The position numbers were made by a program, and so were the translations under genes. A stretch of DNA of 64,000 nt, from assembly GCA_034521575.1 (NCBI GenBank), contig JAXHMJ010000005.1, positions 1,550,001-1,614,000 on the forward strand. Direction: 5' to 3'. Every line of letters begins with the position of its first letter. Position 1 is the first letter of the stretch. Below the pieces are notes generated by a model. That model made no database searches, was not told the DNA's origin, and saw only the letters and a list, made by a program, of their open reading frames with translations. This stretch comes from a candidate division KSB1 bacterium. GTDB taxonomy: Bacteria; Zhuqueibacterota; Zhuqueibacteria; Residuimicrobiales; Krinioviventaceae. Below are positions 1-64,000 of this stretch, in pieces.

Positions 1-979
1 CGAGTTTCGCCTCAACCACATACCGCTGTTGTATCTCAGACGAAGCATCGAAAGAATCGAACAATACTTGCGCTGCTGTTGTGCCAATCTTGAATGCAGG
101 GACTTCAACCGAGGTCAGGGGCACCCGCATAGAATTGCAGAACTTTATATTATCAAATCCTACAATTGATAGGTCATCGGGAATTTTTATATTGTGTTCC
201 ACAAGGGCATTTGACAATCCCACCGCCACCATATCATTGAAACACAAGGCGGCTGTATAGGGTACAGGCTGATTGAAAATTCGTTTCCCGACTTTATACC
301 CCTCCTCAATTGTGGATCCGGTGGGAATAACATCCTCCGACTGCCATTCGGTTCTCGCTTCCTCAAGCGCCTGTTTATACCCCTTTATACGTTCAGCCGC
401 GTTGATTGAATGATCAGGGCCGGAAAGAAATACAATACGTGAATGTCCTTTGCCCAGCAAATAGTTTACAGCCTGATAGGCGGCTTTGCGGTTATCAATC
501 CCCACGGATGGAACACCGCTCAAGCCAATATCATTCAGGAGAACCACAGGATAACCATCGTTATGAATATCCAGAATCAATTCGTTATTGACATCATCCC
601 CAAATAACGGAGATATGATGATCCCTTCCACCTGTTGGCGCACCAAAGCATCAATGCTTTCACTCTGATGCACGGAGGACAGTTCTGAACTGCCCAACAG
701 TACCGTATAATTCCTTTCAGAGCATATCTGATACACGCCGCGCATCAGCTTGGCAAAAAACGGATTGTCAATTTCTTTAATCACCAAACCAATGGTTTGG
801 GTTTTATGAGTGAACAAAGAACGGGCAAGCTGACTGGGTTTGTAATTGTATTTTTTCACCAAATCCATGATGCGCTTGCGGGTCGGCTCTGATATCCCCG
901 GTCGGTTGTTCAACACCGCGGATACCGTGGCTTTGGAACAGTTGCCCATACGGGCAATATCATTGATGGTAATCGGCAC
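1..979 (-). CDS. LacI-family transcriptional regulator (3' end cut by window edge)
   Basis: A sugar-responsive repressor of the LacI/GalR family. The N-terminal helix-turn-helix is clear (ITINDIARMGNCSKATVSAV, about residues 3-22). It is followed by the hinge and the periplasmic-binding-protein-like effector core, which begins near TIGLVIKEIDNPFFAKLMRG. About 326 codons are present, so only the last few residues lie beyond the left edge. I chose the GTG at 979 because GGAGGA sits 8 nt upstream; the in-frame GTG at 985 is too close to that site. An operator-like palindrome lies 113-130 bp upstream, suggesting autoregulation. The position at the edge of a glycoside-hydrolase island implies control of sugar-use genes; the effector is unknown. 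Confidence 0.93.
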   Translation of the reverse strand, partial: MPITINDIARMGNCSKATVSAVLNNRPGISEPTRKRIMDLVKKYNYKPSQLARSLFTHKTQTIGLVIKEIDNPFFAKLMRGVYQICSERNYTVLLGSSELSSVHQSESIDALVRQQVEGIIISPLFGDDVNNELILDIHNDGYPVVLLNDIGLSGVPSVGIDNRKAAYQAVNYLLGKGHSRIVFLSGPDHSINAAERIKGYKQALEEARTEWQSEDVIPTGSTIEEGYKVGKRIFNQPVPYTAALCFNDMVAVGLSNALVEHNIKIPDDLSIVGFDNIKFCNSMRVPLTSVEVPAFKIGTTAAQVLFDSFDASSEIQQRYVVEAKL

Positions 980-1091
980 TTTCACACTCCTCCGGCTTGT
1001 GTGAAACAGAATGATTGACAAGAACAGTGATTTGCACAACAAATCAACAGAAAATCGGCTCGGATTACAACAGGAATCTGGTCGTTACAAT

Positions 1092-1109
1092 AATTGAACC
1101 GGTTTAATT
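1092..1109. promoter_or_regulatory. LacI-type operator candidate upstream of the lacI-like gene
   Basis: AATTGAACCGGTTTAATT is an 18-bp inverted repeat with one mismatch and a central CG, the usual geometry of a LacI/GalR-family operator. It lies in the 980-1300 non-coding stretch upstream of the minus-strand LacI-family gene and downstream of the end of the small membrane-protein gene. Binding by the neighbouring regulator is inference. I see no other gene in this stretch. Confidence 0.5.
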
Positions 1110-1300
1110 ATAACAGATTTTTCTGACAATGTCAAGGATAAAGCAGGTTTTCTTTTGGAGTACAATAAAAAATCTGGTCTATATGGAAATGCATACACAA
1201 CTAAATCCGCGAATCGTTTTGAGGCTATTTTCCATTTGCACCAAAAGCGGAAAGGTCAATCTGAAATACAAGGAACAACTGACCTGTTTTTCTGCAAGTT

Positions 1301-1645
1301 CTAAAAATTCATTTTTACACGTTGACTGCGCTGGACCACAGTTCCAGTCAGCATCAATAGAACCAGAACCAGACCGAAAAAGGCATTTGTCACAGGCAGC
1401 AGGCGTACTATAAGCACGAAATAAACTGTACATATTGCGTTCGCGGCAATACAGAGCGATAGAATCAAATTGCCTGCTGATCTGGATGCCAAATTGAATA
1501 ATCCGAGAAAGATCAAACATAAACCGGTTCCTGCGAACCAGAGCGCATCCAAATTTATCGCATCATAAAGGACAAGGGTCATAGCAGTATGAACAATGCC
1601 CAATACAATAAAAACTAAAGTCGCTATCACATGCATACGCACCAT
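1301..1645 (-). CDS. small four-helix membrane protein of unknown function
   Basis: A 114-residue protein that is almost entirely hydrophobic, with about four transmembrane segments (roughly residues 5-27, 32-52, 57-80, 87-106) and a short basic tail (RSQRVKMNF). AGGATAA lies about 7 nt before the ATG. I recognise no family. It lies 23 bp downstream of another small membrane-protein gene on the same strand, so the two are probably co-transcribed. The opposite-strand frames here are shadows. Function is not predictable from sequence alone. Confidence 0.7.
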   Translation of the reverse strand: MVRMHVIATLVFIVLGIVHTAMTLVLYDAINLDALWFAGTGLCLIFLGLFNLASRSAGNLILSLCIAANAICTVYFVLIVRLLPVTNAFFGLVLVLLMLTGTVVQRSQRVKMNF

Positions 1646-1668
1646 AGATATTATCCTGTTAACTGGTT

Positions 1669-2088
1669 TTATTGTTCCTTTAGTAATTTTTTATATTCCC
1701 GGAGCGTCTTTTTGTCAATCGGCTTGGGCTGAGAAAATATCCCCTCTTTTTTCTCAATCATGTCGCCTTTTTCGATCAGATTCCATACCATAACTTTAGC
1801 CCGAATGAATCGAGTGATTCGAGCGCCTTCTGGTGTTTGAATCACTACTCGCCTCATCATGCTCCCTTCCGCACCAAACCAGGCAGACAGCCAGTCTGCC
1901 TGAATTGTCTGCACGGTTCCTTTGTAGGGTTTTATACTCACAAAACCTCTATAGCAGGATAAACCAAGCACATACAGTAGCAGAGAAAAAAACAACAGGC
2001 CTGTAAAAAGTACCCATTTTGTCCCACTTGTCTCCAATTTCAATTTTCCGGATTGTTTATCCCGAATTAATTTAATATTCGCCTGCAT
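1669..2088 (-). CDS. single-pass membrane protein of unknown function
   Basis: A 139-residue protein with a hydrophilic N-terminus, one strong transmembrane helix (about residues 26-48, WVLFTGLLFFSLLLYVLGLS) and a soluble, mixed-charge C-terminal domain ending in a lysine-rich tail. The ATG at 2088 is preferred because AAAGGTGG lies just upstream; a GTG two codons earlier overlaps that site. It probably shares a transcript with the small membrane protein that follows. I recognise no family. Confidence 0.68.
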   Translation of the reverse strand: MQANIKLIRDKQSGKLKLETSGTKWVLFTGLLFFSLLLYVLGLSCYRGFVSIKPYKGTVQTIQADWLSAWFGAEGSMMRRVVIQTPEGARITRFIRAKVMVWNLIEKGDMIEKKEGIFSQPKPIDKKTLREYKKLLKEQ

Positions 2089-2186
2089 AACCACCTTTGT
2101 ACAGCTTTTAAAAAAATCAATTCCATAATCATTAAAACAGATTCGGCTTGAAAAGGCATGTACTGTTAACCGCAGGAAACCTGTTT

Positions 2187-2396
2187 TTAGCTGCTCTGGT
2201 GTAGATATTTTTTGATATTGTACTGTTCAGCCAAAGCCTGTTGCTCTGTTTCCGGCAGAAATGTTATATATTCTTTCCATCCCGGACACCAGTTAATATG
2301 CCAGCGCCACAATCGTCCCATCAGAGATTTGGGGTTTGCATCATATTTCTTTCGCATTGAGCATCTTTCACACCCCTTTTCAATTTTTTCTGACAT
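2187..2396 (-). CDS. small Cys/Trp-rich conserved-type protein
   Basis: A 69-residue soluble protein beginning MSEKIEKGCERCSMRKKYDA and carrying a CxxC pair near the N-terminus, then GRLWRWHINWCPGWKEYI. The CxxC motif and the packed W/H/C segment suggest a small metal-binding or redox fold; the composition looks like a conserved family rather than random translation, but I cannot name it. The start at 2396 is supported by GGGAGG about 10 nt upstream. It has no close operon partner. Confidence 0.72.
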   Translation of the reverse strand: MSEKIEKGCERCSMRKKYDANPKSLMGRLWRWHINWCPGWKEYITFLPETEQQALAEQYNIKKYLHQSS

Positions 2397-2791
2397 GATC
2401 CCATATCCTCCCTTGGTAAGACAGCTAAAAACTAAGACTCTAAGCATTTAATATAAACAATTGCAGTCTACAAACAAACAGAAAAGTTGCAGCAATCCGT
2501 CCACTGTATCGGAGATATGATAACCTGTTGTTTGTTCTGTTTCCATAAATCCCGATCACTGACCGCAAGTCCCCGATGTCTCTATAATAGTTATTTTACC
2601 GTTAAAATTCAAGCCGAATTCTTTACTTTTTATTAACAACGATCCGGGAGAATCCCAGCCTGCAGTGCAGGTCTCACAGTGCGTGATGCTATGACAATAT
2701 TTTACTTGCCACTCTCGGCAAATAACTGTATCATAAATTTCGATTAATAATCTGCACATACAGCCGTACAGTTAAACAAACAGGAGTTGAG
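2397..2791. other. intergenic region without a supported gene
   Basis: About 395 bp separating divergent genes. A minus-strand 67-codon frame (2556-2759, cysteine-rich) is open here, but it has no recognisable family or convincing ribosome-binding site. The right end carries the leader of the GH30-like gene, with AGGAG 5 nt before its ATG at 2792. I see no repeat or strong terminator. Confidence 0.5.
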
Positions 2792-3358
2792 ATGATTTTC
2801 AAACCCAACAACACCAGCCATACAAGCATTTTTTTTATATTATCGGTCATATTACTTGCATATACAACTCTCAGCGCCCAGCCGGAATGCCGGCCCTGGG
2901 GCAATTTACAGGGAATCCGTGTACAGGGTCATGTGATCGATTTTAAAACCAGCCTTTGCATCATCGGTGAAGATTTGATGCACGTCACCCACACGGCCAA
3001 GGAAAAACAGCGTCCCCAGTATCATCGTGAGGGCGATGCACAGGTCATTTCCACCCGGCTGGATGATATAGAATTCAAAGAAATCGTAAAATCCGCCGGA
3101 ACCGGAGCCGCCGAACTGCATATTCAGGCTTTAGCGAAAACGGACTCTATGGTTTCCGGTGTGTTTTTGTGTCTGACGCTTCCCGCAACTCATTATGAAA
3201 ACGCAGAAATTGATCTGCAAGATTCATCAGCCACAAAGTTGGCACGAATCCCGTTGTTCAGGCGCTGGAACAGTTCGCTGCTTTGGCCGCCCGACCCAGG
3301 CCCTGGTATCCGGAATCAATGTAAAGTCGGGAGACCGTCATATATCAGTGACCGCTGA
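2792..3358 (+). CDS. GH30-like secreted glycoside hydrolase, N-terminal part (frameshifted)
   Basis: This frame starts with a classical signal peptide (hydrophobic core about residues 14-28, ending TTLSAQ) after an AGGAG site, then a beta-rich region. Its sequence makes sense to about position 3235 (…YENAEIDLQDSSATK). Beyond that, the third frame reads VGTNPVVQALEQFAALAARP between about 3237 and 3293, and the catalytic frame takes over after about 3293. So the last 40 residues of this ORF are out of frame. Two one-base losses, or an equivalent net +1 change, separate it from the catalytic part; they could be real or an assembly error. The product would be an exported sugar hydrolase. Confidence 0.7.
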   Translation: MIFKPNNTSHTSIFFILSVILLAYTTLSAQPECRPWGNLQGIRVQGHVIDFKTSLCIIGEDLMHVTHTAKEKQRPQYHREGDAQVISTRLDDIEFKEIVKSAGTGAAELHIQALAKTDSMVSGVFLCLTLPATHYENAEIDLQDSSATKLARIPLFRRWNSSLLWPPDPGPGIRNQCKVGRPSYISDR

Positions 3359-4787
3359 CACACCGGTGGATATCATTGTACAACAGGGGTTCGCCTGGTT
3401 CGGCGACCGTGATCTGCGAATTTATTTCAATATTCTGCCCGGTACGGCAAAATCAGGTGACACAGCTGAAAACACCTTTACCATCAAAGCCGACGCACCC
3501 ATTGATACGACGCCCGCACGTATTACACTCGACGCTTCGCGGCCGGGACGTCAATACGACGGTCTCGGCGGCAATTTCCGGCTTCAGGATCCTGTTACGG
3601 ATCCGCCGGTTATCGAATACTGTCTGGACAATCTGAATGTCACCTGGGGACGCGTGGAAATGCCGTGGAGCGCCTGGCATCCGGATGAACACGTGGATCC
3701 GCTGAAAGCCGCGCAATCCGGTAACCTGGACAGACGTGTTGAAAGCGCCATGCAGATGGCGCAACAATTGTCCCGTAAAGGCATGCCCGTCATTGTCAGC
3801 GCCTGGTATCCCCCGGCCTGGGCGGCAAAAGGAGAGTTGTTCTCGCGCAATGACGATGGTCTTCGCGGGAATGCCCTGAACCCTGTAAAAATGCAGAGTA
3901 TCATTCGCTCCCTCACTGCTTACTTGCTGCATCTCAAACAAGCCTACGGGGTGGAAGCCGTCATGTTTTCATTTAATGAATCGGATCTTGGCATCAACGT
4001 TCGGCAAACCGGGGAGGAGCATGCTGACTTGATTAAAAACCTGGGCGCATTTATGGCGTCAAAAGGCCTGGCCACCCAAATGCTGCTCGGCGACAATTCC
4101 GATGCCAACACGTATCATTTCATCCAGCCCGCCATTCAGGACCCGGCCGCTCATAAATATATCGGAGCCCTGTCGTTTCATTCCTGGCGCGGTTGCGATC
4201 CCTGGACTCTGCAAATTTGGGCGGATGCGGCAGATGAAATGAATGTGCCGCTTTTGGTCGGCGAGGGTAGTATTAACGCAGCCGCTCATCGCTATCCCGA
4301 TGTGTTTTTGGAACCGTATTATGCACTTGATGAAATTGAACGCTATATCCGTATTCTTTCCATCTGTCAGGCAAAATCAATACTTCAATGGCAGTTGACC
4401 TCGGATTACTCGGTACTCACCGGCGGCGGTGTCTACGGCACGGAGGGCTCGTTGCGTCCCACCCAGCGCTTCTGGAACCTGAAACAGCTCGGACTCACGC
4501 CAAAGGGATCATTTTACCTGCCCGCGACTTGTGATCACCCAGAGATCACCTGCGCTGCATTCGGCGATATTGACGATGGCATTTATAGTCTACACATTGT
4601 AAATGACGGCGCCGAACGACAGATTACAGTGACCGGACTGCCGCAATCACTCAAATCCATGGATATCTATACCACCAATCCGGATAAGGACATGAAAAAG
4701 GGCAAACGCATCAAGGTAAAAGAGGGAATGGCGGAATTCACCCTGGAGGCAGCAGGATATACTGCATTGATCGGTTCGTCGATATAG
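3195..4787 (+). CDS. GH30-like glycoside hydrolase, catalytic part (frameshifted)
   Basis: This is the continuation of the preceding frame; only the part from about 3293 onward looks authentic. It has a (beta/alpha)8 clan GH-A layout: an early strand (GRQYDGLGGNF), a catalytic-acid motif FSFNESDLG, a nucleophile strand LLVGEGS, and a C-terminal beta domain with DGIYSLHIVNDG. The order and spacing resemble GH30, and GH39 is the main alternative; the substrate is not assignable. It converges on the rhamnosidase gene, with a strong palindrome between them. Its frameshift makes function doubtful unless it is a sequence error. Confidence 0.72.
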   Translation: MKTQKLICKIHQPQSWHESRCSGAGTVRCFGRPTQALVSGINVKSGDRHISVTADTPVDIIVQQGFAWFGDRDLRIYFNILPGTAKSGDTAENTFTIKADAPIDTTPARITLDASRPGRQYDGLGGNFRLQDPVTDPPVIEYCLDNLNVTWGRVEMPWSAWHPDEHVDPLKAAQSGNLDRRVESAMQMAQQLSRKGMPVIVSAWYPPAWAAKGELFSRNDDGLRGNALNPVKMQSIIRSLTAYLLHLKQAYGVEAVMFSFNESDLGINVRQTGEEHADLIKNLGAFMASKGLATQMLLGDNSDANTYHFIQPAIQDPAAHKYIGALSFHSWRGCDPWTLQIWADAADEMNVPLLVGEGSINAAAHRYPDVFLEPYYALDEIERYIRILSICQAKSILQWQLTSDYSVLTGGGVYGTEGSLRPTQRFWNLKQLGLTPKGSFYLPATCDHPEITCAAFGDIDDGIYSLHIVNDGAERQITVTGLPQSLKSMDIYTTNPDKDMKKGKRIKVKEGMAEFTLEAAGYTALIGSSI

Positions 4788-4797
4788 ATAAATCTGA

Positions 4798-4829
4798 AAA
4801 ACAGTACGTACCGTAGTACGTACTGTTTT
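4798..4829. terminator. palindrome between convergent genes, copy 1 of a repeated hairpin
   Basis: Arms ACAGTACGTAC and GTACGTACTGT flank a 4-nt loop (CGTA). The stem extends by three A:T pairs to 14 bp and is bordered by A- and T-runs. It lies 11 bp after the GH30-like stop and before the rhamnosidase stop, so it may end transcription in both directions. The same 26-bp core recurs at 9529-9554 with a different loop and different outer pairs, so a role as a protein-binding site is equally possible. Confidence 0.6.
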
Positions 4830-4900
4830 ACAACATTTCCCATGCATGCCTATAATAAAATCCATCCGGTTTATCGAACAGAACGCCGGCCAAACAGACA

Positions 4901-6142
4901 TCAGTATGCATATTTGAACACATACTCACCGGAACCCACCTGTACCCTGCCTCTTTTTCCTGTTTGCCCGGTTTTGATCACACCGTCTGCATCAGCAACG
5001 CGTTGGCCGCTTTCCGTGACCTGATCAATAGCGGTTTTCGGCAACAGCAGCGTCGCTGTGGTATTGGCCGGAATCTTGACCCGAAGGGTAAAAGTTTCCT
5101 TTTCAATAGACCACTCGGATGCAACCGCTCCATAGAGTGAATGATGTTCGGCTTTGACGTGCTCCAATCCGCCGCCGGGATGCGGCTGAATGATGATATG
5201 CTTGTAACCGGGCTGCTGCTCATCAATCTCAATACCGGCAACCACCCGGTATAGCCAATCGCCAATGGCGCCATAGGCGTAATGGTTGAACGAGTTCATA
5301 CCCGGATTCTGAAAAGACCCGTCCGGCTTGATACCGTCCCAGCGCTCCCAGATGGTGGTGGCGTTTTTTGTAATGGGATACAGCCAAGAGGGATATTCAG
5401 TCCGATTCAGCAGCATGAACGCTTCATCATGATAGCCGTATTCGCCGAGCACGTGACAGATCTGCGGCGTGCCGAGAAATCCGGTGGTGATATGCTTGAA
5501 GGCGCGAACATCCTCAGCCAGACGCCGGGCCGCGCTGTTTTTGAGGGAATCCGGCACCAGATCAAAGGCCAGAGCCAGAGCATAGGCGGTTTGGGTATTG
5601 GAGGCCACGCGCCCGTTCGGGGTGATAAATTCGTTGACAAATACATCCTTGATCTTTTCGAGGAGGGCGGAATAGGTTTCAACATCTCCATCCCGACCCA
5701 AAACCTTTGCCGTCCGTATTAAAAGATCGGTCGAATGCGCAAAATAAGCCTGTGTAATCAAGTCCTTGGATGTGGTCGCGCCCGGATAATCGGAGCGGTC
5801 GGTGGCATAGGCCAGCCAGTCGCCGAATGTATAATCCGTATTCCAAAAGTACGTATCACCGGCGCGCAGGGCCATGTAATCGACCCAGCCCTTCATACTC
5901 TCATACTGCTGTTCGAGGATGCGGGTATCACCATAGGAGAGATAAACCGTCCAGGGCACAATCAACGCGGCATCGGCCCAGCCGGCAGCGGCAGAGCCGC
6001 CTTCTTCCTGTCCCAAAGACAGCACATTCGGCACCACATGCGGAACCTGGCCTTTGGGCTGCTGATCGGCGCTCAAATCCGCAAGCCACTTGTCGTAAAA
6101 TCCGGCGACATCGGCATTAAAGCAGGCTGTGCGCGCAAACAC
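4901..6142 (-). CDS. GH78 alpha-L-rhamnosidase, C-terminal catalytic part (frameshifted)
   Basis: The third piece of a broken GH78 gene. It carries the (alpha/alpha)6-barrel (ARTACFNADVAGFYDKWLAD…, EEGGSAAAGWADAALIVPW, ATTIWERWDGIKPDGSFQ) and the C-terminal beta-sandwich (GYKHIIIQPHPGGGLEHVKA). The frame joins the middle piece near 6168-6173, where one base is missing. Restoring it gives the family signature RDERLGWTGDAQVFARTACF. Known GH78 enzymes remove non-reducing terminal L-rhamnose from polysaccharides; the signal peptide on the first piece implies export. Confidence 0.88.
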   Translation of the reverse strand: MFARTACFNADVAGFYDKWLADLSADQQPKGQVPHVVPNVLSLGQEEGGSAAAGWADAALIVPWTVYLSYGDTRILEQQYESMKGWVDYMALRAGDTYFWNTDYTFGDWLAYATDRSDYPGATTSKDLITQAYFAHSTDLLIRTAKVLGRDGDVETYSALLEKIKDVFVNEFITPNGRVASNTQTAYALALAFDLVPDSLKNSAARRLAEDVRAFKHITTGFLGTPQICHVLGEYGYHDEAFMLLNRTEYPSWLYPITKNATTIWERWDGIKPDGSFQNPGMNSFNHYAYGAIGDWLYRVVAGIEIDEQQPGYKHIIIQPHPGGGLEHVKAEHHSLYGAVASEWSIEKETFTLRVKIPANTTATLLLPKTAIDQVTESGQRVADADGVIKTGQTGKRGRVQVGSGEYVFKYAY

Positions 6143-7053
6143 TTGCGCGTCACCGGTCCATCCCAGTCGTCGTCACGCTGGGGGCAGTCGGTGGGCACAT
6201 CAAGAAAATTGCCCTTGAGCCCCCATTGAATATTGTGCTGCAGCTGATTCAGCATATCGTTGGAACATTCGAATGAACCCGTCGGCGCAATATCCGAATG
6301 CACCACCACCCCGGTGATGGCCTCCAAAGTCAGGTCACCGGGATAATCATCTACAGCCACATAGCGGAATCCCTGAAAGGTAAACCGGGGTTCGTATATT
6401 TCGACGCCCTCTCCGTTTAATGTATAGCAGTTGGTCTGGTCTGCAGAGCGCAGATTTTCGGTGTAAAAATTGCCGGCTTTGTCCAGGACTTCGGCATGTC
6501 TCAGAGTCACCGTTTGACCGGCTTGACCCTGCACGCGCAGCCGCACCCAGCCAACCATATTCTGGCCCATATCCACGACCGTATCACCTGCCGGTGTTAC
6601 CAGGATATCGATCGGTTTAATCTCTTCAATTTTACGTATCGGAGGCCCGACCGGGGCTATTAGATTATCTTTCGGAAACGCTTGAACCGTTACGCTTTTC
6701 CAGTCGCTGTCATCAAATCCGGATTCAGCCCAGTCGTCCCGTTTTAGGCGTGCATCATAGGTTTCGCCGTTATAGATATCAGACATGAGAAGCGGGCCCG
6801 TACTGCATCGCCAGGAGTCGTCTGTGCCGATGATCTCAGAATCGCCGTTTTCATACTGCACGCGAATTTCCGCGAGCAGCGCCAGTTTTCGGCCATAGAC
6901 ATTGCGGTTGCCGCCCCAACCCAGATTCCCGCGGTACCAGCCGTCGCCCAGATAGGCACCGACCGCATTATCGCCCGACTGCAGCAAATCAGTGACATCG
7001 TAGGTCTGGTATTGAATATGCTCATGATACGAGGTCCAGCCGGGCGTGAGCAC
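6073..7053 (-). CDS. GH78 alpha-L-rhamnosidase, middle part (frameshifted)
   Basis: The second piece of the rhamnosidase gene. It includes the substrate-binding jelly-roll region (YLGDGWYRGNLGWGGNRNVY, DMGQNMVGWVRL, GFRYVAVDDYPGDL) and the entry to the catalytic barrel (GNFLDVPTDCPQRDD). Residues after PQRDD are out of frame, because a single-base loss falls in the codon for the conserved acidic residue of the RDERLGWTGD signature. At its 5' side the authentic frame begins about 7110, before the first in-frame start codon shown here. Confidence 0.85.
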   Translation of the reverse strand: MLTPGWTSYHEHIQYQTYDVTDLLQSGDNAVGAYLGDGWYRGNLGWGGNRNVYGRKLALLAEIRVQYENGDSEIIGTDDSWRCSTGPLLMSDIYNGETYDARLKRDDWAESGFDDSDWKSVTVQAFPKDNLIAPVGPPIRKIEEIKPIDILVTPAGDTVVDMGQNMVGWVRLRVQGQAGQTVTLRHAEVLDKAGNFYTENLRSADQTNCYTLNGEGVEIYEPRFTFQGFRYVAVDDYPGDLTLEAITGVVVHSDIAPTGSFECSNDMLNQLQHNIQWGLKGNFLDVPTDCPQRDDDWDGPVTRKCLRAQPALMPMSPDFTTSGLRI

Positions 7054-7660
7054 CTGATCCCCGAGGCGTTCGCCGTTGATATGCAGCTCGTACAGACCGT
7101 GCTGCGGTCACATATGCGCGCGCCCATTTGACCTCGTCCTTTAATTTAAATTCTTTGCGCAGCATGGGACAGGGATTGGATATTGAATCATCCTCAACCA
7201 AATCAGGCTCAATCCAGTCTGATTGCCAGGCCTTGGCCTCCAAAAGCCCCATTTCCCAGAATGACGGTTGACTCCAGCCGCTTTCCCCCTTGTTGGTCCA
7301 CACGCGTACGCGCCAGTAAACCCGCTGACTGCAATGCAATTCCGATCCGGTATAGGGAATATGCACGGATTGACCGGATTTGACTTTACCGGTATCCCAA
7401 ACCAAATTTTCACTATTCAGCAAATCTGATTTTGAAAACGATGCCTGCACGGCATAAGCGGATTGTCGGACATCCCGCGCCTCTGCCGCAATTTTCCACC
7501 CCAGACGCGGCTGCCGAACATCAATGCCCAGGGGATTGGTTTTATACTCACAGGTCAAATCGCCGACCGATATATCCGCGGCCGCCTGAACCTGGCCACA
7601 CAACAGCATCAAACACAACAAAACTGAAACTGTCAACCAGTGTCTCATAATGCACCTCAT
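7022..7660 (-). CDS. GH78 alpha-L-rhamnosidase, N-terminal part (frameshifted)
   Basis: The first piece of the rhamnosidase gene, starting with a signal peptide (hydrophobic core about residues 7-22, cleavage near GQVQAA). The family's N-terminal Ig-like module follows (NPLGIDVRQPRLGWKI, VYWRVRVWTNKGESGWSQPS) and then WARAYVTA. The frame is lost near 7105; the next frame continues LYELHINGERLGDQVLTPGW, so one extra or two missing bases separate the pieces. Reassembled, the gene spans 7660 down to 4901 (about 915 codons), normal for a secreted GH78 enzyme. Confidence 0.85.
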   Translation of the reverse strand: MRCIMRHWLTVSVLLCLMLLCGQVQAAADISVGDLTCEYKTNPLGIDVRQPRLGWKIAAEARDVRQSAYAVQASFSKSDLLNSENLVWDTGKVKSGQSVHIPYTGSELHCSQRVYWRVRVWTNKGESGWSQPSFWEMGLLEAKAWQSDWIEPDLVEDDSISNPCPMLRKEFKLKDEVKWARAYVTAARSVRAAYQRRTPRGSGAHARLDLVS

Positions 7661-8450
7661 ATTTTTTAGTATCCAGAATTAGAATACGAAAATCCGGGAT
7701 GGAAATCAAGGAAAAGTCGAAAAATTATAAAGTAAAACAATCAAGGCAGAGCGTAAATATTATGTCTACTCTGATACAGACATAGGGGGACTTTTGAATT
7801 TATGTTTTTCTGCTACCGCCCGTCCGCACACCGCCCCGGCGTCAACACCGGAGCTCGGAAACGAAAGCGTTCTTCAATAATTAAACCTCTCCGAGGTGCC
7901 ACTATTGATTCTCACGGACACCTCTGCCCCTCGCATTTATCGCACAGCAGCATCGCGGATGATACTCTCCAAACCAAACCTCGTCGTACAATTCCAAATT
8001 GTGCGACGAGTGACAGCGGCACATTCCTGATAAAGGCTCCTGCCCCTCCCATTTGTCGCACAGCAGGCAAGCTGTACGACAAAGAACAGAGCGGGCTGCA
8101 GCGCCGACGTGATCCGGCCCGATCCTGAATCGGGGATTTTCACTCGAAACATTTCTTGTGCTCCTGTTCGGGGTGTTGACCCGTCGCTATTTTTTCATAG
8201 TCCCGAGCTTTAGCTCGGGGGAAACAAGATCACCTGAAATAAGGCTTTCAATAATACGATTTCAGCAACACGGCGGCAGATGTTGTTGATCCGATAACGA
8301 CAGTTTGTAGCTTTGCATTTTTTATCCCCTGTCAGGGTATTTTTCCTTATTTTTATCTTTGCAAGCTTAGGTGCCGCAAGACAACGAAGGTGTTACCTTA
8401 TTACCTTATTTTATAACATGTTACACGTTGTTGGCCATTTTCAAACGAGT
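7661..8450. other. non-coding stretch with a REPIN-like element and hairpins
   Basis: About 790 bp without a supported gene. It contains a partial copy of the repeat's second hairpin (about 7925-7950), a full REPIN-like unit (7980-8098) and a perfect short hairpin CCCGAGCTTTAGCTCGGG at 8202-8219. The plus-strand frame at 7802-8128 is generated largely by the repeat and shows no family. The left 100 bp should hold the promoter of the rhamnosidase gene; I could not fix it. Confidence 0.6.
7980..8098. repeat. REPIN-like nested-hairpin repeat, copy 1
   Basis: Hairpin 1 (7980-8010) has arms CTCGTCGTACAATT and AATTGTGCGACGAG. Hairpin 2 (8052-8083) has arms TTTGTCGCACAGC and GCTGTACGACAAA. Hairpin 2 resembles the reverse complement of hairpin 1 (shared GTCGCACA and TGTACGAC), so the unit is two palindromic modules in inverted orientation about 40 bp apart, as in REPINs. 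A second full unit lies at 9192-9314 in the same orientation. No transposase of the RAYT type is present in the window. Confidence 0.8.
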
Positions 8451-8894
8451 TTATTTGAAAAACGCAAACAAAATCCCCAATAATGCCCCCACCTGACCGA
8501 TCCAGAAAATAAACATCCATTTGATAAGGTCGGCGCGGGTGTCAGATATTTGATTTTTAACACCGGCAATCTCTTCCGTCATGCGTTCATTAACTTTGCC
8601 AATCTCTTCCGTCATTCGCTCATTGACTTTGGATATTTCTATAGTGATCCGATTATCCAGACGCTGTTCCGTTTGTGATATCGCAAGCTTAAGCACTCCT
8701 GTTTCCTTGGTAATCCGTTCATTGACGTTACCGATTTCTTTGGTCAAGCGATGCTCAAATTTGTCTTCAACAATCGTCAGCATCTCTTGTTTTTGCTCTT
8801 CTTTACTCACATTCATCAAGTTAACAAGACTTTGAGAGCCTTCTTCTCCCAGCTTTTCTCGCAACGGTTTTTCAATTACAGCAACTTTTGCCAT
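8451..8894 (-). CDS. coiled-coil protein with C-terminal membrane anchor
   Basis: A 147-residue protein. The N-terminal part (IEKPLREKLGEEGSQSLVNL) is followed by a long heptad-patterned coiled coil (about residues 35-122) with near-exact internal repeats of KVNERMTEEI. A C-terminal segment RADLIKWMFIFWIGQVGALL forms one transmembrane helix. This resembles small bacterial CCDC90/DUF1640-like and LA_3696-like proteins, which have no settled function. GGAGG lies just upstream of the ATG. The gene is flanked on both sides by same-orientation REPIN-like units, so it may lie within a repeat-rearranged patch. Confidence 0.78.
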   Translation of the reverse strand: MAKVAVIEKPLREKLGEEGSQSLVNLMNVSKEEQKQEMLTIVEDKFEHRLTKEIGNVNERITKETGVLKLAISQTEQRLDNRITIEISKVNERMTEEIGKVNERMTEEIAGVKNQISDTRADLIKWMFIFWIGQVGALLGILFAFFK

Positions 8895-9191
8895 TGTACC
8901 CTCCTTTTCATGATAAACATAACATAATTTAATGATATTTCAGGTAAATACAAGAGAAAAATCAAAGATTAATGGGGCTGAAAGTCAGAAATGTATAAAA
9001 CCAAAACTATACATCAACAGTGCGCATCAATTCGACTCCCTATCAATAGATCCGCCAGGACTATGACCAGAATCAATTTCTGCACAAATTATCTCCGGCG
9101 TACAACAATGTAAAACAATTCAAGAAAAGGCGTGAGAAGGAAAAAACAAAATGTGTTCCCTTGCTCAAGGCAGAAATCGCATATACCGGTC

Positions 9192-9314
9192 CTCGTCGTA
9201 CAATTCTCAATTGTGCGACGAGTGAGAGCGGCACACTCCTGAAAAAGGCTCGTTCCTGCCCCTCCCATTTGTCGCACAGCAGCCAAGCTGTACGACAAAG
9301 ACCATAGCGGGCTG
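9192..9314. repeat. REPIN-like nested-hairpin repeat, copy 2
   Basis: Same organisation as copy 1: hairpin 1 at 9192-9222 and hairpin 2 at 9268-9299, with the spacer 4 bp longer (an extra GTTC-like insertion after AAGGCTC). The ends AGCGGGCTG match copy 1. The stem-loop cores are nearly identical, while loops differ (TTCTCA here, TTCCAA in copies 1 and 3). Confidence 0.8.
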
Positions 9315-9330
9315 GGCGCCATATATCAAC

Positions 9331-9361
9331 CTCGTCGTACAATTCCAAATTGTGCGACGAG
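9331..9361. repeat. single REP-like hairpin, half copy
   Basis: Only hairpin 1 of the unit is present, identical to copy 1 (arms CTCGTCGTACAATT and AATTGTGCGACGAG), followed by the conserved GTGGCAGCGGCACA before the sequence diverges. It starts 17 bp after copy 2, giving a tandem pair of one full and one half unit. Confidence 0.75.
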
Positions 9362-9525
9362 TGGCAGCGGCACACCCCGGATACCCAAAAAGTACGGCTC
9401 CTTTTTTGAAAACGATTGAATTTATCAAATAAAATCGCCATATTATTTGCGCAAACAGTTATGCACTGTTATGGTCTAAATAAACATCTTTTATCTAATT
9501 AATTTACAACAAATTGCTCCACTCT

Positions 9526-9557
9526 CAGACAGTACGTACTCTGGTACGTACTGTCTG
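9526..9557. promoter_or_regulatory. palindrome upstream of the sulfatase gene, copy 2 of a repeated hairpin
   Basis: Core 9529-9554: ACAGTACGTAC, loop TCTG, GTACGTACTGT. The stem is extended by CAG/CTG to 14 bp. The 11-bp arms are identical to those at 4801-4826, while loop and outer pairs differ but remain paired. It lies 47 bp upstream of the sulfatase ATG with no T-run, so an operator or mRNA-leader hairpin fits better here than a terminator. Confidence 0.55.
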
Positions 9558-9603
9558 TCGGAGCTCTGGCTGTTGTCATAAATTATACTACAGGGAGCCT
9601 CTC

Positions 9604-11250
9604 ATGTCTGAATCATCAAGACGTACGTTTCTGAAAACCGCATTGAGCGCAGCGGCAGCCGCCGGGCTGTACTGCTCCGGCGAAATATCACAATCAAGAC
9701 CCAATATCCTGTTTGTGCTTGCCGACGACTGGTCGTGGGTGCACAGCGGCATCACCGGCTGCAAAGCCGTGGAAACCCCGAACTTTGACCGGGTGGCGCA
9801 AAAAGGTGTATTGTTCAACAACGCCTACTGCTCCGCCCCTTCCTGCGCGCCGTCGCGTGCGTCCATCCTGGCCGGACGCAACGGCTGGGAACTGGAAGAG
9901 GGCGCCGTGCTCTGGGGACAGTTTCCCGCCCGCTATCCGGTGTATCCGGATATTCTTGAAAAACACGGCTATCACGTGGGATTCACCGGCAAGGGCTGGG
10001 CGCCGGGAAGCATTGAGGACAGCGGACGCACCCGCAATCCCGCCGGCAAAGGCTACAACGACATCAAACAGCGGCCCTGGACCGAGTTCGGTGTCACCAA
10101 CGAGATGTATGATATCGATTACGCCGCCAATTTCAAAGTTTTCCTGAACGACCGGACCGCGGATCAGCCGTTCTGTTTCTGGCTCGGCACCCTCGAACCG
10201 CACCGCGCCTATGCCCGCGGACTGGGCGTACGCCGCGGCAAAGACCCGGACAGTGTTGAGGTGCCGGGATTCCTGCCGGATACCCCGGAGGTACGCAGCG
10301 ATATCCTCGATTACTTGTCCGAAGTCGAATGGGTGGACCTGCAATTGGGACGCGCGCTAAAGACGCTTGAGAAAAACGGCGACCTGGACAACACGCTGAT
10401 CGTGGTCACCTCGGACAACGGCATGCCGTTCCCGCGCGCCAAAGCCAATCTGTACGAGTACGGCACGCATATGCCCCTGGCCATCTGTTGGGGTGACCGC
10501 ATCAAAGGCGGCCGTACGGTCGATGATCTGGTGAATCTTGTTGATTTTGCCCCCACGTTTCTTGAGGCTGCCGGTGTTCCGATCCCGACAGAAATGACCG
10601 GCAACAGTCTGATGCCCTTGCTGCTGTCGGAAAAATCCGGTCAAATCGATCCAAACCGCAATATCACTTTTACCTACAAGGAACGCCACGCCTGGTCGAA
10701 CGCGGGCGGACTGGCCACGCCCATGCGCGCGCTGCGGCGGGATAATTACCTTCTGATCTGGAATATGCGTCCGGAACGCTGGCCCGCCGGGCATGAAGTG
10801 CCGGAATTCAACTGGGACATGTGGCCGTTCGGCGATGTGGATCACGGTCCGGCCAAAGAAGAAGTGCTGGCCTGCAAGTATGATCCGAAAAATCGCCAGT
10901 ATTACGACTGGTCATTCAGCAAACGGCCGGAGTTTGAGCTGTATGACATTAAACAGGATCCGTTCCAGCTCAACAATCTGGCTGAAAATCCCGATTACCG
11001 GACGCAGCGGCAATCGCTGTTCAAAACTTTGAAACAGTATCTGGAACAAACCAATGATCTGCGGCTGCAGGGCCGCGGCGAGGTGTATGAGCGCACGCCG
11101 TATTACTGTACCCAGGGCATGGAAACCGGCGGACTCTGGCTGGAGGATTTTGAACAGCTGAACCGCAAAGGGCGCCAGCAGGCTTATGAAAATGCGCGTC
11201 GGATTTTAGACGAAAACCTGAAAAAACTGCATCAGCTCACCGGCGAATAA
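9604..11250 (+). CDS. Tat-exported type I sulfatase
   Basis: A 548-residue arylsulfatase-family enzyme that hydrolyses sulfate esters. The N-terminus MSESSRRTFLKTALSAAAAA is a twin-arginine signal. The catalytic signature CAPSRASILAG puts the formylglycine-forming Cys at residue 81. Metal ligands are visible in DDWSW (41-42) and VVTSDNG. I start at 9604 rather than the in-frame 9514, because GGGAG precedes this ATG and the Tat motif then sits at the terminus. Activity requires a formylglycine-generating enzyme, which is not in this window. Next to a rhamnosidase, it probably desulfates a rhamnose-containing glycan. Confidence 0.93.
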   Translation: MSESSRRTFLKTALSAAAAAGLYCSGEISQSRPNILFVLADDWSWVHSGITGCKAVETPNFDRVAQKGVLFNNAYCSAPSCAPSRASILAGRNGWELEEGAVLWGQFPARYPVYPDILEKHGYHVGFTGKGWAPGSIEDSGRTRNPAGKGYNDIKQRPWTEFGVTNEMYDIDYAANFKVFLNDRTADQPFCFWLGTLEPHRAYARGLGVRRGKDPDSVEVPGFLPDTPEVRSDILDYLSEVEWVDLQLGRALKTLEKNGDLDNTLIVVTSDNGMPFPRAKANLYEYGTHMPLAICWGDRIKGGRTVDDLVNLVDFAPTFLEAAGVPIPTEMTGNSLMPLLLSEKSGQIDPNRNITFTYKERHAWSNAGGLATPMRALRRDNYLLIWNMRPERWPAGHEVPEFNWDMWPFGDVDHGPAKEEVLACKYDPKNRQYYDWSFSKRPEFELYDIKQDPFQLNNLAENPDYRTQRQSLFKTLKQYLEQTNDLRLQGRGEVYERTPYYCTQGMETGGLWLEDFEQLNRKGRQQAYENARRILDENLKKLHQLTGE

Positions 11251-11252
11251 AC

Positions 11253-11680
11253 TCAAGGGTACGCATCCGCCAGGGTGCGTACTTTGAGCAACTCCGGATC
11301 GGGAGGCGGTTCGCGCACCAGTTCCAGCGTGCGCAGACCGGTTTTGCACACGTTTTCACAGAGCATGTCTTTCCCACTGTACATCTGCAGCGTAAATGTG
11401 TACAAACAGGGCTCGCGCGGATACCACAATTGGGGATTGTGGATCTCAAAATCCAGTATAACTTGCTGCCGTCCCGGTTGCAAACTGACCGCCTCAGCAG
11501 TGACAGATTCACCCTGTAAATTTAACTGCAGCGACAGACTCTGCGCACCCGTTGTTTCAATCTCAAGCCGCGCCTGACACAAAGCTCTTTCCTTATTCAG
11601 ATCGATCTGCCGGATACTCGGCAGAATCGTCAGAACGCGAAAACATCCAGTTCTAATTGATCTCGATTTGAATCAAAGGT
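11253..11680 (-). pseudogene. remnant of a GH2-family glycosidase (internal sandwich domain only)
   Basis: An open frame of about 140 codons without a credible start. It encodes only the immunoglobulin-like GH2 domain that normally precedes the catalytic barrel: the strand pattern and the motif NPQLWYPREPCLYTFTLQMY, then GLRTLELVREPPP. The usual N-terminal jelly roll and the whole catalytic domain are missing, and a stop follows within 20 residues. It lies immediately downstream of the GH5 gene and tail-to-tail with the sulfatase gene. I read it as the scar of a large deletion. Confidence 0.7.
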
Positions 11681-11692
11681 CAGTCTTTCCGG

Positions 11693-13567
11693 TTATGATT
11701 TTGCCGGTGTAATGATGACATGATGATTTTGTTTATCAGCCGTATGCGAGTAAAAAATACAGTCATTCTGTTTGTCATGCATAAAATATCCGTCCGATAC
11801 CTGTATATCAAATCCTTCGGGATAGACAACCGGCGGGATGACAATCTCGGACGGTGCGGCAATCCGGTCATCATGCTCAAATGACAATTCAAATCGCCGG
11901 GAGTGAATATCGAACGAGTATTCCAGCAGTTTGCCCGCCAGCCGGTATGGATAGACGCGCGCAAACGCCTGCACTGCGCGTCCGCCGGAATTCGGGTCGG
12001 TTACCTCGGTGCGGTCATCCTGACTGAAAATAGAGAGATCTTCCTGATTCCACTGATCTCCGTGCGCGTGATCATTATCCGGTGTATAGTTCCAGAGCAC
12101 ACAACTGACCCCGGCCTTTTCCATCACCCGATAACTGCGGTCCAGAGCCTCGGTTTGCTGCGAATAATCACCGCTGCGGAACGCACTCCCCTGTTCCATA
12201 TCAAAAGGAATGCCGAATTCACCGATAATCGTGGGAATTCCGTTCAAAAACTGATCAGCCTGGGCTTTTTGTTCGATCAGCTGACCGGCAAAATAGTCTT
12301 CGATAACGGATTGGCCGGTGATGGTTTGTTGCGTACGGTGATCATATATCTGATCCGATGAATATGCTTTTGTCAAAAGCGTATGTTCGTCGTACCAATG
12401 ATCAGCGTTGACCATCCCGTCGGGATCGTCTCGAGTCCAATCCGGTAAATGCCGATTTTCCACAATGGTTTCGAGAAAAATCAAATAATCATCCGACACC
12501 TCACGCATGCTGCGGGTAAATTTCAGGGCAAACGGCTTGAAATAATCGCGCAGAAAATTCACCGGTTTTCCGTTTCTGGTCGCAAAATAGTCGGGCTTGA
12601 AAAGAACCGGCTGATGCCTGCGCATGTCCCACACGCCGTGACGTTTCCAGATGCACTCAAATCCGTCCCGCCAAACCTTTTTTTCTTTTTGATTCAGCAC
12701 AATCGTGTCCTGCATGCCGTCGAATGTATAATTCCCGACCTCTTGTTTGATACCGGAACCCAGCAGCATAGCCTGAAACGGCGTGGGACAGGGACCCAGC
12801 TGAATAAAATTCGAGCGTTGGCTCAAATCCGGGTGCCCAATCCACCCCCGCGACGGTTCGTTCAGGGTATCCAGTCCAATCACATTCGGGCAGGATTTCA
12901 ACGCCCGGGCCAGATGTTTGACCGCATGGATATAATGAGATTGCAGAAACTCCTGAACCGGCGTCCCGTCAATATAAAGATCCGGCGCAAAATCATTCCC
13001 GGCAAAAAACAAAGTAAACATAGTTGCCGGCGCCAGCCGCGAGTAATTGGACGGCCAGACCATGGGCGGCAGCGATGCAGAGGCCTGATGATGCCGGATC
13101 GCCGCTCCGGTGTCATGAATGGCATCAATATCAAACCCGACCGCCTCGAGGGTCCATCGGGGAGCGCCGTCACCGCCAGTAAACCGGCTCCAGACGTCCT
13201 GATGCGGATCGATAAAAATTTCAAGACCGTAGGCAGCCGCTTTTTCAACAACAGCCTGCATGTATTCAATATAATCTTTATCGTACCTTCCCGGGCCCCG
13301 GTGTTCGATGGCTTCCCAGGTGGTGAGCAGCCGGATAAACCGGAATCCCCAGCGTTTCAAACGATCAAAATGTTCATCCGCCTCATTTAGCGGAAACGGA
13401 CGTCCGACAAAAGAAATCGTTTCATGATCGAGACAGTCACTGCAGTGCGTGCTGAGCAGAGGGGCAAAGGGAATTTTACTGCTGCCGGCCAGATTAACGC
13501 CCCTCAAAATCAGGCTCCGGCCGGTTCTGTCAATGAATTGATTGCCGCGGGTTGAGATATCGCGCAT
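11693..13567 (-). CDS. GH5-family glycosidase (glycosylceramidase-like)
   Basis: A 624-residue retaining glycosidase of clan GH-A. The acid/base lies in GLDTLNEPSRG (E237) and the nucleophile in TIIGEFGIPF (E450). FIDPHQDVWSRFTGG and LWNYTPDNDHAHGDQWN match the GH5 group that contains endoglycoceramidases and steryl/ceramide glucosidases. There is no signal peptide, so the enzyme should be cytoplasmic and act on an imported or intracellular glycoside. It is divergent from a LacI regulator across a 224-bp region with paired direct repeats, so that regulator probably controls it. Subfamily and substrate are not certain. Confidence 0.85.
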   Translation of the reverse strand: MRDISTRGNQFIDRTGRSLILRGVNLAGSSKIPFAPLLSTHCSDCLDHETISFVGRPFPLNEADEHFDRLKRWGFRFIRLLTTWEAIEHRGPGRYDKDYIEYMQAVVEKAAAYGLEIFIDPHQDVWSRFTGGDGAPRWTLEAVGFDIDAIHDTGAAIRHHQASASLPPMVWPSNYSRLAPATMFTLFFAGNDFAPDLYIDGTPVQEFLQSHYIHAVKHLARALKSCPNVIGLDTLNEPSRGWIGHPDLSQRSNFIQLGPCPTPFQAMLLGSGIKQEVGNYTFDGMQDTIVLNQKEKKVWRDGFECIWKRHGVWDMRRHQPVLFKPDYFATRNGKPVNFLRDYFKPFALKFTRSMREVSDDYLIFLETIVENRHLPDWTRDDPDGMVNADHWYDEHTLLTKAYSSDQIYDHRTQQTITGQSVIEDYFAGQLIEQKAQADQFLNGIPTIIGEFGIPFDMEQGSAFRSGDYSQQTEALDRSYRVMEKAGVSCVLWNYTPDNDHAHGDQWNQEDLSIFSQDDRTEVTDPNSGGRAVQAFARVYPYRLAGKLLEYSFDIHSRRFELSFEHDDRIAAPSEIVIPPVVYPEGFDIQVSDGYFMHDKQNDCIFYSHTADKQNHHVIITPAKS

Positions 13568-13600
13568 TCGCTGTAAATCCGTGTTCAGTAAGTATATTAT

Positions 13601-13627
13601 TGATTAATAGTTTATCTTTTATTAACC
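13601..13627. promoter_or_regulatory. 27-bp operator-like direct repeat, copy A
   Basis: Shares the blocks TGATTAAT, TTTATCTT and TATTAACC with copy B at 13715-13741, in the same order and spacing (24 or more of 27 positions identical). It lies 34 bp upstream of the GH5 start, where it could block that gene's promoter. The outer TTAAT/ATTAA parts form an imperfect dyad. Confidence 0.6.
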
Positions 13628-13709
13628 CAATATACAAATAATAAATGTAAATATATATACAAAAATATCAATAAAATGCTCGAAAAACACAAAAAATTCA
13701 ATTTTTTTC

Positions 13710-13737
13710 TTGACTGATTAATTATTTATCTTATATT
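13710..13737 (+). promoter_or_regulatory. sigma-70-type promoter for the LacI-epimerase genes
   Basis: TTGACT (13710-13715), a 16-bp spacer and TATATT (13732-13737), about 50 bp before the GTG start of the LacI-family gene. The repeat copy B covers almost the whole promoter, consistent with autorepression. Confidence 0.55.
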
Positions 13738-13741
13738 AACC
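13715..13741. promoter_or_regulatory. 27-bp operator-like direct repeat, copy B
   Basis: Second copy of the element at 13601-13627, with start-to-start distance 114 bp, close to eleven helical turns. It overlaps the promoter of the downstream LacI-family gene. The arrangement, one copy next to each divergent start, fits repression of both genes with possible DNA looping. Confidence 0.6.
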
Positions 13742-13791
13742 ACTAGTTATACAATATATTATCAAAATAAATTTATTAGAAAGGTTGTTTT

Positions 13792-14877
13792 GTGAATCAT
13801 AAATTAACTCTCAAAGATATCGCAAAACAGGTTAATGTTTCTCCGGCTCTGGTCTCACAAATCCTGAACGGCAAAGGTCGCGCATCGGAACAAATTCGCA
13901 CTCGGATCACAGACTTGCTGGAAGAAAACGGATACCGGCCCAAGTATGCCCGCAGCCCGTTTTATTATCTCATCGACCTTGCACGTGTCGAATATGAACG
14001 CAAAACTCAGAATATTCTGGAACAGCTGAGCGGCATCCAACAGGTTTTCGATGATCTCGATCTAATTTTTCACGTGGAATTTATCCGCTCCACGCCGGCC
14101 GAGAAACAGCTGAATTCGATCGTTGAACGCAAGCCGAGCGGTGTGATCATTAATACGGATGCGTCCTTTCTGGACACAGCCTGTGACATATTTTCCCAAG
14201 CCGGTATTCCGCTGGTTCAGACCGGCTATGACACGGAAAACACCAAATACAACGCCGTGGTCACGGACAGTTTTTCCGGCGCTTATACCGCCACCGAACA
14301 CCTTATTCAGCAGGGGCACCAACGCATCGGCATTCTGCGCTGGTCAGCCGGTTCCGCCGCGATCAATTCGAATAAAAAATACGCCGGATATATGACAGCC
14401 CTGTCCGATCATGGACTTGAAGTGGACCCGGCGCTTGTCCGGTCAAGCAGTGCAACCCAGGGTGACCCAGGCTGGCAGCCGGCGAGAAACATGCTGTTAT
14501 CCCTTTTGGAACAGGACAATCCTCCCACGGCTTTGTTCATAGAAAACAGTTTTATCAGCCTTTCTTTATTATACCCGTTACTCAATGGAAACGACGGGAT
14601 CCCGGAATGTATCCAAAAGCTGGATATGGTGCACGTCGAAGACTGGTCGTTGCAGCCGGTTCATGATATTTTGACCGGAAAGTTATTTGCCCCGGACATT
14701 AATACAAAGATTATCAGTATCGACTGGGAAAGTATCGGGCGGCAAGCCGCCCGCTTTCTCATAGAACGTGCCGGACAGCGTACACCGACACCGAAGCTCA
14801 TCCGTATCGGACCGATGCTGTATCAGCTAAAAGGAGAAGAACGTATACCTATTCTAAAAAAAGGAGTGTCAGCATGA
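13792..14877 (+). CDS. LacI-family transcriptional regulator
   Basis: A 361-residue repressor with the N-terminal helix-turn-helix LTLKDIAKQVNVSPALVSQI and an effector domain (VIINTDASF, GIPLVQTGYDT, GHQRIGILRW). The start is GTG, with AGAAAGG about 9 nt upstream. It overlaps the SDR gene by 4 nt (ATGA), so the two are translated together. It is divergent from the GH5 gene with two operator-like repeats between. The inducer is probably a sugar product of this locus; its identity cannot be read from sequence. Confidence 0.93.
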   Translation: MNHKLTLKDIAKQVNVSPALVSQILNGKGRASEQIRTRITDLLEENGYRPKYARSPFYYLIDLARVEYERKTQNILEQLSGIQQVFDDLDLIFHVEFIRSTPAEKQLNSIVERKPSGVIINTDASFLDTACDIFSQAGIPLVQTGYDTENTKYNAVVTDSFSGAYTATEHLIQQGHQRIGILRWSAGSAAINSNKKYAGYMTALSDHGLEVDPALVRSSSATQGDPGWQPARNMLLSLLEQDNPPTALFIENSFISLSLLYPLLNGNDGIPECIQKLDMVHVEDWSLQPVHDILTGKLFAPDINTKIISIDWESIGRQAARFLIERAGQRTPTPKLIRIGPMLYQLKGEERIPILKKGVSA

Positions 14878-15875
14878 AAGTACTATTGATCGGCGGAACC
14901 GGCAATATCAGCACATCGGTCAGTCGACTGGCCGTTGAACGCGGAATCGATCTCTATTTACTGAACCGCGGTAACCGCAAACCGGATATCCCAAACGCCA
15001 AAAGCATCAAAGCCGACATTTCCAAGCCGGACGAGGCGCGCAAAGCGCTTGGCGACCAGCACTGGGATGTGGTGGTCAACTGGATTGCGTTTACTGAACA
15101 GGATGTGGCACGCGATGTGGAACTGTTCAAAGGAAGAACCGACCAGTACATATTCATCAGTTCAGCATCCGCTTATCAAAAACCGCCCTCCCATCCGGTC
15201 ATCACCGAGTCCACACCCCTGGCAAACCCGTTCTGGGACTATTCGCGGGACAAAATCGCGTGTGAGGAACATTTGATGCGCGCTTATCGTCAATTTGGCT
15301 TCCCTGTGACCATCGTGCGGCCGTCACTCACGTATGACACTGTCATCCCCGTAGCTTTGGGTAGTTTTGAGGATTATACCATTATTGACCGCATGAAAAA
15401 AGGCCAAAAAGTCATTGTACCCGGAGACGGTACATCGTTGTGGACCATCACCCACTCGAGAGATTTTGCCAAAGGATTTGTCGGACTGCTGGGGCATCAG
15501 CAGACAATAGGGCATGCCTTCCACATCACCTCGGATGAAATCCTGACCTGGAATCAGATTTACGAAGCGGTTGCAGAAGCGGCCGGTGTAAAAGCCAATA
15601 TCGTGCATATTCCCTCGGATTTTATCTGTGATGTTGCGGATACCCTTGGACAGGAATGGATGCGCGGCAACCTGCTGGGCGACAAGGCCGTCAGCGTCAT
15701 TTTTGACAATAGCAAAATCAAAACCTTTGTTCCTGATTTTGTCGCCACAATCCCGTTTCGACAGGGCATCAAGGAAACCATCAAATGGTTTGAAGCGGAT
15801 TCTTCTCGGATGGTCATCGAAAAAGAGGCTAATGAACTTTTGGATACTGTAATTAAACGGTATGAGGCCAAATAA
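14874..15875 (+). CDS. NAD-dependent epimerase/dehydratase (extended SDR family)
   Basis: A 333-residue Rossmann enzyme. It has the dinucleotide-binding motif LLIGGTGNIS near the N-terminus, VVVNWIAF, YIFISSASAY and the catalytic-type DYSRDKIACE (Tyr and Lys four apart). The C-terminal half resembles sugar-nucleotide or sugar epimerase-like proteins (RPSLTYDT, SRDFAKGFVG). It is translationally coupled to the LacI gene and followed by a collapsed Gfo/Idh/MocA gene, a pairing common in sugar catabolic loci. The substrate is unknown. Confidence 0.88.
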   Translation: MKVLLIGGTGNISTSVSRLAVERGIDLYLLNRGNRKPDIPNAKSIKADISKPDEARKALGDQHWDVVVNWIAFTEQDVARDVELFKGRTDQYIFISSASAYQKPPSHPVITESTPLANPFWDYSRDKIACEEHLMRAYRQFGFPVTIVRPSLTYDTVIPVALGSFEDYTIIDRMKKGQKVIVPGDGTSLWTITHSRDFAKGFVGLLGHQQTIGHAFHITSDEILTWNQIYEAVAEAAGVKANIVHIPSDFICDVADTLGQEWMRGNLLGDKAVSVIFDNSKIKTFVPDFVATIPFRQGIKETIKWFEADSSRMVIEKEANELLDTVIKRYEAK

Positions 15876-16126
15876 TGAATATAGAACCAATGAATGCCGC
15901 GATTCTCGGGTGCGGTGATTATGTTCAGAGACTGGGAATCCAGCCCCATCTGCGAAAGCAAACAATTTAAAAGAAAGAACTCAACTGGTATCCCAAAGAT
16001 TTGCCGGTCACGCCTTACGATGCATTTGTCGATTCTGTGCAGAACCAATCGCCTCTGCGTTCCGACATGGTCACACTTGACAATGCGGTGTCAGATATTG
16101 TGTTGCTTGAAAACAAATCAGTTTAG
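15875..16126 (+). pseudogene. collapsed Gfo/Idh/MocA-type oxidoreductase
   Basis: The start overlaps the stop of the SDR gene (TAATG). The first 32 codons encode the beginning of an NAD(P)-binding fold (MNAAILGCGDYVQRLGIQPH), followed by TAA at 15968-15970. In the same frame, the next 51 codons encode the typical C-terminal end (PYDAFVDSVQNQSPLRSD…). The roughly 250-300 residues expected between them are absent. The two ends in the same frame on either side of a scar imply one internal deletion of a gene that was once in the SDR operon. Confidence 0.72.
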
Positions 16127-16240
16127 CATACAAGTAAAAACGACTGTTAATTTCAACAAGGAGAATAAATATAGACATAAAATCAAAAATTACGACGCCG
16201 AGGGTCTTAAAATACCCGCAACAATTCAGAAGCAAAATAC

Positions 16241-16648
16241 TTGAGAACAGTGGTTCAAACGGAAATTGATCCCGTCACGTATCGCGCAACTCTGGTGAGC
16301 GATGATACGACCTATACCAACCCCATGCTTTTACAGCCGGATAATCTGCTCAATCTGACGTTGGGGTATGACTATAAGGGATTTTCAATCCGTGCAGCCA
16401 TGCGATACAAATCAAGAATATTCACCGCAAACAGTTGGTATGAAAAGCTGAGAGGGTATTCAACAGACTTTTACCGCTATGATTTATCGGTCAGACAGCA
16501 GTTGCCGGTGAAGGGATTGGAATTTTTCCTGAACATCAACAACCTGACCAATGAAGTGGAAAAAAGCGTGATCAATCACATGAACTTTACCAGTTATTAT
16601 GAAGAGTACGGCCGGAGCGCCAATATCGGGCTCAGGTACAGACTTTAA
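16241..16648 (+). pseudogene. C-terminal remnant of a TonB-dependent receptor
   Basis: About 135 codons that match the last strands of an outer-membrane TonB-dependent receptor: LLNLTLGYDYKGFSIRAAMR, FYRYDLSVRQ, LEFFLNINNLTNE and the terminal YGRSANIGLRYRL with the aromatic-rich, Arg/Leu-ended final strand. The plug, TonB box, signal peptide and most of the barrel are missing; a TAA closes the frame about 35 nt before the TTG used here. The receptor probably imported the glycan degraded by this locus before the deletion. Confidence 0.7.
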
Positions 16649-16678
16649 CATTTGTTCTCATTTCTATTCTCCTCATCT

Positions 16679-16708
16679 CCAAAAGGCTTCCTCCGGGAAG
16701 CCTTTTGG
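16679..16708 (+). terminator. intrinsic-type hairpin after the TonB-receptor remnant
   Basis: Arms CCAAAAGGCTTCC and GGAAGCCTTTTGG pair over 13 bp around a short loop, 31 bp after the receptor stop. The downstream T-run is weak (CTTTG), so termination efficiency is uncertain. It marks the end of the LacI-SDR-receptor transcript. Confidence 0.65.
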
Positions 16709-16883
16709 CTTTGTAGAAAACATTTATAATGATCAACAAATTCACAAAAGAATTTGCAATTGATTTTTGCAGTGATGACGGACAAATTGATTGGCAAAGC
16801 TTACTGGAGTTCAACTCCGGCGGCAAAAATTGATAAAATTTCTGCTAAAAAAAGCATAAATTTGCCAAAAAAATAATTATCCC

Positions 16884-17846
16884 TTAATCCGTTAGATAAA
16901 AAAAAGATCGCGGCTCTTTTTCCAGAATCCGCGGCGGTTTTTCATTCAGTGTTTCCCCGTCCAGCAGGCGTTGATACAGCTGAAGGTATTCTGCTGTCAT
17001 TTTCGCCGCTGAAAAGTTCTCGCGCACATACTCGTGGCAGGCCTTGCGGTCATAGTCGGCGGCATGCTGCACCGCTTTGGCGAGCTCCGACTTGCTTTTG
17101 GATAAAAAACCGTATTCGGGTTTGACGATTTCCGGCAGCGAACCGTAGGGCGTTCCGAATACCGGACACCCGAAATACAAACTCTCGATAATCGCCAATC
17201 CCTGCGGTTCATGCCAGATCACCGGAAACAACAGCGCTTCCGCATGCTGAATAATGCGGTTCTTTTTTTTACCGCCCACCAGTCCGTGATAGCGAATTCT
17301 CGGGTCCAGATCGAAACGACGGCCGCCCATGATGTGCAGACGTTTGTCCGCCATCTTGGCGATTTCCACAGCCCCCTTGCAGTTTTTCAGTTTCCAGGAC
17401 ACTTTGCCGAGAAACAGCAGATAGCGCCGTTCCGCATTCAAATCCACCGGCCCCAGTTCATCAAAATCCAGACCATTGTACACATAACTCTCTGATCCAT
17501 GGCGTTGAGCGTGATTTTTAGACACAAAAACCGAATTAACATCAAAGGTCTCACCTAATTTTCCGGTCCCGTGAATGGTAAACAGTGTTTTTTGCTTCAA
17601 GGGTTGTCCGATTCGGTGATGACAATGCACCACATCAGTGTGAACCGGAATCTGCTGGCGGAGTGGTTTAACCGGATCATGCTCAATGACCTGCGCAAAC
17701 GGACAGCTTGAGCCCTTTTTGACCACATAACTCACGTTATGACCGAGTTTCACCAGCTCTTTTCCCAGCGCCCAGATATCCCGCTGTGTACCGCCATAGT
17801 TCTTTACAGGAATTTTGCTTTTGACTGCCGCAATTGTCACATGCAT
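16884..17846 (-). CDS. GT4-family glycosyltransferase
   Basis: A 320-residue GT-B glycosyltransferase. The N-terminal domain has KNYGGTQRDIWALGKELVKL, and the C-terminal donor-binding domain shows YLLFLGKVSWKLKNCKGAVE and the E-x7-E motif EPQGLAIIES followed by GCPVFGTPYGSLPEIV. AGGTGAATAT precedes the ATG. Such enzymes use nucleotide sugars to build surface glycans or glycolipids. It stands alone between the sugar island and lhr; donor and acceptor are unknown. Confidence 0.88.
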   Translation of the reverse strand: MHVTIAAVKSKIPVKNYGGTQRDIWALGKELVKLGHNVSYVVKKGSSCPFAQVIEHDPVKPLRQQIPVHTDVVHCHHRIGQPLKQKTLFTIHGTGKLGETFDVNSVFVSKNHAQRHGSESYVYNGLDFDELGPVDLNAERRYLLFLGKVSWKLKNCKGAVEIAKMADKRLHIMGGRRFDLDPRIRYHGLVGGKKKNRIIQHAEALLFPVIWHEPQGLAIIESLYFGCPVFGTPYGSLPEIVKPEYGFLSKSKSELAKAVQHAADYDRKACHEYVRENFSAAKMTAEYLQLYQRLLDGETLNEKPPRILEKEPRSFFYLTD

Positions 17847-17967
17847 ATATTCACCTGGTTCATTTTATCTTTTCATAAATATAATAGAATAAAGTGAATT
17901 AAAAAAATAGTTTCCCCGATGAAATTCAGCATAAAGATCATTATGTATTTAAAGCACAAAAAAATCA

Positions 17968-18047
17968 AACCACGAAAAACACGAAACACACAAAAAAACA
18001 ATCATTTTTTATTTTTCGTATTCTTTTGTGTGTTTTGCGGGTTTTTC
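17968..18047. repeat. long palindromic repeat at the 3' end of lhr
   Basis: The left arm ACCACGAAAAACACGAAA continues into CACACAAAA. It is answered about 25 bp later by TTTTGTGTGTTTTGCGGG and GTTTTTC, giving an imperfect stem of about 24 bp. The right arm runs into the stop codon of lhr. Similar CCACGAAAAACACGAA palindromes occur in many unrelated bacterial genomes, so this is probably a dispersed non-coding repeat that may also end lhr transcription. Confidence 0.6.
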
Positions 18048-21000
18048 ACACCTGTGACGGCCAAAGCGTCAAAGAGGCGCCATCCGATTCATAGCCTGCC
18101 TCACGGAATGCAGACTGCAATTCATGCCGGGCTGCATCAATCCCGTCAATCATTCGAATACATATCTGTTTTCTCGGCCGCCAGAGCGCCGGCAGCTGCA
18201 GAAATATATGAAACGCGGCAGCGAGTCTATTACGGTGTTCTGATCTGAAATCATGCAGCAGCGCAAGGCGTTCCCCGTACTGTTCAGCATAGAACACCGG
18301 TTTGGCATCGACAAACAGCAAATGGTTGGCTACAGAACGCGTGACTGATACCGGCTGCGAATCCAGAGTCAATAGGTCCCACTCGTACAGCCCCCCGAAC
18401 GGCAGAGCAGGATCCATTGTGCTGAGCAAATGTACGGACTCTGCATGCTCTCCCTGCATTTGCAACGCTTTTAGACGTTCCAACGCCTCAGGCAGGGCAA
18501 ACTGTACTCCGGAGAGTCCCTGGATAAAATATCCGCGACGTATTTCACCGCGCCATTCCATGCGTTTGAGGGTTTGGAATATGCGCGACCAGGGCTCAAG
18601 TCCGGTCTCTTTACGATAAAACTCTTTGACCAGCACCCCGTAGCGCTGCAGCAGCAGACGGGTTTGCTGTTCAATACGTTCCTCTTCAGTCAATTCCTTT
18701 CCCATCACCGCGAACGACCCAGTCAGGAACCAGCGGCCGCTGCGCGTGACAAGCCGTTGTTTGACCGCCTGACGCCGGAAGGACCGCTGTCCTCTGTGAT
18801 GCCGCTCCGCCGAGCGCCAGGCCGGGCGGATTTGCCGGTGCCAGTCGGATTCAAGCTCTTTTGACTTTCCCCTTTGCTGCAGTGTATTCATAAATGACCG
18901 ATAATCATCGCAGCTCACTAGACCGGTGCGGGACAGTTCCCCCAGTCCGTCATCCACCTGCACCGGTGTCAATTCAGTAGCAGCGGCAATGTCATGATGC
19001 GGACTGGCGCCGTTGTCGCGTAAAAACTTTGCAATCTGCTGTGCGACCGCACTGCTGTCCGCCAGTTTATCGTCCAGCTTCCCGCGTTCCAGCAGTACAG
19101 ACCCGCAGGACCGCGGCAGAAACATGATCTGAATCCGTCTGCTTGTGGATGAGCACAGTGGAATCACTTCGCCATCGGCGATACGATTTATCAGGTCTGT
19201 TTCAAACTCACCGGCGCTCAGTCGGGGTATTAGAATGCAGCGTTCGTATTCGAACAACGGCAGGTTGTACCCGCTGTACTGCCGGACCAATTCGGTCAGC
19301 CCGGTGTGCTGCTCCAGATGATGCCAGTCCAGTAAAAACCGATAAAAATCAGTGCGTTGCAGCGGTTCATGTGCCCGCCTTTGGACTGCAATGGCCCGGC
19401 GATACAATTGTGCAAAATTCTCGCGGTCGCACCATTGCTCGCCGGGGGCGCCGACGACCAGCTGACCGCGGACTAGACGATTTTCATTGAGCAGAGTTTC
19501 CAGCTGCTCATAAATCTGCTCGCGTGACTGCGGCAAATGCTTTTCCAATTCCTCAATCTCAGCAGGGCCCCGTGTTTTCAGGATGCGCTGCAGCCGGTAA
19601 TATCCATCCTCATCCTGCCAAAACCGCTCTCGGTCCTCAGCAGTTATCCATTCGCCGTTCCACATCTGAATCCGTCCGCTGTCCTGCAGGTCCTGTAGCC
19701 AATGGCGCCATTCATCGCCGGCGCGTTCGGACAATTCCCGCTCAGAAATCGGCCCCAGAACAGAGAGAATCTCAAATAAATCTTCCCGGTCTTTGGCCCG
19801 GCGCTCCGGGAGTGTGTACTGCCAGACCTGTTCAGCTTTGCGCACCACACTCGACGAAACCAGGGTAGGAATGGTATTTCGCCCCAGAATCTCATCCAGC
19901 AGTTCGCGGTGAAATTCCGCCGCCTGTCCAGGGATGCGCGACTGGTCATAGTCGTACATATAATTAAAGACCAGGCGAAACATCACACCGGACGCCATGG
20001 GAGAAGGGGAGCGGGTTTCCACTTTATGAATGCGCATAGACCCGGCCTGGATCTTTTGCAATACCGTTTTCAATCCCTCACTGTCAAAAACATTCTGCAG
20101 ACAGTCTCGCAGGGTCTCCAGGAGAATAGGGAAATCAGAAAATTCAGTTACCGCCTGCAAAAGGTCTGCCGCGCGCAGACGCTGCAGCCAGAGAGGAATG
20201 CGCTGATCCACACGCGACCGCTGCAGCAGCAGAGCGCGCGACGCGTTGTGGCGAAACCGCACCGCGAACAGCGGCGTATTCGGCAGCGCCTCGGTCAACA
20301 GCCGTTCGGCATCATCGGGACGCATTTGCAAAAGCTCATCAAGCACAGAAAAATCAGTCACATCCGGCAAACGGATCAGAACAGCATCGTCATCAAAGGT
20401 GAACTGGATCTGAGAACCGTAGCGCTGTTCCAGCAGGTGTCCCAGCGCTGTGGCCCAGGCGCCCAGCACCCGGCCGCCGAACGGCGCATGCAGCACCAAA
20501 TGCGGTTCATTGACGCTATCGGTAAACAGTTCCGCCACAATGCGCTGATCCGTGGGGAGTTCGCCGGTGTGCGCCTTTTGCCGGCGCAGCAGGTCAAGTG
20601 TGTTGGCGCGCGCCTGTTCATCCGCGGGACAGTCATCCGGCCAGTTTCCGGTATCCAGCCCGGCCTCCAGACCGCGCCGCAGGGCTCCGATCAACAAACT
20701 GGTATGGAAATCACGAAACAGCGGTTCTGCCTTCCAGAACGGTGCACGCGGTTTACTGGATGCGCGCGCTGTAACAAATATGCGGTCGCGTTCGATATCC
20801 GCGATGCACCATTCAGTGTTGCCGAGAAAAAAGATATCTCCCACACGTGATTCAAAGACAAATTCCTCCTCCACCTCACCCAGCCGCGTGCGTGTGCCCT
20901 GCAGATATACGCCATAGTACCCGCGATCTGCAATGGTGCCGCCGTTCATCACGGCAGTCAGCCGGGCGCCGCGCCGGGCAATCAGCTGATCATTCACCCG

Positions 21001-22485
21001 ATCCCAGGTCAGGCGCGGTTTCAAGGCGCGCAGTTGCGTTGATTCATAACGTCCCGTGAGCATGCGCACCACCTGATTGAACGCGTTTTCGCTGAGATTG
21101 CGATAGCAGTAGCTGGCACGAATTAACTGATACAATTTAATCCGGGTCATGGACCGCATGGACAGTTCCGCCACCATCTGCTGCGCCAGCACATCCAGGG
21201 CATTTTCCGGAATCTGCGCCTCTTCGATATCAGCATTTAAAGCCGCGCGGGTCAGGGCAACGGCGTCGTCCAGATCGGCTTTGTACAGCGGCAGCACCAG
21301 TCCCCGACTGACCGCCTGCAGCTGATGACCGCTGCGGCCGATGCGCTGCAGCATCGAGGTCACGCTGGCCGGAGAATTCAGATGCACCACCAGATCAATA
21401 CTGCCGATATCGATCCCCATCTCCAGTGAGGCCGTTGCAATCACAGCGGGAATCAGCCCACGTTTCAATTCATCCTCAATACGGTAGCGCATCTCCCGGG
21501 AAATACTGCCGTGATGCGCCAAAGCCAACACCGCCTCAGGATCGCCGGTTTCCCCCCGATAGCGTTCGTTCAGCTGTCGGGCAATCTTTTCGGTCTGAGC
21601 GCGCATATTGATAAAAACCAGGGTCGTGCGCTGTGTACGGATCAGGTCGTATAATCGATTGATCACCGCCGGCCAGACTGTGGCATCCGGCAGCTGACCA
21701 AAATCCGCCACCGGCGATTCCACCCGGATATCCAGGAAACGGCTGCGGCCGCAGTCCACAATTTGCACCGGACGCGGCTCCTGCGGCATACCAGGCGTCT
21801 GTCCGCCCAGATAATCGGCAATACGCTGCAGCGGACGCTGGGTGGCGGACAAGCCGATGCGCACCGGTTCGGTCTCGCACAAGGCTGTCAACCGCTCCAG
21901 GGACAGACTGAGATGAACACCGCGTTTGTTGGAGCAAATGGAATGAATTTCGTCCAGGATAACATATTTTAGATTCTGAAACAGCGGACGTACGCGTTCC
22001 GAAGTCAACAGCAGATACAGGGATTCCGGGGTGGTGTTGAGTATATGCGGCGGCCGCCGCAGCATGGATTGCCGTTCACTTGAAGGAGTGTCACCGGTGC
22101 GCACGGCAGCGCGGATATGCGGCGGTTTAACATCCGTTTCCCGCAATACGCCGGAAATACCGCGCAGCGGCTGTTTTAAATTGCGGTAGATATCATTATT
22201 CAGGGCTTTTAGCGGTGAAATATACAACGTATGAAACCCACCGGCATTGCGGTCAAAAACCTTTGCATCACAGTCCAGACCGGTACGCAGCAAATCATCA
22301 ATCGCCCACAGAAACGCGGCCAGGGTTTTCCCCGAGCCGGTGGGCGATAATATGAGAGTGTGCCGCCCCGCAGCGATTTGCGGCCACCCGCGTACCTGAG
22401 GCGGACTGGGTTCGTCGAAAACCTGCCGAAACCAGGTTTCTACAGCGGTATGAAACCCGACACTTTTGAATACAGAGTCTGGCAT
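18046..22485 (-). CDS. lhr: large ATP-dependent helicase Lhr
   Basis: A 1479-residue superfamily 2 helicase, close to the usual full length of bacterial Lhr (about 1500). Walker A is SPTGSGKT (47-54) and the Walker B box DEIH (178-181). Later motifs include SATQRP and the arginine-finger region IGRSGHQ. After the helicase core come the winged-helix/beta-barrel domains and the long Lhr C-terminal extension. The family unwinds RNA:DNA hybrids and DNA and acts in DNA repair. The frame is intact over 4.4 kb, in contrast with the nearby broken genes. Its downstream end overlaps a palindromic repeat. Confidence 0.95.
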   Translation of the reverse strand: MPDSVFKSVGFHTAVETWFRQVFDEPSPPQVRGWPQIAAGRHTLILSPTGSGKTLAAFLWAIDDLLRTGLDCDAKVFDRNAGGFHTLYISPLKALNNDIYRNLKQPLRGISGVLRETDVKPPHIRAAVRTGDTPSSERQSMLRRPPHILNTTPESLYLLLTSERVRPLFQNLKYVILDEIHSICSNKRGVHLSLSLERLTALCETEPVRIGLSATQRPLQRIADYLGGQTPGMPQEPRPVQIVDCGRSRFLDIRVESPVADFGQLPDATVWPAVINRLYDLIRTQRTTLVFINMRAQTEKIARQLNERYRGETGDPEAVLALAHHGSISREMRYRIEDELKRGLIPAVIATASLEMGIDIGSIDLVVHLNSPASVTSMLQRIGRSGHQLQAVSRGLVLPLYKADLDDAVALTRAALNADIEEAQIPENALDVLAQQMVAELSMRSMTRIKLYQLIRASYCYRNLSENAFNQVVRMLTGRYESTQLRALKPRLTWDRVNDQLIARRGARLTAVMNGGTIADRGYYGVYLQGTRTRLGEVEEEFVFESRVGDIFFLGNTEWCIADIERDRIFVTARASSKPRAPFWKAEPLFRDFHTSLLIGALRRGLEAGLDTGNWPDDCPADEQARANTLDLLRRQKAHTGELPTDQRIVAELFTDSVNEPHLVLHAPFGGRVLGAWATALGHLLEQRYGSQIQFTFDDDAVLIRLPDVTDFSVLDELLQMRPDDAERLLTEALPNTPLFAVRFRHNASRALLLQRSRVDQRIPLWLQRLRAADLLQAVTEFSDFPILLETLRDCLQNVFDSEGLKTVLQKIQAGSMRIHKVETRSPSPMASGVMFRLVFNYMYDYDQSRIPGQAAEFHRELLDEILGRNTIPTLVSSSVVRKAEQVWQYTLPERRAKDREDLFEILSVLGPISERELSERAGDEWRHWLQDLQDSGRIQMWNGEWITAEDRERFWQDEDGYYRLQRILKTRGPAEIEELEKHLPQSREQIYEQLETLLNENRLVRGQLVVGAPGEQWCDRENFAQLYRRAIAVQRRAHEPLQRTDFYRFLLDWHHLEQHTGLTELVRQYSGYNLPLFEYERCILIPRLSAGEFETDLINRIADGEVIPLCSSTSRRIQIMFLPRSCGSVLLERGKLDDKLADSSAVAQQIAKFLRDNGASPHHDIAAATELTPVQVDDGLGELSRTGLVSCDDYRSFMNTLQQRGKSKELESDWHRQIRPAWRSAERHHRGQRSFRRQAVKQRLVTRSGRWFLTGSFAVMGKELTEEERIEQQTRLLLQRYGVLVKEFYRKETGLEPWSRIFQTLKRMEWRGEIRRGYFIQGLSGVQFALPEALERLKALQMQGEHAESVHLLSTMDPALPFGGLYEWDLLTLDSQPVSVTRSVANHLLFVDAKPVFYAEQYGERLALLHDFRSEHRNRLAAAFHIFLQLPALWRPRKQICIRMIDGIDAARHELQSAFREAGYESDGASLTLWPSQV

Positions 22486-22503
22486 GAAAGGCTCATATAA
22501 TTA

Positions 22504-23376
22504 TCAACGGTGAAACGACTGACCGATAAATTTCAGCCCGTCAAGAATCCCGGTCCGCCAGTACGTCCAGTTGTGGGCGCCGTCCCGGACCCGGAATTCA
22601 TGCGGCACCCCGGCATTTTTCAAAATGCGATGCAGTTGCATATTGCCGTTGATTAAAAAATCATCATCGCCGCAGTCAATATAATAACGCACCTGGGACA
22701 ATGAATCCGCTGAAAGCCGTTTGGCCAGATGCAGGGGATGACGGGATTTAAAATGCTCAGGCAACTCTCCGTTTTTCAGGGGCCCGAATAAATCGACAAA
22801 AAACTTGTCATACTGCCGGGTTGAGTCCGGAGCCGTAAGCGCCTCCGGATCCCAGACCGCTGAGCTGAACGCGGCGCAGGCGGCAAACAACTGCGGATAC
22901 CGCATGGAAAACATCAGAGAGCCGTATCCCCCCATACTCAATCCGGAAATACCGCGGAACTCTTTTTTCGGACGGGTACGGAATTCCGTATCGATATAAG
23001 GAATAAATTCCTGGACAAACATATCTTCCCAGCGGTTTTGGCCGCGATAGTCATTCACATAAAACGTCAGCTTGCCGTCAGGCATCACAATAATCATCGG
23101 CGGCAGAGTTCCGTCCGCAATTCCCTGGTCCGCTGCATTCTGAACCTCACCAAACTGGACCCAGCCCCACTCGCTGTCAGAGTATCCGTGCAGCAGATAC
23201 ACCACCGGATAGCGGCGCTGAGACACATCGTAATCCGGCGGAAGATAAATACAATAGTTGACATTGTAATCCAGTATTTCACTCTGCATGGTCTGTTCAC
23301 CCAGGACAGTTCCATGACTCTGCGCGGCCCCTATCTGAATCAGAATCAGGGCAGCAACAACACACCATTTTTTCAT
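22504..23376 (-). CDS. secreted alpha/beta-hydrolase esterase (esterase D/CE1-like)
   Basis: A 290-residue serine esterase with a signal peptide (hydrophobic core about residues 5-18, AAQSHG at the cleavage region). It contains YPVVYLLHGYSDSEWGW (oxyanion-hole region), the nucleophile elbow GLSMGG and the terminal catalytic His in RDGAHNWTYW; the Asp is probably in DCGDDDF. The family includes feruloyl and acetyl xylan esterases and S-formylglutathione hydrolase-like enzymes; export favours a polysaccharide side-chain esterase. The ATG at 23376 is preferred over an upstream in-frame TTG because TTGGAG lies 6 nt before it. Confidence 0.87.
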   Translation of the reverse strand: MKKWCVVAALILIQIGAAQSHGTVLGEQTMQSEILDYNVNYCIYLPPDYDVSQRRYPVVYLLHGYSDSEWGWVQFGEVQNAADQGIADGTLPPMIIVMPDGKLTFYVNDYRGQNRWEDMFVQEFIPYIDTEFRTRPKKEFRGISGLSMGGYGSLMFSMRYPQLFAACAAFSSAVWDPEALTAPDSTRQYDKFFVDLFGPLKNGELPEHFKSRHPLHLAKRLSADSLSQVRYYIDCGDDDFLINGNMQLHRILKNAGVPHEFRVRDGAHNWTYWRTGILDGLKFIGQSFHR

Positions 23377-23436
23377 AACGGTCTCCAAGGTTATATAAAG
23401 GATAAAAATGAATTTTAATTTGCCACTTTGCCGCTA

Positions 23437-24126
23437 TTATTCATTCACCCACGTATCACGCCTCATATCCCGACGGAACCAATCATGGGCGGGTAGTGAA
23501 AATCGGATATATTTTATAGGTTTGCCCAGGGCGCGATGCCGGGATTCGTAGGTGGTGGCCAGCTTTACCCGCTCGTCCTCAATATGGCTCCGATACAGAT
23601 CATCAGCGGCGTGATGAATCCAGCCTTCGGCACGCGGAATAGACGCAGTGGCATAGTGATAGAGCCGCGGATCATCGGTTTTAAAATGCAGGAAAGAATC
23701 CGGTGTCAATATATCCCGGTATGCATGCAGATATCGGGGTGACATCAGGCGTTTGCGCGGCTTTTTATAAAACGGATCCGGAAACGGAATCCAGATTTCT
23801 TCGATTTCACCTTTAGCGAACATGCGGGGCAGATCAAGGGCATTGCCGACAATAAAGAAAGCATTATCCAGTCCGGTATCCTGAGCGGTTTTGGCGCCCA
23901 CCCAGATACGGGCGGCTTTGAGATCAAGTCCGATAAAATTCCGATCCGGAAAGGTTTGAGCAAAGGCGGTGGTATATTCCCCTTTGCCGCACCCCAGTTC
24001 CAATGTAATCGGAGACTCGTTTTTAAAAACATGAGAGCGCCAGCGGCCTCTGTACGGGGCCGGATCATGCGTGACATTCTCAAAACGCTGAACAGCTCGG
24101 ATACGCTTTTGTTTCTTTTTCGGCAT
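23437..24126 (-). CDS. trmB: tRNA (guanine-N7-)-methyltransferase
   Basis: A 229-residue class I methyltransferase that makes m7G46 in the tRNA variable loop using SAM. The SAM-binding motif LELGCGKGEY and FIGLDLKAARIWVG are present, as are the TrmB-specific IPFPDPFYKKPRKRLM and the C-terminal TTYESRHR with the substrate-contacting T-x-Y-E. Length is normal. It stands between the esterase and an unknown envelope protein on the same strand, with no operon partner of obvious related function. Confidence 0.96.
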   Translation of the reverse strand: MPKKKQKRIRAVQRFENVTHDPAPYRGRWRSHVFKNESPITLELGCGKGEYTTAFAQTFPDRNFIGLDLKAARIWVGAKTAQDTGLDNAFFIVGNALDLPRMFAKGEIEEIWIPFPDPFYKKPRKRLMSPRYLHAYRDILTPDSFLHFKTDDPRLYHYATASIPRAEGWIHHAADDLYRSHIEDERVKLATTYESRHRALGKPIKYIRFSLPAHDWFRRDMRRDTWVNE

Positions 24127-24197
24127 AGACCACCATTTCTGGTAAATTACCCCTCAAAGATAATCAATTCAGAGATGAGCTTCAAGCTCTTTAGCGT

Positions 24198-24959
24198 TCA
24201 TTTACGCAATTGAAACAGAATCGCTTGCAGTTCCCGGACACGCGCCTGTTCAACAGAGTCCGATGCCGTCACAATACGCCTGGATAGAAACCGCTGCATA
24301 TCTTTTTCAGACAAGTTTGATTTGTACTGATAAACCCGGTTGCGTCGATTTTCAGGGTCCACTTCCACCCCCACTCCAATGCCCATCGCGCCCAGAAACA
24401 CTTTGTTCTGCGGTGAAACCAGTTTTCGATCCAGCAAGTTCCTGTTTGTCATCCGATCCAATACATGGTTCAGTTCCTCCGCCGTAACACTGGAGGCAGC
24501 CGGCAGCCGGCTGTAAATGTCAACGCTTGTGGCGCTGTCACTCCGCCAAATCGTAGTAAAGACGCGCATCTGAGTGACGGACGGCAGTGTATCCAGTTCC
24601 GGTTCTTTCGAACCGAACACTTTTTTCACACTGGAAAACAATTTGCTCAACGGTGTGAATGTTCCGCGTCTGTTTTTTAGGTTGAAATCCGCTTCAATCT
24701 TTCCGGAAATCCCGTTGTTATCAAATGAAAATCCGGCGCCGTTATAATGTTTTTGATAGGCCTGAAAAAGAGGTGAATAGATAAAGAGCGAATCCCGCCA
24801 GGACAAAACCGAAAAGTCCGATACTTTGGCCGTATCCGCGGAAACCGGTGCGGCGGACGCGTATTGGCATAATTTTCCCCGGCCGATAAAAAAGCAGCAA
24901 GTCAAACAGACAAAACACAGAATCTTGACACTGAAAAAAGAAATTTTCGGATCAGTCAT
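24198..24959 (-). CDS. exported or membrane-anchored protein of unknown function
   Basis: A 253-residue protein with a hydrophobic N-terminal segment (about residues 8-25, FFSVKILCFVCLTCCFFIG) acting as signal or anchor. The soluble domain contains FSFDNNGISGKIEADFNLKN and a C-terminal helical region with two Arg-rich stretches. No family was recognised. It lies 71 bp upstream of trmB on the same strand. The likely location is periplasm or outer membrane. Confidence 0.7.
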   Translation of the reverse strand: MTDPKISFFSVKILCFVCLTCCFFIGRGKLCQYASAAPVSADTAKVSDFSVLSWRDSLFIYSPLFQAYQKHYNGAGFSFDNNGISGKIEADFNLKNRRGTFTPLSKLFSSVKKVFGSKEPELDTLPSVTQMRVFTTIWRSDSATSVDIYSRLPAASSVTAEELNHVLDRMTNRNLLDRKLVSPQNKVFLGAMGIGVGVEVDPENRRNRVYQYKSNLSEKDMQRFLSRRIVTASDSVEQARVRELQAILFQLRK

Positions 24960-25132
24960 GGGAAATTCATTAGATTGACAGAGTGATTTAGATAATAAAC
25001 GTCAAAGAAAAGTTAGAGTTCCAAAAGCGCTTGCATTTCCGCTGTTTAACAGCTATTTTAATATTTAACACATTTTCATTACAGATTTTGGAATATAATC
25101 GGTTTATAATTTTCAAATCATAAAGGAAAAAC

Positions 25133-25453
25133 ATGGATTATTGTATAACCCTGGTGACGTTTCCCAACTGTGAGGAAGCGGATAAAATTTCAGCAGCGCT
25201 GGTGGATCAAAAACTGGCGGCTTGCGCCAACCGCATTGACACTGTCACTTCTTTTTTCAGATGGCAAAACAAAGTGGAACACGAACAGGAGATTCTGGTT
25301 GTGTACAAAACCCGCGCAACAAGGCTAAATGCGCTAATCGAAACCGTCAAGGAACTGCATTCTTATGAGGTCCCCGAGGTCATTGCATTGCCGATTCTCG
25401 CGGGTTCAGATGACTATTTACAGTGGATCAAAGATGAAACACAAATCACCTGA
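25133..25453 (+). CDS. cutA: CutA1 divalent-ion tolerance protein
   Basis: A 106-residue member of the trimeric CutA1 family (ferredoxin-like fold): MDYCITLVTFPNCEEADKIS, LAACANRIDTVTSFFRWQNK, VVYKTRATRLNALIETVKEL and the terminal HSYEVPEVIALPI. Length is typical. CutA1 is linked to copper tolerance in E. coli, but its biochemical role is unsettled. AAAGGA precedes the ATG. It is the first gene of a tight plus-strand unit leading to the TonB/ExbB/ExbD genes and overlaps the next gene by 20 nt. Confidence 0.95.
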   Translation: MDYCITLVTFPNCEEADKISAALVDQKLAACANRIDTVTSFFRWQNKVEHEQEILVVYKTRATRLNALIETVKELHSYEVPEVIALPILAGSDDYLQWIKDETQIT

Positions 25454-26216
25454 AACTGCTTTGGATATAACAGTACTGGGATCCGGAACCTGCGCGATCA
25501 CACCGGAACGCTCCTGCGCCGGATATGCCCTGCACTGCAGAGATCAACTGATCATCATGGACATGGGATTTGGCGCCTTGCGCAGGATGATGCAGGCCAA
25601 TATCGATTATCGTGAAATCGATGTGATTCTGATCACACATGAACATTTAGATCACAGCTCAGATCTGGCGCCGTTGCTGATGGCGCTGCATCACACGCCC
25701 GGTTTCATCCGGCGTGCGCCGCTGACCCTTGTCGGACCAAAAGGATTCAAACGATTTTTAACCGGTTGCCGGGATTTGTACGGAGACTGGTTACTTGAAA
25801 ATGAAACGTTTGATCTGGTGATACACGAATTGGACAATGAAACACTCGAAATCGCCCCGTGCGCCATCAAAGCCTGTCCCATGCATCACTCGCGTCCTTC
25901 TGTTGGATACCGAATCGAATATCAGGAGCGCAGCCTGGCTTATTCGGGTGATACCGGGATGTGTGATCAGGTGATCGACCTGAACCGTGATGCGGATCTG
26001 GCTATACTGGAATGTTCCTTTCCGGATGACCAGCCGTTCGAATATCATTTGACACCAGAACAGGTGGGAACTATCGCCGCTGCAGCCGGGTGCAGGCGCT
26101 TGTTACTGACGCACTTTTATCCCATGATGGAAAATGTTGATATCATCGGTATGGTCAAAAAACAGTACAACGGTGTAATTTCACTGGCGTATGACCTGGA
26201 ACGAATCCAGGTATAA
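25434..26216 (+). CDS. metallo-beta-lactamase-fold hydrolase (RNase Z-like)
   Basis: A 260-residue MBL-fold enzyme. The metal-binding motif THEHLDHSSD is clear, with further ligands in MHHSRPSVGY, YSGDT and LTHFYP. The arrangement is closest to the RNase Z/ElaC group of beta-lactamase-like phosphodiesterases, but the long tRNA-binding exosite is not obvious, so tRNA processing is not certain. I start at 25434 (MKHKSPETALDITVLGSGTC), which overlaps cutA by 20 nt; the upstream in-frame ATG at 25365 lies deep inside cutA. Confidence 0.87.
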   Translation: MKHKSPETALDITVLGSGTCAITPERSCAGYALHCRDQLIIMDMGFGALRRMMQANIDYREIDVILITHEHLDHSSDLAPLLMALHHTPGFIRRAPLTLVGPKGFKRFLTGCRDLYGDWLLENETFDLVIHELDNETLEIAPCAIKACPMHHSRPSVGYRIEYQERSLAYSGDTGMCDQVIDLNRDADLAILECSFPDDQPFEYHLTPEQVGTIAAAAGCRRLLLTHFYPMMENVDIIGMVKKQYNGVISLAYDLERIQV

Positions 26217-26253
26217 AAACGTATAACCCTATAAAAAATAAAACAGGAAGACT

Positions 26254-26817
26254 ATGCAGCACACATGCCCGGTATGGATAGGTTATTTATTAGCCCACCC
26301 CATCCGAAAATTATTTCACTGCCCCAGGCGTATTCTGTCGCCCTTTGTAAAGTCCAACATGACAGTGATTGATCTGGGAAGCGCCATGGGCTTTTTCAGC
26401 ATTCCCATGGCAAAACTGGTGGCCCCGCAGGGACGTGTCATCTGTCTGGATGTCCAGCAGGAAATGCTGGAACAATTGCAGCGCCGGGCCTGCAAAGCCG
26501 GTGTGCAGGAACAGATTGAAACCCGCTTGTGCCCACACCACACGCTCGGTCTGTCCGATGTCGCCGGGCATGTCGATTTTGTGCTCGCGTCTGCGGTAAT
26601 CCATGAACTCGCCAATCCGGCCGAAATTTTCAAAGAGCTGTACGGGATTGTTCATAAAGACGGTATTTTATATATTGTTGAACCCAGGGCGCATGTCAGC
26701 CGCAGAGCATTTGAAAAAAGCCTAAGCCAGGCGCGTAAAGCAGGATTTAAAATCAAAGAGCAGAAACGCAATAAAGCCACACTGATCAAACCGGATAATC
26801 CGTTTGTTAAAAGATAA
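26254..26817 (+). CDS. class I SAM-dependent methyltransferase
   Basis: A 187-residue Rossmann methyltransferase. Motif I is VIDLGSAMGFFSIPMAKLV, followed by VICLDVQQEMLEQL and VDFVLASAVIHELANP. The substrate is unknown; the fold resembles small-molecule (UbiE/arsenite-type) methyltransferases. AGGAAG lies 5 nt before the ATG. Its 3' end overlaps the TTG start of the TonB-like gene by 14 nt, indicating one transcript. Confidence 0.85.
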   Translation: MQHTCPVWIGYLLAHPIRKLFHCPRRILSPFVKSNMTVIDLGSAMGFFSIPMAKLVAPQGRVICLDVQQEMLEQLQRRACKAGVQEQIETRLCPHHTLGLSDVAGHVDFVLASAVIHELANPAEIFKELYGIVHKDGILYIVEPRAHVSRRAFEKSLSQARKAGFKIKEQKRNKATLIKPDNPFVKR

Positions 26818-27700
26818 ATTTTACAGAATAGCCTTTATCATTTCGATATTGCTGCACCTGCTGCTGTTTTTATTTTACAAACCGCTATCAGGTTTTATCG
26901 CGATGCTGGACAACGATTCACAGGCAGCGGAAACCCAGCCGCTGACATTCGAGCTGGTAGACTCGGAGCAACCGCGTGAACTGGTCGAGTCTCCGGAAGA
27001 CGCACGCGTACAGGACCCGCCGCGGGACGCCAAGTTTTTATCGGACAAAAATGCACAAAGTCAGGATCAACAGCAGATGACCCAGCTGCCGGAAGATCAG
27101 GCCTATAGCGAGGGGTTGAGTGAGTTCAACACCTATCAAGGCGGACCCTCGCGTCCGGCACAGCAGGCGCCATCCGATCAACAAGACAGTGAATCGCGAG
27201 AGCAGAATGCAGCCCGGGACGGCACACCGGTTTATGAAAAATCGCCGATGCAAATGGGCAAACAGCCGTTCAGTAAAGAATTATTGCAGCAAACCTCACC
27301 GCAGCGCGCTCAACCGGGGCCCGAAGGTTATACAGATGACATGAACCGCGACAATCGCGAGTCTGATGCGCGCGCGCTCGGAGGTGTGTCCTTGAGCACC
27401 TATGACTGGGAGTATGCCCCCTATCTGCTGTACATGAAAAGACGTCTCAAAGACAGGCTGTACCTGCCGCAGACCTTTGTGCGCGACGGTGCGATTACAG
27501 GAGATGTTACCATTCAATTCAGACTGATGCGCGACGGAAAGGTCAAACATCTGAAACTGCTCGGGAATCTGGGACACAGCGCGTTCATCGCGCCGACCTT
27601 GAATACCGTGCAGGCGTCGGACCCGTTCAAACCGCTGCCAACCTCATTCCCGGACCCGTATCTGGATCTGACATGGACGTTTGTATATAGAATTTATTAA
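26804..27700 (+). CDS. TonB-like energy-transducing protein
   Basis: A 298-residue protein: one N-terminal transmembrane helix (FYRIAFIISILLHLLLFLFY), a long Gln/Pro/Asp-rich periplasmic linker (about residues 35-195) and a C-terminal TonB-type domain (APYLLYMKRRLKDRLYLPQT … GDVTIQFRLMRDGKVKHLKL). It should couple the ExbB/ExbD proton channel to outer-membrane receptors. The only start that keeps the membrane helix is TTG at 26804, inside the preceding gene. The linker lacks the usual Pro-Lys repeats. The order TonB-ExbB-ExbD is less common than ExbB-ExbD-TonB. Confidence 0.83.
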   Translation: MLKDKFYRIAFIISILLHLLLFLFYKPLSGFIAMLDNDSQAAETQPLTFELVDSEQPRELVESPEDARVQDPPRDAKFLSDKNAQSQDQQQMTQLPEDQAYSEGLSEFNTYQGGPSRPAQQAPSDQQDSESREQNAARDGTPVYEKSPMQMGKQPFSKELLQQTSPQRAQPGPEGYTDDMNRDNRESDARALGGVSLSTYDWEYAPYLLYMKRRLKDRLYLPQTFVRDGAITGDVTIQFRLMRDGKVKHLKLLGNLGHSAFIAPTLNTVQASDPFKPLPTSFPDPYLDLTWTFVYRIY

Positions 27701-27722
27701 TATAAAACCGAACAGGAGCATT

Positions 27723-28358
27723 ATGGACAACATATTTGAAACTCTTTCCCGCGGCGGCATCATCATGATTCCCTTGCTGTTGAGTTCAATCATTGGACTT
27801 GCCATCGTCATCGAACGGGCTTTTCGGCTGCGACGTAAAAAAGTATTGATTCCTGAAATTATTAATATTGTCGAGTCACTCAACAGCATCAGAGATATTG
27901 AACTGGCAACCTCCATCTGCCGCAAAAACAAAGGTCCATTTGCGAATATTATTCTAACCGGACTGGAGAATCAGGATCTTTCGCAAAAAGAAATCAAAGA
28001 ACTGTTGAACGATCAGGGACGACAGGAAGTTCGGACTCTGGAACGGGGGCTGCCGTCTCTGGATACCATTGCCGGCATTGCGCCGTTAATGGGGCTGCTG
28101 GGTACGGTTCTGGGAATGATCAAAGTATTTACCGTGATTTCACAACAGGGAACCGGACAGGCCAGCCTGCTCGCCGGCGGCATTTCCGAAGCGCTGATCA
28201 CCACAGCCACCGGACTGGTGATCGGCATACTGGCTTTAATCATGTATAATTATTTTTCAAATGTCGCGGAACAGTATATATTAGACATTGAAAAATACAC
28301 CACCCAATTGCTGCGCAAAAGCCGTCTGCTCAAACAGGGTAAAGCGGGAGCGGAATAA
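27723..28358 (+). CDS. exbB: MotA/TolQ/ExbB proton-channel family protein
   Basis: A 211-residue inner-membrane protein with three transmembrane segments: GGIIMIPLLLSSIIGLAIVI near the N-terminus, then LDTIAGIAPLMGLLGTVLGM and ISEALITTATGLVIGILALI. The conserved cytoplasmic loop lies between the first two. It forms the proton channel with ExbD. I start at 27723, where AGGAG lies 5 nt upstream, rather than at the in-frame ATG at 27681 inside the TonB-like gene. ExbB versus TolQ cannot be settled by sequence alone, but the TonB-like neighbour favours ExbB. Confidence 0.93.
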   Translation: MDNIFETLSRGGIIMIPLLLSSIIGLAIVIERAFRLRRKKVLIPEIINIVESLNSIRDIELATSICRKNKGPFANIILTGLENQDLSQKEIKELLNDQGRQEVRTLERGLPSLDTIAGIAPLMGLLGTVLGMIKVFTVISQQGTGQASLLAGGISEALITTATGLVIGILALIMYNYFSNVAEQYILDIEKYTTQLLRKSRLLKQGKAGAE

Positions 28359-28360
28359 TC

Positions 28361-28768
28361 ATGCAATTCAAAAATTCTGAAAAAAAACGTTCACGTATCA
28401 ATGTAACTCCCCTGATTGATGTTCTGTTTATTCTGCTCATCTTTTTCATGGTCTCATCCAGTTTTATCGAACAACCGGGCATGAAGCTGGAGCTCCCGGC
28501 GATTAAAAACAAGGAATCCGTGCGGGTGGAAAATCTGGTCATGACCATCTCCAAAGACGGCAGTTTAATGCTCGGTGAAAAGCCTGTTGATATGGGCAAG
28601 TTGAGCGCTGCTATCCAGAACATGATTCCGAATATCGAAGAAAAAACCTTGGTCCTGAAAGCGGACAAAGATGCCGCGCACGGACTCGTTGTTCAAATCA
28701 TGGACATTGCCAAGCGCAGCGGATTAAATAAAATCGTCATCGGAACCCGGGTTGAAGGAGATGAATGA
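28361..28768 (+). CDS. exbD: ExbD/TolR-family biopolymer transport protein
   Basis: A 135-residue protein with the diagnostic sequence RINVTPLIDVLFILLIFFMV, whose membrane-embedded Asp carries protons, and a periplasmic domain ending LNKIVIGTRVEGDE. It starts 3 nt after the exbB stop, so the two are co-translated. Together with the TonB-like protein it forms the energising complex for outer-membrane transport. It is the last gene of the unit and converges on mazG. Confidence 0.94.
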   Translation: MQFKNSEKKRSRINVTPLIDVLFILLIFFMVSSSFIEQPGMKLELPAIKNKESVRVENLVMTISKDGSLMLGEKPVDMGKLSAAIQNMIPNIEEKTLVLKADKDAAHGLVVQIMDIAKRSGLNKIVIGTRVEGDE

Positions 28769-28881
28769 ACCGCCATGCCTATATCTTGATTCTCTGGTGC
28801 AATCACTGCTGTCACAAACAGAAGAACACCTCCGCAAAAAGACTCTCCTGAAGCAAGCCTATTAACATAAAACAAGACTGA

Positions 28882-29673
28882 CTAGTCTTTCTCCCGGCGT
28901 TCCGCCTCTTTCACCTGTTCCCACACGGCGTCCAGCTCTTCAAGCGGGGCATCGCTCATAGCGCGGCCGCGCTGTGCAAACTCTTTTTCCACAGCTTTGA
29001 ACCGGCGCTCAAACTTGTCGCAGGCGCGTCGCAGCGCTTCTTCCGGTTCGATACGGATAAAACGGGATAAATTTACAATGGAAAACAGCACATCCCCCAA
29101 TTCATCCTGCATTTTGTCCGCATCATTTTCTTCGCATACCTGTTTCAACTCGTCGAGCTCTTCATGCGCCTTGTCCCAGACCGGATGGATGGTCGGCCAG
29201 TCGAATCCCACAGCCTGCGCTTTGCCCTGCATGCGGTGAGCGCGCAGCAGAGCCGGCAGCTGCCGGGGTACGCCATCAATCGCGGATTTTTTGCCTTCGC
29301 GTTTCATCTTGGACTGTTCCCAGGCACGGGTTTGTTCTTCCGATGTCTCAATGGTTTCATCGCCGAATACATGCGGATGCCGGCGGATGAGTTTATCATT
29401 GATGGCGTCCAAAACATCTTCCATATCAAAACTGCCGATTTCCCGGCCGATTTGCGCATGAAACACCACCTGCAGTAAAAGATCACCCAATTCACCCGGC
29501 AGCGCTTTGACATCCTGGCTCTCGATTGCCTCGATCACCTCGTAAACTTCTTCCAGAGAGTGACGGCTCAATGAAGCATGCGTCTGCTCCCGGTCCCAGG
29601 GACAGCCGCCCGGACTGCGAAGTGTGTTCATGATATCCAGCAGTTTCTCGAATTTTTTCAAAACCGTATTCAT
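28882..29673 (-). CDS. mazG: nucleoside triphosphate pyrophosphohydrolase MazG
   Basis: A 263-residue protein with two tandem MazG domains. Domain 1 carries CPWDREQTHASL and the metal-binding EEVYEVIEAIE … ELGDLLLQVVFHA. Domain 2 carries EELDELKQ … DELGDVLFSIVNLSRF. The enzyme hydrolyses NTPs/dNTPs to the monophosphate and PPi (house-cleaning). I start at 29673, after CAGGAG, not at an in-frame codon ten residues earlier. The ORF is intact. It is probably transcribed with the WbqC-family gene just upstream. Confidence 0.95.
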   Translation of the reverse strand: MNTVLKKFEKLLDIMNTLRSPGGCPWDREQTHASLSRHSLEEVYEVIEAIESQDVKALPGELGDLLLQVVFHAQIGREIGSFDMEDVLDAINDKLIRRHPHVFGDETIETSEEQTRAWEQSKMKREGKKSAIDGVPRQLPALLRAHRMQGKAQAVGFDWPTIHPVWDKAHEELDELKQVCEENDADKMQDELGDVLFSIVNLSRFIRIEPEEALRRACDKFERRFKAVEKEFAQRGRAMSDAPLEELDAVWEQVKEAERREKD

Positions 29674-29692
29674 AATTCTCCTGTTCTTCTGT

Positions 29693-30166
29693 TCAGGGAC
29701 CAACCGGAACAGCTTGAAACGACTTTTTCAGCAGAGAAGGGCTTTGTTCTCCCGTATTAAACAGCATATCCAGACCCGACAGATTTGGATAAAAATGATC
29801 AAACACCTGAGGATAGACCGGCGGCGATCCGCAAAATTCAGACACCGTAAACCCATGACGAACGATAAAGTCTGAATCAATAAGACGCAGATCATCAGCG
29901 TCAATTAGATACGTCCCGCAGTCCAGAACCTCCAGCCAGGCGCAAACGCGCCGGGAGCGTTCAGAAACCGGCGGGCAATCAGAACTTTTGACAAGCTTGG
30001 ACAAAATACGCATTTTTTTACAAAGAAACAGAAAACTCGAAAAAGTCAGGGAAGCCAAGTGACGCCGCTGTTTTTCAATCAACGCGTCCAGTTCAGGTTT
30101 GAGAAAGAATAATAGGGTGAATTCATATAATTCACCAGTAAAGTTTTGCAGTGATTGTGTCGCCAA
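29693..30166 (-). CDS. WbqC-family protein, C-terminal part (frameshifted)
   Basis: The continuation of the WbqC-family gene after a one-base loss near 30105. Authentic sequence begins about LKPELDALIEKQ and runs to the end. It includes SERSRRVCAWLEVLDCGTYL and the family end motif PVYPQVFDHFYPNLSGLDML followed by LFNTGEQ. The first 20 or so residues of the open frame shown here are out of frame with the gene. Confidence 0.75.
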   Translation of the reverse strand: MATQSLQNFTGELYEFTLLFFLKPELDALIEKQRRHLASLTFSSFLFLCKKMRILSKLVKSSDCPPVSERSRRVCAWLEVLDCGTYLIDADDLRLIDSDFIVRHGFTVSEFCGSPPVYPQVFDHFYPNLSGLDMLFNTGEQSPSLLKKSFQAVPVGP

Positions 30167-30411
30167 TGATGTTCGGGGTCAATTTCAATATCCTTGAAAC
30201 GGGCTTTACCCTGATGCAGAACCGGAACGGTCAACCACTCCGGTCCCGTCACTGTTTTGATCCGGGTCCGGTTCATCGCGCATTGCTTGCTGAATGAAAA
30301 CGTATCCGCCCAGACCACCACATCAGCCGCCAGAACACGTGCCAATGTGGAAATCCGGGGGAAATACTCCGGAGCAATGACCGTCAGAACCTTGTCGTTC
30401 TCATTACTCAT
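30079..30411 (-). CDS. WbqC-family protein, N-terminal part (frameshifted)
   Basis: WbqC-like proteins occur in surface-polysaccharide loci; their reaction is not established. This part shows the family's opening pattern: APEYFPRISTLARVLAADVV, FSKQCAMNRTRIKTVTGPEW, LTVPV and IEIDPEHHWRHNHCKTL. The frame is correct to about NSPYYSF; then a missing base within TTCTTTCTC diverts it to a stop. The start overlaps the tex stop by 8 nt, so the gene is co-transcribed with tex. Restoring one base would give a protein of about 238 residues. Confidence 0.77.
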   Translation of the reverse strand: MSNENDKVLTVIAPEYFPRISTLARVLAADVVVWADTFSFSKQCAMNRTRIKTVTGPEWLTVPVLHQGKARFKDIEIDPEHHWRHNHCKTLLVNYMNSPYYSFSNLNWTR

Positions 30412-32572
30412 CCAGTATCATACTCAGTCCGATTCGGCCGCGGTCAGCGTCAATACTCACCACTTTGACCTCTATCACATCTCCCACCGAAACGATATCC
30501 AGCGGATTTTTGACATAACGTTTGGCCATACGGCTCAGATGCACCAGACCGTCCTGTTTGACACCAATATCGACAAACGCGCCAAAATCGACAACATTTC
30601 GGACGGTCCCTTTTAAAACCATGCCTTCGGAAAGGTCTTTGATGCTGAGGACATCACTGCGCAGTACCACAGCCGGCATTTCATCGCGGGGATCCCGATT
30701 GGGTTTTTCCAGACTGTCGACAATATCCATCAAGGTTTCCTGACCGCAGTGACACAATTGTGCCAGTTGTTGGATATTCAGCTTTTTGTCTTTAATTTTC
30801 AGACGGACCAGACTGCCGTTGCTGCGTACATCTGGGACATCAAGATCAAGCTGACTTAACAAAGACTGTGCGGAATCATAGGACTCGGGATGCACGGCCG
30901 TGGAATCGAAAAACACATCCGCATGCGGAATTCGTAAAAATCCGGCGCACTGGACAAAGGCATTGTCGCCGACGCCCTTGACCTGCTTTAACTGATTTCG
31001 GCTCTTAAATTCGCCGTTTTCTTCCCGATATTCAACAATTTTCTGCGCAACCCGGGTGTTGATGCCGGCCACATATTTCAGCAAAGAGGCTGAAGCCGTA
31101 TTGATATCCACACCGACCTGGTTGACAGCAGATTCCACCACATGATCCAGGGCCTCGGACAACTGAGACTGATTGACATCATGCTGATACAATCCCACAC
31201 CGATGGATTGGGGATCAATTTTGACCAGTTCAGACAGTGGGTCCAGCAGACGCCGGGCAATGGAAATATTACCGCGCATGGAGGCTTCCAGGTCAGGAAA
31301 CTCTTTTTTGGCCACAGGCGAAGCGGAATAGACCGAAGCGCCGGCTTCATTGACAATAGTGTAAAACACATCCCGGTCCAGTTCCCGAATCAATTCAGCG
31401 GTCATCTGTTCGGTTTCCCGGCTGGCTGTGCCGTTGCCGATGGCAACAACTTTAACATCATATTCTTCAATCAGTTGTTTTACCGCATCCTTGGCCTGCT
31501 GCCATTTTTTCTGCGGCGGATGCGGATAAATGGTGGTTCCCGCAATATATTTCCCGGTCCGGTCAATCACAGCAACTTTGCATCCCGTACGGTATCCCGG
31601 ATCGATGCCGCAGATGGCTTTGCCATGCATCGGCGGAGTCATAAGCAGGGCTTTTAAATTACGCGCAAACACATCAATGGCATGCTCATCCGCGCTCTCG
31701 GTCAGCAACTTGCGCATCTCACGCTCCACAGCCGGGGCAATCAGACGGCGATAGGCATCTTCGATGGCCAGGTTCAAGTGTTCGTTAAAAATACAACGGG
31801 GTTCGGTGACAGTCCGTTTTGTGATTTCTGAAACCATTTGCTTTTCATCAACATCAATCTCAACTCGAAGCACATTTTCCCGTTCACCCCGGTTGATCGC
31901 CAATATACGATAAGCCGGTATGGTTTTGATCAATTCGGAAAATTCCTTGTAAATATCATAAACGCCCGTATTTTCGGGGTCTCGCGCTTCGGTGGCGATC
32001 AGTCCGGTGGACCGGGTCAAAGCGCGGATTTCCTGGCGGATATCGGGATCATCCGATATGGTTTCCGCCACAATATCCCGCGCACCGGCCAGGGCGTCGT
32101 CCACAGAAATAACCTCTTTCTCCGCATCAATATAAGCGGCAGCATAATCATCCGGATCGCCTTCAATGATCTCCTGCTTTAAAATCAGCTCTGCCAGTGG
32201 TTCCAGTCCTTTTTCTTTGGCAATGGTCGCGCGGGTTCGGCGCTTGGGCTTGTAAGGCCGGTACAAATCCTCCACTTGCTGTAATTTTGTAGCGGCATTA
32301 ATTTTTTCAGTCAGTTCAGGCGTGAGTTTTCCCTGTTCTTCAATACTTTTCAGTACGGTTTGCTTGCGTTCATTCAGGTGCCGCAGATAATTGATGCGTT
32401 CTTCGACACTCCGGATTTGATCCTCATCCAGGGATCCGGTTGCTTCTTTCCGATACCGGGCAATAAACGGAACCGTATTGTCATCATCCAAAAGCTCGAC
32501 GGTTTTTCTGACTTGAGCGGAATTTAACGATAGTTCTTCCGCAATGATCACATAAAATGCTTGTTCTTGCAC
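30404..32572 (-). CDS. tex: Tex-family RNA-binding transcription accessory protein
   Basis: A 722-residue protein with the Tex architecture: an N-terminal helical domain (IAEELSLNSAQVRKTVELLD, PFIARYRKEATGSLDEDQIR), the YqgF/RNase H-like domain (CGIDPGYRTGCKVAVIDRTG), helix-hairpin-helix motifs (ASASLLKYVAGINTRVAQKI) and a C-terminal S1 domain (VRNVVDFGAFVDIGVKQDGL). It binds nucleic acid and is linked to transcription and stress responses. The start is GTG at 32572 with GGAGG 4 nt upstream. The ORF is intact and of normal length. Confidence 0.96.
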   Translation of the reverse strand: MQEQAFYVIIAEELSLNSAQVRKTVELLDDDNTVPFIARYRKEATGSLDEDQIRSVEERINYLRHLNERKQTVLKSIEEQGKLTPELTEKINAATKLQQVEDLYRPYKPKRRTRATIAKEKGLEPLAELILKQEIIEGDPDDYAAAYIDAEKEVISVDDALAGARDIVAETISDDPDIRQEIRALTRSTGLIATEARDPENTGVYDIYKEFSELIKTIPAYRILAINRGERENVLRVEIDVDEKQMVSEITKRTVTEPRCIFNEHLNLAIEDAYRRLIAPAVEREMRKLLTESADEHAIDVFARNLKALLMTPPMHGKAICGIDPGYRTGCKVAVIDRTGKYIAGTTIYPHPPQKKWQQAKDAVKQLIEEYDVKVVAIGNGTASRETEQMTAELIRELDRDVFYTIVNEAGASVYSASPVAKKEFPDLEASMRGNISIARRLLDPLSELVKIDPQSIGVGLYQHDVNQSQLSEALDHVVESAVNQVGVDINTASASLLKYVAGINTRVAQKIVEYREENGEFKSRNQLKQVKGVGDNAFVQCAGFLRIPHADVFFDSTAVHPESYDSAQSLLSQLDLDVPDVRSNGSLVRLKIKDKKLNIQQLAQLCHCGQETLMDIVDSLEKPNRDPRDEMPAVVLRSDVLSIKDLSEGMVLKGTVRNVVDFGAFVDIGVKQDGLVHLSRMAKRYVKNPLDIVSVGDVIEVKVVSIDADRGRIGLSMILDE

Positions 32573-32668
32573 AATTCCTCCAAACGGTTAAAGTCGCTAA
32601 TATAACCGAGTCTGGAGAAAAATGCAAGTGTTTTGAAAAAAAAAGATAGAGGCTGAAAAGGATAAAAT

Positions 32669-32705
32669 ATCCGGGCGATAGATATGGCAAGACCACCGCC
32701 CGGAT
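32669..32705 (-). terminator. hairpin after the PorV/OmpA gene
   Basis: Arms ATCCGGGCG and CGCCCGGAT (9 bp) enclose a 19-nt loop just beyond the stop of the large minus-strand surface-protein gene. On that strand the hairpin is followed by ATTTTATCCTTTT, so an intrinsic terminator is plausible, though the loop is large. Confidence 0.5.
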
Positions 32706-32711
32706 GAGGTG

Positions 32712-35609
32712 TTAAGGCTGTTGGACGCTTTTGCGATCCAGATAAAAAACAATCTCAATCCGCCGATTCAATTTTCTACCAATCGGCATATCATTATCCC
32801 CGAGCATAATAAACTCACCCCGCAGACGTTTGATACCCAGCGGTTGGTTTTCCGCATATCCCCTGGGGGGTTCCAGACGTTTCTGGAACGCCTCAAGTGC
32901 GGCGGGATGATGTTCTTTCATGTAATTGATAAATCCCTGATGGAACGTTTCCGCACGTCTTTGTGAAAGCCGAGGATTAACACCGAACGGATCGATGGCA
33001 CAGGCATGTCCTTCAAATTTAAGACGCATTCCCGGCTCTTTGAACATCTGGCGCGCCTGATCAAATATCCGTTCCCAATAAAAACTATAAGTAGGATCCG
33101 TACCGGAAAACTTGAGCGGTACAGCGGTACGATTCTCCCGTAAAATAGCACGATCAATCAGGGCAATCTGCTGAACAGGCGTTCTGAAAAAACGACCCAG
33201 AGAATCCGTGATCTGAATCACCGCGTTAGCTGTTTTTCCATTCCATTGCGGCAAATTTACTTTTTTGGGTTTCCACTTTAATGTATCACCCAGATAAAAC
33301 GGATTTGCGGGCGAATTCTGGGTGCCATGTACCAGTGAACCTGCTTTGAATCTGTATCGGACCGAATCCATCGGCACATAAGCATGGATATCCGGCAGGC
33401 AGTTCACATTCAGCTGCAGCCGCTCAATATCCGTGTGCAGAACAGGTTTAAACAAAACCGCCTGGGCAGAATCAACAGCCGTGATTTTTACATACCGTCT
33501 TTCTTCGTGAATCCACCTGCGGATTGTGCGGTTATAGGGTGTTCTGCGCTCCGGCAGGATCACACCTTCCATTAATTGTATCTGATCGGACGCAACACCC
33601 AGCCGAATCAGAGAGTCCCTGACAGCCTGACTGCGTTTGACGGCCATCATACTGTCTGCGTTTTCTGTATTGGGATCAACATATCCCTGCAGCTGTACAC
33701 TCAGATTCGGATGTTTTACAAGCCGGTTCGCCAGGATTTTTAAATGCGGATCCATATTGGTTTGGTTCAGATATTCAAACGGCACCTCTGTGCTTTCGAT
33801 ATCAAAATTAACTTCTGTAATAATCGGTAGCTTGATACTCACCTCCGATGTCAGGTGAATAACCGCTGTATCCGGCGCTTCAAAACCACCCTTGGGAATG
33901 GTGAACAAATTATATTTGTACACGTTATTTTCAGAATTCCATTCCTTGATATTTTCCCGGGTCTCGATCGTTATGACAGCCTGATGCTGTCCCAGTTTTG
34001 GAGTGCGCCAGTCAAATTTATACTTTTTTTCTTTTCCTGCCTTTAATAAATCGATCTTGATTTGAGGCCATTCCGCGGATGCTTGTATATCCATGACAGA
34101 ATCCAGCAGCACCACCTGATCAACCAGTTTTACGCGGATATCACGCGCAGTTCTATCGCCGCTGTTCGCTATTGAAAAGGAAACTGTACCGTGAAAATCA
34201 TCCCGGGTCACCACATCATGATACTGGACATTAAAATTCTTCACGTGTAGATCGGCAAGCGGTACGTAAAAATGTCCCACCGGTCTGGAGTTTTGTTCGG
34301 CAATCCGGTAATGTCCATCCTTGTCATAAGCAATGATGGCCCAGTAATAATGACCGCCCGGGAGGTTATCCAGGCGGACGAACTCTGAAGACCGGTTAGA
34401 CGCCGAATAAAACAGTGCGGAATCGAGCAGGTCCGGCTTGAATAATTGTCCGGTGTCCCTAAACATATCAAGTGCACCTTTAACAGCGTTAGAGTCCTGA
34501 TCCACAATCACCCAATACTCGTGATCATCAAACAAATCCCGGTCACGGCTTGCTTCCCACTCTAAAACAACCGACTGTTCGGCCAGCGTATCATCCGGAA
34601 GCGGCTGTTCTTTCATAAAGTACTCCGGACGCACCGGGAACAGCGCGGCCGTTCCCCGATATGTGCGGGCAAAAACATTATCCTCATCCAAAGAAGACAA
34701 ATCCAGACGAAACGCTTTGTTTGCGCCCGGAAAAACCGAATCCAGATGAAGGCGTACATCTTCCAGGCGTACGGAAGCACCAAACGAAAAACGCTCAAAC
34801 AGATCCGCACCCAAATTATAGCCTCCATAAAGCGAGATATACCGGTCAATCATGATCTCGCTTCCCAGGGTCACATAAGCCTCTTTATCCAGGACATCCA
34901 CATAGTCGGCCAACAATGTAAATTGAAAACCATGATGAGATCCAATATAACAGCTGATTCCGCCGCGTACGGTGCGTGGTAACGGTGTCCCTGTGTTCAG
35001 AAAAATCAGGTCACGTCCTGTTTGATTGACAGAGCCTCCGACTGAGAACAGCATATCATAGGATTGAGCGAGTTGAAAACGCGGCGTACGCACCATGACG
35101 CCGGTATCAAAAATAAGCGCATCCGCGTTGTAACTGGCCAGCCGGCTGCGGTAATATTTCAAGTTCGCACCGACCGACACATAATCGGAAAGAAACGTCA
35201 AAGGTTGACCGATACCCAGCGAAACCAGAACATCCTCGGATGAAACGGCTTGTGATACCGTAAAAGAGTTGTTAAAATCCGGAATCCCTTTGTACAATAC
35301 GCCTGCAGCGATGCGCGTTTGCCGGCTCCAGGGCATAGGCACCCGCCAACCGGTTAGCAGAGATGCGTTTGAAATATCAGCCAGCCATTTTGTATACCCG
35401 GCCGAGTAATGCCATTCCCGTAAAAAACCCGTGGCAGCAGGATTCGCATACAAGGCATAGGGATCATCCAGCATGGACGTATACGCTCCTGCCATGGATT
35501 GATGCCGTGAACCCGGTGCAATTTTCAAAAAGGCAGCTCCGGATCGAGTTTGTGCGAAAAGAGGGGTCGTTAGCAGCAACAGCAAAAGAGTGATTCTCTT
35601 AAAATTCAT
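32712..35609 (-). CDS. PorV-like barrel / CARDB / double OmpA-domain surface protein
   Basis: A 965-residue exported protein with signal peptide (TLLLLLLTTPLFAQ). Residues about 22-320 form a PorV/PorQ-type outer-membrane barrel (FLKIAPGSRHQSMAGAYTSM, DPYALYANPAATGF). A fibronectin/CARDB-like region follows (about 330-590, LHVKNFNVQYHDVVTRDDFH). Two OmpA-like domains then appear: one about 600-690 (ITEVNFDIESTEVPFEYLNQ … VKRSQAVRDSLIRLGV) and one C-terminal (LRFEGHACAID-like KFEGHACAID, RLSQRRAETFHQGF, RKLNRRIEIVFYL). A barrel joined to two peptidoglycan-binding-type domains suggests an envelope-spanning anchor. It lies 3 bp after the DUF11/CARDB gene on the same strand, so one operon is likely. 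Confidence 0.83.
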   Translation of the reverse strand: MNFKRITLLLLLLTTPLFAQTRSGAAFLKIAPGSRHQSMAGAYTSMLDDPYALYANPAATGFLREWHYSAGYTKWLADISNASLLTGWRVPMPWSRQTRIAAGVLYKGIPDFNNSFTVSQAVSSEDVLVSLGIGQPLTFLSDYVSVGANLKYYRSRLASYNADALIFDTGVMVRTPRFQLAQSYDMLFSVGGSVNQTGRDLIFLNTGTPLPRTVRGGISCYIGSHHGFQFTLLADYVDVLDKEAYVTLGSEIMIDRYISLYGGYNLGADLFERFSFGASVRLEDVRLHLDSVFPGANKAFRLDLSSLDEDNVFARTYRGTAALFPVRPEYFMKEQPLPDDTLAEQSVVLEWEASRDRDLFDDHEYWVIVDQDSNAVKGALDMFRDTGQLFKPDLLDSALFYSASNRSSEFVRLDNLPGGHYYWAIIAYDKDGHYRIAEQNSRPVGHFYVPLADLHVKNFNVQYHDVVTRDDFHGTVSFSIANSGDRTARDIRVKLVDQVVLLDSVMDIQASAEWPQIKIDLLKAGKEKKYKFDWRTPKLGQHQAVITIETRENIKEWNSENNVYKYNLFTIPKGGFEAPDTAVIHLTSEVSIKLPIITEVNFDIESTEVPFEYLNQTNMDPHLKILANRLVKHPNLSVQLQGYVDPNTENADSMMAVKRSQAVRDSLIRLGVASDQIQLMEGVILPERRTPYNRTIRRWIHEERRYVKITAVDSAQAVLFKPVLHTDIERLQLNVNCLPDIHAYVPMDSVRYRFKAGSLVHGTQNSPANPFYLGDTLKWKPKKVNLPQWNGKTANAVIQITDSLGRFFRTPVQQIALIDRAILRENRTAVPLKFSGTDPTYSFYWERIFDQARQMFKEPGMRLKFEGHACAIDPFGVNPRLSQRRAETFHQGFINYMKEHHPAALEAFQKRLEPPRGYAENQPLGIKRLRGEFIMLGDNDMPIGRKLNRRIEIVFYLDRKSVQQP

Positions 35610-35612
35610 AGC

Positions 35613-36806
35613 CTATCTCACGATAATAAGCTTTTTATAGTTATTTTCACCAGCGGTCCGGATGGTAAGCAGATAGACACCGCTTCCGATTCGTTTACCG
35701 GTTTCCGTTGTTCCATTCCAGGACAGATCATGCCAGCCTGCAGATAAAATTTGATCAAGAACGCGCGTCACATGATCTCCACTGATATCCCAAAGATCCA
35801 GTCTCACACGGCCGCTGAGTTTAATCTTGAAGCGGATAATAATCGGTTCTTCAAGATCAGGCTGATACACATTTCGATCAATTGAAAGTTTATCGCCGCT
35901 CCGAACCAGCACCTGATCGCCGGCCGTACCCTGAGCGCCGGTTACACTTGTAGCAGTCAATTTGAAAACCAGTTCATCCTGACTCTTGTTGTGAAGCTCA
36001 GAGTGCCGGTACACCTCATCAACGGTATACCACTGATCCGGCAGGATACTTTGAGTTTCAATATACCAATCGGCAAAATCCGTCACAATTTCTCCGTCGG
36101 GCAGATAAATCCACAAATCCCAGGTTGATATTTCAACCGGAAAGCGGACCTGCACAACCAGACTGTCACTGACGTCCGCAATCCGCGGGGTGACCTGGAT
36201 TTCCGGGGTAAACGGCTCTATTTCCCGTATAATCTGGATCAGTTTCACTGATGTGACGTTATCATCGAGGGAAGCCGAATCTTCGTTGCTGGCAGATACC
36301 CGGCCTTTATTCATGCCCATCAATGGTTCAGGTTCATGCGCTTCCGGCGCTTTGAGGATCAATTCAATTGACTCCTGAGTCAAAACCTCAGAAAACATCC
36401 AGAACAGCGAATCGAGCGATACTTGATCAGGTTCAGGATCAGCGGACACGAACACAAAATGCTCGGGTATCACATTGACAAGTGTCACATTTTCCGCCGG
36501 AACTTGTTCTTTGTTGATCACATTAACATCAAATCGAACCTGCTGTTCGGGTTCATAGTAGAAGGTAGGAATATCAGCCGAAACCGCAGATGAATCCAGA
36601 TGAACAATCTGATTGACGGTAATATCCGTATTCAATAGCGGTCCGGGACGCTGCAGAACAAAAAACATCTGTTCAACCGTATTATTCGCAAGCAGCGAAT
36701 CCGAATCTGAATTCACAAGCGCAGTCAGTTCCCCCTGAAAGGGAAATTCCGGTAGCATGGTGAGTCGAATGACCATAGAAATCATGACAGAATCGCCGGG
36801 AGGCAA
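35613..36806 (-). CDS. DUF11/CARDB repeat surface protein, C-terminal part (frameshifted)
   Basis: The last piece of a large secreted adhesin-like gene. The authentic frame starts near 36900 (SIRFDPSIPGVFEAVEQTGF, before the first in-frame start codon). It contains further DUF11/CARDB modules and ends with an FlgD/Por-secretion-type Ig domain (LSAGWHDLSWNGTTETGKRI, GSGVYLLTIRTAGENNYKKL, IIVR). That tail is typical of proteins exported by type IX-like secretion in FCB bacteria. Its stop is 3 bp before the PorV-type gene. Confidence 0.78.
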   Translation of the reverse strand: MPPGDSVMISMVIRLTMLPEFPFQGELTALVNSDSDSLLANNTVEQMFFVLQRPGPLLNTDITVNQIVHLDSSAVSADIPTFYYEPEQQVRFDVNVINKEQVPAENVTLVNVIPEHFVFVSADPEPDQVSLDSLFWMFSEVLTQESIELILKAPEAHEPEPLMGMNKGRVSASNEDSASLDDNVTSVKLIQIIREIEPFTPEIQVTPRIADVSDSLVVQVRFPVEISTWDLWIYLPDGEIVTDFADWYIETQSILPDQWYTVDEVYRHSELHNKSQDELVFKLTATSVTGAQGTAGDQVLVRSGDKLSIDRNVYQPDLEEPIIIRFKIKLSGRVRLDLWDISGDHVTRVLDQILSAGWHDLSWNGTTETGKRIGSGVYLLTIRTAGENNYKKLIIVR

Positions 36807-38743
36807 TTCGGCAAATGTTCGATTATAGACAGAATCCGAAACAAACCCGGTCTGTTCAACTGCTTCAAATACACCCGGAATCGATGGGTCAAATCGAATA
36901 GACCGGCTGTATCCGGTCCATGATTGACAATGTGCAAGTGATAATCAACAGAATCAGGATAGAAAAACGCGGGATAATCTGTACCGTCTTTACGATAGAC
37001 AGTATCCGGATTCATCAGGATATCCAAGTTCAGGTCTGATAGCATATCGTCCGGCTTTTGCGGTTCCAGAATCGCAAAGGATCGGGCGAGTTGATTGTTT
37101 TGCAGCAGAGTATCCCGATCCGCTTTTGCCAAAATACTCATCTCCAATTGAAGCGGGTAGTCATCGATATCTCCGGGCTTTATGATCATTGCAATGGCAT
37201 GAGAATCGCCGGGAGCTATACCGGGAACCTCCCAGCTTAAAGTTCCGGCATTTGATATCTCCGGTTCAGCATCTGCATAGACAAACTGCATCTCGGGCGG
37301 CAAGCTATGTATAATCATGCAATCGACCGCGGTATCCGGTCCGGCATTATAGACCATTAGTCGATAATTCAGACTATCCGGATAGACAACCGCGGGAATA
37401 GTCTGATCGTCCACAACAAAGCTGGTATCTGTATCAAACTCCATATGCGTAGAAAGGTCTGCTGTTTTCATCTCCGCAGGACGGGATTCTAAAACAGCAA
37501 AATCCTGAATCATGACATTGTTATCCGGAAGGGTATCCCGATCCGCCTGGGCCAGAGCACTCATCTCCAGAACAACAGGAAACACGCTCATTTCATCGGG
37601 CTGTATCGTGATAAGGATGGACAGAGAATCATTGGGCGGAATTTCGCCAATAGTCCAGTTAAAGTCTGTTTCATCCAAAGTTTCCGGCCCCCTCTCCGAG
37701 CTCAAAAACTGCATCTCCGGCGGCAGCGTATGGCTCAACACGATATTCAACGCAGTGTCCGGACCGGCGTTGTGAACCATCAAACGGTACATCAGACTAT
37801 CCGGATAAACAACCGCGGGAATAATCTCATCGTCCACAATCAAACTCGTATCCACGTCAAGGTCAATATGCATGGAAAGATCAGCGGTTTTCGGCGGCGG
37901 TGTGATAAACACTCGCGCACTGTCTGTATTGTTGCTGGTATCCACATCAGCTGAATACCCGACTTTTGCCATTGCGTTCAAGCTCTCGACTGTAACCGTA
38001 TCATCAACCTGTACCCGAATCAAAGACTCGAGCGTGCTGGTCGGAACCAGACCGGGATATCGCCAAACACCTTTAGACAAACGGATCACCGAATCGGGAA
38101 CATCAAAAGACAGAATATGGATAGAAGGCGGTAGATTTAACGCAACATCAAAGGTATCCGCATCTGATGGGCCTAGATTTGAGACATTGATTTGATACTC
38201 AAACGAATCGCCCGGTGCAATCCGTGTCACCGGTGCGGCCGGCGCCATGATGCGGTCATCCGTCAGGGCATTCAGTTCGATTTTTAAATCCGTGGGAGGA
38301 TCGAATTGTGGAGAAATCGCGTATATATTCTGATCGCGTTCAGCTCGATTATTTGTAATATCCACATCATGGGCGGCTTCAATCCGGCCGAGGAAATGAA
38401 CCGGAACAATTGCCGCTCTCATTGTATCCGGGACCTGCGCACTGAACTGAATCCAGAGAGAAGCTCCGGACGCCATCTCGGGTAAATCCCAGGACCGTCG
38501 GGCAGTATCAAGAGAATCACTATCCTGGTATTCAAAATCCGTATCCGTGCTCAACTTGAGAAACACAGGATAATCAAATACAAGGGTACTGCTGTAAATC
38601 GTATTTTGTCCCGCATTCTCAACCATCAAAATGCCGCTAAACGCATCACCGGGCATGGCATACTCGGCGGGAGAATCCTGATAGATAAATTGATGTGGAG
38701 CCGTAACTTTCGAGTTCAATCGCGGCATCGATAGGAGGTTCAT
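36782..38743 (-). CDS. DUF11/CARDB repeat surface protein, middle part (frameshifted)
   Basis: About 610 authentic residues of tandem DUF11-like domains. Three units repeat the same plan: KTADLSMHIDLDVDTSLIVD / KTADLSTHMEFDTDTSFVVD / a more diverged third, each followed by YPDSL..YRLMV.NAGPDTA and LPPEMQF. The first two are also close at DNA level (about 37.3-37.5 and 37.7-37.9 kb), indicating recent internal duplication. The frame is lost near 36900, where one base is missing after GPDTAG. At the 5' side a short stretch in a third frame (VIRLQYEPPIDAAIELESYG) joins it to the N-terminal part. Confidence 0.78.
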   Translation of the reverse strand: MNLLSMPRLNSKVTAPHQFIYQDSPAEYAMPGDAFSGILMVENAGQNTIYSSTLVFDYPVFLKLSTDTDFEYQDSDSLDTARRSWDLPEMASGASLWIQFSAQVPDTMRAAIVPVHFLGRIEAAHDVDITNNRAERDQNIYAISPQFDPPTDLKIELNALTDDRIMAPAAPVTRIAPGDSFEYQINVSNLGPSDADTFDVALNLPPSIHILSFDVPDSVIRLSKGVWRYPGLVPTSTLESLIRVQVDDTVTVESLNAMAKVGYSADVDTSNNTDSARVFITPPPKTADLSMHIDLDVDTSLIVDDEIIPAVVYPDSLMYRLMVHNAGPDTALNIVLSHTLPPEMQFLSSERGPETLDETDFNWTIGEIPPNDSLSILITIQPDEMSVFPVVLEMSALAQADRDTLPDNNVMIQDFAVLESRPAEMKTADLSTHMEFDTDTSFVVDDQTIPAVVYPDSLNYRLMVYNAGPDTAVDCMIIHSLPPEMQFVYADAEPEISNAGTLSWEVPGIAPGDSHAIAMIIKPGDIDDYPLQLEMSILAKADRDTLLQNNQLARSFAILEPQKPDDMLSDLNLDILMNPDTVYRKDGTDYPAFFYPDSVDYHLHIVNHGPDTAGLFDLTHRFRVYLKQLNRPGLFRILSIIEHLPNCLPAILS

Positions 38744-39282
38744 ACTGAAGCCGGATCACGTCTGAAGAGTCGCACACTCTCAGTGGGACCCAGAGAGTCC
38801 TGGAGAAACTGAGGATATTCAGTTACAATTCGGGCATAATGATTCATATAGATGAAATGTTCACCCTCGGGTAAATAAAACCGTCCGGCATCCCGCCAGA
38901 GTACAGTGACGGAAGAATCCACCGGACCCTCCCACGGGTCCTGAGGCAAGCCGGGGATATCGGCTACGACTTTATACGGCCCTGCATTCGCATCCTGGGG
39001 CGTGAGCATGTCTCCGGATTGCGATCTGACCGTAAGATAAAAGCTTTCATTTTTCTGTTCATCACCGCTGTCATACCAAATTCGGGAAAAAGACGGTAGT
39101 ATCCCGCCTGCTGGACCTGAATCCGGACTGCCGGCTTGGATTGCTCTCCTTCCTGTGACATGACCCGACAAACCTTTTCAAGTTGAATCAGCTGCCGATA
39201 TGGTACATCCTGAGTCTGAACTCCGTTCAATTCCTGATGACAGCAGAACCAGCAATACGAGAAAACGTCCTGTTACTTTCAT
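38740..39282 (-). CDS. DUF11/CARDB repeat surface protein, N-terminal part (frameshifted)
   Basis: The ATG at 39282 begins a signal peptide (MKVTGRFLVLLVLLSSG). The frame then shifts near 39232 to NGVQTQDVPYRQLIQLEKVC, and again near 39095 from QQAGYYRLF to SRIWYDSGDEQKNESFYLTV, which runs to 38740. This gene therefore carries at least four frame changes, the most in the window. Reassembled, it would encode roughly 1200 residues: signal peptide, Ig-like repeats and a secretion tail. Either the gene is decaying or this stretch was assembled from poor data. Confidence 0.65.
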
Positions 39283-39412
39283 CGTTGCGTACCGGAATTT
39301 GTGAAATATTTTACCGAGTTAAAGCAGTATGGAAAATCAAATCAAAAAAGAGATGCTACCAATATTACGTTTTTTCAAGTTTGTTTATTCCAAATAAACC
39401 GGGTCAATTGAT

Positions 39413-40165
39413 CTACCGCCTTTTTCCCTTGTGATAGCGCCGGCCTTTCCATTCATATTGACCCAACGTCCCCCATAAGCCAACAACAGGAATATACAGG
39501 TTCTGAACAATTTGGGCAACTAAAAAATAACAAATATTGACCTTTTTATAAATAATTCGGTAACCGTAATCAACAAACCAGTAATCTGCTGCAAATTTAA
39601 CCGACAACAAGGCAAGACAGGACAGCCAGGATAACAGGCCCCCCATCCATAAAAATGGACCCGCCACCAGCATACAGATCAATCCGTATACCACAATTTC
39701 CATGATTTGCAGTGGCAAGCGATACACTCTTGTTTTGGACGCCCATCTGAGCCGTTGCCGGAAAAAATCCCGTTTACGGGTATTGGCGGGTGTATAGACG
39801 GCAGCACGAGAGTCCTTTACAAACACACATTTTGCGGCCCGTTTTGTAAACTTTTGCAATAAAAGATCATCATCACCTGATCCATAAGCATCATGTCCGG
39901 CAAAACCTTCATTTTTTAAAAATTCAGATCGGCGATAAGCGAAATTCGCTCCATTTGCCAGCACTGGCCGATTCAGTCCGATAGCTGCGGCGCCGACAAG
40001 CACGAATGAAAACGAATCCAAAGCTTCTACTTTTTGAAAGCAGGTTTCAGCCTTGTCAATCAGCAACCAGGATGCAACAGCGTTTACATCATGATCAAAA
40101 TACGACGCCATGGTGCTCAGCCATTCCGGAGAAACCACACAATCTGCATCGGTTGTAAAAATCAT
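39413..40165 (-). CDS. GT2-family membrane glycosyltransferase, C-terminal part (frameshifted)
   Basis: The second piece of a processive-type GT2 enzyme. It holds the DxD-type motif (IFTTDADC), GANFAYRRSEFLKNEGF, the GDDD-containing segment, the RxxRW-type motif RQRLRWASKT and about three C-terminal transmembrane helices. The authentic frame starts slightly upstream at KAQQEDMIFTT. One missing base near 40180 separates it from the N-terminal part. The enzyme would transfer a sugar to a lipid or glycan at the inner membrane. Confidence 0.82.
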   Translation of the reverse strand: MIFTTDADCVVSPEWLSTMASYFDHDVNAVASWLLIDKAETCFQKVEALDSFSFVLVGAAAIGLNRPVLANGANFAYRRSEFLKNEGFAGHDAYGSGDDDLLLQKFTKRAAKCVFVKDSRAAVYTPANTRKRDFFRQRLRWASKTRVYRLPLQIMEIVVYGLICMLVAGPFLWMGGLLSWLSCLALLSVKFAADYWFVDYGYRIIYKKVNICYFLVAQIVQNLYIPVVGLWGTLGQYEWKGRRYHKGKRR

Positions 40166-40539
40166 ATCCTCTTGCTGCGCTTGACGGCAGCGGTAATGGC
40201 GGCTTTTTTCGGAGAAAGCAAATCAGTCTGTCCCAGCTTTATTACGCTTATATTGTCATAGTCTTGCATGAAAGAATGAATAATATCCAAAGTCCGGTCT
40301 TTAGATTGATCATCCACGACGATAATTTCATATTTCCCGGCGGGATAATTTTGCAGCGTCAAAGAATCCAGGCACGGCCCGATATGCTCTTCTTCATTAC
40401 GCGCCGGAACAACTATCGTAATGCTGGGTTGCAAGCGATTAACCGGCTTGATCGACTGGAGCTTTATCAAGCCCCGCCATAAGACGAGTATACCGATCAA
40501 ATACAAGCAGGCAGCAGTTAGATAAAAAACATCAAGCAT
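40162..40539 (-). CDS. GT2-family membrane glycosyltransferase, N-terminal part (frameshifted)
   Basis: Starts MLDVFYLTAACLYLIGILVL with one transmembrane helix, followed by the GT2 nucleotide-sugar-binding signature SITIVVPARNEEEHIGPCLD and EIIVVDDQSKDRTLDII. The frame continues correctly to KKAAITAAVK; then a one-base loss leads to a stop at 40162. I start at 40539, which overlaps the 3' end of the YbhN-like gene by 8 nt; an in-frame codon 14 residues earlier has no support. The full protein would be about 380 residues. Confidence 0.83.
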   Translation of the reverse strand: MLDVFYLTAACLYLIGILVLWRGLIKLQSIKPVNRLQPSITIVVPARNEEEHIGPCLDSLTLQNYPAGKYEIIVVDDQSKDRTLDIIHSFMQDYDNISVIKLGQTDLLSPKKAAITAAVKRSKRI

Positions 40540-41480
40540 TGGCTTTCTCTTGGTATAGATTCCGGGAAAGCAGAAACACAAACATACCCATCAAACCGGG
40601 AATTAAAATATTGATCAAAAACAATAAAAGCGATGCATTGAACGCCGCGGCAGCTGCTGACATCAAAACGGCCAAAGAAATAAATCGCCGCACCTTCACG
40701 GGTTCCCAGATCACCAAAAGAAAGAGGAAACACAGTTTTGATAAACATAACCGCAAACGCTGCACTCATAGCGTGAAAAAATGTGATGGAATCAAATGCC
40801 AATATCAATAAATAAAATTGCGTGCAGTAGGTTAAAACCTGTATAAAGCTCAGCGCAGCGAGTTTCTGTATTAATGTGCGGGACATTTTGCCGACTCCCG
40901 CTAACAGGCGCCCTAAAAAATCAGACTTTCCATGGTCTGGATTGACATGAAATCCGCGCCGATACGCGACAACAGCAATGACCAGAAACAGCGCTCCCAG
41001 ACCCATGACAAGCATCAAAATACGGGTACGAGTCAAAACAGGGATAAATTGTAACAGTCCCAGCGCACCCAATAAATAAATGACAAACCAGGTGATAACC
41101 TTATCCACCACAAACAGCCCAAGCAATTGGGGTTTATCGACATCCCTGACAAACAAGGTTCGTGCATAATCACCGAGACGGGCGGGAGTTGCCAGACCCA
41201 TTGAAATCCCGATAAACAGTGAAGACCAGATCATCCGGCTCTTGACATCAGGCTGCAGCCGCCGGACCACCAGTTTCCATCTGCCGAACTGCAGCAGCAG
41301 GTTCAACGGCAGTAACAAAAAAGCAGCGCCAACAAACAAGGGTTCTGCGGATGTCATGGTACGTAAAAGACCGGAGAGGCTGATCTTTTGCACAAGAACA
41401 AATAAAATAACCCCGGAGATCAATATCTTGAAAAAACACAGAACAGAACGTGAGTTGAGTTTAAAGAATCTGCCGGTCAT
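40532..41480 (-). CDS. YbhN/LPG-synthase-type multi-pass membrane protein (frameshifted)
   Basis: A lysylphosphatidylglycerol-synthase transmembrane-domain (UPF0104) family protein, often found beside glycosyltransferases and proposed to move or modify lipid-linked glycans. The start at 41480 (MTGRFFKLNSRSV) follows AGGGTGACG. Hallmarks are GRWKLVVRRLQPDV, GLATPARLGDYARTLFV and FPLSFGDLGTREGAAIYFF. Near 40675 an extra base, or two lost, shifts the frame. The correct end reads VLMSAAAAAFNASLLLFLIN … SRNLYQEKANA and stops at 40532; the original frame would run on to 40518 with nonsense. It is coupled to the GT2 gene. Confidence 0.8.
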
Positions 41481-41614
41481 CGTCACCCTGGCCGTTGCCA
41501 CCCGTTTCTTGTCAATATAAAGCAATCCGGCATAAAATCAAAATCCTTTTGCATCATGATATCAGGATAGCAGTGAAAATGAAAATAAAACCCGACAGAA
41601 AAGTGCGAAACCTT

Positions 41615-42100
41615 TTAGTTATCCAGGCAATCCAAAAATGTTTTCAAATCAAAGAGGATAAGCCCTTTGTTTTTGGACCGTATTTGTGTTTTTTGATCAT
41701 CTGTAGAAAATACAACTTTGCGAATTAAATCCAGGACATAGGTCTGATGGTATTCTGAAAAGACACTTTCGACTGCATTCTGGAAATCATGATCAAGCTT
41801 TCCTTCCAGATAAGAAATGAGCTTCATGTTTTTTTCACTGGCCTTGCTGATATCACTGGCGTTTATCTTGGGGATATCTTTCTCGCCCTGCTGCATGCAG
41901 TCCCAGACGGCAACGGCCAGATACAAAAGCAGCTGTTTTTCTTCAAAATTGTACAACTCTGAATTGACTGTCATCAGATAATTAGCCAAAGCCGGCTGTT
42001 TTTTATTCAATTCAGCAATTTTCTTTTCAATATCGAAAAAGTCTTTCCGAGTATGATTCAGCCATACTTTATCGACAACCTCTTCCAAAATCAATTCCAT
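41615..42100 (-). CDS. protein of unknown function, helical
   Basis: A 161-residue predicted soluble helical protein (MELILEEVVDKVWLNHTRKD … IRKVVFSTDDQKTQIRSKNK). The start at 42100 is supported by AGAGGTGATT directly upstream; the longer in-frame version to 42232 has no ribosome-binding site. There is no signal peptide and no family I recognise. It is divergent from the DHH phosphoesterase gene. Confidence 0.7.
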   Translation of the reverse strand: MELILEEVVDKVWLNHTRKDFFDIEKKIAELNKKQPALANYLMTVNSELYNFEEKQLLLYLAVAVWDCMQQGEKDIPKINASDISKASEKNMKLISYLEGKLDHDFQNAVESVFSEYHQTYVLDLIRKVVFSTDDQKTQIRSKNKGLILFDLKTFLDCLDN

Positions 42101-42314
42101 AATCACCTCTGTTTTTTTGCACCCTAAAATCGTGATTTCTTTTACCATATTCAACAATTGATTTAAAATAATCTTCCTTTTTCTTGGCAGAGACTTGCTA
42201 TTCTTGCATTTTTTTTCAATATTATAGACCATTTAAATATAGCTCCGGGTTAACCCGAACATGCAAAAGTCCCGCATCAGAAAATGGACGAATCTATGAA
42301 AAAAGGTTTTAATC

Positions 42315-43283
42315 ATGAAACGAATCATAACGCATGCCGATTTTGACGGAGTCGTTTGCGCTGCGCTGTGTTCAAAAGCCACAGGCATCAATTATATCAT
42401 GTTCACCCAACCCCGGCTGGTGGCTGAAGCCAGGATTTCCATCACCAAAGATGACATTGTTTGCGACTTGCCCTACCCCCTGGAATGCGGTTTATGGTTC
42501 GATCATCACGAGGGCAATCTGGAGGAACTCAAATACCGCAATATCGATCCATCCGAGATCAAAGGAGAATTTGCTCTCGAGGAGTCTTGTGCGCGGGTTG
42601 TTTTCAACTATTATCAGGATATGGACTTTCCGGATTTTTATGCCGGAATAGTGGATGAAGCGGATATGATCGATGCATTCAATTATCACAGCATCGAAGA
42701 TTGGCGGCGTACAACGCCGGGGAAAATACTGGACAGCACAATCAAATTAAAAGAAGAGAGCGCTGATATAAAGTGGGAATTTTTGCGAAACCTGGTCCGC
42801 CAGCTCCGCGATCGCCCGATTGATAAGGTTGCCAACATGCCCAGTGTTCAAAAACGCTATCGTATCTACAAGAATGAAGAAGAGCGGATGCTTAAAGAGA
42901 TCAAACAAGATGCCGTTTTCCTTGAAAAAGATATTGAACGCAACCTGATTATTCTGGACACCACTCAACATAACCATCGTCCCAATATACTTAAACATCT
43001 CGCTTATCTGGTTTATCCTGATGCGCTGGCGGTATTGCAGATATCAAATTTATATGAACATATGACAAAAACCAATCATTTATCCTTCTCAATGTCCCTG
43101 AGTCTGAATATGACAGATAACAATCACAATAAAAATGTCGGCGATATTATGCGTACTTTAAATTTGGGCGGCGGGCATCCGGGAGCAGGAGCCGGAACCA
43201 TACACTGCTCCAGCAAAGACGAAATGCTCAAAACCAAAGACAGAATTGCCCATGAAATATACGATCTATTCTGTGAACAATAA
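42315..43283 (+). CDS. DHH-family phosphoesterase
   Basis: A 322-residue protein of the DHH superfamily. ITHADFDGVVCAALCSKATG carries the first metal ligands, WFDHHEGN the DHH motif, DEADMIDAF the next acidic pair, and the DHHA1 end motif is GGGHPGAGAG. Relatives are nano-RNases (NrnA), exopolyphosphatases and cyclic-dinucleotide phosphodiesterases; the first Asp motif HADFDG is slightly atypical (usually DxD in HxNPDG), so I leave the substrate open. It precedes a thioesterase gene by 23 bp and probably shares its transcript. Confidence 0.87.
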   Translation: MKRIITHADFDGVVCAALCSKATGINYIMFTQPRLVAEARISITKDDIVCDLPYPLECGLWFDHHEGNLEELKYRNIDPSEIKGEFALEESCARVVFNYYQDMDFPDFYAGIVDEADMIDAFNYHSIEDWRRTTPGKILDSTIKLKEESADIKWEFLRNLVRQLRDRPIDKVANMPSVQKRYRIYKNEEERMLKEIKQDAVFLEKDIERNLIILDTTQHNHRPNILKHLAYLVYPDALAVLQISNLYEHMTKTNHLSFSMSLSLNMTDNNHNKNVGDIMRTLNLGGGHPGAGAGTIHCSSKDEMLKTKDRIAHEIYDLFCEQ

Positions 43284-43306
43284 ACAGGTATGAAACTGGA
43301 GCAAAG

Positions 43307-44080
43307 ATGAAGTTTGATGTAGACCATTTCAATCCCTATTTCACCCTGAATCACACCATATCCTCGTACGATGTGGATGTAGATAAAAAACTCGCGATTC
43401 CCCAAATCTTTTCGTTGTTCCAGGAGATCGCGTATCGCCATGTCGTGCAAACCCCCTGGTCCTGGAAGGCGCTTCAGAATCAAGGCATCGCCTGGGTACT
43501 GAGCAAAATACGCATACACATTAAACAGCTGCCCGTATGGAACGATCGTATAACCATCAAAACCTGGCCCATCGGCGCAGACGGATTGAACGCCTACCGA
43601 CGTTTTTCACTCACGGATTCTGAGGGCCGTGAACTCTTGAATGCTGATTCAAGCTGGCTGATCATCGATGTTCAAAACAGACGGCTGCAGCGCATTAATA
43701 AAGAAGAATTCATGGCAATCGTCCCGGAAGAGGCGGTTGCAATAAAACGCATCGCCAAAATACCGGCTCCATCTGCTTTAAAAATATACGACACGCGGTA
43801 TGTACGCCTGAATGATATGGATATGAACAGTCACGTCAATAATGCATCGTACGTGGAATGGGCATTGGACACGATACCAATGGATTTTTACAAGCTGCAC
43901 ACCATCACCTCAGTGGATGTTGATTTTTTAAGAGAAGTAGAGTACGGCGAAAAAGTGGATATTATCGGTGACGATGAAATAAAGTGCGTTAGATGCAGCG
44001 GGCAGGACAAAGATATGTGCCGGGTTCGCTTTCAATGGGCGCCGCTAAAAAGTACGGATACAACCCAAAAAGCGGGTTAG
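43307..44080 (+). CDS. acyl-ACP thioesterase
   Basis: A 257-residue protein of the FatA/FatB-type bacterial acyl-ACP thioesterase family with two hotdog domains. The first has IPQIFSLFQEIAYRHV, GIAWVLSKIRIHIKQLP and IKTWPIGADGL. The second has YVRLNDMDMNSHVNNASYVE, which carries the catalytic Asn-His pair. It releases free fatty acids from acyl-ACP in the cytoplasm. GGAGC lies just before the ATG. Its stop codon sits inside a 30-bp palindrome that serves as terminator. Confidence 0.92.
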   Translation: MKFDVDHFNPYFTLNHTISSYDVDVDKKLAIPQIFSLFQEIAYRHVVQTPWSWKALQNQGIAWVLSKIRIHIKQLPVWNDRITIKTWPIGADGLNAYRRFSLTDSEGRELLNADSSWLIIDVQNRRLQRINKEEFMAIVPEEAVAIKRIAKIPAPSALKIYDTRYVRLNDMDMNSHVNNASYVEWALDTIPMDFYKLHTITSVDVDFLREVEYGEKVDIIGDDEIKCVRCSGQDKDMCRVRFQWAPLKSTDTTQKAG

Positions 44081-44101
44081 CCGGAATTCCGGCTAACCCG
44101 C
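44072..44101. terminator. perfect 30-bp palindrome closing the thioesterase gene
   Basis: Arms GCGGGTTAGCCGG and CCGGCTAACCCGC with centre AATT; every base pairs. The TAG stop of the thioesterase gene lies in the left arm. There is a moderate A/T-rich run on both sides and the genes converge, so it probably stops transcription in both directions. Confidence 0.75.
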
Positions 44102-44130
44102 CAATATAATAAAAGGAAATTGAAAAAGGC

Positions 44131-45105
44131 TTACAGACGATTTAACCAATTGCGTGCTTTGCCGGCGTATTCACTGTCCGGGTATTCGTTTAGCAATCTC
44201 TGCAGAACATTTCTGGCATTGTCATTATTGCCCATTTTCATATAAGAGCGTCCCAGCATAATCAGAGCATCATCAAACTTGTAAGAGGAACTGTAATTCA
44301 ATACAGCCTGGAAAGACTGAACCGCCTGGGAATAATTTCCCTGAGCAAACTGACATTCTCCAATCCAGTATTGACAATTACTGGCCAGCTTGTGATCCGG
44401 ATACTGATTTAGGAGAGACCGGAATGATGACATGGCGGATGAATAATTGCGGTTATAGAACTGTTGAACAGCGTCTTCATAAACCATTTTGTAATTGCCG
44501 CCACCGGTCACAGGGGCTGTTCCCATTTGTCCCTCAACTTCATTCAATTCGCGTTCCAGACTGCGGATACGCTCTTCCTGGGAAGCAATTTGCGCTTCAA
44601 GTTCGTTGATATTCTTTTCCTTGCTTTGTAATTCCTGATTCAAATTTTGAACCCGGGACTGTAATTCACTATAATCCGTTCCTTGCGCTTCTGGTCTCGG
44701 CGCGCCGCTCTCTTCCCAGACGATCTCGCCTTGCTGTCCGCTTTCGGGCTCCAGTTGGAACTCTTCCAGACCGGAAAAGGATTCTTCCTGTGCAGGAGCT
44801 TCGGCAGCGCCCATGTAATAGGTCAGGCCGAGACGTCCGTTCAGGTATCCGTCGCTATTGCTGCCATAGATGGACATGTACCCGCCGTCCAGATCATCCG
44901 TGTCTGTGAACCGATAATCAACATACGCGTTCATCCCCCATTTGGGAGACAGCAGAAAATCAAATCCGCCACCCACGATATACGAAGGCGCCGAATAGGT
45001 TTCACCGTCATTGCTTGCAACATCTTGTTGGTATTGTGTATTTGCGGTATTGGGATTGGAAAACTCTTCATTATACACAGACTCGGTAAAACGTATCATC
45101 CGCAA
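44131..45105 (-). CDS. outer-membrane barrel / coiled-coil / TPR protein, C-terminal part (frameshifted)
   Basis: It contains the end of a small beta-barrel (VGGGFDFLLSPKWGMNAYVD, GYLNGRLGLTYYMG), then a Glu/Gln-rich linker and a coiled coil (about 145-200, LQSKEKNINELEAQIASQEE). The TPR domain is YbgF/CpoB-like (AVQQFYNRNYSSAMSSFRSL, YWIGECQFAQGNYSQAVQSF). In proteobacteria YbgF partners the Tol-Pal machinery; a barrel fused to this module is unusual. The frame joins the N-terminal part near 45090 after a net one-base gain or two-base loss. Confidence 0.8.
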   Translation of the reverse strand: MRMIRFTESVYNEEFSNPNTANTQYQQDVASNDGETYSAPSYIVGGGFDFLLSPKWGMNAYVDYRFTDTDDLDGGYMSIYGSNSDGYLNGRLGLTYYMGAAEAPAQEESFSGLEEFQLEPESGQQGEIVWEESGAPRPEAQGTDYSELQSRVQNLNQELQSKEKNINELEAQIASQEERIRSLERELNEVEGQMGTAPVTGGGNYKMVYEDAVQQFYNRNYSSAMSSFRSLLNQYPDHKLASNCQYWIGECQFAQGNYSQAVQSFQAVLNYSSSYKFDDALIMLGRSYMKMGNNDNARNVLQRLLNEYPDSEYAGKARNWLNRL

Positions 45106-45478
45106 TATTAAACGTAAAATTGGTTATTCCCACACCTGCACTCACAAATGGCCGGAAACGTGACGTGAGCAGGTTAAACTGACCTTTCAGATCAGCATTG
45201 AGGACAGTGGTGTAGAAATGACGTTCGAAAAATCCGTCATTCAATTCACCATAACCGGCGCTGAGTGCGAAATTCAACCGTTGACTCATAAAATACCGAA
45301 GCGACGCTTCAGAAGCCAACCCCAATCCTGCCGGCTGTAAATCGCTGTAAACATGCTGCACTCCAACATTTACACCAATACCAAACTTGGATTGGCTCCA
45401 GCCCGCCTGAGCCCATAGTCCTGTGTTCAACAGGAACACCGCAGACAGAAAAAACAATGTCATCTTTTTCAAATTCAT
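45071..45478 (-). CDS. outer-membrane barrel / coiled-coil / TPR protein, N-terminal part (frameshifted)
   Basis: The start at 45478 follows AAGGGAG. A signal peptide (MTLFFLSAVFLLNTGLWAQA) precedes the first strands of an OmpA-type eight-stranded barrel (FGIGVNVGVQHVYSDLQPAG, LNFALSAGYGELNDGFFERH, FRPFVSAGVGITNFTFNIAD). After FNIADD the frame is wrong and ends at 45071. Together with the other part the protein would be about 455 residues. Confidence 0.8.
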   Translation of the reverse strand: MNLKKMTLFFLSAVFLLNTGLWAQAGWSQSKFGIGVNVGVQHVYSDLQPAGLGLASEASLRYFMSQRLNFALSAGYGELNDGFFERHFYTTVLNADLKGQFNLLTSRFRPFVSAGVGITNFTFNIADDTFYRVCV

Positions 45479-45515
45479 TTCAATCTCCCTTCTATAGGTC
45501 CCCACATTTTTGCGC

Positions 45516-46079
45516 CTATTGATTGTTCAACAGCTCTTCGAAACGGTCTTTAAATTCTTCGGGCAGGATGGATTTCAATGTAATATCCTGTCCCGTATTC
45601 TGATTATACGCATCCAAAAGTGTATATATTTGCAGTATCAGAGCATCTGTTTCCTGCTCAGACTGATCGGAAAAATTATGACGCAAATCAAGCAACTTGT
45701 CGCCTAATTTATCAAAATAGTATTGAGATAATGACTCGGAAATCAGATGTTTTACTTTTTTATCAAGATCCATTTTCTGATGAACAACATTTTTGATCGT
45801 ATTTTTTAGCTGCACCTGCTTGTGATACTTTTGCAGTGCAGGATTTACTCCCATGTAAAGCAATAATGAAGGAGTTCGATCATAATAATCAGTATCCTGG
45901 GCAAGATTCTCTAAAATATACTGTTCAATCGTTTTGCGCTCAGCCACGGGCAGCGGACGATCGGTCGTATATCGAATAGAATTGGCTTCTTTCGCATAGG
46001 TTATCTTGCACAGCACCTTTAAAGATGAAAAATAATACAGGTCGTTCATCTTGTTTTTTCTGTTCTGGTTCAGAGTCAT
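45516..46079 (-). CDS. protein of unknown function
   Basis: A 187-residue charged, mostly helical protein with no signal peptide (SLKVLCKITYAKEANSIRYT, KHLISESLSQYYFDKLGDKL). An alternative start at 46049 (MNDLYYFSS) is possible; neither has a clear ribosome-binding site. No family was recognised. It is 37 bp upstream of the barrel/TPR gene on the same strand and may be co-transcribed with it. Confidence 0.65.
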   Translation of the reverse strand: MTLNQNRKNKMNDLYYFSSLKVLCKITYAKEANSIRYTTDRPLPVAERKTIEQYILENLAQDTDYYDRTPSLLLYMGVNPALQKYHKQVQLKNTIKNVVHQKMDLDKKVKHLISESLSQYYFDKLGDKLLDLRHNFSDQSEQETDALILQIYTLLDAYNQNTGQDITLKSILPEEFKDRFEELLNNQ

Positions 46080-46316
46080 TTTTCATATTCACATTTGCTT
46101 AAATGCAACTACTATGCCATAACGAATAGTAATCACTGGTTTTATCACACTTTTTTATCAAGCCGTTTTGCGCAAAAGGAGATTGTTTGTTTTCCGGAAA
46201 ACATAAAAAATTCAAATCTCAACGTATTAATTATATAGTAGTTGTCAAAACTCATCGAATTGTTATCAAGCTCCCCCCACTAATTGCCTTTGAATTGTTT
46301 TTATTAAACTTAATAA

Positions 46317-48047
46317 CTATCGCACAATAGCAATTTTCTGAGGTTTAATACTATTAACATTCAAACCAAGGATATAAATTCCACTTGAAACCGATTTTCC
46401 CGCGTCATCCTGGCCGTCCCAAACATAGACAAAATCACCTGCTGGACGATATCCCAATTCTTGGCGGCGGACCAATCTTCCGCTGCTGGAATAGATGGAA
46501 ACGATACAATTGTCCGATTCCTGGGTCAAACGGATACAACATTGTATACCTTGGATGTGATCATCGATTTTATAGGGATTGGGAAACAGGGATACAATAG
46601 ATGATTCAAGTTTTTGTTGATTACTCATATCCATTTCCAGAGAATACGGCCGTTTTAGATATGTTTGATCCGTGGTCGGTTGTTCTATATTTACGGCAGC
46701 GATCCAGAAATCGGTTAAAACAGAAGCCGTGATCATATGCGGGTCTTGTCCCGGTGAGACATAATAGTCAAACGAATGATTAAACTGCGGCAGGAACGAA
46801 ATATACATCCAGTTTTCAGCGGCTTCAAATGCGGGAGAAATGGTGACACGACCCAGCGTAGCAAGACCGACCTTGAAATAAGCAGCCGCATAAAGCGCAA
46901 GCTGCTCGTCGATCAACATATTTTCATCAAGTATGAGATCATTCACAGACTCCAGTTCGGGATAATGGGCGCCCTCGGAATAAAAACGCACAGAATCCGC
47001 CCGTTCACCTGTGTAAAAATTCCAAATCGCATGATCAACAACTTCCTGCGTCAAACTGCTGCCGTAATTCTGCAGTACATGATCAACGGCCTCGATCGCT
47101 TCACGTGTCTCGAACGCTTCCCAGATATCCCTGATGATAGAGCGGCCATATTTTTTTGTGAGCATAAAATGAAACAAACCAAGCCCGTATTCGCGCAGGC
47201 CGTTCGAGATGTGTAGAGAATTGTGGAGATGTAAAAAGTAATAACTCAAATACTGAAAATAATCATTGACCGAGTCATAGGCCATATCCTCCATCCAGAC
47301 AGAACAGGATTCGAACAACCAGACCGGATCGAGCTGTGTAGTTTGATAACTTCGGTATCCCATCTGAATCAAATGAAACAATTCATGCGCCACGGTAACG
47401 CGCATGGCTTCATCTCCCGTTGTAAAGGTGTGGGAGAAATCATTATCCATTTCAATAAATCCGGTATAATCATAGGGCTTATCTGTTGACAGAACCTCAT
47501 ATTCCGCAGTCGTCCAGCCGTAATCGTAGATATTGTGTACATAGACATCCCATTCATTTCCGTCAACACCCTGATCAGGCGGCGGCGGATTAAAACCGAG
47601 GGTATCCACCTCAAAATGGTACATCTGATCAAAAGTGGCTGCAATTTTCCGGATAAAATCGGGATCGGAAGAGTCCGGTCCGGAAAGGGTATAATGAATT
47701 CGAAACCGTCCGGACGGACTTTGTATGGATTGATCGAGGTTTGCGGGACGCGATAGCGCTTTTTGCAGAACTTGTTGTTCATGCCCGTGTGCGTGATCAA
47801 GCAGACGTTTCGCTTCCGCCGCCAACAGCGTTCCTTTTCTTGAGACTTGCGCTGGATACCCGCGCCATTCTTCAGGCAATCGTTCTGGGCCTCGCAAAGC
47901 CTGCAGCTGATAAGCCACATATTCAGCCCGGGTTAATTCACCGGTATCGTAAGCATTCTGCAGCGCCTGCTGTACGGTTAGCGTCTCCCCGTGGGCCTGA
48001 AAAACAAGGAAAAGAATAAAGAAAAGAATATGGACTCGTATGATCAT
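46317..48047 (-). CDS. secreted HExxH metalloprotease with FlgD-like C-terminal domain
   Basis: A 576-residue exported protein. The signal peptide (VHILFFILFLVFQAHGET) follows AAGGA. The zinc site is VAHELFHLIQMGY with downstream Glu in WLFESCSVWMEDMA, the pattern of secreted gluzincin-like peptidases found as MXAN_6640-type proteins. The C-terminus is an FlgD/Por-secretion-like Ig domain (SLFPNPYKIDDHIQG, WDGQDDAGKSVSSGIYILGL, KIAIVR), like that of the DUF11 protein at 35.6 kb. It should act outside the cell. The substrate is unknown. Confidence 0.82.
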   Translation of the reverse strand: MIIRVHILFFILFLVFQAHGETLTVQQALQNAYDTGELTRAEYVAYQLQALRGPERLPEEWRGYPAQVSRKGTLLAAEAKRLLDHAHGHEQQVLQKALSRPANLDQSIQSPSGRFRIHYTLSGPDSSDPDFIRKIAATFDQMYHFEVDTLGFNPPPPDQGVDGNEWDVYVHNIYDYGWTTAEYEVLSTDKPYDYTGFIEMDNDFSHTFTTGDEAMRVTVAHELFHLIQMGYRSYQTTQLDPVWLFESCSVWMEDMAYDSVNDYFQYLSYYFLHLHNSLHISNGLREYGLGLFHFMLTKKYGRSIIRDIWEAFETREAIEAVDHVLQNYGSSLTQEVVDHAIWNFYTGERADSVRFYSEGAHYPELESVNDLILDENMLIDEQLALYAAAYFKVGLATLGRVTISPAFEAAENWMYISFLPQFNHSFDYYVSPGQDPHMITASVLTDFWIAAVNIEQPTTDQTYLKRPYSLEMDMSNQQKLESSIVSLFPNPYKIDDHIQGIQCCIRLTQESDNCIVSIYSSSGRLVRRQELGYRPAGDFVYVWDGQDDAGKSVSSGIYILGLNVNSIKPQKIAIVR

Positions 48048-48058
48048 AAAAACAATCC

Positions 48059-49375
48059 TTAACTTTTCTGTCGAAACGTCATTCGAATGGGAACACCATA
48101 AAAGCCGAAACGCTGTCGAATTTGATTTTCCAGATACTTTTTATAATTTGCTCTGATACCTTTAGGCTCATTGGTGAAAAACACAAAGCGTGGCGGCGCA
48201 CTTTTGACCTGGGTCACATAATTAATTTTCACCCATTTTGTGCCAAAAGCCGGGGGATGATGTTCTTCCACGGCATCCCGAAGCATCTGGTTCAAATCAG
48301 CGGTTTTAACCTTGCGCTGACGCTCTTTAAAAACGGCAAGCGCACTGTCCAACAGTCTGAAAATGCGTTGACGGGTCAGGGCGGAAATAAAGAGAATGGG
48401 AAGATAATTGAGATCATGCAAATCCCGCTGCATATCCAGTTCAAATTCTCTTGCCGTCATTGTATTTTTTTCTATCAAATCCCATTTATTCACACCGATG
48501 ACCACACCCTTGCCTTCGTCTATGGCCATTTTGATAATCTTTTTATCCTGATCCGTCATACCGCTTGCGGCATCCACAAGCACAATAGCCACATCACAGC
48601 GTCGCAACGCATTGATGGTTCGAACCACGCTGAAATACTCGATACTTTCGTGTACCCTTGCTTTTTTTCTCAATCCAGCCGTATCCACCAGCACAATATC
48701 CCGTTCGTTATATCGTACTGATGTATCGATCGCATCGCGCGTGGTTCCGGGTATCTCTGTAACCAATTGCTTTTCCGCACCGAGAATTCCGTTAATATAG
48801 GATGATTTGCCCACATTCGGGCGGCCCAAAACCGCCAGCATCAGTTCACCGGATTTTTCGTCCGGCTCTGTTTCTTCTTGAGAAAGATGGGAAATAACAA
48901 TATCCAGAAAATCTCCAATATTTCGACCGTTCAGAGCAGCCAGCGGCACCGGTTCTCCCAGTCCCAGACTGTGAAACTCGGCAGCATCCATCTCGCGCTC
49001 CTGGTTATCGACTTTATTCACGGCAACCACAACCCGGCTGCCGGAACGGCGCAGTTTGTTGGCGATCTCCTGATCCAGAGAAGTAATGCCAACCGTCACG
49101 TCGACTAGAAAAAGGATCAGATCTGCATCTTTTATGGCAAGATCAATTTGATCCCGGATAGCGGCATCAAACACATCATCAGAACCGGGTATATAGCCGC
49201 CGGTGTCAAACAAATCAAATTCCACGCCGGCCCAATCCGCTTCGGCATAATTGCAATCCCGGGTAACCCCGGGTTCGTCATGCACAATAGCCAGACGGCG
49301 CTGCAAAATCCTGTTAAACAAGGTTGATTTGCCCACATTGGGACGGCCCAGTATCGCGATAATCGGTTTTTTCAA
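48059..49375 (-). CDS. der: ribosome-assembly GTPase Der (EngA)
   Basis: A 438-residue protein with two tandem GTPase domains (GRPNVGKSTLFNRI near residue 9; GRPNVGKSSYINGI near residue 187) and the C-terminal KH-like domain (KINYVTQVKSAPPRFVFFTN). Both G4 motifs (NKVD, NKWD) are present. It is essential for 50S maturation. It starts with TTG at 49375, overlapping the preceding gene's stop by 4 nt (TTGA), so translation is coupled to the DUF512 gene. The ORF is intact. Confidence 0.97.
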   Translation of the reverse strand: MKKPIIAILGRPNVGKSTLFNRILQRRLAIVHDEPGVTRDCNYAEADWAGVEFDLFDTGGYIPGSDDVFDAAIRDQIDLAIKDADLILFLVDVTVGITSLDQEIANKLRRSGSRVVVAVNKVDNQEREMDAAEFHSLGLGEPVPLAALNGRNIGDFLDIVISHLSQEETEPDEKSGELMLAVLGRPNVGKSSYINGILGAEKQLVTEIPGTTRDAIDTSVRYNERDIVLVDTAGLRKKARVHESIEYFSVVRTINALRRCDVAIVLVDAASGMTDQDKKIIKMAIDEGKGVVIGVNKWDLIEKNTMTAREFELDMQRDLHDLNYLPILFISALTRQRIFRLLDSALAVFKERQRKVKTADLNQMLRDAVEEHHPPAFGTKWVKINYVTQVKSAPPRFVFFTNEPKGIRANYKKYLENQIRQRFGFYGVPIRMTFRQKS

Positions 49376-50646
49376 TTTTGTACTCTTTTTAATAATTCAG
49401 CAAATGAATATTTGAATTGCACAAGCGGACGATTCAATTCAGCACTCAAATCATTCATCGTCCAGTCATCCAAAAACACATCATTGTAATTTAAGCAATT
49501 TGGAGGTAAAACCACAACCTCATTTTCGGATTTTCCGAAAGAATGTGCAATATCTCTTCCGGTCAGCAATCCCGAAACAGTGACGCCGCCGCCGAAAAAT
49601 TGGTTTTTTACCGGATGAGACCGAACAGAAAGACCAGAGATTGCGTTCAGTTCCGGTAAAATCCGCTGTTCGAGAGTCTCGACTGCCAGTTCTCCGGTCA
49701 CAAAGACCAGCTCCCGGTCCGGCAGCGCTTTGGGCAAATCCTGAATCTCTTGCTCAAAATCATCCAGAAATTTCCGGGTCATTCCCACACCGTTTTCAAT
49801 TTGATGAAAATCCTCATAGCGCTCAGCCCGGGGCAGCGGTCGGGCCGCGAGTATATAAAATTCATCCGCGAGATATACAAAATTTGATTGCAGGGTCTGC
49901 CGGAATCCAAGAGCCTGCGCTTCAATCCAATCTATGATTTTTCCGGCCAAACGCGGCGTAACCGGTGAAATCGGTGTTAGATGGTCACGATGTCCGGTTA
50001 ATCCAACGGGAACAACAGCGACTGTCTTGATCCAGGGATAGTACATTGACAGTCGATGGATGGTATCCTCAAGCACCTCGCCGTCGTTAAAACCCGGACA
50101 TAGTACAATTTGTGCATGCATTTCGATCTGATGCGCTGCCAGAAAATTTAACTTCTCAATCAGGCAATCATCCCGCTTTAAACCCAGCATTTTTTGGCGC
50201 ACTTTGGGATCTAAAGCGTGAACCGAAATATACAAAGGCGACAAATGCTGTTCAGCGATCCGCTGTATATCTTTTTTCGAAAAATTGGTCAGCGTAACAT
50301 AATTACCGTACAAAAAAGACATACGATAATCCTCATCCTTGAACAACAGAGGTGATCGGACATGGGGCGGATTTTGATCCACAAAGCAGAAAACACAGTG
50401 ATTGCCGCAACCTTTGCATGTCATTTCCTTGAAATCGAGTCCCAGATCAAATTCGTCATCACCCTCGATTTCATAGAGAGTGAGTTCGCCGTTGCGTTCG
50501 ATCAGCATATCCATATTGTCATCACGATAAAAATGATAATCCAGAATATCACGAATCGGATGGTCGTTAATCGATAAAAGCAGATCCCCAACTTGAATCC
50601 CCAATTCTTTAGCAGGACTGTTATGTTTTACTTTTAATATTTTCAA
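49372..50646 (-). CDS. DUF512 radical-SAM-like protein with N-terminal PDZ domain
   Basis: A 424-residue protein. The N-terminal PDZ-like domain (VKHNSPAKELGIQVGDLLLS) is followed by a radical-SAM cysteine cluster (MTCKGCGNHCVFCFVDQNPP). The DUF512 domain is at the C-terminus (VTGELAVETLEQRILPELNA, VTVSGLLTGRDI, LPPNCLNYNDVFLDDWT). The reaction is not known. In many bacteria this gene is immediately upstream of der, as here with a 4-nt overlap, suggesting a link to ribosome biogenesis or GTPase maturation, but that is inference. Confidence 0.93.
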   Translation of the reverse strand: MKILKVKHNSPAKELGIQVGDLLLSINDHPIRDILDYHFYRDDNMDMLIERNGELTLYEIEGDDEFDLGLDFKEMTCKGCGNHCVFCFVDQNPPHVRSPLLFKDEDYRMSFLYGNYVTLTNFSKKDIQRIAEQHLSPLYISVHALDPKVRQKMLGLKRDDCLIEKLNFLAAHQIEMHAQIVLCPGFNDGEVLEDTIHRLSMYYPWIKTVAVVPVGLTGHRDHLTPISPVTPRLAGKIIDWIEAQALGFRQTLQSNFVYLADEFYILAARPLPRAERYEDFHQIENGVGMTRKFLDDFEQEIQDLPKALPDRELVFVTGELAVETLEQRILPELNAISGLSVRSHPVKNQFFGGGVTVSGLLTGRDIAHSFGKSENEVVVLPPNCLNYNDVFLDDWTMNDLSAELNRPLVQFKYSFAELLKRVQN

Positions 50647-50696
50647 AAAGCTCCCGTTTTTTCACCATTTAACCCATCAATCGGGCAACTGTTCCT

Positions 50697-51824
50697 TTAA
50701 ATCATAGACTCTAACACCTGTTCCAGGTTGTGCACCGCTTTCAACGCATCGAGTCCGGAAAGCGGCTGATTGGGATAAAACCGGCCGGAGTTTTCCCGGG
50801 CCTGCATAATACCGAGTTCTGTTACCAGATTAATTGCATTGTAGGCATAATTCACACGTTTTACATCGGGGAAAACCGAAGGCTGGTTGATATAGCGAGT
50901 GGTAATATCCTGGCCCAAATAATGAACCATGACATTCTGACAGACAAGCGCGGCATCGCGGCGTTTTAAAATCTGATCCGACCGGAATGTCTGATCGGGA
51001 TACACGTCCATGACATTGGCGCGCACCAGTTTTCGAATGCTGTTTTCAGCCTGATGGTCTTTGATATCTCGTATCGTTCTGTCCTGCTGCAGAATCCCCT
51101 CCGATGGAACCGGTCCCTGAAATCCATCTCCATAGCCGATAGGCTGGTTCTGCTGCAATTTTTTATACAATTGTATTTCAGCATCAAGCAACGCAGCAAA
51201 ATCGCCCCGGGTCACAGAATCTTTCAGGGCAATTGCTGTAGCGGTCTGAGTGACTGGATTCTGCCGGCTAACCCGGTTGATTTCACTCAACAGGCTGTCC
51301 GCTTTGGCGGACTCGATCGTTTGCAGCATTTGCCGCAACAGCCCCGCAGCAGATTCCAGTTTGGCCGCCTGCTTGAGAGCGAGGGCCTTGTAAAACAGGG
51401 CATCTGTATGACCGGGTTTTTTGTCCAAAGCCCGGTCAAAACACTGAACAGCATCGTTTAACCCGTTATCATCTTTCCGCGCCCGCATCAGCAAACGGCC
51501 CTTGAACACATAGACGTCCGCTGTTGGTTTGTGACGCATCGCCTTTTTCATATAGTCAAAGGCCAAATCAGTTTTGCCATAGGTACCGATAACAAAGGCG
51601 AGGCCGGCCCATCCCGGCGCGAACGTAGAATCCTGCTTCACGGCTTTATGAAAAAATTGAGCGGCGGTCTTTAGACTATCCTGCTCAAGCAAAATCAGAC
51701 CCTGATCATAATAGGCTGTCGGTGATTCAGACTCCGGCCTCGGTACCAGGGTTGGGGCGCAAGCGGTCATAAAAACGATCGATGCAACCGGCAAAACCAG
51801 CAATAATGTACCAAAACGATGCAT
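50697..51824 (-). CDS. TPR lipoprotein with C-terminal SLH-like domain
   Basis: A 375-residue lipoprotein: MHRFGTLLLVLPVASIVFMT followed by ACAP, a lipobox with Cys at about 22. Three to four TPR-type repeats follow (AYYDQGLILLEQDSLKTAAQ, GWAGLAFVIGTYGKTDLAFD, ALFYKALALKQAAKLESAAG). The C-terminal part looks like S-layer-homology sequence (LVRANVMDVYPDQTFRSDQI, LVTELGIMQARENSGRFYPN). I start at the ATG 51824, which gives a proper lipoprotein signal; the upstream in-frame TTG does not. It probably sits in the outer membrane. Confidence 0.8.
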   Translation of the reverse strand: MHRFGTLLLVLPVASIVFMTACAPTLVPRPESESPTAYYDQGLILLEQDSLKTAAQFFHKAVKQDSTFAPGWAGLAFVIGTYGKTDLAFDYMKKAMRHKPTADVYVFKGRLLMRARKDDNGLNDAVQCFDRALDKKPGHTDALFYKALALKQAAKLESAAGLLRQMLQTIESAKADSLLSEINRVSRQNPVTQTATAIALKDSVTRGDFAALLDAEIQLYKKLQQNQPIGYGDGFQGPVPSEGILQQDRTIRDIKDHQAENSIRKLVRANVMDVYPDQTFRSDQILKRRDAALVCQNVMVHYLGQDITTRYINQPSVFPDVKRVNYAYNAINLVTELGIMQARENSGRFYPNQPLSGLDALKAVHNLEQVLESMI

Positions 51825-51947
51825 AATTGAACTCGTCTTAAAGTTGATAACTCTTTGACTGGAATTTAACAACCCCTCACTTTTTTTCAAAATGATTTAC
51901 ACAGGAATGAAAAAAAAAGAAATCCAGCCGTTTAATCTGTTCAGGGC

Positions 51948-54209
51948 TTAGAGGAGAGACCGTTTTTTGCCGCGTTTCTTTTTACGCTCACCGTAATATG
52001 AATACTGGTAGGAATAATAATTGTACTTGTAATACCCATATCCTTTACCGCCTTTGACGCCGTTCAGGATCGCTCCGGTGACATCCACATTTACATTCTG
52101 AAGCCGGGATATTGCGTCCCGGGAAACATGCCAGTCTGTTTGACCGAACTTGATGACCAGCAAGATATTTTTCACCTTTGGCGCCAAAAGGACGGGGTCC
52201 GTAACCGGTATAATCGGGGGTGCATCTAAAATAATCAAATCATACTTGCTCTCAAGTGAATCAAGGGTGTGTGAGAACTTTTTGCTGGCAACCAGTTCCG
52301 CGGGATTCGGAGAATTTGAACCTGCGGGGATAAGGTACAAGTTGGGAGTGCGTGTCAGATAGGTTACTTTTTCCACAGCTATATTCTTGGCCAGATAATC
52401 GGTCAGGCCGGGCGTTCGTTTGATAGTAAACGCAATATGCTGCTGAGGTTTTCTCAAATCCGCGTCAATAATCAAAACCCGCATGCCCAACTCAGCAAAA
52501 GAAACGCCCAGATTTGAGGTGGTCAAGGTTTTGCCCTCGGATGCGATTGAGCTGGTAATCATCACCCGCTTGATGGGATCATCTACGTTGGTAAACTGAA
52601 TATTCGTACGAATTTGCCGATAGGCGTCAACAATCGGTGATTTGGCATCAATCGTCTGGATAATTCGATCCCGGTACCCGTTCATGCGATCCTCAAAATT
52701 CATACGGCCGTTTTTCCTGCGGAATGTTTGCCGGGTCACTGCATGACTTTTCTTTTCAATCTCTTCAGGCGATATAAACGGAATGGTGCCGAACACCGGG
52801 ATATTGCCCAGCCTTCTCAGATCTTCGATCGTGTAGATTGAATTGTCAAAATAATCAAAGGTAAACGCCACTCCAAACCCCAAACCAAAAGACAAGATAA
52901 AGGCAACCATCATATTCCGCATGGTATTGCTGGAAATGGGCTTTTCGGGCAGATTGGGGGCATCCACCACACTGATACCGCCTGTACCCGTAGCAGCTTT
53001 GATTTTGGCTTCTTCGGACTTTTGAATCAAATAGTTGTATAAATTTTCATTGACCGTCTTGGAGCGTTGCAACTGGGCAAACTTTATGGTGTGTTCCAGC
53101 AAATTGGGATGCTCATTTTTATACTTGTTGAGAAGATCAGATAGAAACCGTTCTTTATTCCTCAGCATAAACAAATTTAATTCGGCATTAATAATTTTTT
53201 CATTGAGCAGTTCAATCTGGGACCGGTTCTCACCATTTATATCAAAAGCCTCTGGATTCTGCCGGGCCATCAACATGGCGTTTCTCAGCTCGTTTTTTTT
53301 GCGTTCCAGGCGTGCATCAATCGCAGATATTTCAGGGGAGGTGAATTGTCCATCCTCTGCATAGTTCCTTTTCTGTTCTTCCAGCCGGTCAATTTCCTGG
53401 CGCACATTCCGGATTTGTTCAGATTCAATATTAAATGCGCTGGGAGCGTTCTGATTTTTGGATTGACGCAGCCGCTGCTTGTATGAATCATAATTGGCCT
53501 GCGCCAGCCTGCGTTCGGTTTGTACCTCCTGAAGCTGATTTTCAATGTCGGTCAAACGCTTGAGAATTCCACCCTCAACCTGCCCCATATCATTCAGATT
53601 ATTTCTTTCCTTGAACTTTTGCAATTCCCGTTCGGATGCTTCAAGGTTTTTTTCCGCTTCCTGAAGTTGCGAATTAACGAAAGAAACAATATTGCGGGAT
53701 TCTTCAAGTTCTATTTCCTGACACCGGAGTTTGAATTCCTGCACAACAATGTCAGCAAAACGATAGGCGACCACAGGATCAAAGGCCACAACACTGAGTG
53801 AGAATAAATCCTTGTATTCCGTTTCGCGTAAAATCAGGTTATCCATCAAATCTGCAAACGAAATCGGATACAGCTGCATTCTCTCCAGGAGTAATGTATC
53901 CCGATTGGTAATGTTCCGGACACGATTCTCAAATATTTTGCTGTTTGTCAGGGTTTTATAAAATCCAAAAGACCGGGAGGCATCTTCCTTGATAAGATTT
54001 GAAGCTGCCAATCCCGCAGCACTCTCGCTTTCAATGGTAAATGTAGAAGACGCTTTGTATTCAGGAGGACGAGTAAAATGATAGACCGTTGAACCGCAAA
54101 AGGTTATTAGAAATACCAACAGAATAATCCACTTTCTCCGGATAATCAAAGACAGATAATCCTTGACTCCCCATTCCTGAGCATTTTGTGTGGCGTTTTG
54201 TGATTGCAT
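51948..54209 (-). CDS. Wzc-type polysaccharide co-polymerase / tyrosine autokinase
   Basis: A 753-residue protein. The N-terminal Wzz domain has a transmembrane helix (KWIILLVFLITFCGSTVYHF), a long periplasmic coiled coil (about 170-420) and a second helix (NTMRNMMVAFILSFGLGFGV). The cytoplasmic BY-kinase domain shows Walker A (SSIASEGKTLTTSNLGVSFA), A' (LIIDADLRKP) and B (LIILDAPPI). A C-terminal Tyr cluster (GYGYYKYNYYSYQYSYYGER) is the autophosphorylation tail. It controls exopolysaccharide chain length and export. No polymerase or flippase gene lies beside it. An intrinsic terminator stands about 170 bp upstream of its start. Confidence 0.93.
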   Translation of the reverse strand: MQSQNATQNAQEWGVKDYLSLIIRRKWIILLVFLITFCGSTVYHFTRPPEYKASSTFTIESESAAGLAASNLIKEDASRSFGFYKTLTNSKIFENRVRNITNRDTLLLERMQLYPISFADLMDNLILRETEYKDLFSLSVVAFDPVVAYRFADIVVQEFKLRCQEIELEESRNIVSFVNSQLQEAEKNLEASERELQKFKERNNLNDMGQVEGGILKRLTDIENQLQEVQTERRLAQANYDSYKQRLRQSKNQNAPSAFNIESEQIRNVRQEIDRLEEQKRNYAEDGQFTSPEISAIDARLERKKNELRNAMLMARQNPEAFDINGENRSQIELLNEKIINAELNLFMLRNKERFLSDLLNKYKNEHPNLLEHTIKFAQLQRSKTVNENLYNYLIQKSEEAKIKAATGTGGISVVDAPNLPEKPISSNTMRNMMVAFILSFGLGFGVAFTFDYFDNSIYTIEDLRRLGNIPVFGTIPFISPEEIEKKSHAVTRQTFRRKNGRMNFEDRMNGYRDRIIQTIDAKSPIVDAYRQIRTNIQFTNVDDPIKRVMITSSIASEGKTLTTSNLGVSFAELGMRVLIIDADLRKPQQHIAFTIKRTPGLTDYLAKNIAVEKVTYLTRTPNLYLIPAGSNSPNPAELVASKKFSHTLDSLESKYDLIILDAPPIIPVTDPVLLAPKVKNILLVIKFGQTDWHVSRDAISRLQNVNVDVTGAILNGVKGGKGYGYYKYNYYSYQYSYYGERKKKRGKKRSLL

Positions 54210-54369
54210 AAACCCTTTTACTCGTAAGACTGTTTAATCACAGTACGGGTGTCCGATTTGTTACAACTTAGACACAGAGCTTGAAGATATTTCAAACACT
54301 TGTCACATTTATTAAACAAATTACAAAAAATATGCCATAAACACAATTTTTTCTTAAAAGTAACCAAAT

Positions 54370-54404
54370 AAAAAAAAGGCCATTTGCTTGGATCGCAAAT
54401 GGCC
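54370..54404 (-). terminator. intrinsic terminator in the leader of the co-polymerase gene
   Basis: On the minus strand GGCCATTTGC and GCAAATGGCC form a 10-bp stem with a 7-nt loop, directly followed by eight T residues. No convincing gene ends just upstream of it. It either ends a short unannotated RNA or acts as an attenuator about 160 bp before the exopolysaccharide gene. Confidence 0.85.
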
Positions 54405-54933
54405 AACGGCGTAAAAAGAGAGTAGAGGTATAGAGGTACTTTAGCATACAACAAACACTATGCCAGTTTACTCAACCACCTAACTTTTATCACAGTTTTT
54501 TGTTATTGTTTTTATTGTACTTGCAATTACCGGTCGATCACTCGCCCAAAGCCGAATTTATTTTGTTCAATTTCCGACAATGCCGTTTGATCATCAATGT
54601 TTATATATTTGTTTTTCATAACTTTACACAACCGTACCAATACAGCTGAAATTCGACATTTTTCAAGATATTGAACATTTTTATAAACTTCGAAAACGGC
54701 AGATTGCATTGTTTTTAATCTTCCACGCTAAAAATTTCAATAATCTTAAACATGCATTCATTCCTGGAAAAATAAGAGGCGCTTTAAAATCACTGAACTA
54801 TTTTTAATTGTTGTTGTGAAATTTTCGGCTTGCGTCGTTTACGGGACAAAACATCAGGTTTATGTCGCTTCATTTGAACAAAGCCCCGAAACAAGCTATA
54901 ACAATCGCTCTGCAGCCCCCTATGCTGTTTGCA
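54405..54933. other. intergenic region upstream of the terminator
   Basis: About 530 bp between the BFN-domain gene's end and the terminator. A 60-codon minus-strand frame (54527-54709) is open but resembles no family and has no ribosome-binding site. A/T-rich tracts near 54480-54530 could hold the promoter of the exopolysaccharide transcript; I could not assign one with confidence. Confidence 0.5.
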
Positions 54934-55530
54934 TCATTCCTGGCGTAAATCACGCCGCAACCGGCTGATTTCATCTCTGATATTCGCCGCATCTTCGTAG
55001 CGCTCATCCTGAACAGCATTGTGCAAATCTATTTTCAACTGTTCCAGCTGATCCTCCGGAGCAAGATTTTCCTCAGCCGCTATGCCGGCATTCTCTCCGG
55101 CTGCATCATCAACAGCTTCATCTGTAATAGACGCCTGCTGCATGACTTTGCCTTCTACAAATATTGGCGCTTTGGTGCGCAGCGCCAGGGCAATGGCGTC
55201 GCTGGGACGCGCATCAACATCCCGGAACTCACTTCCATGCCGCAGTCCCAACAATGCATAATAGGTATTCTCTTGTAAATCGTTTACCACAATACGCTCT
55301 ATCTTTACATCCATTGTTTCCAGTAAATTACGCATCAGATCATGGGTCAGTGGTCGCGGCGGAGAAATATTTTCAAGCTGTAGTGCAATGGCCTGAGCTT
55401 CAGAAGAACCCACCACAATAGGCAGCCATCGGCTGCGTTTATCTTCTTTCAAGATGACTACAAAGCGGCTCGTCGCTGTATCGAGAGTGACCCGCTCAAC
55501 ATTGACGCGAATCAGCATGGTCTCCTCCAT
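54934..55530 (-). CDS. bifunctional nuclease (DUF151) domain protein with UVR motif
   Basis: A 198-residue protein. The BFN/DUF151 domain spans about 5-135 (FVVILKEDKRSRWLPIVVGS, EAQAIALQLE, YYALLGLRHGSEFRDVDARP, SDAIALALRTKAPIFV). A C-terminal UvrB/UvrC-type helical hairpin follows (LKIDLHNAVQDERYEDAANI). Members are reported to have DNase/RNase activity in plants; the bacterial role is unclear. Two start codons are plausible: 55530 (AAAGGAG upstream) and 55518 (GGAGGA inside the first codons). Confidence 0.9.
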   Translation of the reverse strand: MEETMLIRVNVERVTLDTATSRFVVILKEDKRSRWLPIVVGSSEAQAIALQLENISPPRPLTHDLMRNLLETMDVKIERIVVNDLQENTYYALLGLRHGSEFRDVDARPSDAIALALRTKAPIFVEGKVMQQASITDEAVDDAAGENAGIAAEENLAPEDQLEQLKIDLHNAVQDERYEDAANIRDEISRLRRDLRQE

Positions 55531-55590
55531 CTGTAAATACTCCTTTCAATTTATAATACGGATTTATCAACCAAGTGTCAAGATATATTT

Positions 55591-55980
55591 TCAGGCTCGT
55601 TTTTGTTTGCCGCGAGGTAATACACAGGAGATAAATCCTCTGTGCCTGGCCACCCCTTGGTATATGAACGGACCCATTTTTTTAATCAGTGGCCATCTCA
55701 GAATTTTTTCCAGCCAGCGCCAGCCCTCAAGCCGATTCAGGATTTCAGGAATCGCTTCTGCACCCGAATAGATAGTCCCGCCTTCCAGAACCAATTGAAG
55801 GGCTGCCATACATTGCTCTGTGCTTATTGAGGGAAATCTGCGTTTTCGTTCGTCGGATTGGCAGGAGATGAATTCAAATCTTCCGGGCAGCGCTCGTTTC
55901 TCAATCCAATCCTTACTGCCCTGACAAAAATCGCATTTTCCGTCATATATAACGATGGCTTTATCGGAATTACGTTCCAT
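55591..55980 (-). CDS. DCC-family (DUF393) thiol-disulfide oxidoreductase-like protein
   Basis: A 129-residue protein with the diagnostic IVIYDGKCDFCQGSKDWI, where DGxCxxC is the predicted redox site, and the rest of the DUF393 pattern (FEFISCQSDERKRRF, GGTIYSGAEAIPEIL). It is a thioredoxin-like fold of uncertain substrate. The start at 55980 is the first ATG; an in-frame TTG lies eight codons upstream. It is transcribed toward the BFN gene. Confidence 0.87.
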   Translation of the reverse strand: MERNSDKAIVIYDGKCDFCQGSKDWIEKRALPGRFEFISCQSDERKRRFPSISTEQCMAALQLVLEGGTIYSGAEAIPEILNRLEGWRWLEKILRWPLIKKMGPFIYQGVARHRGFISCVLPRGKQKRA

Positions 55981-56088
55981 ACTATATTTAACAACCTGAT
56001 TCAATAATATCTTGCATCACATTTAATATTTTTGTATGTTATTTCATGCTGAGCAAAAATTTAAACGATTTTTAGCAAGGAATGTTTC

Positions 56089-56577
56089 ATGCTGACCTTT
56101 GAGAACTGTATTATAAAAAAATTTTGGCCAAAAGATGAAAAAGGTGATGAAGATGAGATCATCAGACAGCTGCATCTTCAGGCAGAAGTCATTCTGGATA
56201 ACAGCGTTCAGGTTGGTGAATTGTTTAACAATATGGTGCGAGGACTGGTACGCATCACATTCCTGGACACATTGTCCGGAGAGGAATACATTCTTCCCGC
56301 CGCCACGATCAAACCATTTAACGTCAAGCAAAAAAAGGTAAAGGTGGGAAAAGGGGATGATGCGGACGTTGTTAAAACAGAATATGCTGCATTAACCATT
56401 GTCACCAAAATCGATAATGAAAAAGGCGGGGCTCTGCTGGCCGATATTTACCAGTTTTTTAATATCGAAATACAAATAAATATTGAACAACTGCAACCTT
56501 TTGAACAAGTGCCCGGTCCCACACCGGAACAATCCGGCTCTGAAACGGATGATGACACGGATAGCAGTGTCTTTTAA
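56089..56577 (+). CDS. protein of unknown function
   Basis: A 162-residue soluble protein (MLTFENCIIKKFWPKDEKGD … VRGLVRITFLDTLSGEEYIL) with a beta-rich core and an acidic, disordered tail (ETDDDTDSSVF). AAGGAA lies 7 nt before the ATG. It is a single plus-strand gene between two minus-strand genes and converges on asd. No family was recognised. Confidence 0.7.
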   Translation: MLTFENCIIKKFWPKDEKGDEDEIIRQLHLQAEVILDNSVQVGELFNNMVRGLVRITFLDTLSGEEYILPAATIKPFNVKQKKVKVGKGDDADVVKTEYAALTIVTKIDNEKGGALLADIYQFFNIEIQINIEQLQPFEQVPGPTPEQSGSETDDDTDSSVF

Positions 56578-56623
56578 AAATCCCTGCTGAAACAATAGCC
56601 GCTCCAACAGGGATTGGCATCGC

Positions 56624-57673
56624 TTAGACAAGGCCTTTTTTTGCCGCCAATTCTGCATTGAGTACAGACCCGCCTGCAGCGCCTCTTACCAGATTATTGG
56701 ACAGGGTAATATAGCGGATGGTATTTTTTTCAACTTCAAGGCGGCCGATTTTAGCAGCCATACCTTTTGCCCGTTCCGGCCAACCCAGTTCTATATCATA
56801 CCGGGGCTGCGGACGATCATACTCTTCAGTAAACACAACCGGGGGGTGAGGAGCTGTGGGAAGGTCTTTCAGAATATTTGGCGACTCGACGGATTGCATG
56901 GCAGCGGCAACTGCATCATGATCGACATCCTGCTCAACCTCTGCATGTACAGAAATCAGGTGCCCGATTATCGTTTGAACACGAACACAATGCGCATACA
57001 CCTCCCAGTCAACCGGTTTGATGCTGCCTTGAAAATCTCCGCAAATCTTGGTGCATTCAGCCCGCAGTTTGGGTTCTTCATTTTTAATATAGGGTATGAC
57101 ATTGGAAATAATATCCACAGCAGACAAGCCCGGATAGCCGGCGCCGGAAATAGCCTGATAACTCGCAACGATCAGACGTTTGATCCCGAACTGACGAATG
57201 GGCAAAAGAGACAGGGTCAGACCGGTTGTCGTACAGTTTGCGTTGGTGACAATAAATCCCTCTGTATTTTGATTTTTTACCAGATCCAAATGTTTATAAT
57301 TGAGTTCCGGAATGAGGATCGGCACATTCTCGTCCATCCGGTGTGCGCCGGCATTGGAAAATACCTTGAGACCTTTTTCGGCCGCCTCGGTTTCAATGTC
57401 GCCGGCCACATCTGAGGGCAATGCGGAAAAAACCACTTGAACGCCTTTGGATAACAATAAATCAATGTCAATCGGATCAAACAGCATATCTTCAAAAGAT
57501 TCCGGTATCCCGCCTTTTATCTGTTCTTTAACAGTAGCCAGCATCAAACCTTTTCTAGCTTCACTCGCACAAATAGCGGTCAGTTCAAAATAAGGATGAT
57601 CCACCAGCAAGCGTAAAAAATTCTGGCCGACTACACCGGTTGCACCCAAAACTGCACATTTAATTTTTTTCAT
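56624..57673 (-). CDS. asd: aspartate-semialdehyde dehydrogenase (archaeal/eukaryal-type)
   Basis: A 349-residue enzyme converting aspartyl-4-phosphate to aspartate-4-semialdehyde with NADPH, the branch-point step to lysine, threonine and methionine. Visible are the nucleotide-binding AVLGATGVVGQNFLRLL, the catalytic Cys in NANCTTTGL (C147), VASYQAISGAGYPGLSAVDI and the catalytic His region ERAKGMAAKIGRLE. This is the shorter-loop class found in archaea, yeast and several FCB bacteria. AGAGGATC precedes the ATG. Its 160-nt leader holds a Lys/Thr/Met-rich ORF and an intrinsic terminator, so transcription attenuation is likely. Confidence 0.96.
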   Translation of the reverse strand: MKKIKCAVLGATGVVGQNFLRLLVDHPYFELTAICASEARKGLMLATVKEQIKGGIPESFEDMLFDPIDIDLLLSKGVQVVFSALPSDVAGDIETEAAEKGLKVFSNAGAHRMDENVPILIPELNYKHLDLVKNQNTEGFIVTNANCTTTGLTLSLLPIRQFGIKRLIVASYQAISGAGYPGLSAVDIISNVIPYIKNEEPKLRAECTKICGDFQGSIKPVDWEVYAHCVRVQTIIGHLISVHAEVEQDVDHDAVAAAMQSVESPNILKDLPTAPHPPVVFTEEYDRPQPRYDIELGWPERAKGMAAKIGRLEVEKNTIRYITLSNNLVRGAAGGSVLNAELAAKKGLV

Positions 57674-57699
57674 GCGATCCTCTTTATTTTTTTTATGTC

Positions 57700-57732
57700 A
57701 AAAAAAAAGCCTGCTTTTTAAAGCAGGCTTGG
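57700..57732 (-). terminator. intrinsic terminator (attenuator candidate) in the asd leader
   Basis: On the minus strand AAGCCTGCTTT and AAAGCAGGCTT form the stem, followed by a run of about eight T residues, 27 nt before the asd start. Its extended 5' arm CCAAGCCTG (57732-57724) is exactly complementary to CAGGCTTGG (57768-57760) in the last codons of the upstream leader ORF. The terminator and an antiterminator are therefore mutually exclusive. Confidence 0.85.
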
Positions 57733-57754
57733 TGAAAACGAATTATAGAAATGA

Positions 57755-57817
57755 CTAGTCCAAGCCTGGATATTTGCTTTTTTTAGTTTTCTTGTCTGTG
57801 CGCTTTGACATAGTCAT
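57755..57817 (-). CDS. Lys/Thr/Met-rich leader peptide upstream of asd
   Basis: A 20-codon ORF, MTMSKRTDKKTKKSKYPGLD. AAGGA lies 5 nt before this ATG; in-frame ATGs at 57820 and 57811 are alternatives. Six Lys, three Thr and two Met make up over half of the peptide, all end products of the pathway that asd serves. Its final codons overlap a sequence that can pair with the 5' arm of the downstream terminator. By analogy with thr and his leaders, ribosome stalling at the Lys/Thr cluster would favour the antiterminator. It could instead be a small structural protein; no homologue search was possible. Confidence 0.62.
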   Translation of the reverse strand: MTMSKRTDKKTKKSKYPGLD

Positions 57818-57833
57818 CATATCCTTGGTTCAG

Positions 57834-57869
57834 TTGAATTAATGTACACATTAATTCAATCAAAGTCAA
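57834..57869 (-). promoter_or_regulatory. promoter of the asd leader with overlapping palindrome
   Basis: On the minus strand TTGACT (57869-57864), a 17-bp spacer and TACATT (57846-57841) form a sigma-70-like promoter. Arms TTGAATTAATGT and ACATTAATTCAA, with a 2-bp centre (57834-57859), cover the spacer, the -10 box and the likely start point. A dyad in that position is typical of a repressor operator. The promoter follows the end of the GH2 gene, so asd is its own unit. Confidence 0.58.
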
Positions 57870-57916
57870 GCCATAGCATTGGTTATTTTCAGACGGCTCT
57901 TGCCGTGTTTCCGCTT

Positions 57917-61536
<3,620 letters not shown>

Positions 61537-61917
61537 TTATTGTTTCCGATCTATCTCAATATCATGCAATTTTCGACGCAGGATTTTACCCGTACTGTCT
61601 TTAGGCAATGAATCCATAAATTCTACACGGCGCGGTATTTTTAACCGACCGGGGATAAACGTTAATTCCTGTCACAATAATCAAATCTTTCGCCCGGTCT
61701 ACAATATATAAGCATTTGTCATTGTCTTTTTTGGCGAGATCACCGGTTCTGAACCAGCCACTCTGAAAAAAGTTTCGAGTCTTGTCGGGACGACATCGGT
61801 ACCCTTTCATTACGGTCTCCCCGTTAACACAAAGTTTTTTCCGGCAAACAGTACTGCGGTTTTATCTGGGGTGTTTTGACTGGTTCGAATGAGAAGATCT
61901 GCAACCGAAGAATACAT
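61537..61917 (-). pseudogene. collapsed AMP-forming acyl-CoA ligase
   Basis: Pieces of one ANL-superfamily enzyme survive in order. The N-terminus is MYSSVADLLIRTSQNTPDKT followed by AVLFAGK (start 61917, with GAAGGAG upstream). The C-terminal hinge region is GWFRTGDLAKKDND, DRAKDLIIVTGINVYP. The very end, in another frame, is IPRRVEFMDSLPKDSTGKIL followed by RRKL with the catalytic Lys region, stopping at 61537. About 350 or more residues, including the ATP-binding core, are missing, and the remaining parts are frame-broken. It cannot be functional. Confidence 0.78.
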
Positions 61918-62081
61918 TGAGGACTCCTTCAAATGACGAAATACACACATTTGAATATAGTTAACGCAAGTCATTATCGCAAGTATAAATAACAGGATCA
62001 CATTCGAAAATAAAAAAAATTATATTTGGATATCTTAAAATGAATGCGTTCATTTATACATCACACGATCAAGAGAGGATC

Positions 62082-62978
62082 ATGAAAGGCACCGTTTACG
62101 GGATTGCAGCATATACACTCTGGGGCCTGTTTCCGATGTACTGGAAGCTTTTGGACCAGGTGTCTCCCATTGAAATTCTGGGACACCGTATCGTTTGGTC
62201 GTTTGTATTATTGCTGATCCTTTTACGGCTCCTCAAATATACCATCATACCTCCACAATTCAAACAAAATCCCAAAACTCTCAGGGTATCCTTCCTTGCC
62301 TCTGTTTTACTGGCTGGCAATTGGCTGACCTTTATTTTTGCCGTCACTTCAGGATATATTGTAGAGGCCAGTCTCGGATATTTTATTAATCCCCTGTTCA
62401 GCATCATTTTGGGGATGCTGTTTTTACATGAACGCCCCAGAAGCGGACAATGGTTTGCTATTGCTTTGGCCATCGCGGGTGTCCTCTATCTGACATTCAT
62501 GTACGGCTCGTTTCCCTGGATTGCCCTGACTCTGACTTTTACATTTGGTGTGTATGGACTGCTGCGGAAAACCATGGCTCTAAATTCCCTGCAGGGTTTG
62601 TTCGTTGAAACCGGACTCTTGAGTCTGCCGGCTGTCCTGCTACTGCTGTTTCTGGAGTCTAAAAGTATTCTTCAGTTCGGGCAAGCTTCGCTGTCGACGC
62701 ATCTTTTACTGATCACAGCAGGTGTCGTGACAGCCACGCCCCTGTTGTTGTTTGCCGGATCCGCACGGCGTGTCCCCTTGACCCACCTGGGCTTTCTACA
62801 GTATCTGGCTCCCACTTTGCAGTTCCTGTTGGGTATTTTTCTTTATCACGAACCGTTTTCACAGGAACGTTTGACAGGTTTCAGTCTGATCTGGCTGGCC
62901 ATACTCGTGTATATGTTAGAAGGAGCCCGGAGCCGACAGCGCCGCAAACAATCAGCAGATGCTAATTGTTATGAATAA
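62082..62978 (+). CDS. rarD: RarD/EamA-family membrane transporter
   Basis: A 298-residue protein with about ten transmembrane helices, beginning MKGTVYGIAAYTLWGLFPMY, then EILGHRIVWSFVLLL, ASLGYFINPLFSIILGMLFL and LGFLQYLAPTLQFLLGIFLY. These are hallmarks of RarD, a member of the drug/metabolite transporter superfamily whose substrate is unknown. I start at 62082 because AGAGGATC lies just upstream; the in-frame ATG 14 codons earlier lacks a site. Its 3' end overlaps the convergent dockerin-type gene by 17 bp. Confidence 0.93.
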   Translation: MKGTVYGIAAYTLWGLFPMYWKLLDQVSPIEILGHRIVWSFVLLLILLRLLKYTIIPPQFKQNPKTLRVSFLASVLLAGNWLTFIFAVTSGYIVEASLGYFINPLFSIILGMLFLHERPRSGQWFAIALAIAGVLYLTFMYGSFPWIALTLTFTFGVYGLLRKTMALNSLQGLFVETGLLSLPAVLLLLFLESKSILQFGQASLSTHLLLITAGVVTATPLLLFAGSARRVPLTHLGFLQYLAPTLQFLLGIFLYHEPFSQERLTGFSLIWLAILVYMLEGARSRQRRKQSADANCYE

Positions 62979-64000
62979 TAATATAATCCATGGTATTAAC
63001 CACTCCATCCATATTTATATCCGGAGCCAGGTAACCGGCCTCGGCGTTTTGCGCACTCGAATACCATAAAATAAAATCACTGTCATCAATCAAATCATCC
63101 CGGTTAATATCCCCGCCTCTGACAGCTAAATGGCCGCTCGACAGCTGCTTTACAAACTCTTGTTCATAATACTGAGAAAGACCTAAAGTAAAATCATATT
63201 CCGTCACCGTACTTGAAGAGAACGTCACCGCCTGCGCGCTGATGGCCGGCATATGATTACGGTGCTGTATTTTCACATGATAATCGCCGTCCGCCACACC
63301 CGATAAACTGACATAACTGCTGTCATTCGTCTCTGAAATCAAATATCCGCCCGTTGACAATAGAAAACTTTTGGAAAACAGCGCCGTTCCTTCCGGCGCG
63401 TCCATAAGCTCAAGCAAAACCCAGTCTACAGCCGAATCCGGAACGGTGTTCACCTGCCGGGGCGCTTGCAAATAGGGAGAGGTATTTAAAACAAATCCCT
63501 GTTGAATCAATAAAGTATGCATTTGACCTGCGGCTTTATCAAAAGGTCCTTCCAGATAGAGACGAAAACGGGCAACCGGCGGCGAAATAACCTCGAGCAG
63601 CAACACAGCATCATATGGAAATGGAGTGTCAAGTTGGTACACGGTGTTGCTATTGAACAAACCGGCAAAAACAGAGGTGTCGGCTTTGGGATCGTACCAG
63701 CGGGCCTTGTACAAGGAATAATTGCTGTTCATATTGATCTCGAGGCTCGTAGAATCCGGACAATAAACCATATAAAAAGAATCCGGTTTCGACATGCCGT
63801 ATCCGGCGGCGTTCACAATAAACTCGTTATCCGGTTGCATTTCAAAACAGGGAATACTGTCAGTAAAAAATTCTTTCATCGATTTGAGATAAAGTGCGCC
63901 TCTTGTATTCAAGCTGTCCAGATTGATGCTGCGTTCTTTGGCTGTACATGTATTGATATGCCCATAGGTAAGCTGACCGCCGGCTATGATAATCGTCCAG
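62962..64000 (-). CDS. C-terminal part of a secreted DUF4038-like hydrolase with dockerin-type tail (partial)
   Basis: The frame is open through the right edge (TIIIAGGQLTYGHINTCTAK … LNTRGALYLKSMKEFFTDSI). The end of a barrel like that of DUF4038-type glycosidases is followed by a collagen-binding-like domain (YSLYKARWYDPKADTSVFAG), an Ig-like region and a C-terminal pair of calcium-loop repeats (GGDINRDDLIDDSDFILWYS; PDINMDGVVNTMDYIIIHNN). That pair is a dockerin type I pattern (D-x-N-x-D). The rest of the catalytic domain is outside the window. The enzyme is presumably extracellular and glycan-directed; the tail may bind a cohesin or serve only as a calcium-stabilised end. Confidence 0.75.
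   Translation of the reverse strand, partial: WTIIIAGGQLTYGHINTCTAKERSINLDSLNTRGALYLKSMKEFFTDSIPCFEMQPDNEFIVNAAGYGMSKPDSFYMVYCPDSTSLEINMNSNYSLYKARWYDPKADTSVFAGLFNSNTVYQLDTPFPYDAVLLLEVISPPVARFRLYLEGPFDKAAGQMHTLLIQQGFVLNTSPYLQAPRQVNTVPDSAVDWVLLELMDAPEGTALFSKSFLLSTGGYLISETNDSSYVSLSGVADGDYHVKIQHRNHMPAISAQAVTFSSSTVTEYDFTLGLSQYYEQEFVKQLSSGHLAVRGGDINRDDLIDDSDFILWYSSAQNAEAGYLAPDINMDGVVNTMDYIIIHNN

Follow-up and report, generated by a model that had tools for sequence, protein, structure and literature searches.

A putative leader-peptide attenuator with lysine, threonine and methionine codons upstream of asd in an uncultured KSB1 bacterium

Described attenuators and the asd leader

Ribosome-mediated attenuation is a textbook form of transcriptional control, and leaders that respond to two or three amino acids exist, as thrL and ilvL illustrate. 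The thr leader of E. coli (thrL, RF00506) combines Thr and Ile control codons with alternative hairpins and a terminator before the first gene. In enterobacteria, the single leader of ilvGMEDA (ilvL) senses Ile, Val, and Leu. RF00506 also precedes thrA in Shewanella (PMC2659441), and ilvGMEDA is listed among the attenuated operons (PMC1183508). Leader-peptide attenuation is likewise known in Actinobacteria (PMC1262725) and Firmicutes (PMC2965389, PMC5794164); these attenuators are also ribosome-mediated outside Proteobacteria but act on genes other than asd. In Actinobacteria, no conserved RNA structures were reported before the operons for threonine, lysine, or methionine (PMC1262725). PMC12925634 cites the result that ArgP, a lysine-responsive regulator, activates asd in E. 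coli.

Here, we describe a leader in front of asd in the genome under study (G000). Its sequence makes it very probable that the leader attenuates transcription by a ribosome-mediated mechanism, senses more than one aspartate-family amino acid, and controls asd. It resembles the thr leader in its control codons for aspartate-family products, its overlapping alternative hairpins, and its terminator, but the thr leader controls thrABC and has no cluster of Lys or Met codons, whereas the present leader would control asd. The ilvGMEDA leader is a precedent for multivalent attenuation, and the asd leader would likewise respond to several amino acids; however, ilvGMEDA belongs to another pathway and phylum, and its sensed amino acids come from one operon rather than from several branches downstream, as at asd. 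The 2:3 and 3:4 pairings, and possibly the 1:2 pairing too, are shared with the trp leader, which reads a single amino acid of a single branch, in contrast to the three that the asd leader would read. Like the lysine riboswitch, the asd leader would place the aspartate pathway under end-product control at the RNA level, but the riboswitch binds lysine directly and has no leader peptide, whereas the asd leader contains an ORF.

Two other RNA elements of amino-acid metabolism were found in G000. The first is a trp attenuator before trpEGDCFB (contig C5, minus strand, about 590906-590700; L103:5690-5935), with the leader MNLVLNINNANFWWWWTFITRCATGK, four consecutive Trp codons (WWWW), hairpins, and a terminator; the identity of TrpE was confirmed. 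This classic element indicates that the lineage uses leader-peptide attenuation. The second is the only copy of the lysine riboswitch RF00168 in G000 (C5:351394-351533, minus strand). It precedes a gene cluster made up of an ArgE/DapE-like member, lysC of the lysine-sensitive type, and dapB. With a riboswitch at lysC-dapB and an attenuator at asd, lysine would be sensed at its own branch, and several end products together at the shared step. Among family genomes with a readable upstream region, thrA, encoding the bifunctional aspartokinase/homoserine dehydrogenase, has no such leader.

The riboswitch elsewhere in the genome, and a terminator/antiterminator pair that by itself would suit any class of attenuator, would accommodate a leader that binds a metabolite (riboswitch) or a protein (RNA-binding regulator), the short ORF being incidental. 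We consider this very unlikely. No Rfam family reached its gathering score at the asd leader of G000 or at eight related loci; RF00168 is absent there, Thr_leader RF00506 was not among the G000 asd-leader matches up to E 5, and the best sub-threshold match was Trp_leader (29.9 bits; cut-off 41). The T-box RF00230 gave no match in ten family genomes, the leader leaves scant room for an aptamer besides the ORF, and the conserved features are codon identity and position.

The original prediction had called an attenuator sensing several amino acids at this branch-point gene new for a non-proteobacterial genome. As far as we found, the asd target, the combined Lys, Thr, and Met input, and a lineage outside the well-studied phyla are new; leader peptides outside Proteobacteria are by themselves already known. 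Our search brought up neither an asd leader peptide nor a description of combined Lys, Thr, and Met control codons, with subscription journals, including older attenuation papers, mostly beyond its reach.

Leader anatomy and competing helices

The window, that is, the whole 64,000-nucleotide stretch of DNA analysed, carries all parts of the leader on its minus strand, and coordinates without a contig name refer to it. A single asd gene (56624-57673) lies downstream of the leader in G000 and encodes an aspartate-semialdehyde dehydrogenase of 349 aa (TIGR00978 asd_EA, 385.7 bits; cut-off 301.2 bits). Motif matching located a -35 hexamer TTGACT (57864-57869) and, after a 17-nt spacer, a -10 hexamer TACATT (57841-57846); TTGAC(T/A) occurs at the same place in relatives of family f1. 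We infer that TTGACT-17-TACATT (57869-57841) is a sigma-70-like promoter with a transcript start near 57834, where about one equally good match is expected by chance in such a stretch. A perfect inverted repeat with 12-bp arms, TTGAATTAATGTGTACATTAATTCAA (57834-57859), overlaps the -10 region. No other perfect copy occurs in the genome, and the repeat, a possible operator, is not apparent in promoters of related genomes. Farther upstream of asd lies a long glycosidase-like ORF (57917-61178), beta-galactosidase-like by eye, which is split into overlapping frames (58518-61178 and 57917-58687) by a frameshift or a sequencing error.

Between promoter and asd, the reading frame and the leaders of relatives delimit the leader ORF MTMSKRTDKKTKKSKYPGLD with its stop codon (57755-57817), and a Shine-Dalgarno-like AAGGA (57822-57826) lies just upstream. 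The predicted 20-codon ORF with a ribosome-binding site was thus confirmed, its length being 21 or 18 codons if translation starts at 57820 or 57811. Snapshot folding and the codon position test, both described below, mark the KKTKK cluster (57779-57793) as the control codons. Pairing analysis placed arm 2, CAGGCTTGG (57760-57768), the 5' strand of the antiterminator, within the last codons of the ORF. Arm 3, CCAAGCCTG (57724-57732), serves both as the 3' strand of the antiterminator and as the 5' strand of the terminator. The two are exact complements over 9 bp, and the prediction that the complement of the ORF's end doubles as a terminator arm before asd held. The intrinsic terminator (57700-57730) was identified by folding and consists of arms 3:4, paired over 10 bp around a loop of 4 (57730-57707), and a T-run that reaches 57700. 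The minimum-energy fold allows a protector helix in which arm 1 (57802-57818) binds arm 2 together with the stop region; taken alone, this pairing in G000 is no better than chance (p 0.46).

A-rich DNA readily yields short Lys-rich ORFs, and the terminator might accordingly be a constitutive one that insulates asd from upstream transcription, beside an ORF that is fortuitous or encodes a small, basic, stand-alone protein. The order promoter-ORF-terminator-asd, however, puts the terminator inside the transcript of asd itself, and what relatives conserve is the Lys/Thr/Met content and the 2:3 helix, not the peptide sequence; we regard an insulator as extremely unlikely.

Both structures called for by the attenuator reading were scored by folding in G000. 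Folding energies are -15.0 kcal/mol (z -4.6) for the terminator alone and -8.9 kcal/mol (z -2.3) for the hairpin of the antiterminator. In known attenuators, the weaker antiterminator helix wins only kinetically. The same would apply here, where the antiterminator could win only by forming before arm 4 is transcribed. The 2:3 duplex of leader end and terminator arm in G000 is stronger than 99.5% of dinucleotide shuffles, and in 9 of 10 leaders, including the odd one of G004, it beats shuffles at p<0.05 (Fisher 4e-10). The 1:2 protector helix stands out in L005 and L004, is of borderline strength in L020 and L006, and is not significant in G000 alone; over ten leaders the Fisher p is 9e-4. Across the leaders compared, arm 1 lies mostly at codons 2-8. 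The architecture may therefore be of the full trp/thr type, most relatives appearing to have the 1:2 helix too, with that of G000 not above chance.

On the contig that carries asd, 2.39 Mb (of the 5.26 Mb of the genome) were scanned for a short ORF with a competing helix, a terminator, and a downstream long ORF. The asd leader ranked first by helix score among 69 candidates. A further scan, which looked for short ORFs enriched in given amino acids, recovered the asd leader and the trp leader.

For snapshot folding, the RNA was taken as transcribed up to the terminator loop and the ribosome was placed codon by codon. Across nine leaders, stalls in the Lys/Thr/Met region gave a 2:3 pairing of ~0.7-1.0, and stalls past the cluster gave 0; the exception is L007, where first-codon stalls gave 0.4-0.6. 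In G000, the antiterminator formed for stalls up to KKTKK and did not form after the next codons. Without a ribosome, the snapshot favours the antiterminator in G000 (0.75), as in most f1 leaders, so that untranslated leaders would be expected to read through. The g20 leaders prefer other pairings when ribosome-free, and the effect of an untranslated leader may therefore differ between lineages.

Leaders of related genomes and their control codons

Upstream sequences were collected through Asd matches in related genomes across the phylum, mostly draft assemblies. A scan of genome contigs yielded a single useful locus, L031, which is identical with L005. A terminator directly precedes asd in all 8 loci of family f1, and 6 of the 8 have a leader ORF whose end is complementary to the terminator arm. 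The f1 leaders besides that of G000 are MINLMKYKQTTYIKKTGNNSGLYIFLS (G008), MKSLVQIKTNKKTRGYSGLYYIIH (G002), (L)KTRLTTTRMNAKMHRCGLGKCCDCE (G009), (L)TATGLTMRMKTIINRRGLGKPYECE (G007), and MNEMRKTYKPLKKYLTKGLGNCTS (G001). Three genomes of one genus in another family of the same class (f9/g20) have the leaders MKIKSTTKTMKMTMMKTMTCTCGFWKGGL, MNLITTSKTTMCTTIITMTCNICFWRGGL, and MIKSIIKTTKTTMMTTTCKCRFRKGGL, each with its own terminator and arm 2 in the same anatomy as f1. Shine-Dalgarno motifs are weak in several relatives. Between genera of f1, both partners differ at four pairs of the 2:3 helix (A-T/G-C, T-A/C-G, G-C/T-A, and G-C/A-T), and relatives keep the Lys, Thr, and Met codons; compensatory changes and conserved Lys and Thr codons were what the original prediction had sought from an alignment. 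In f1 and g20, the leader peptides diverge strongly in sequence yet are alike in composition, as would follow from selection on the codons and not on the peptide. A peptide kept without the helix, or away from asd, which would have spoken for a stand-alone small protein, was not seen: codons and helix stay before asd as the peptide drifts.

Several loci depart from the common plan. In the g7 genomes (L004 and L006), a ribosome that has reached the stop codon would leave arm 2 uncovered, and termination there would have to depend on re-formation of the 1:2 helix. In G004 (L002), the terminator and the complementary arm are kept and the leader, MAMKSRFAFFSFSIRGQ, is Phe-rich, like pheA leaders; its sequence would be compatible with a change of the sensed amino acid or with a decayed leader, both of which are possible. 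In G006 (L008, G006:C514:1-155), about 100 nt with the leader ORF are missing relative to the congener G001, and promoter and terminator are kept; this deletion near a contig end is possibly an assembly error.

Most other members of the class and phylum have no terminator near asd; in several of them, the reason is an operon in which asd comes after lysC. The terminators found close to asd in f3 (L011 and L018) were not counted, as they lack a Lys/Thr/Met leader that stops before the terminator. Among 20 asd homologues outside the phylum (~40-46% identity), no clear counterpart of the leader was found; one of them, L211, has a terminator, and its arm 2 is not convincing. In the Asd tree, f1 and g20 stand apart with leaderless relatives between them, implying two origins of the element or repeated losses.

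Codon content was compared with dinucleotide-preserving shuffles of the same ORFs. Over whole leaders, enrichment is greatest for Thr, Lys, Cys, and Met. We defined the stall window as the codons at which a stalled ribosome leaves arm 2 free, which gives 130 codons in nine leaders. These comprise 38 Thr (14.9 expected), 29 Lys (18.4), and 15 Met (4.8). Lys/Met/Thr ranks first of the 1,140 amino-acid triples in the pooled leaders (z 9.8) and is also the top triple in f1 (z 5.9), in g20 (z 8.0), and with one leader per f1 genus (z 5.0). The predicted presence of Lys, Thr, and Met codons in the leader was supported, with Met, besides Lys and Thr, upheld by the relatives. The three make up 82 of the 130 codons inside the stall window vs 11 of 93 outside it (p 2e-15), where codon p-values are rough, as related leaders were treated as independent and independence is overstated, and where the outside codons are also constrained by arm 2.

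The Thr enrichment is the largest everywhere (z 7.4), and the leader of L021, rich in Thr and Ile and with a single Lys, resembles the thr leader of E. coli. Both observations would suit an attenuator that in effect senses threonine alone, as thrL does, with the Lys and Met codons hitch-hiking in an A-rich leader. Against this, Lys and Met are each enriched over shuffles in both groups: the observed Lys and Met counts were reached by 24 and 41 of 5000 shuffles in f1 and by 2 and 1 of 5000 in g20. The G000 leader, moreover, has 6 Lys vs 3 Thr codons. A single threonine input is unlikely on these counts. Ile, a derivative of Thr, ranks fourth in frequency among stall-window residues and is not enriched over shuffles.

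Proposed mechanism and its meaning

A promoter, a leader ORF, the mutually exclusive pairings 2:3 and 3:4 (with 1:2 probably in most relatives), and a terminator can all be read at the locus. In G000 and its relatives, at the level of sequence, a short ORF lies between promoter and gene, end-product control codons are placed so that a stall would free the antiterminator, and the antiterminator is mutually exclusive with the intrinsic terminator. In the multi-input attenuator that we favour, a shortage of lysyl-, threonyl-, or methionyl-tRNA would stall the ribosome in the first two thirds of the leader ORF. With arm 2 left free by the stalled ribosome, 2:3 would form ahead of the synthesis of arm 4, and the polymerase would enter asd. 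With Lys, Thr, and Met all plentiful, the ribosome would cover arm 2, 3:4 would form, and transcription would stop before asd. Alternatively, arm 1 might recapture arm 2 after passage of the ribosome and so lead to the terminator. Running short of just one of the three would be enough, which would make the element an OR gate for the end products derived from the branch point.

More tentatively, and with somewhat less than even confidence, we propose that an OR-gated Lys/Thr/Met sensor at the branch-point gene asd arose at least twice in one phylum (in f1 and in f9/g20). One cell would then split lysine-specific and common steps between two RNA mechanisms, a lysine riboswitch before lysC-dapB and an attenuator before asd, and the codon mix would drift by lineage, being Lys-heavy in G000, Thr-heavy in g20, and possibly Phe in G004.

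Attenuators are textbook sensors of a pathway's own product, and the asd element would read three end products. If this reading is true, translation integrates several metabolic signals at the enzyme just before the branch point, without a regulatory protein. The finding would also place leader-peptide attenuation in an uncultured bacterial lineage, where leaders with differing mixes of Lys, Thr, and Met would form a natural series on how codon content sets sensitivity.
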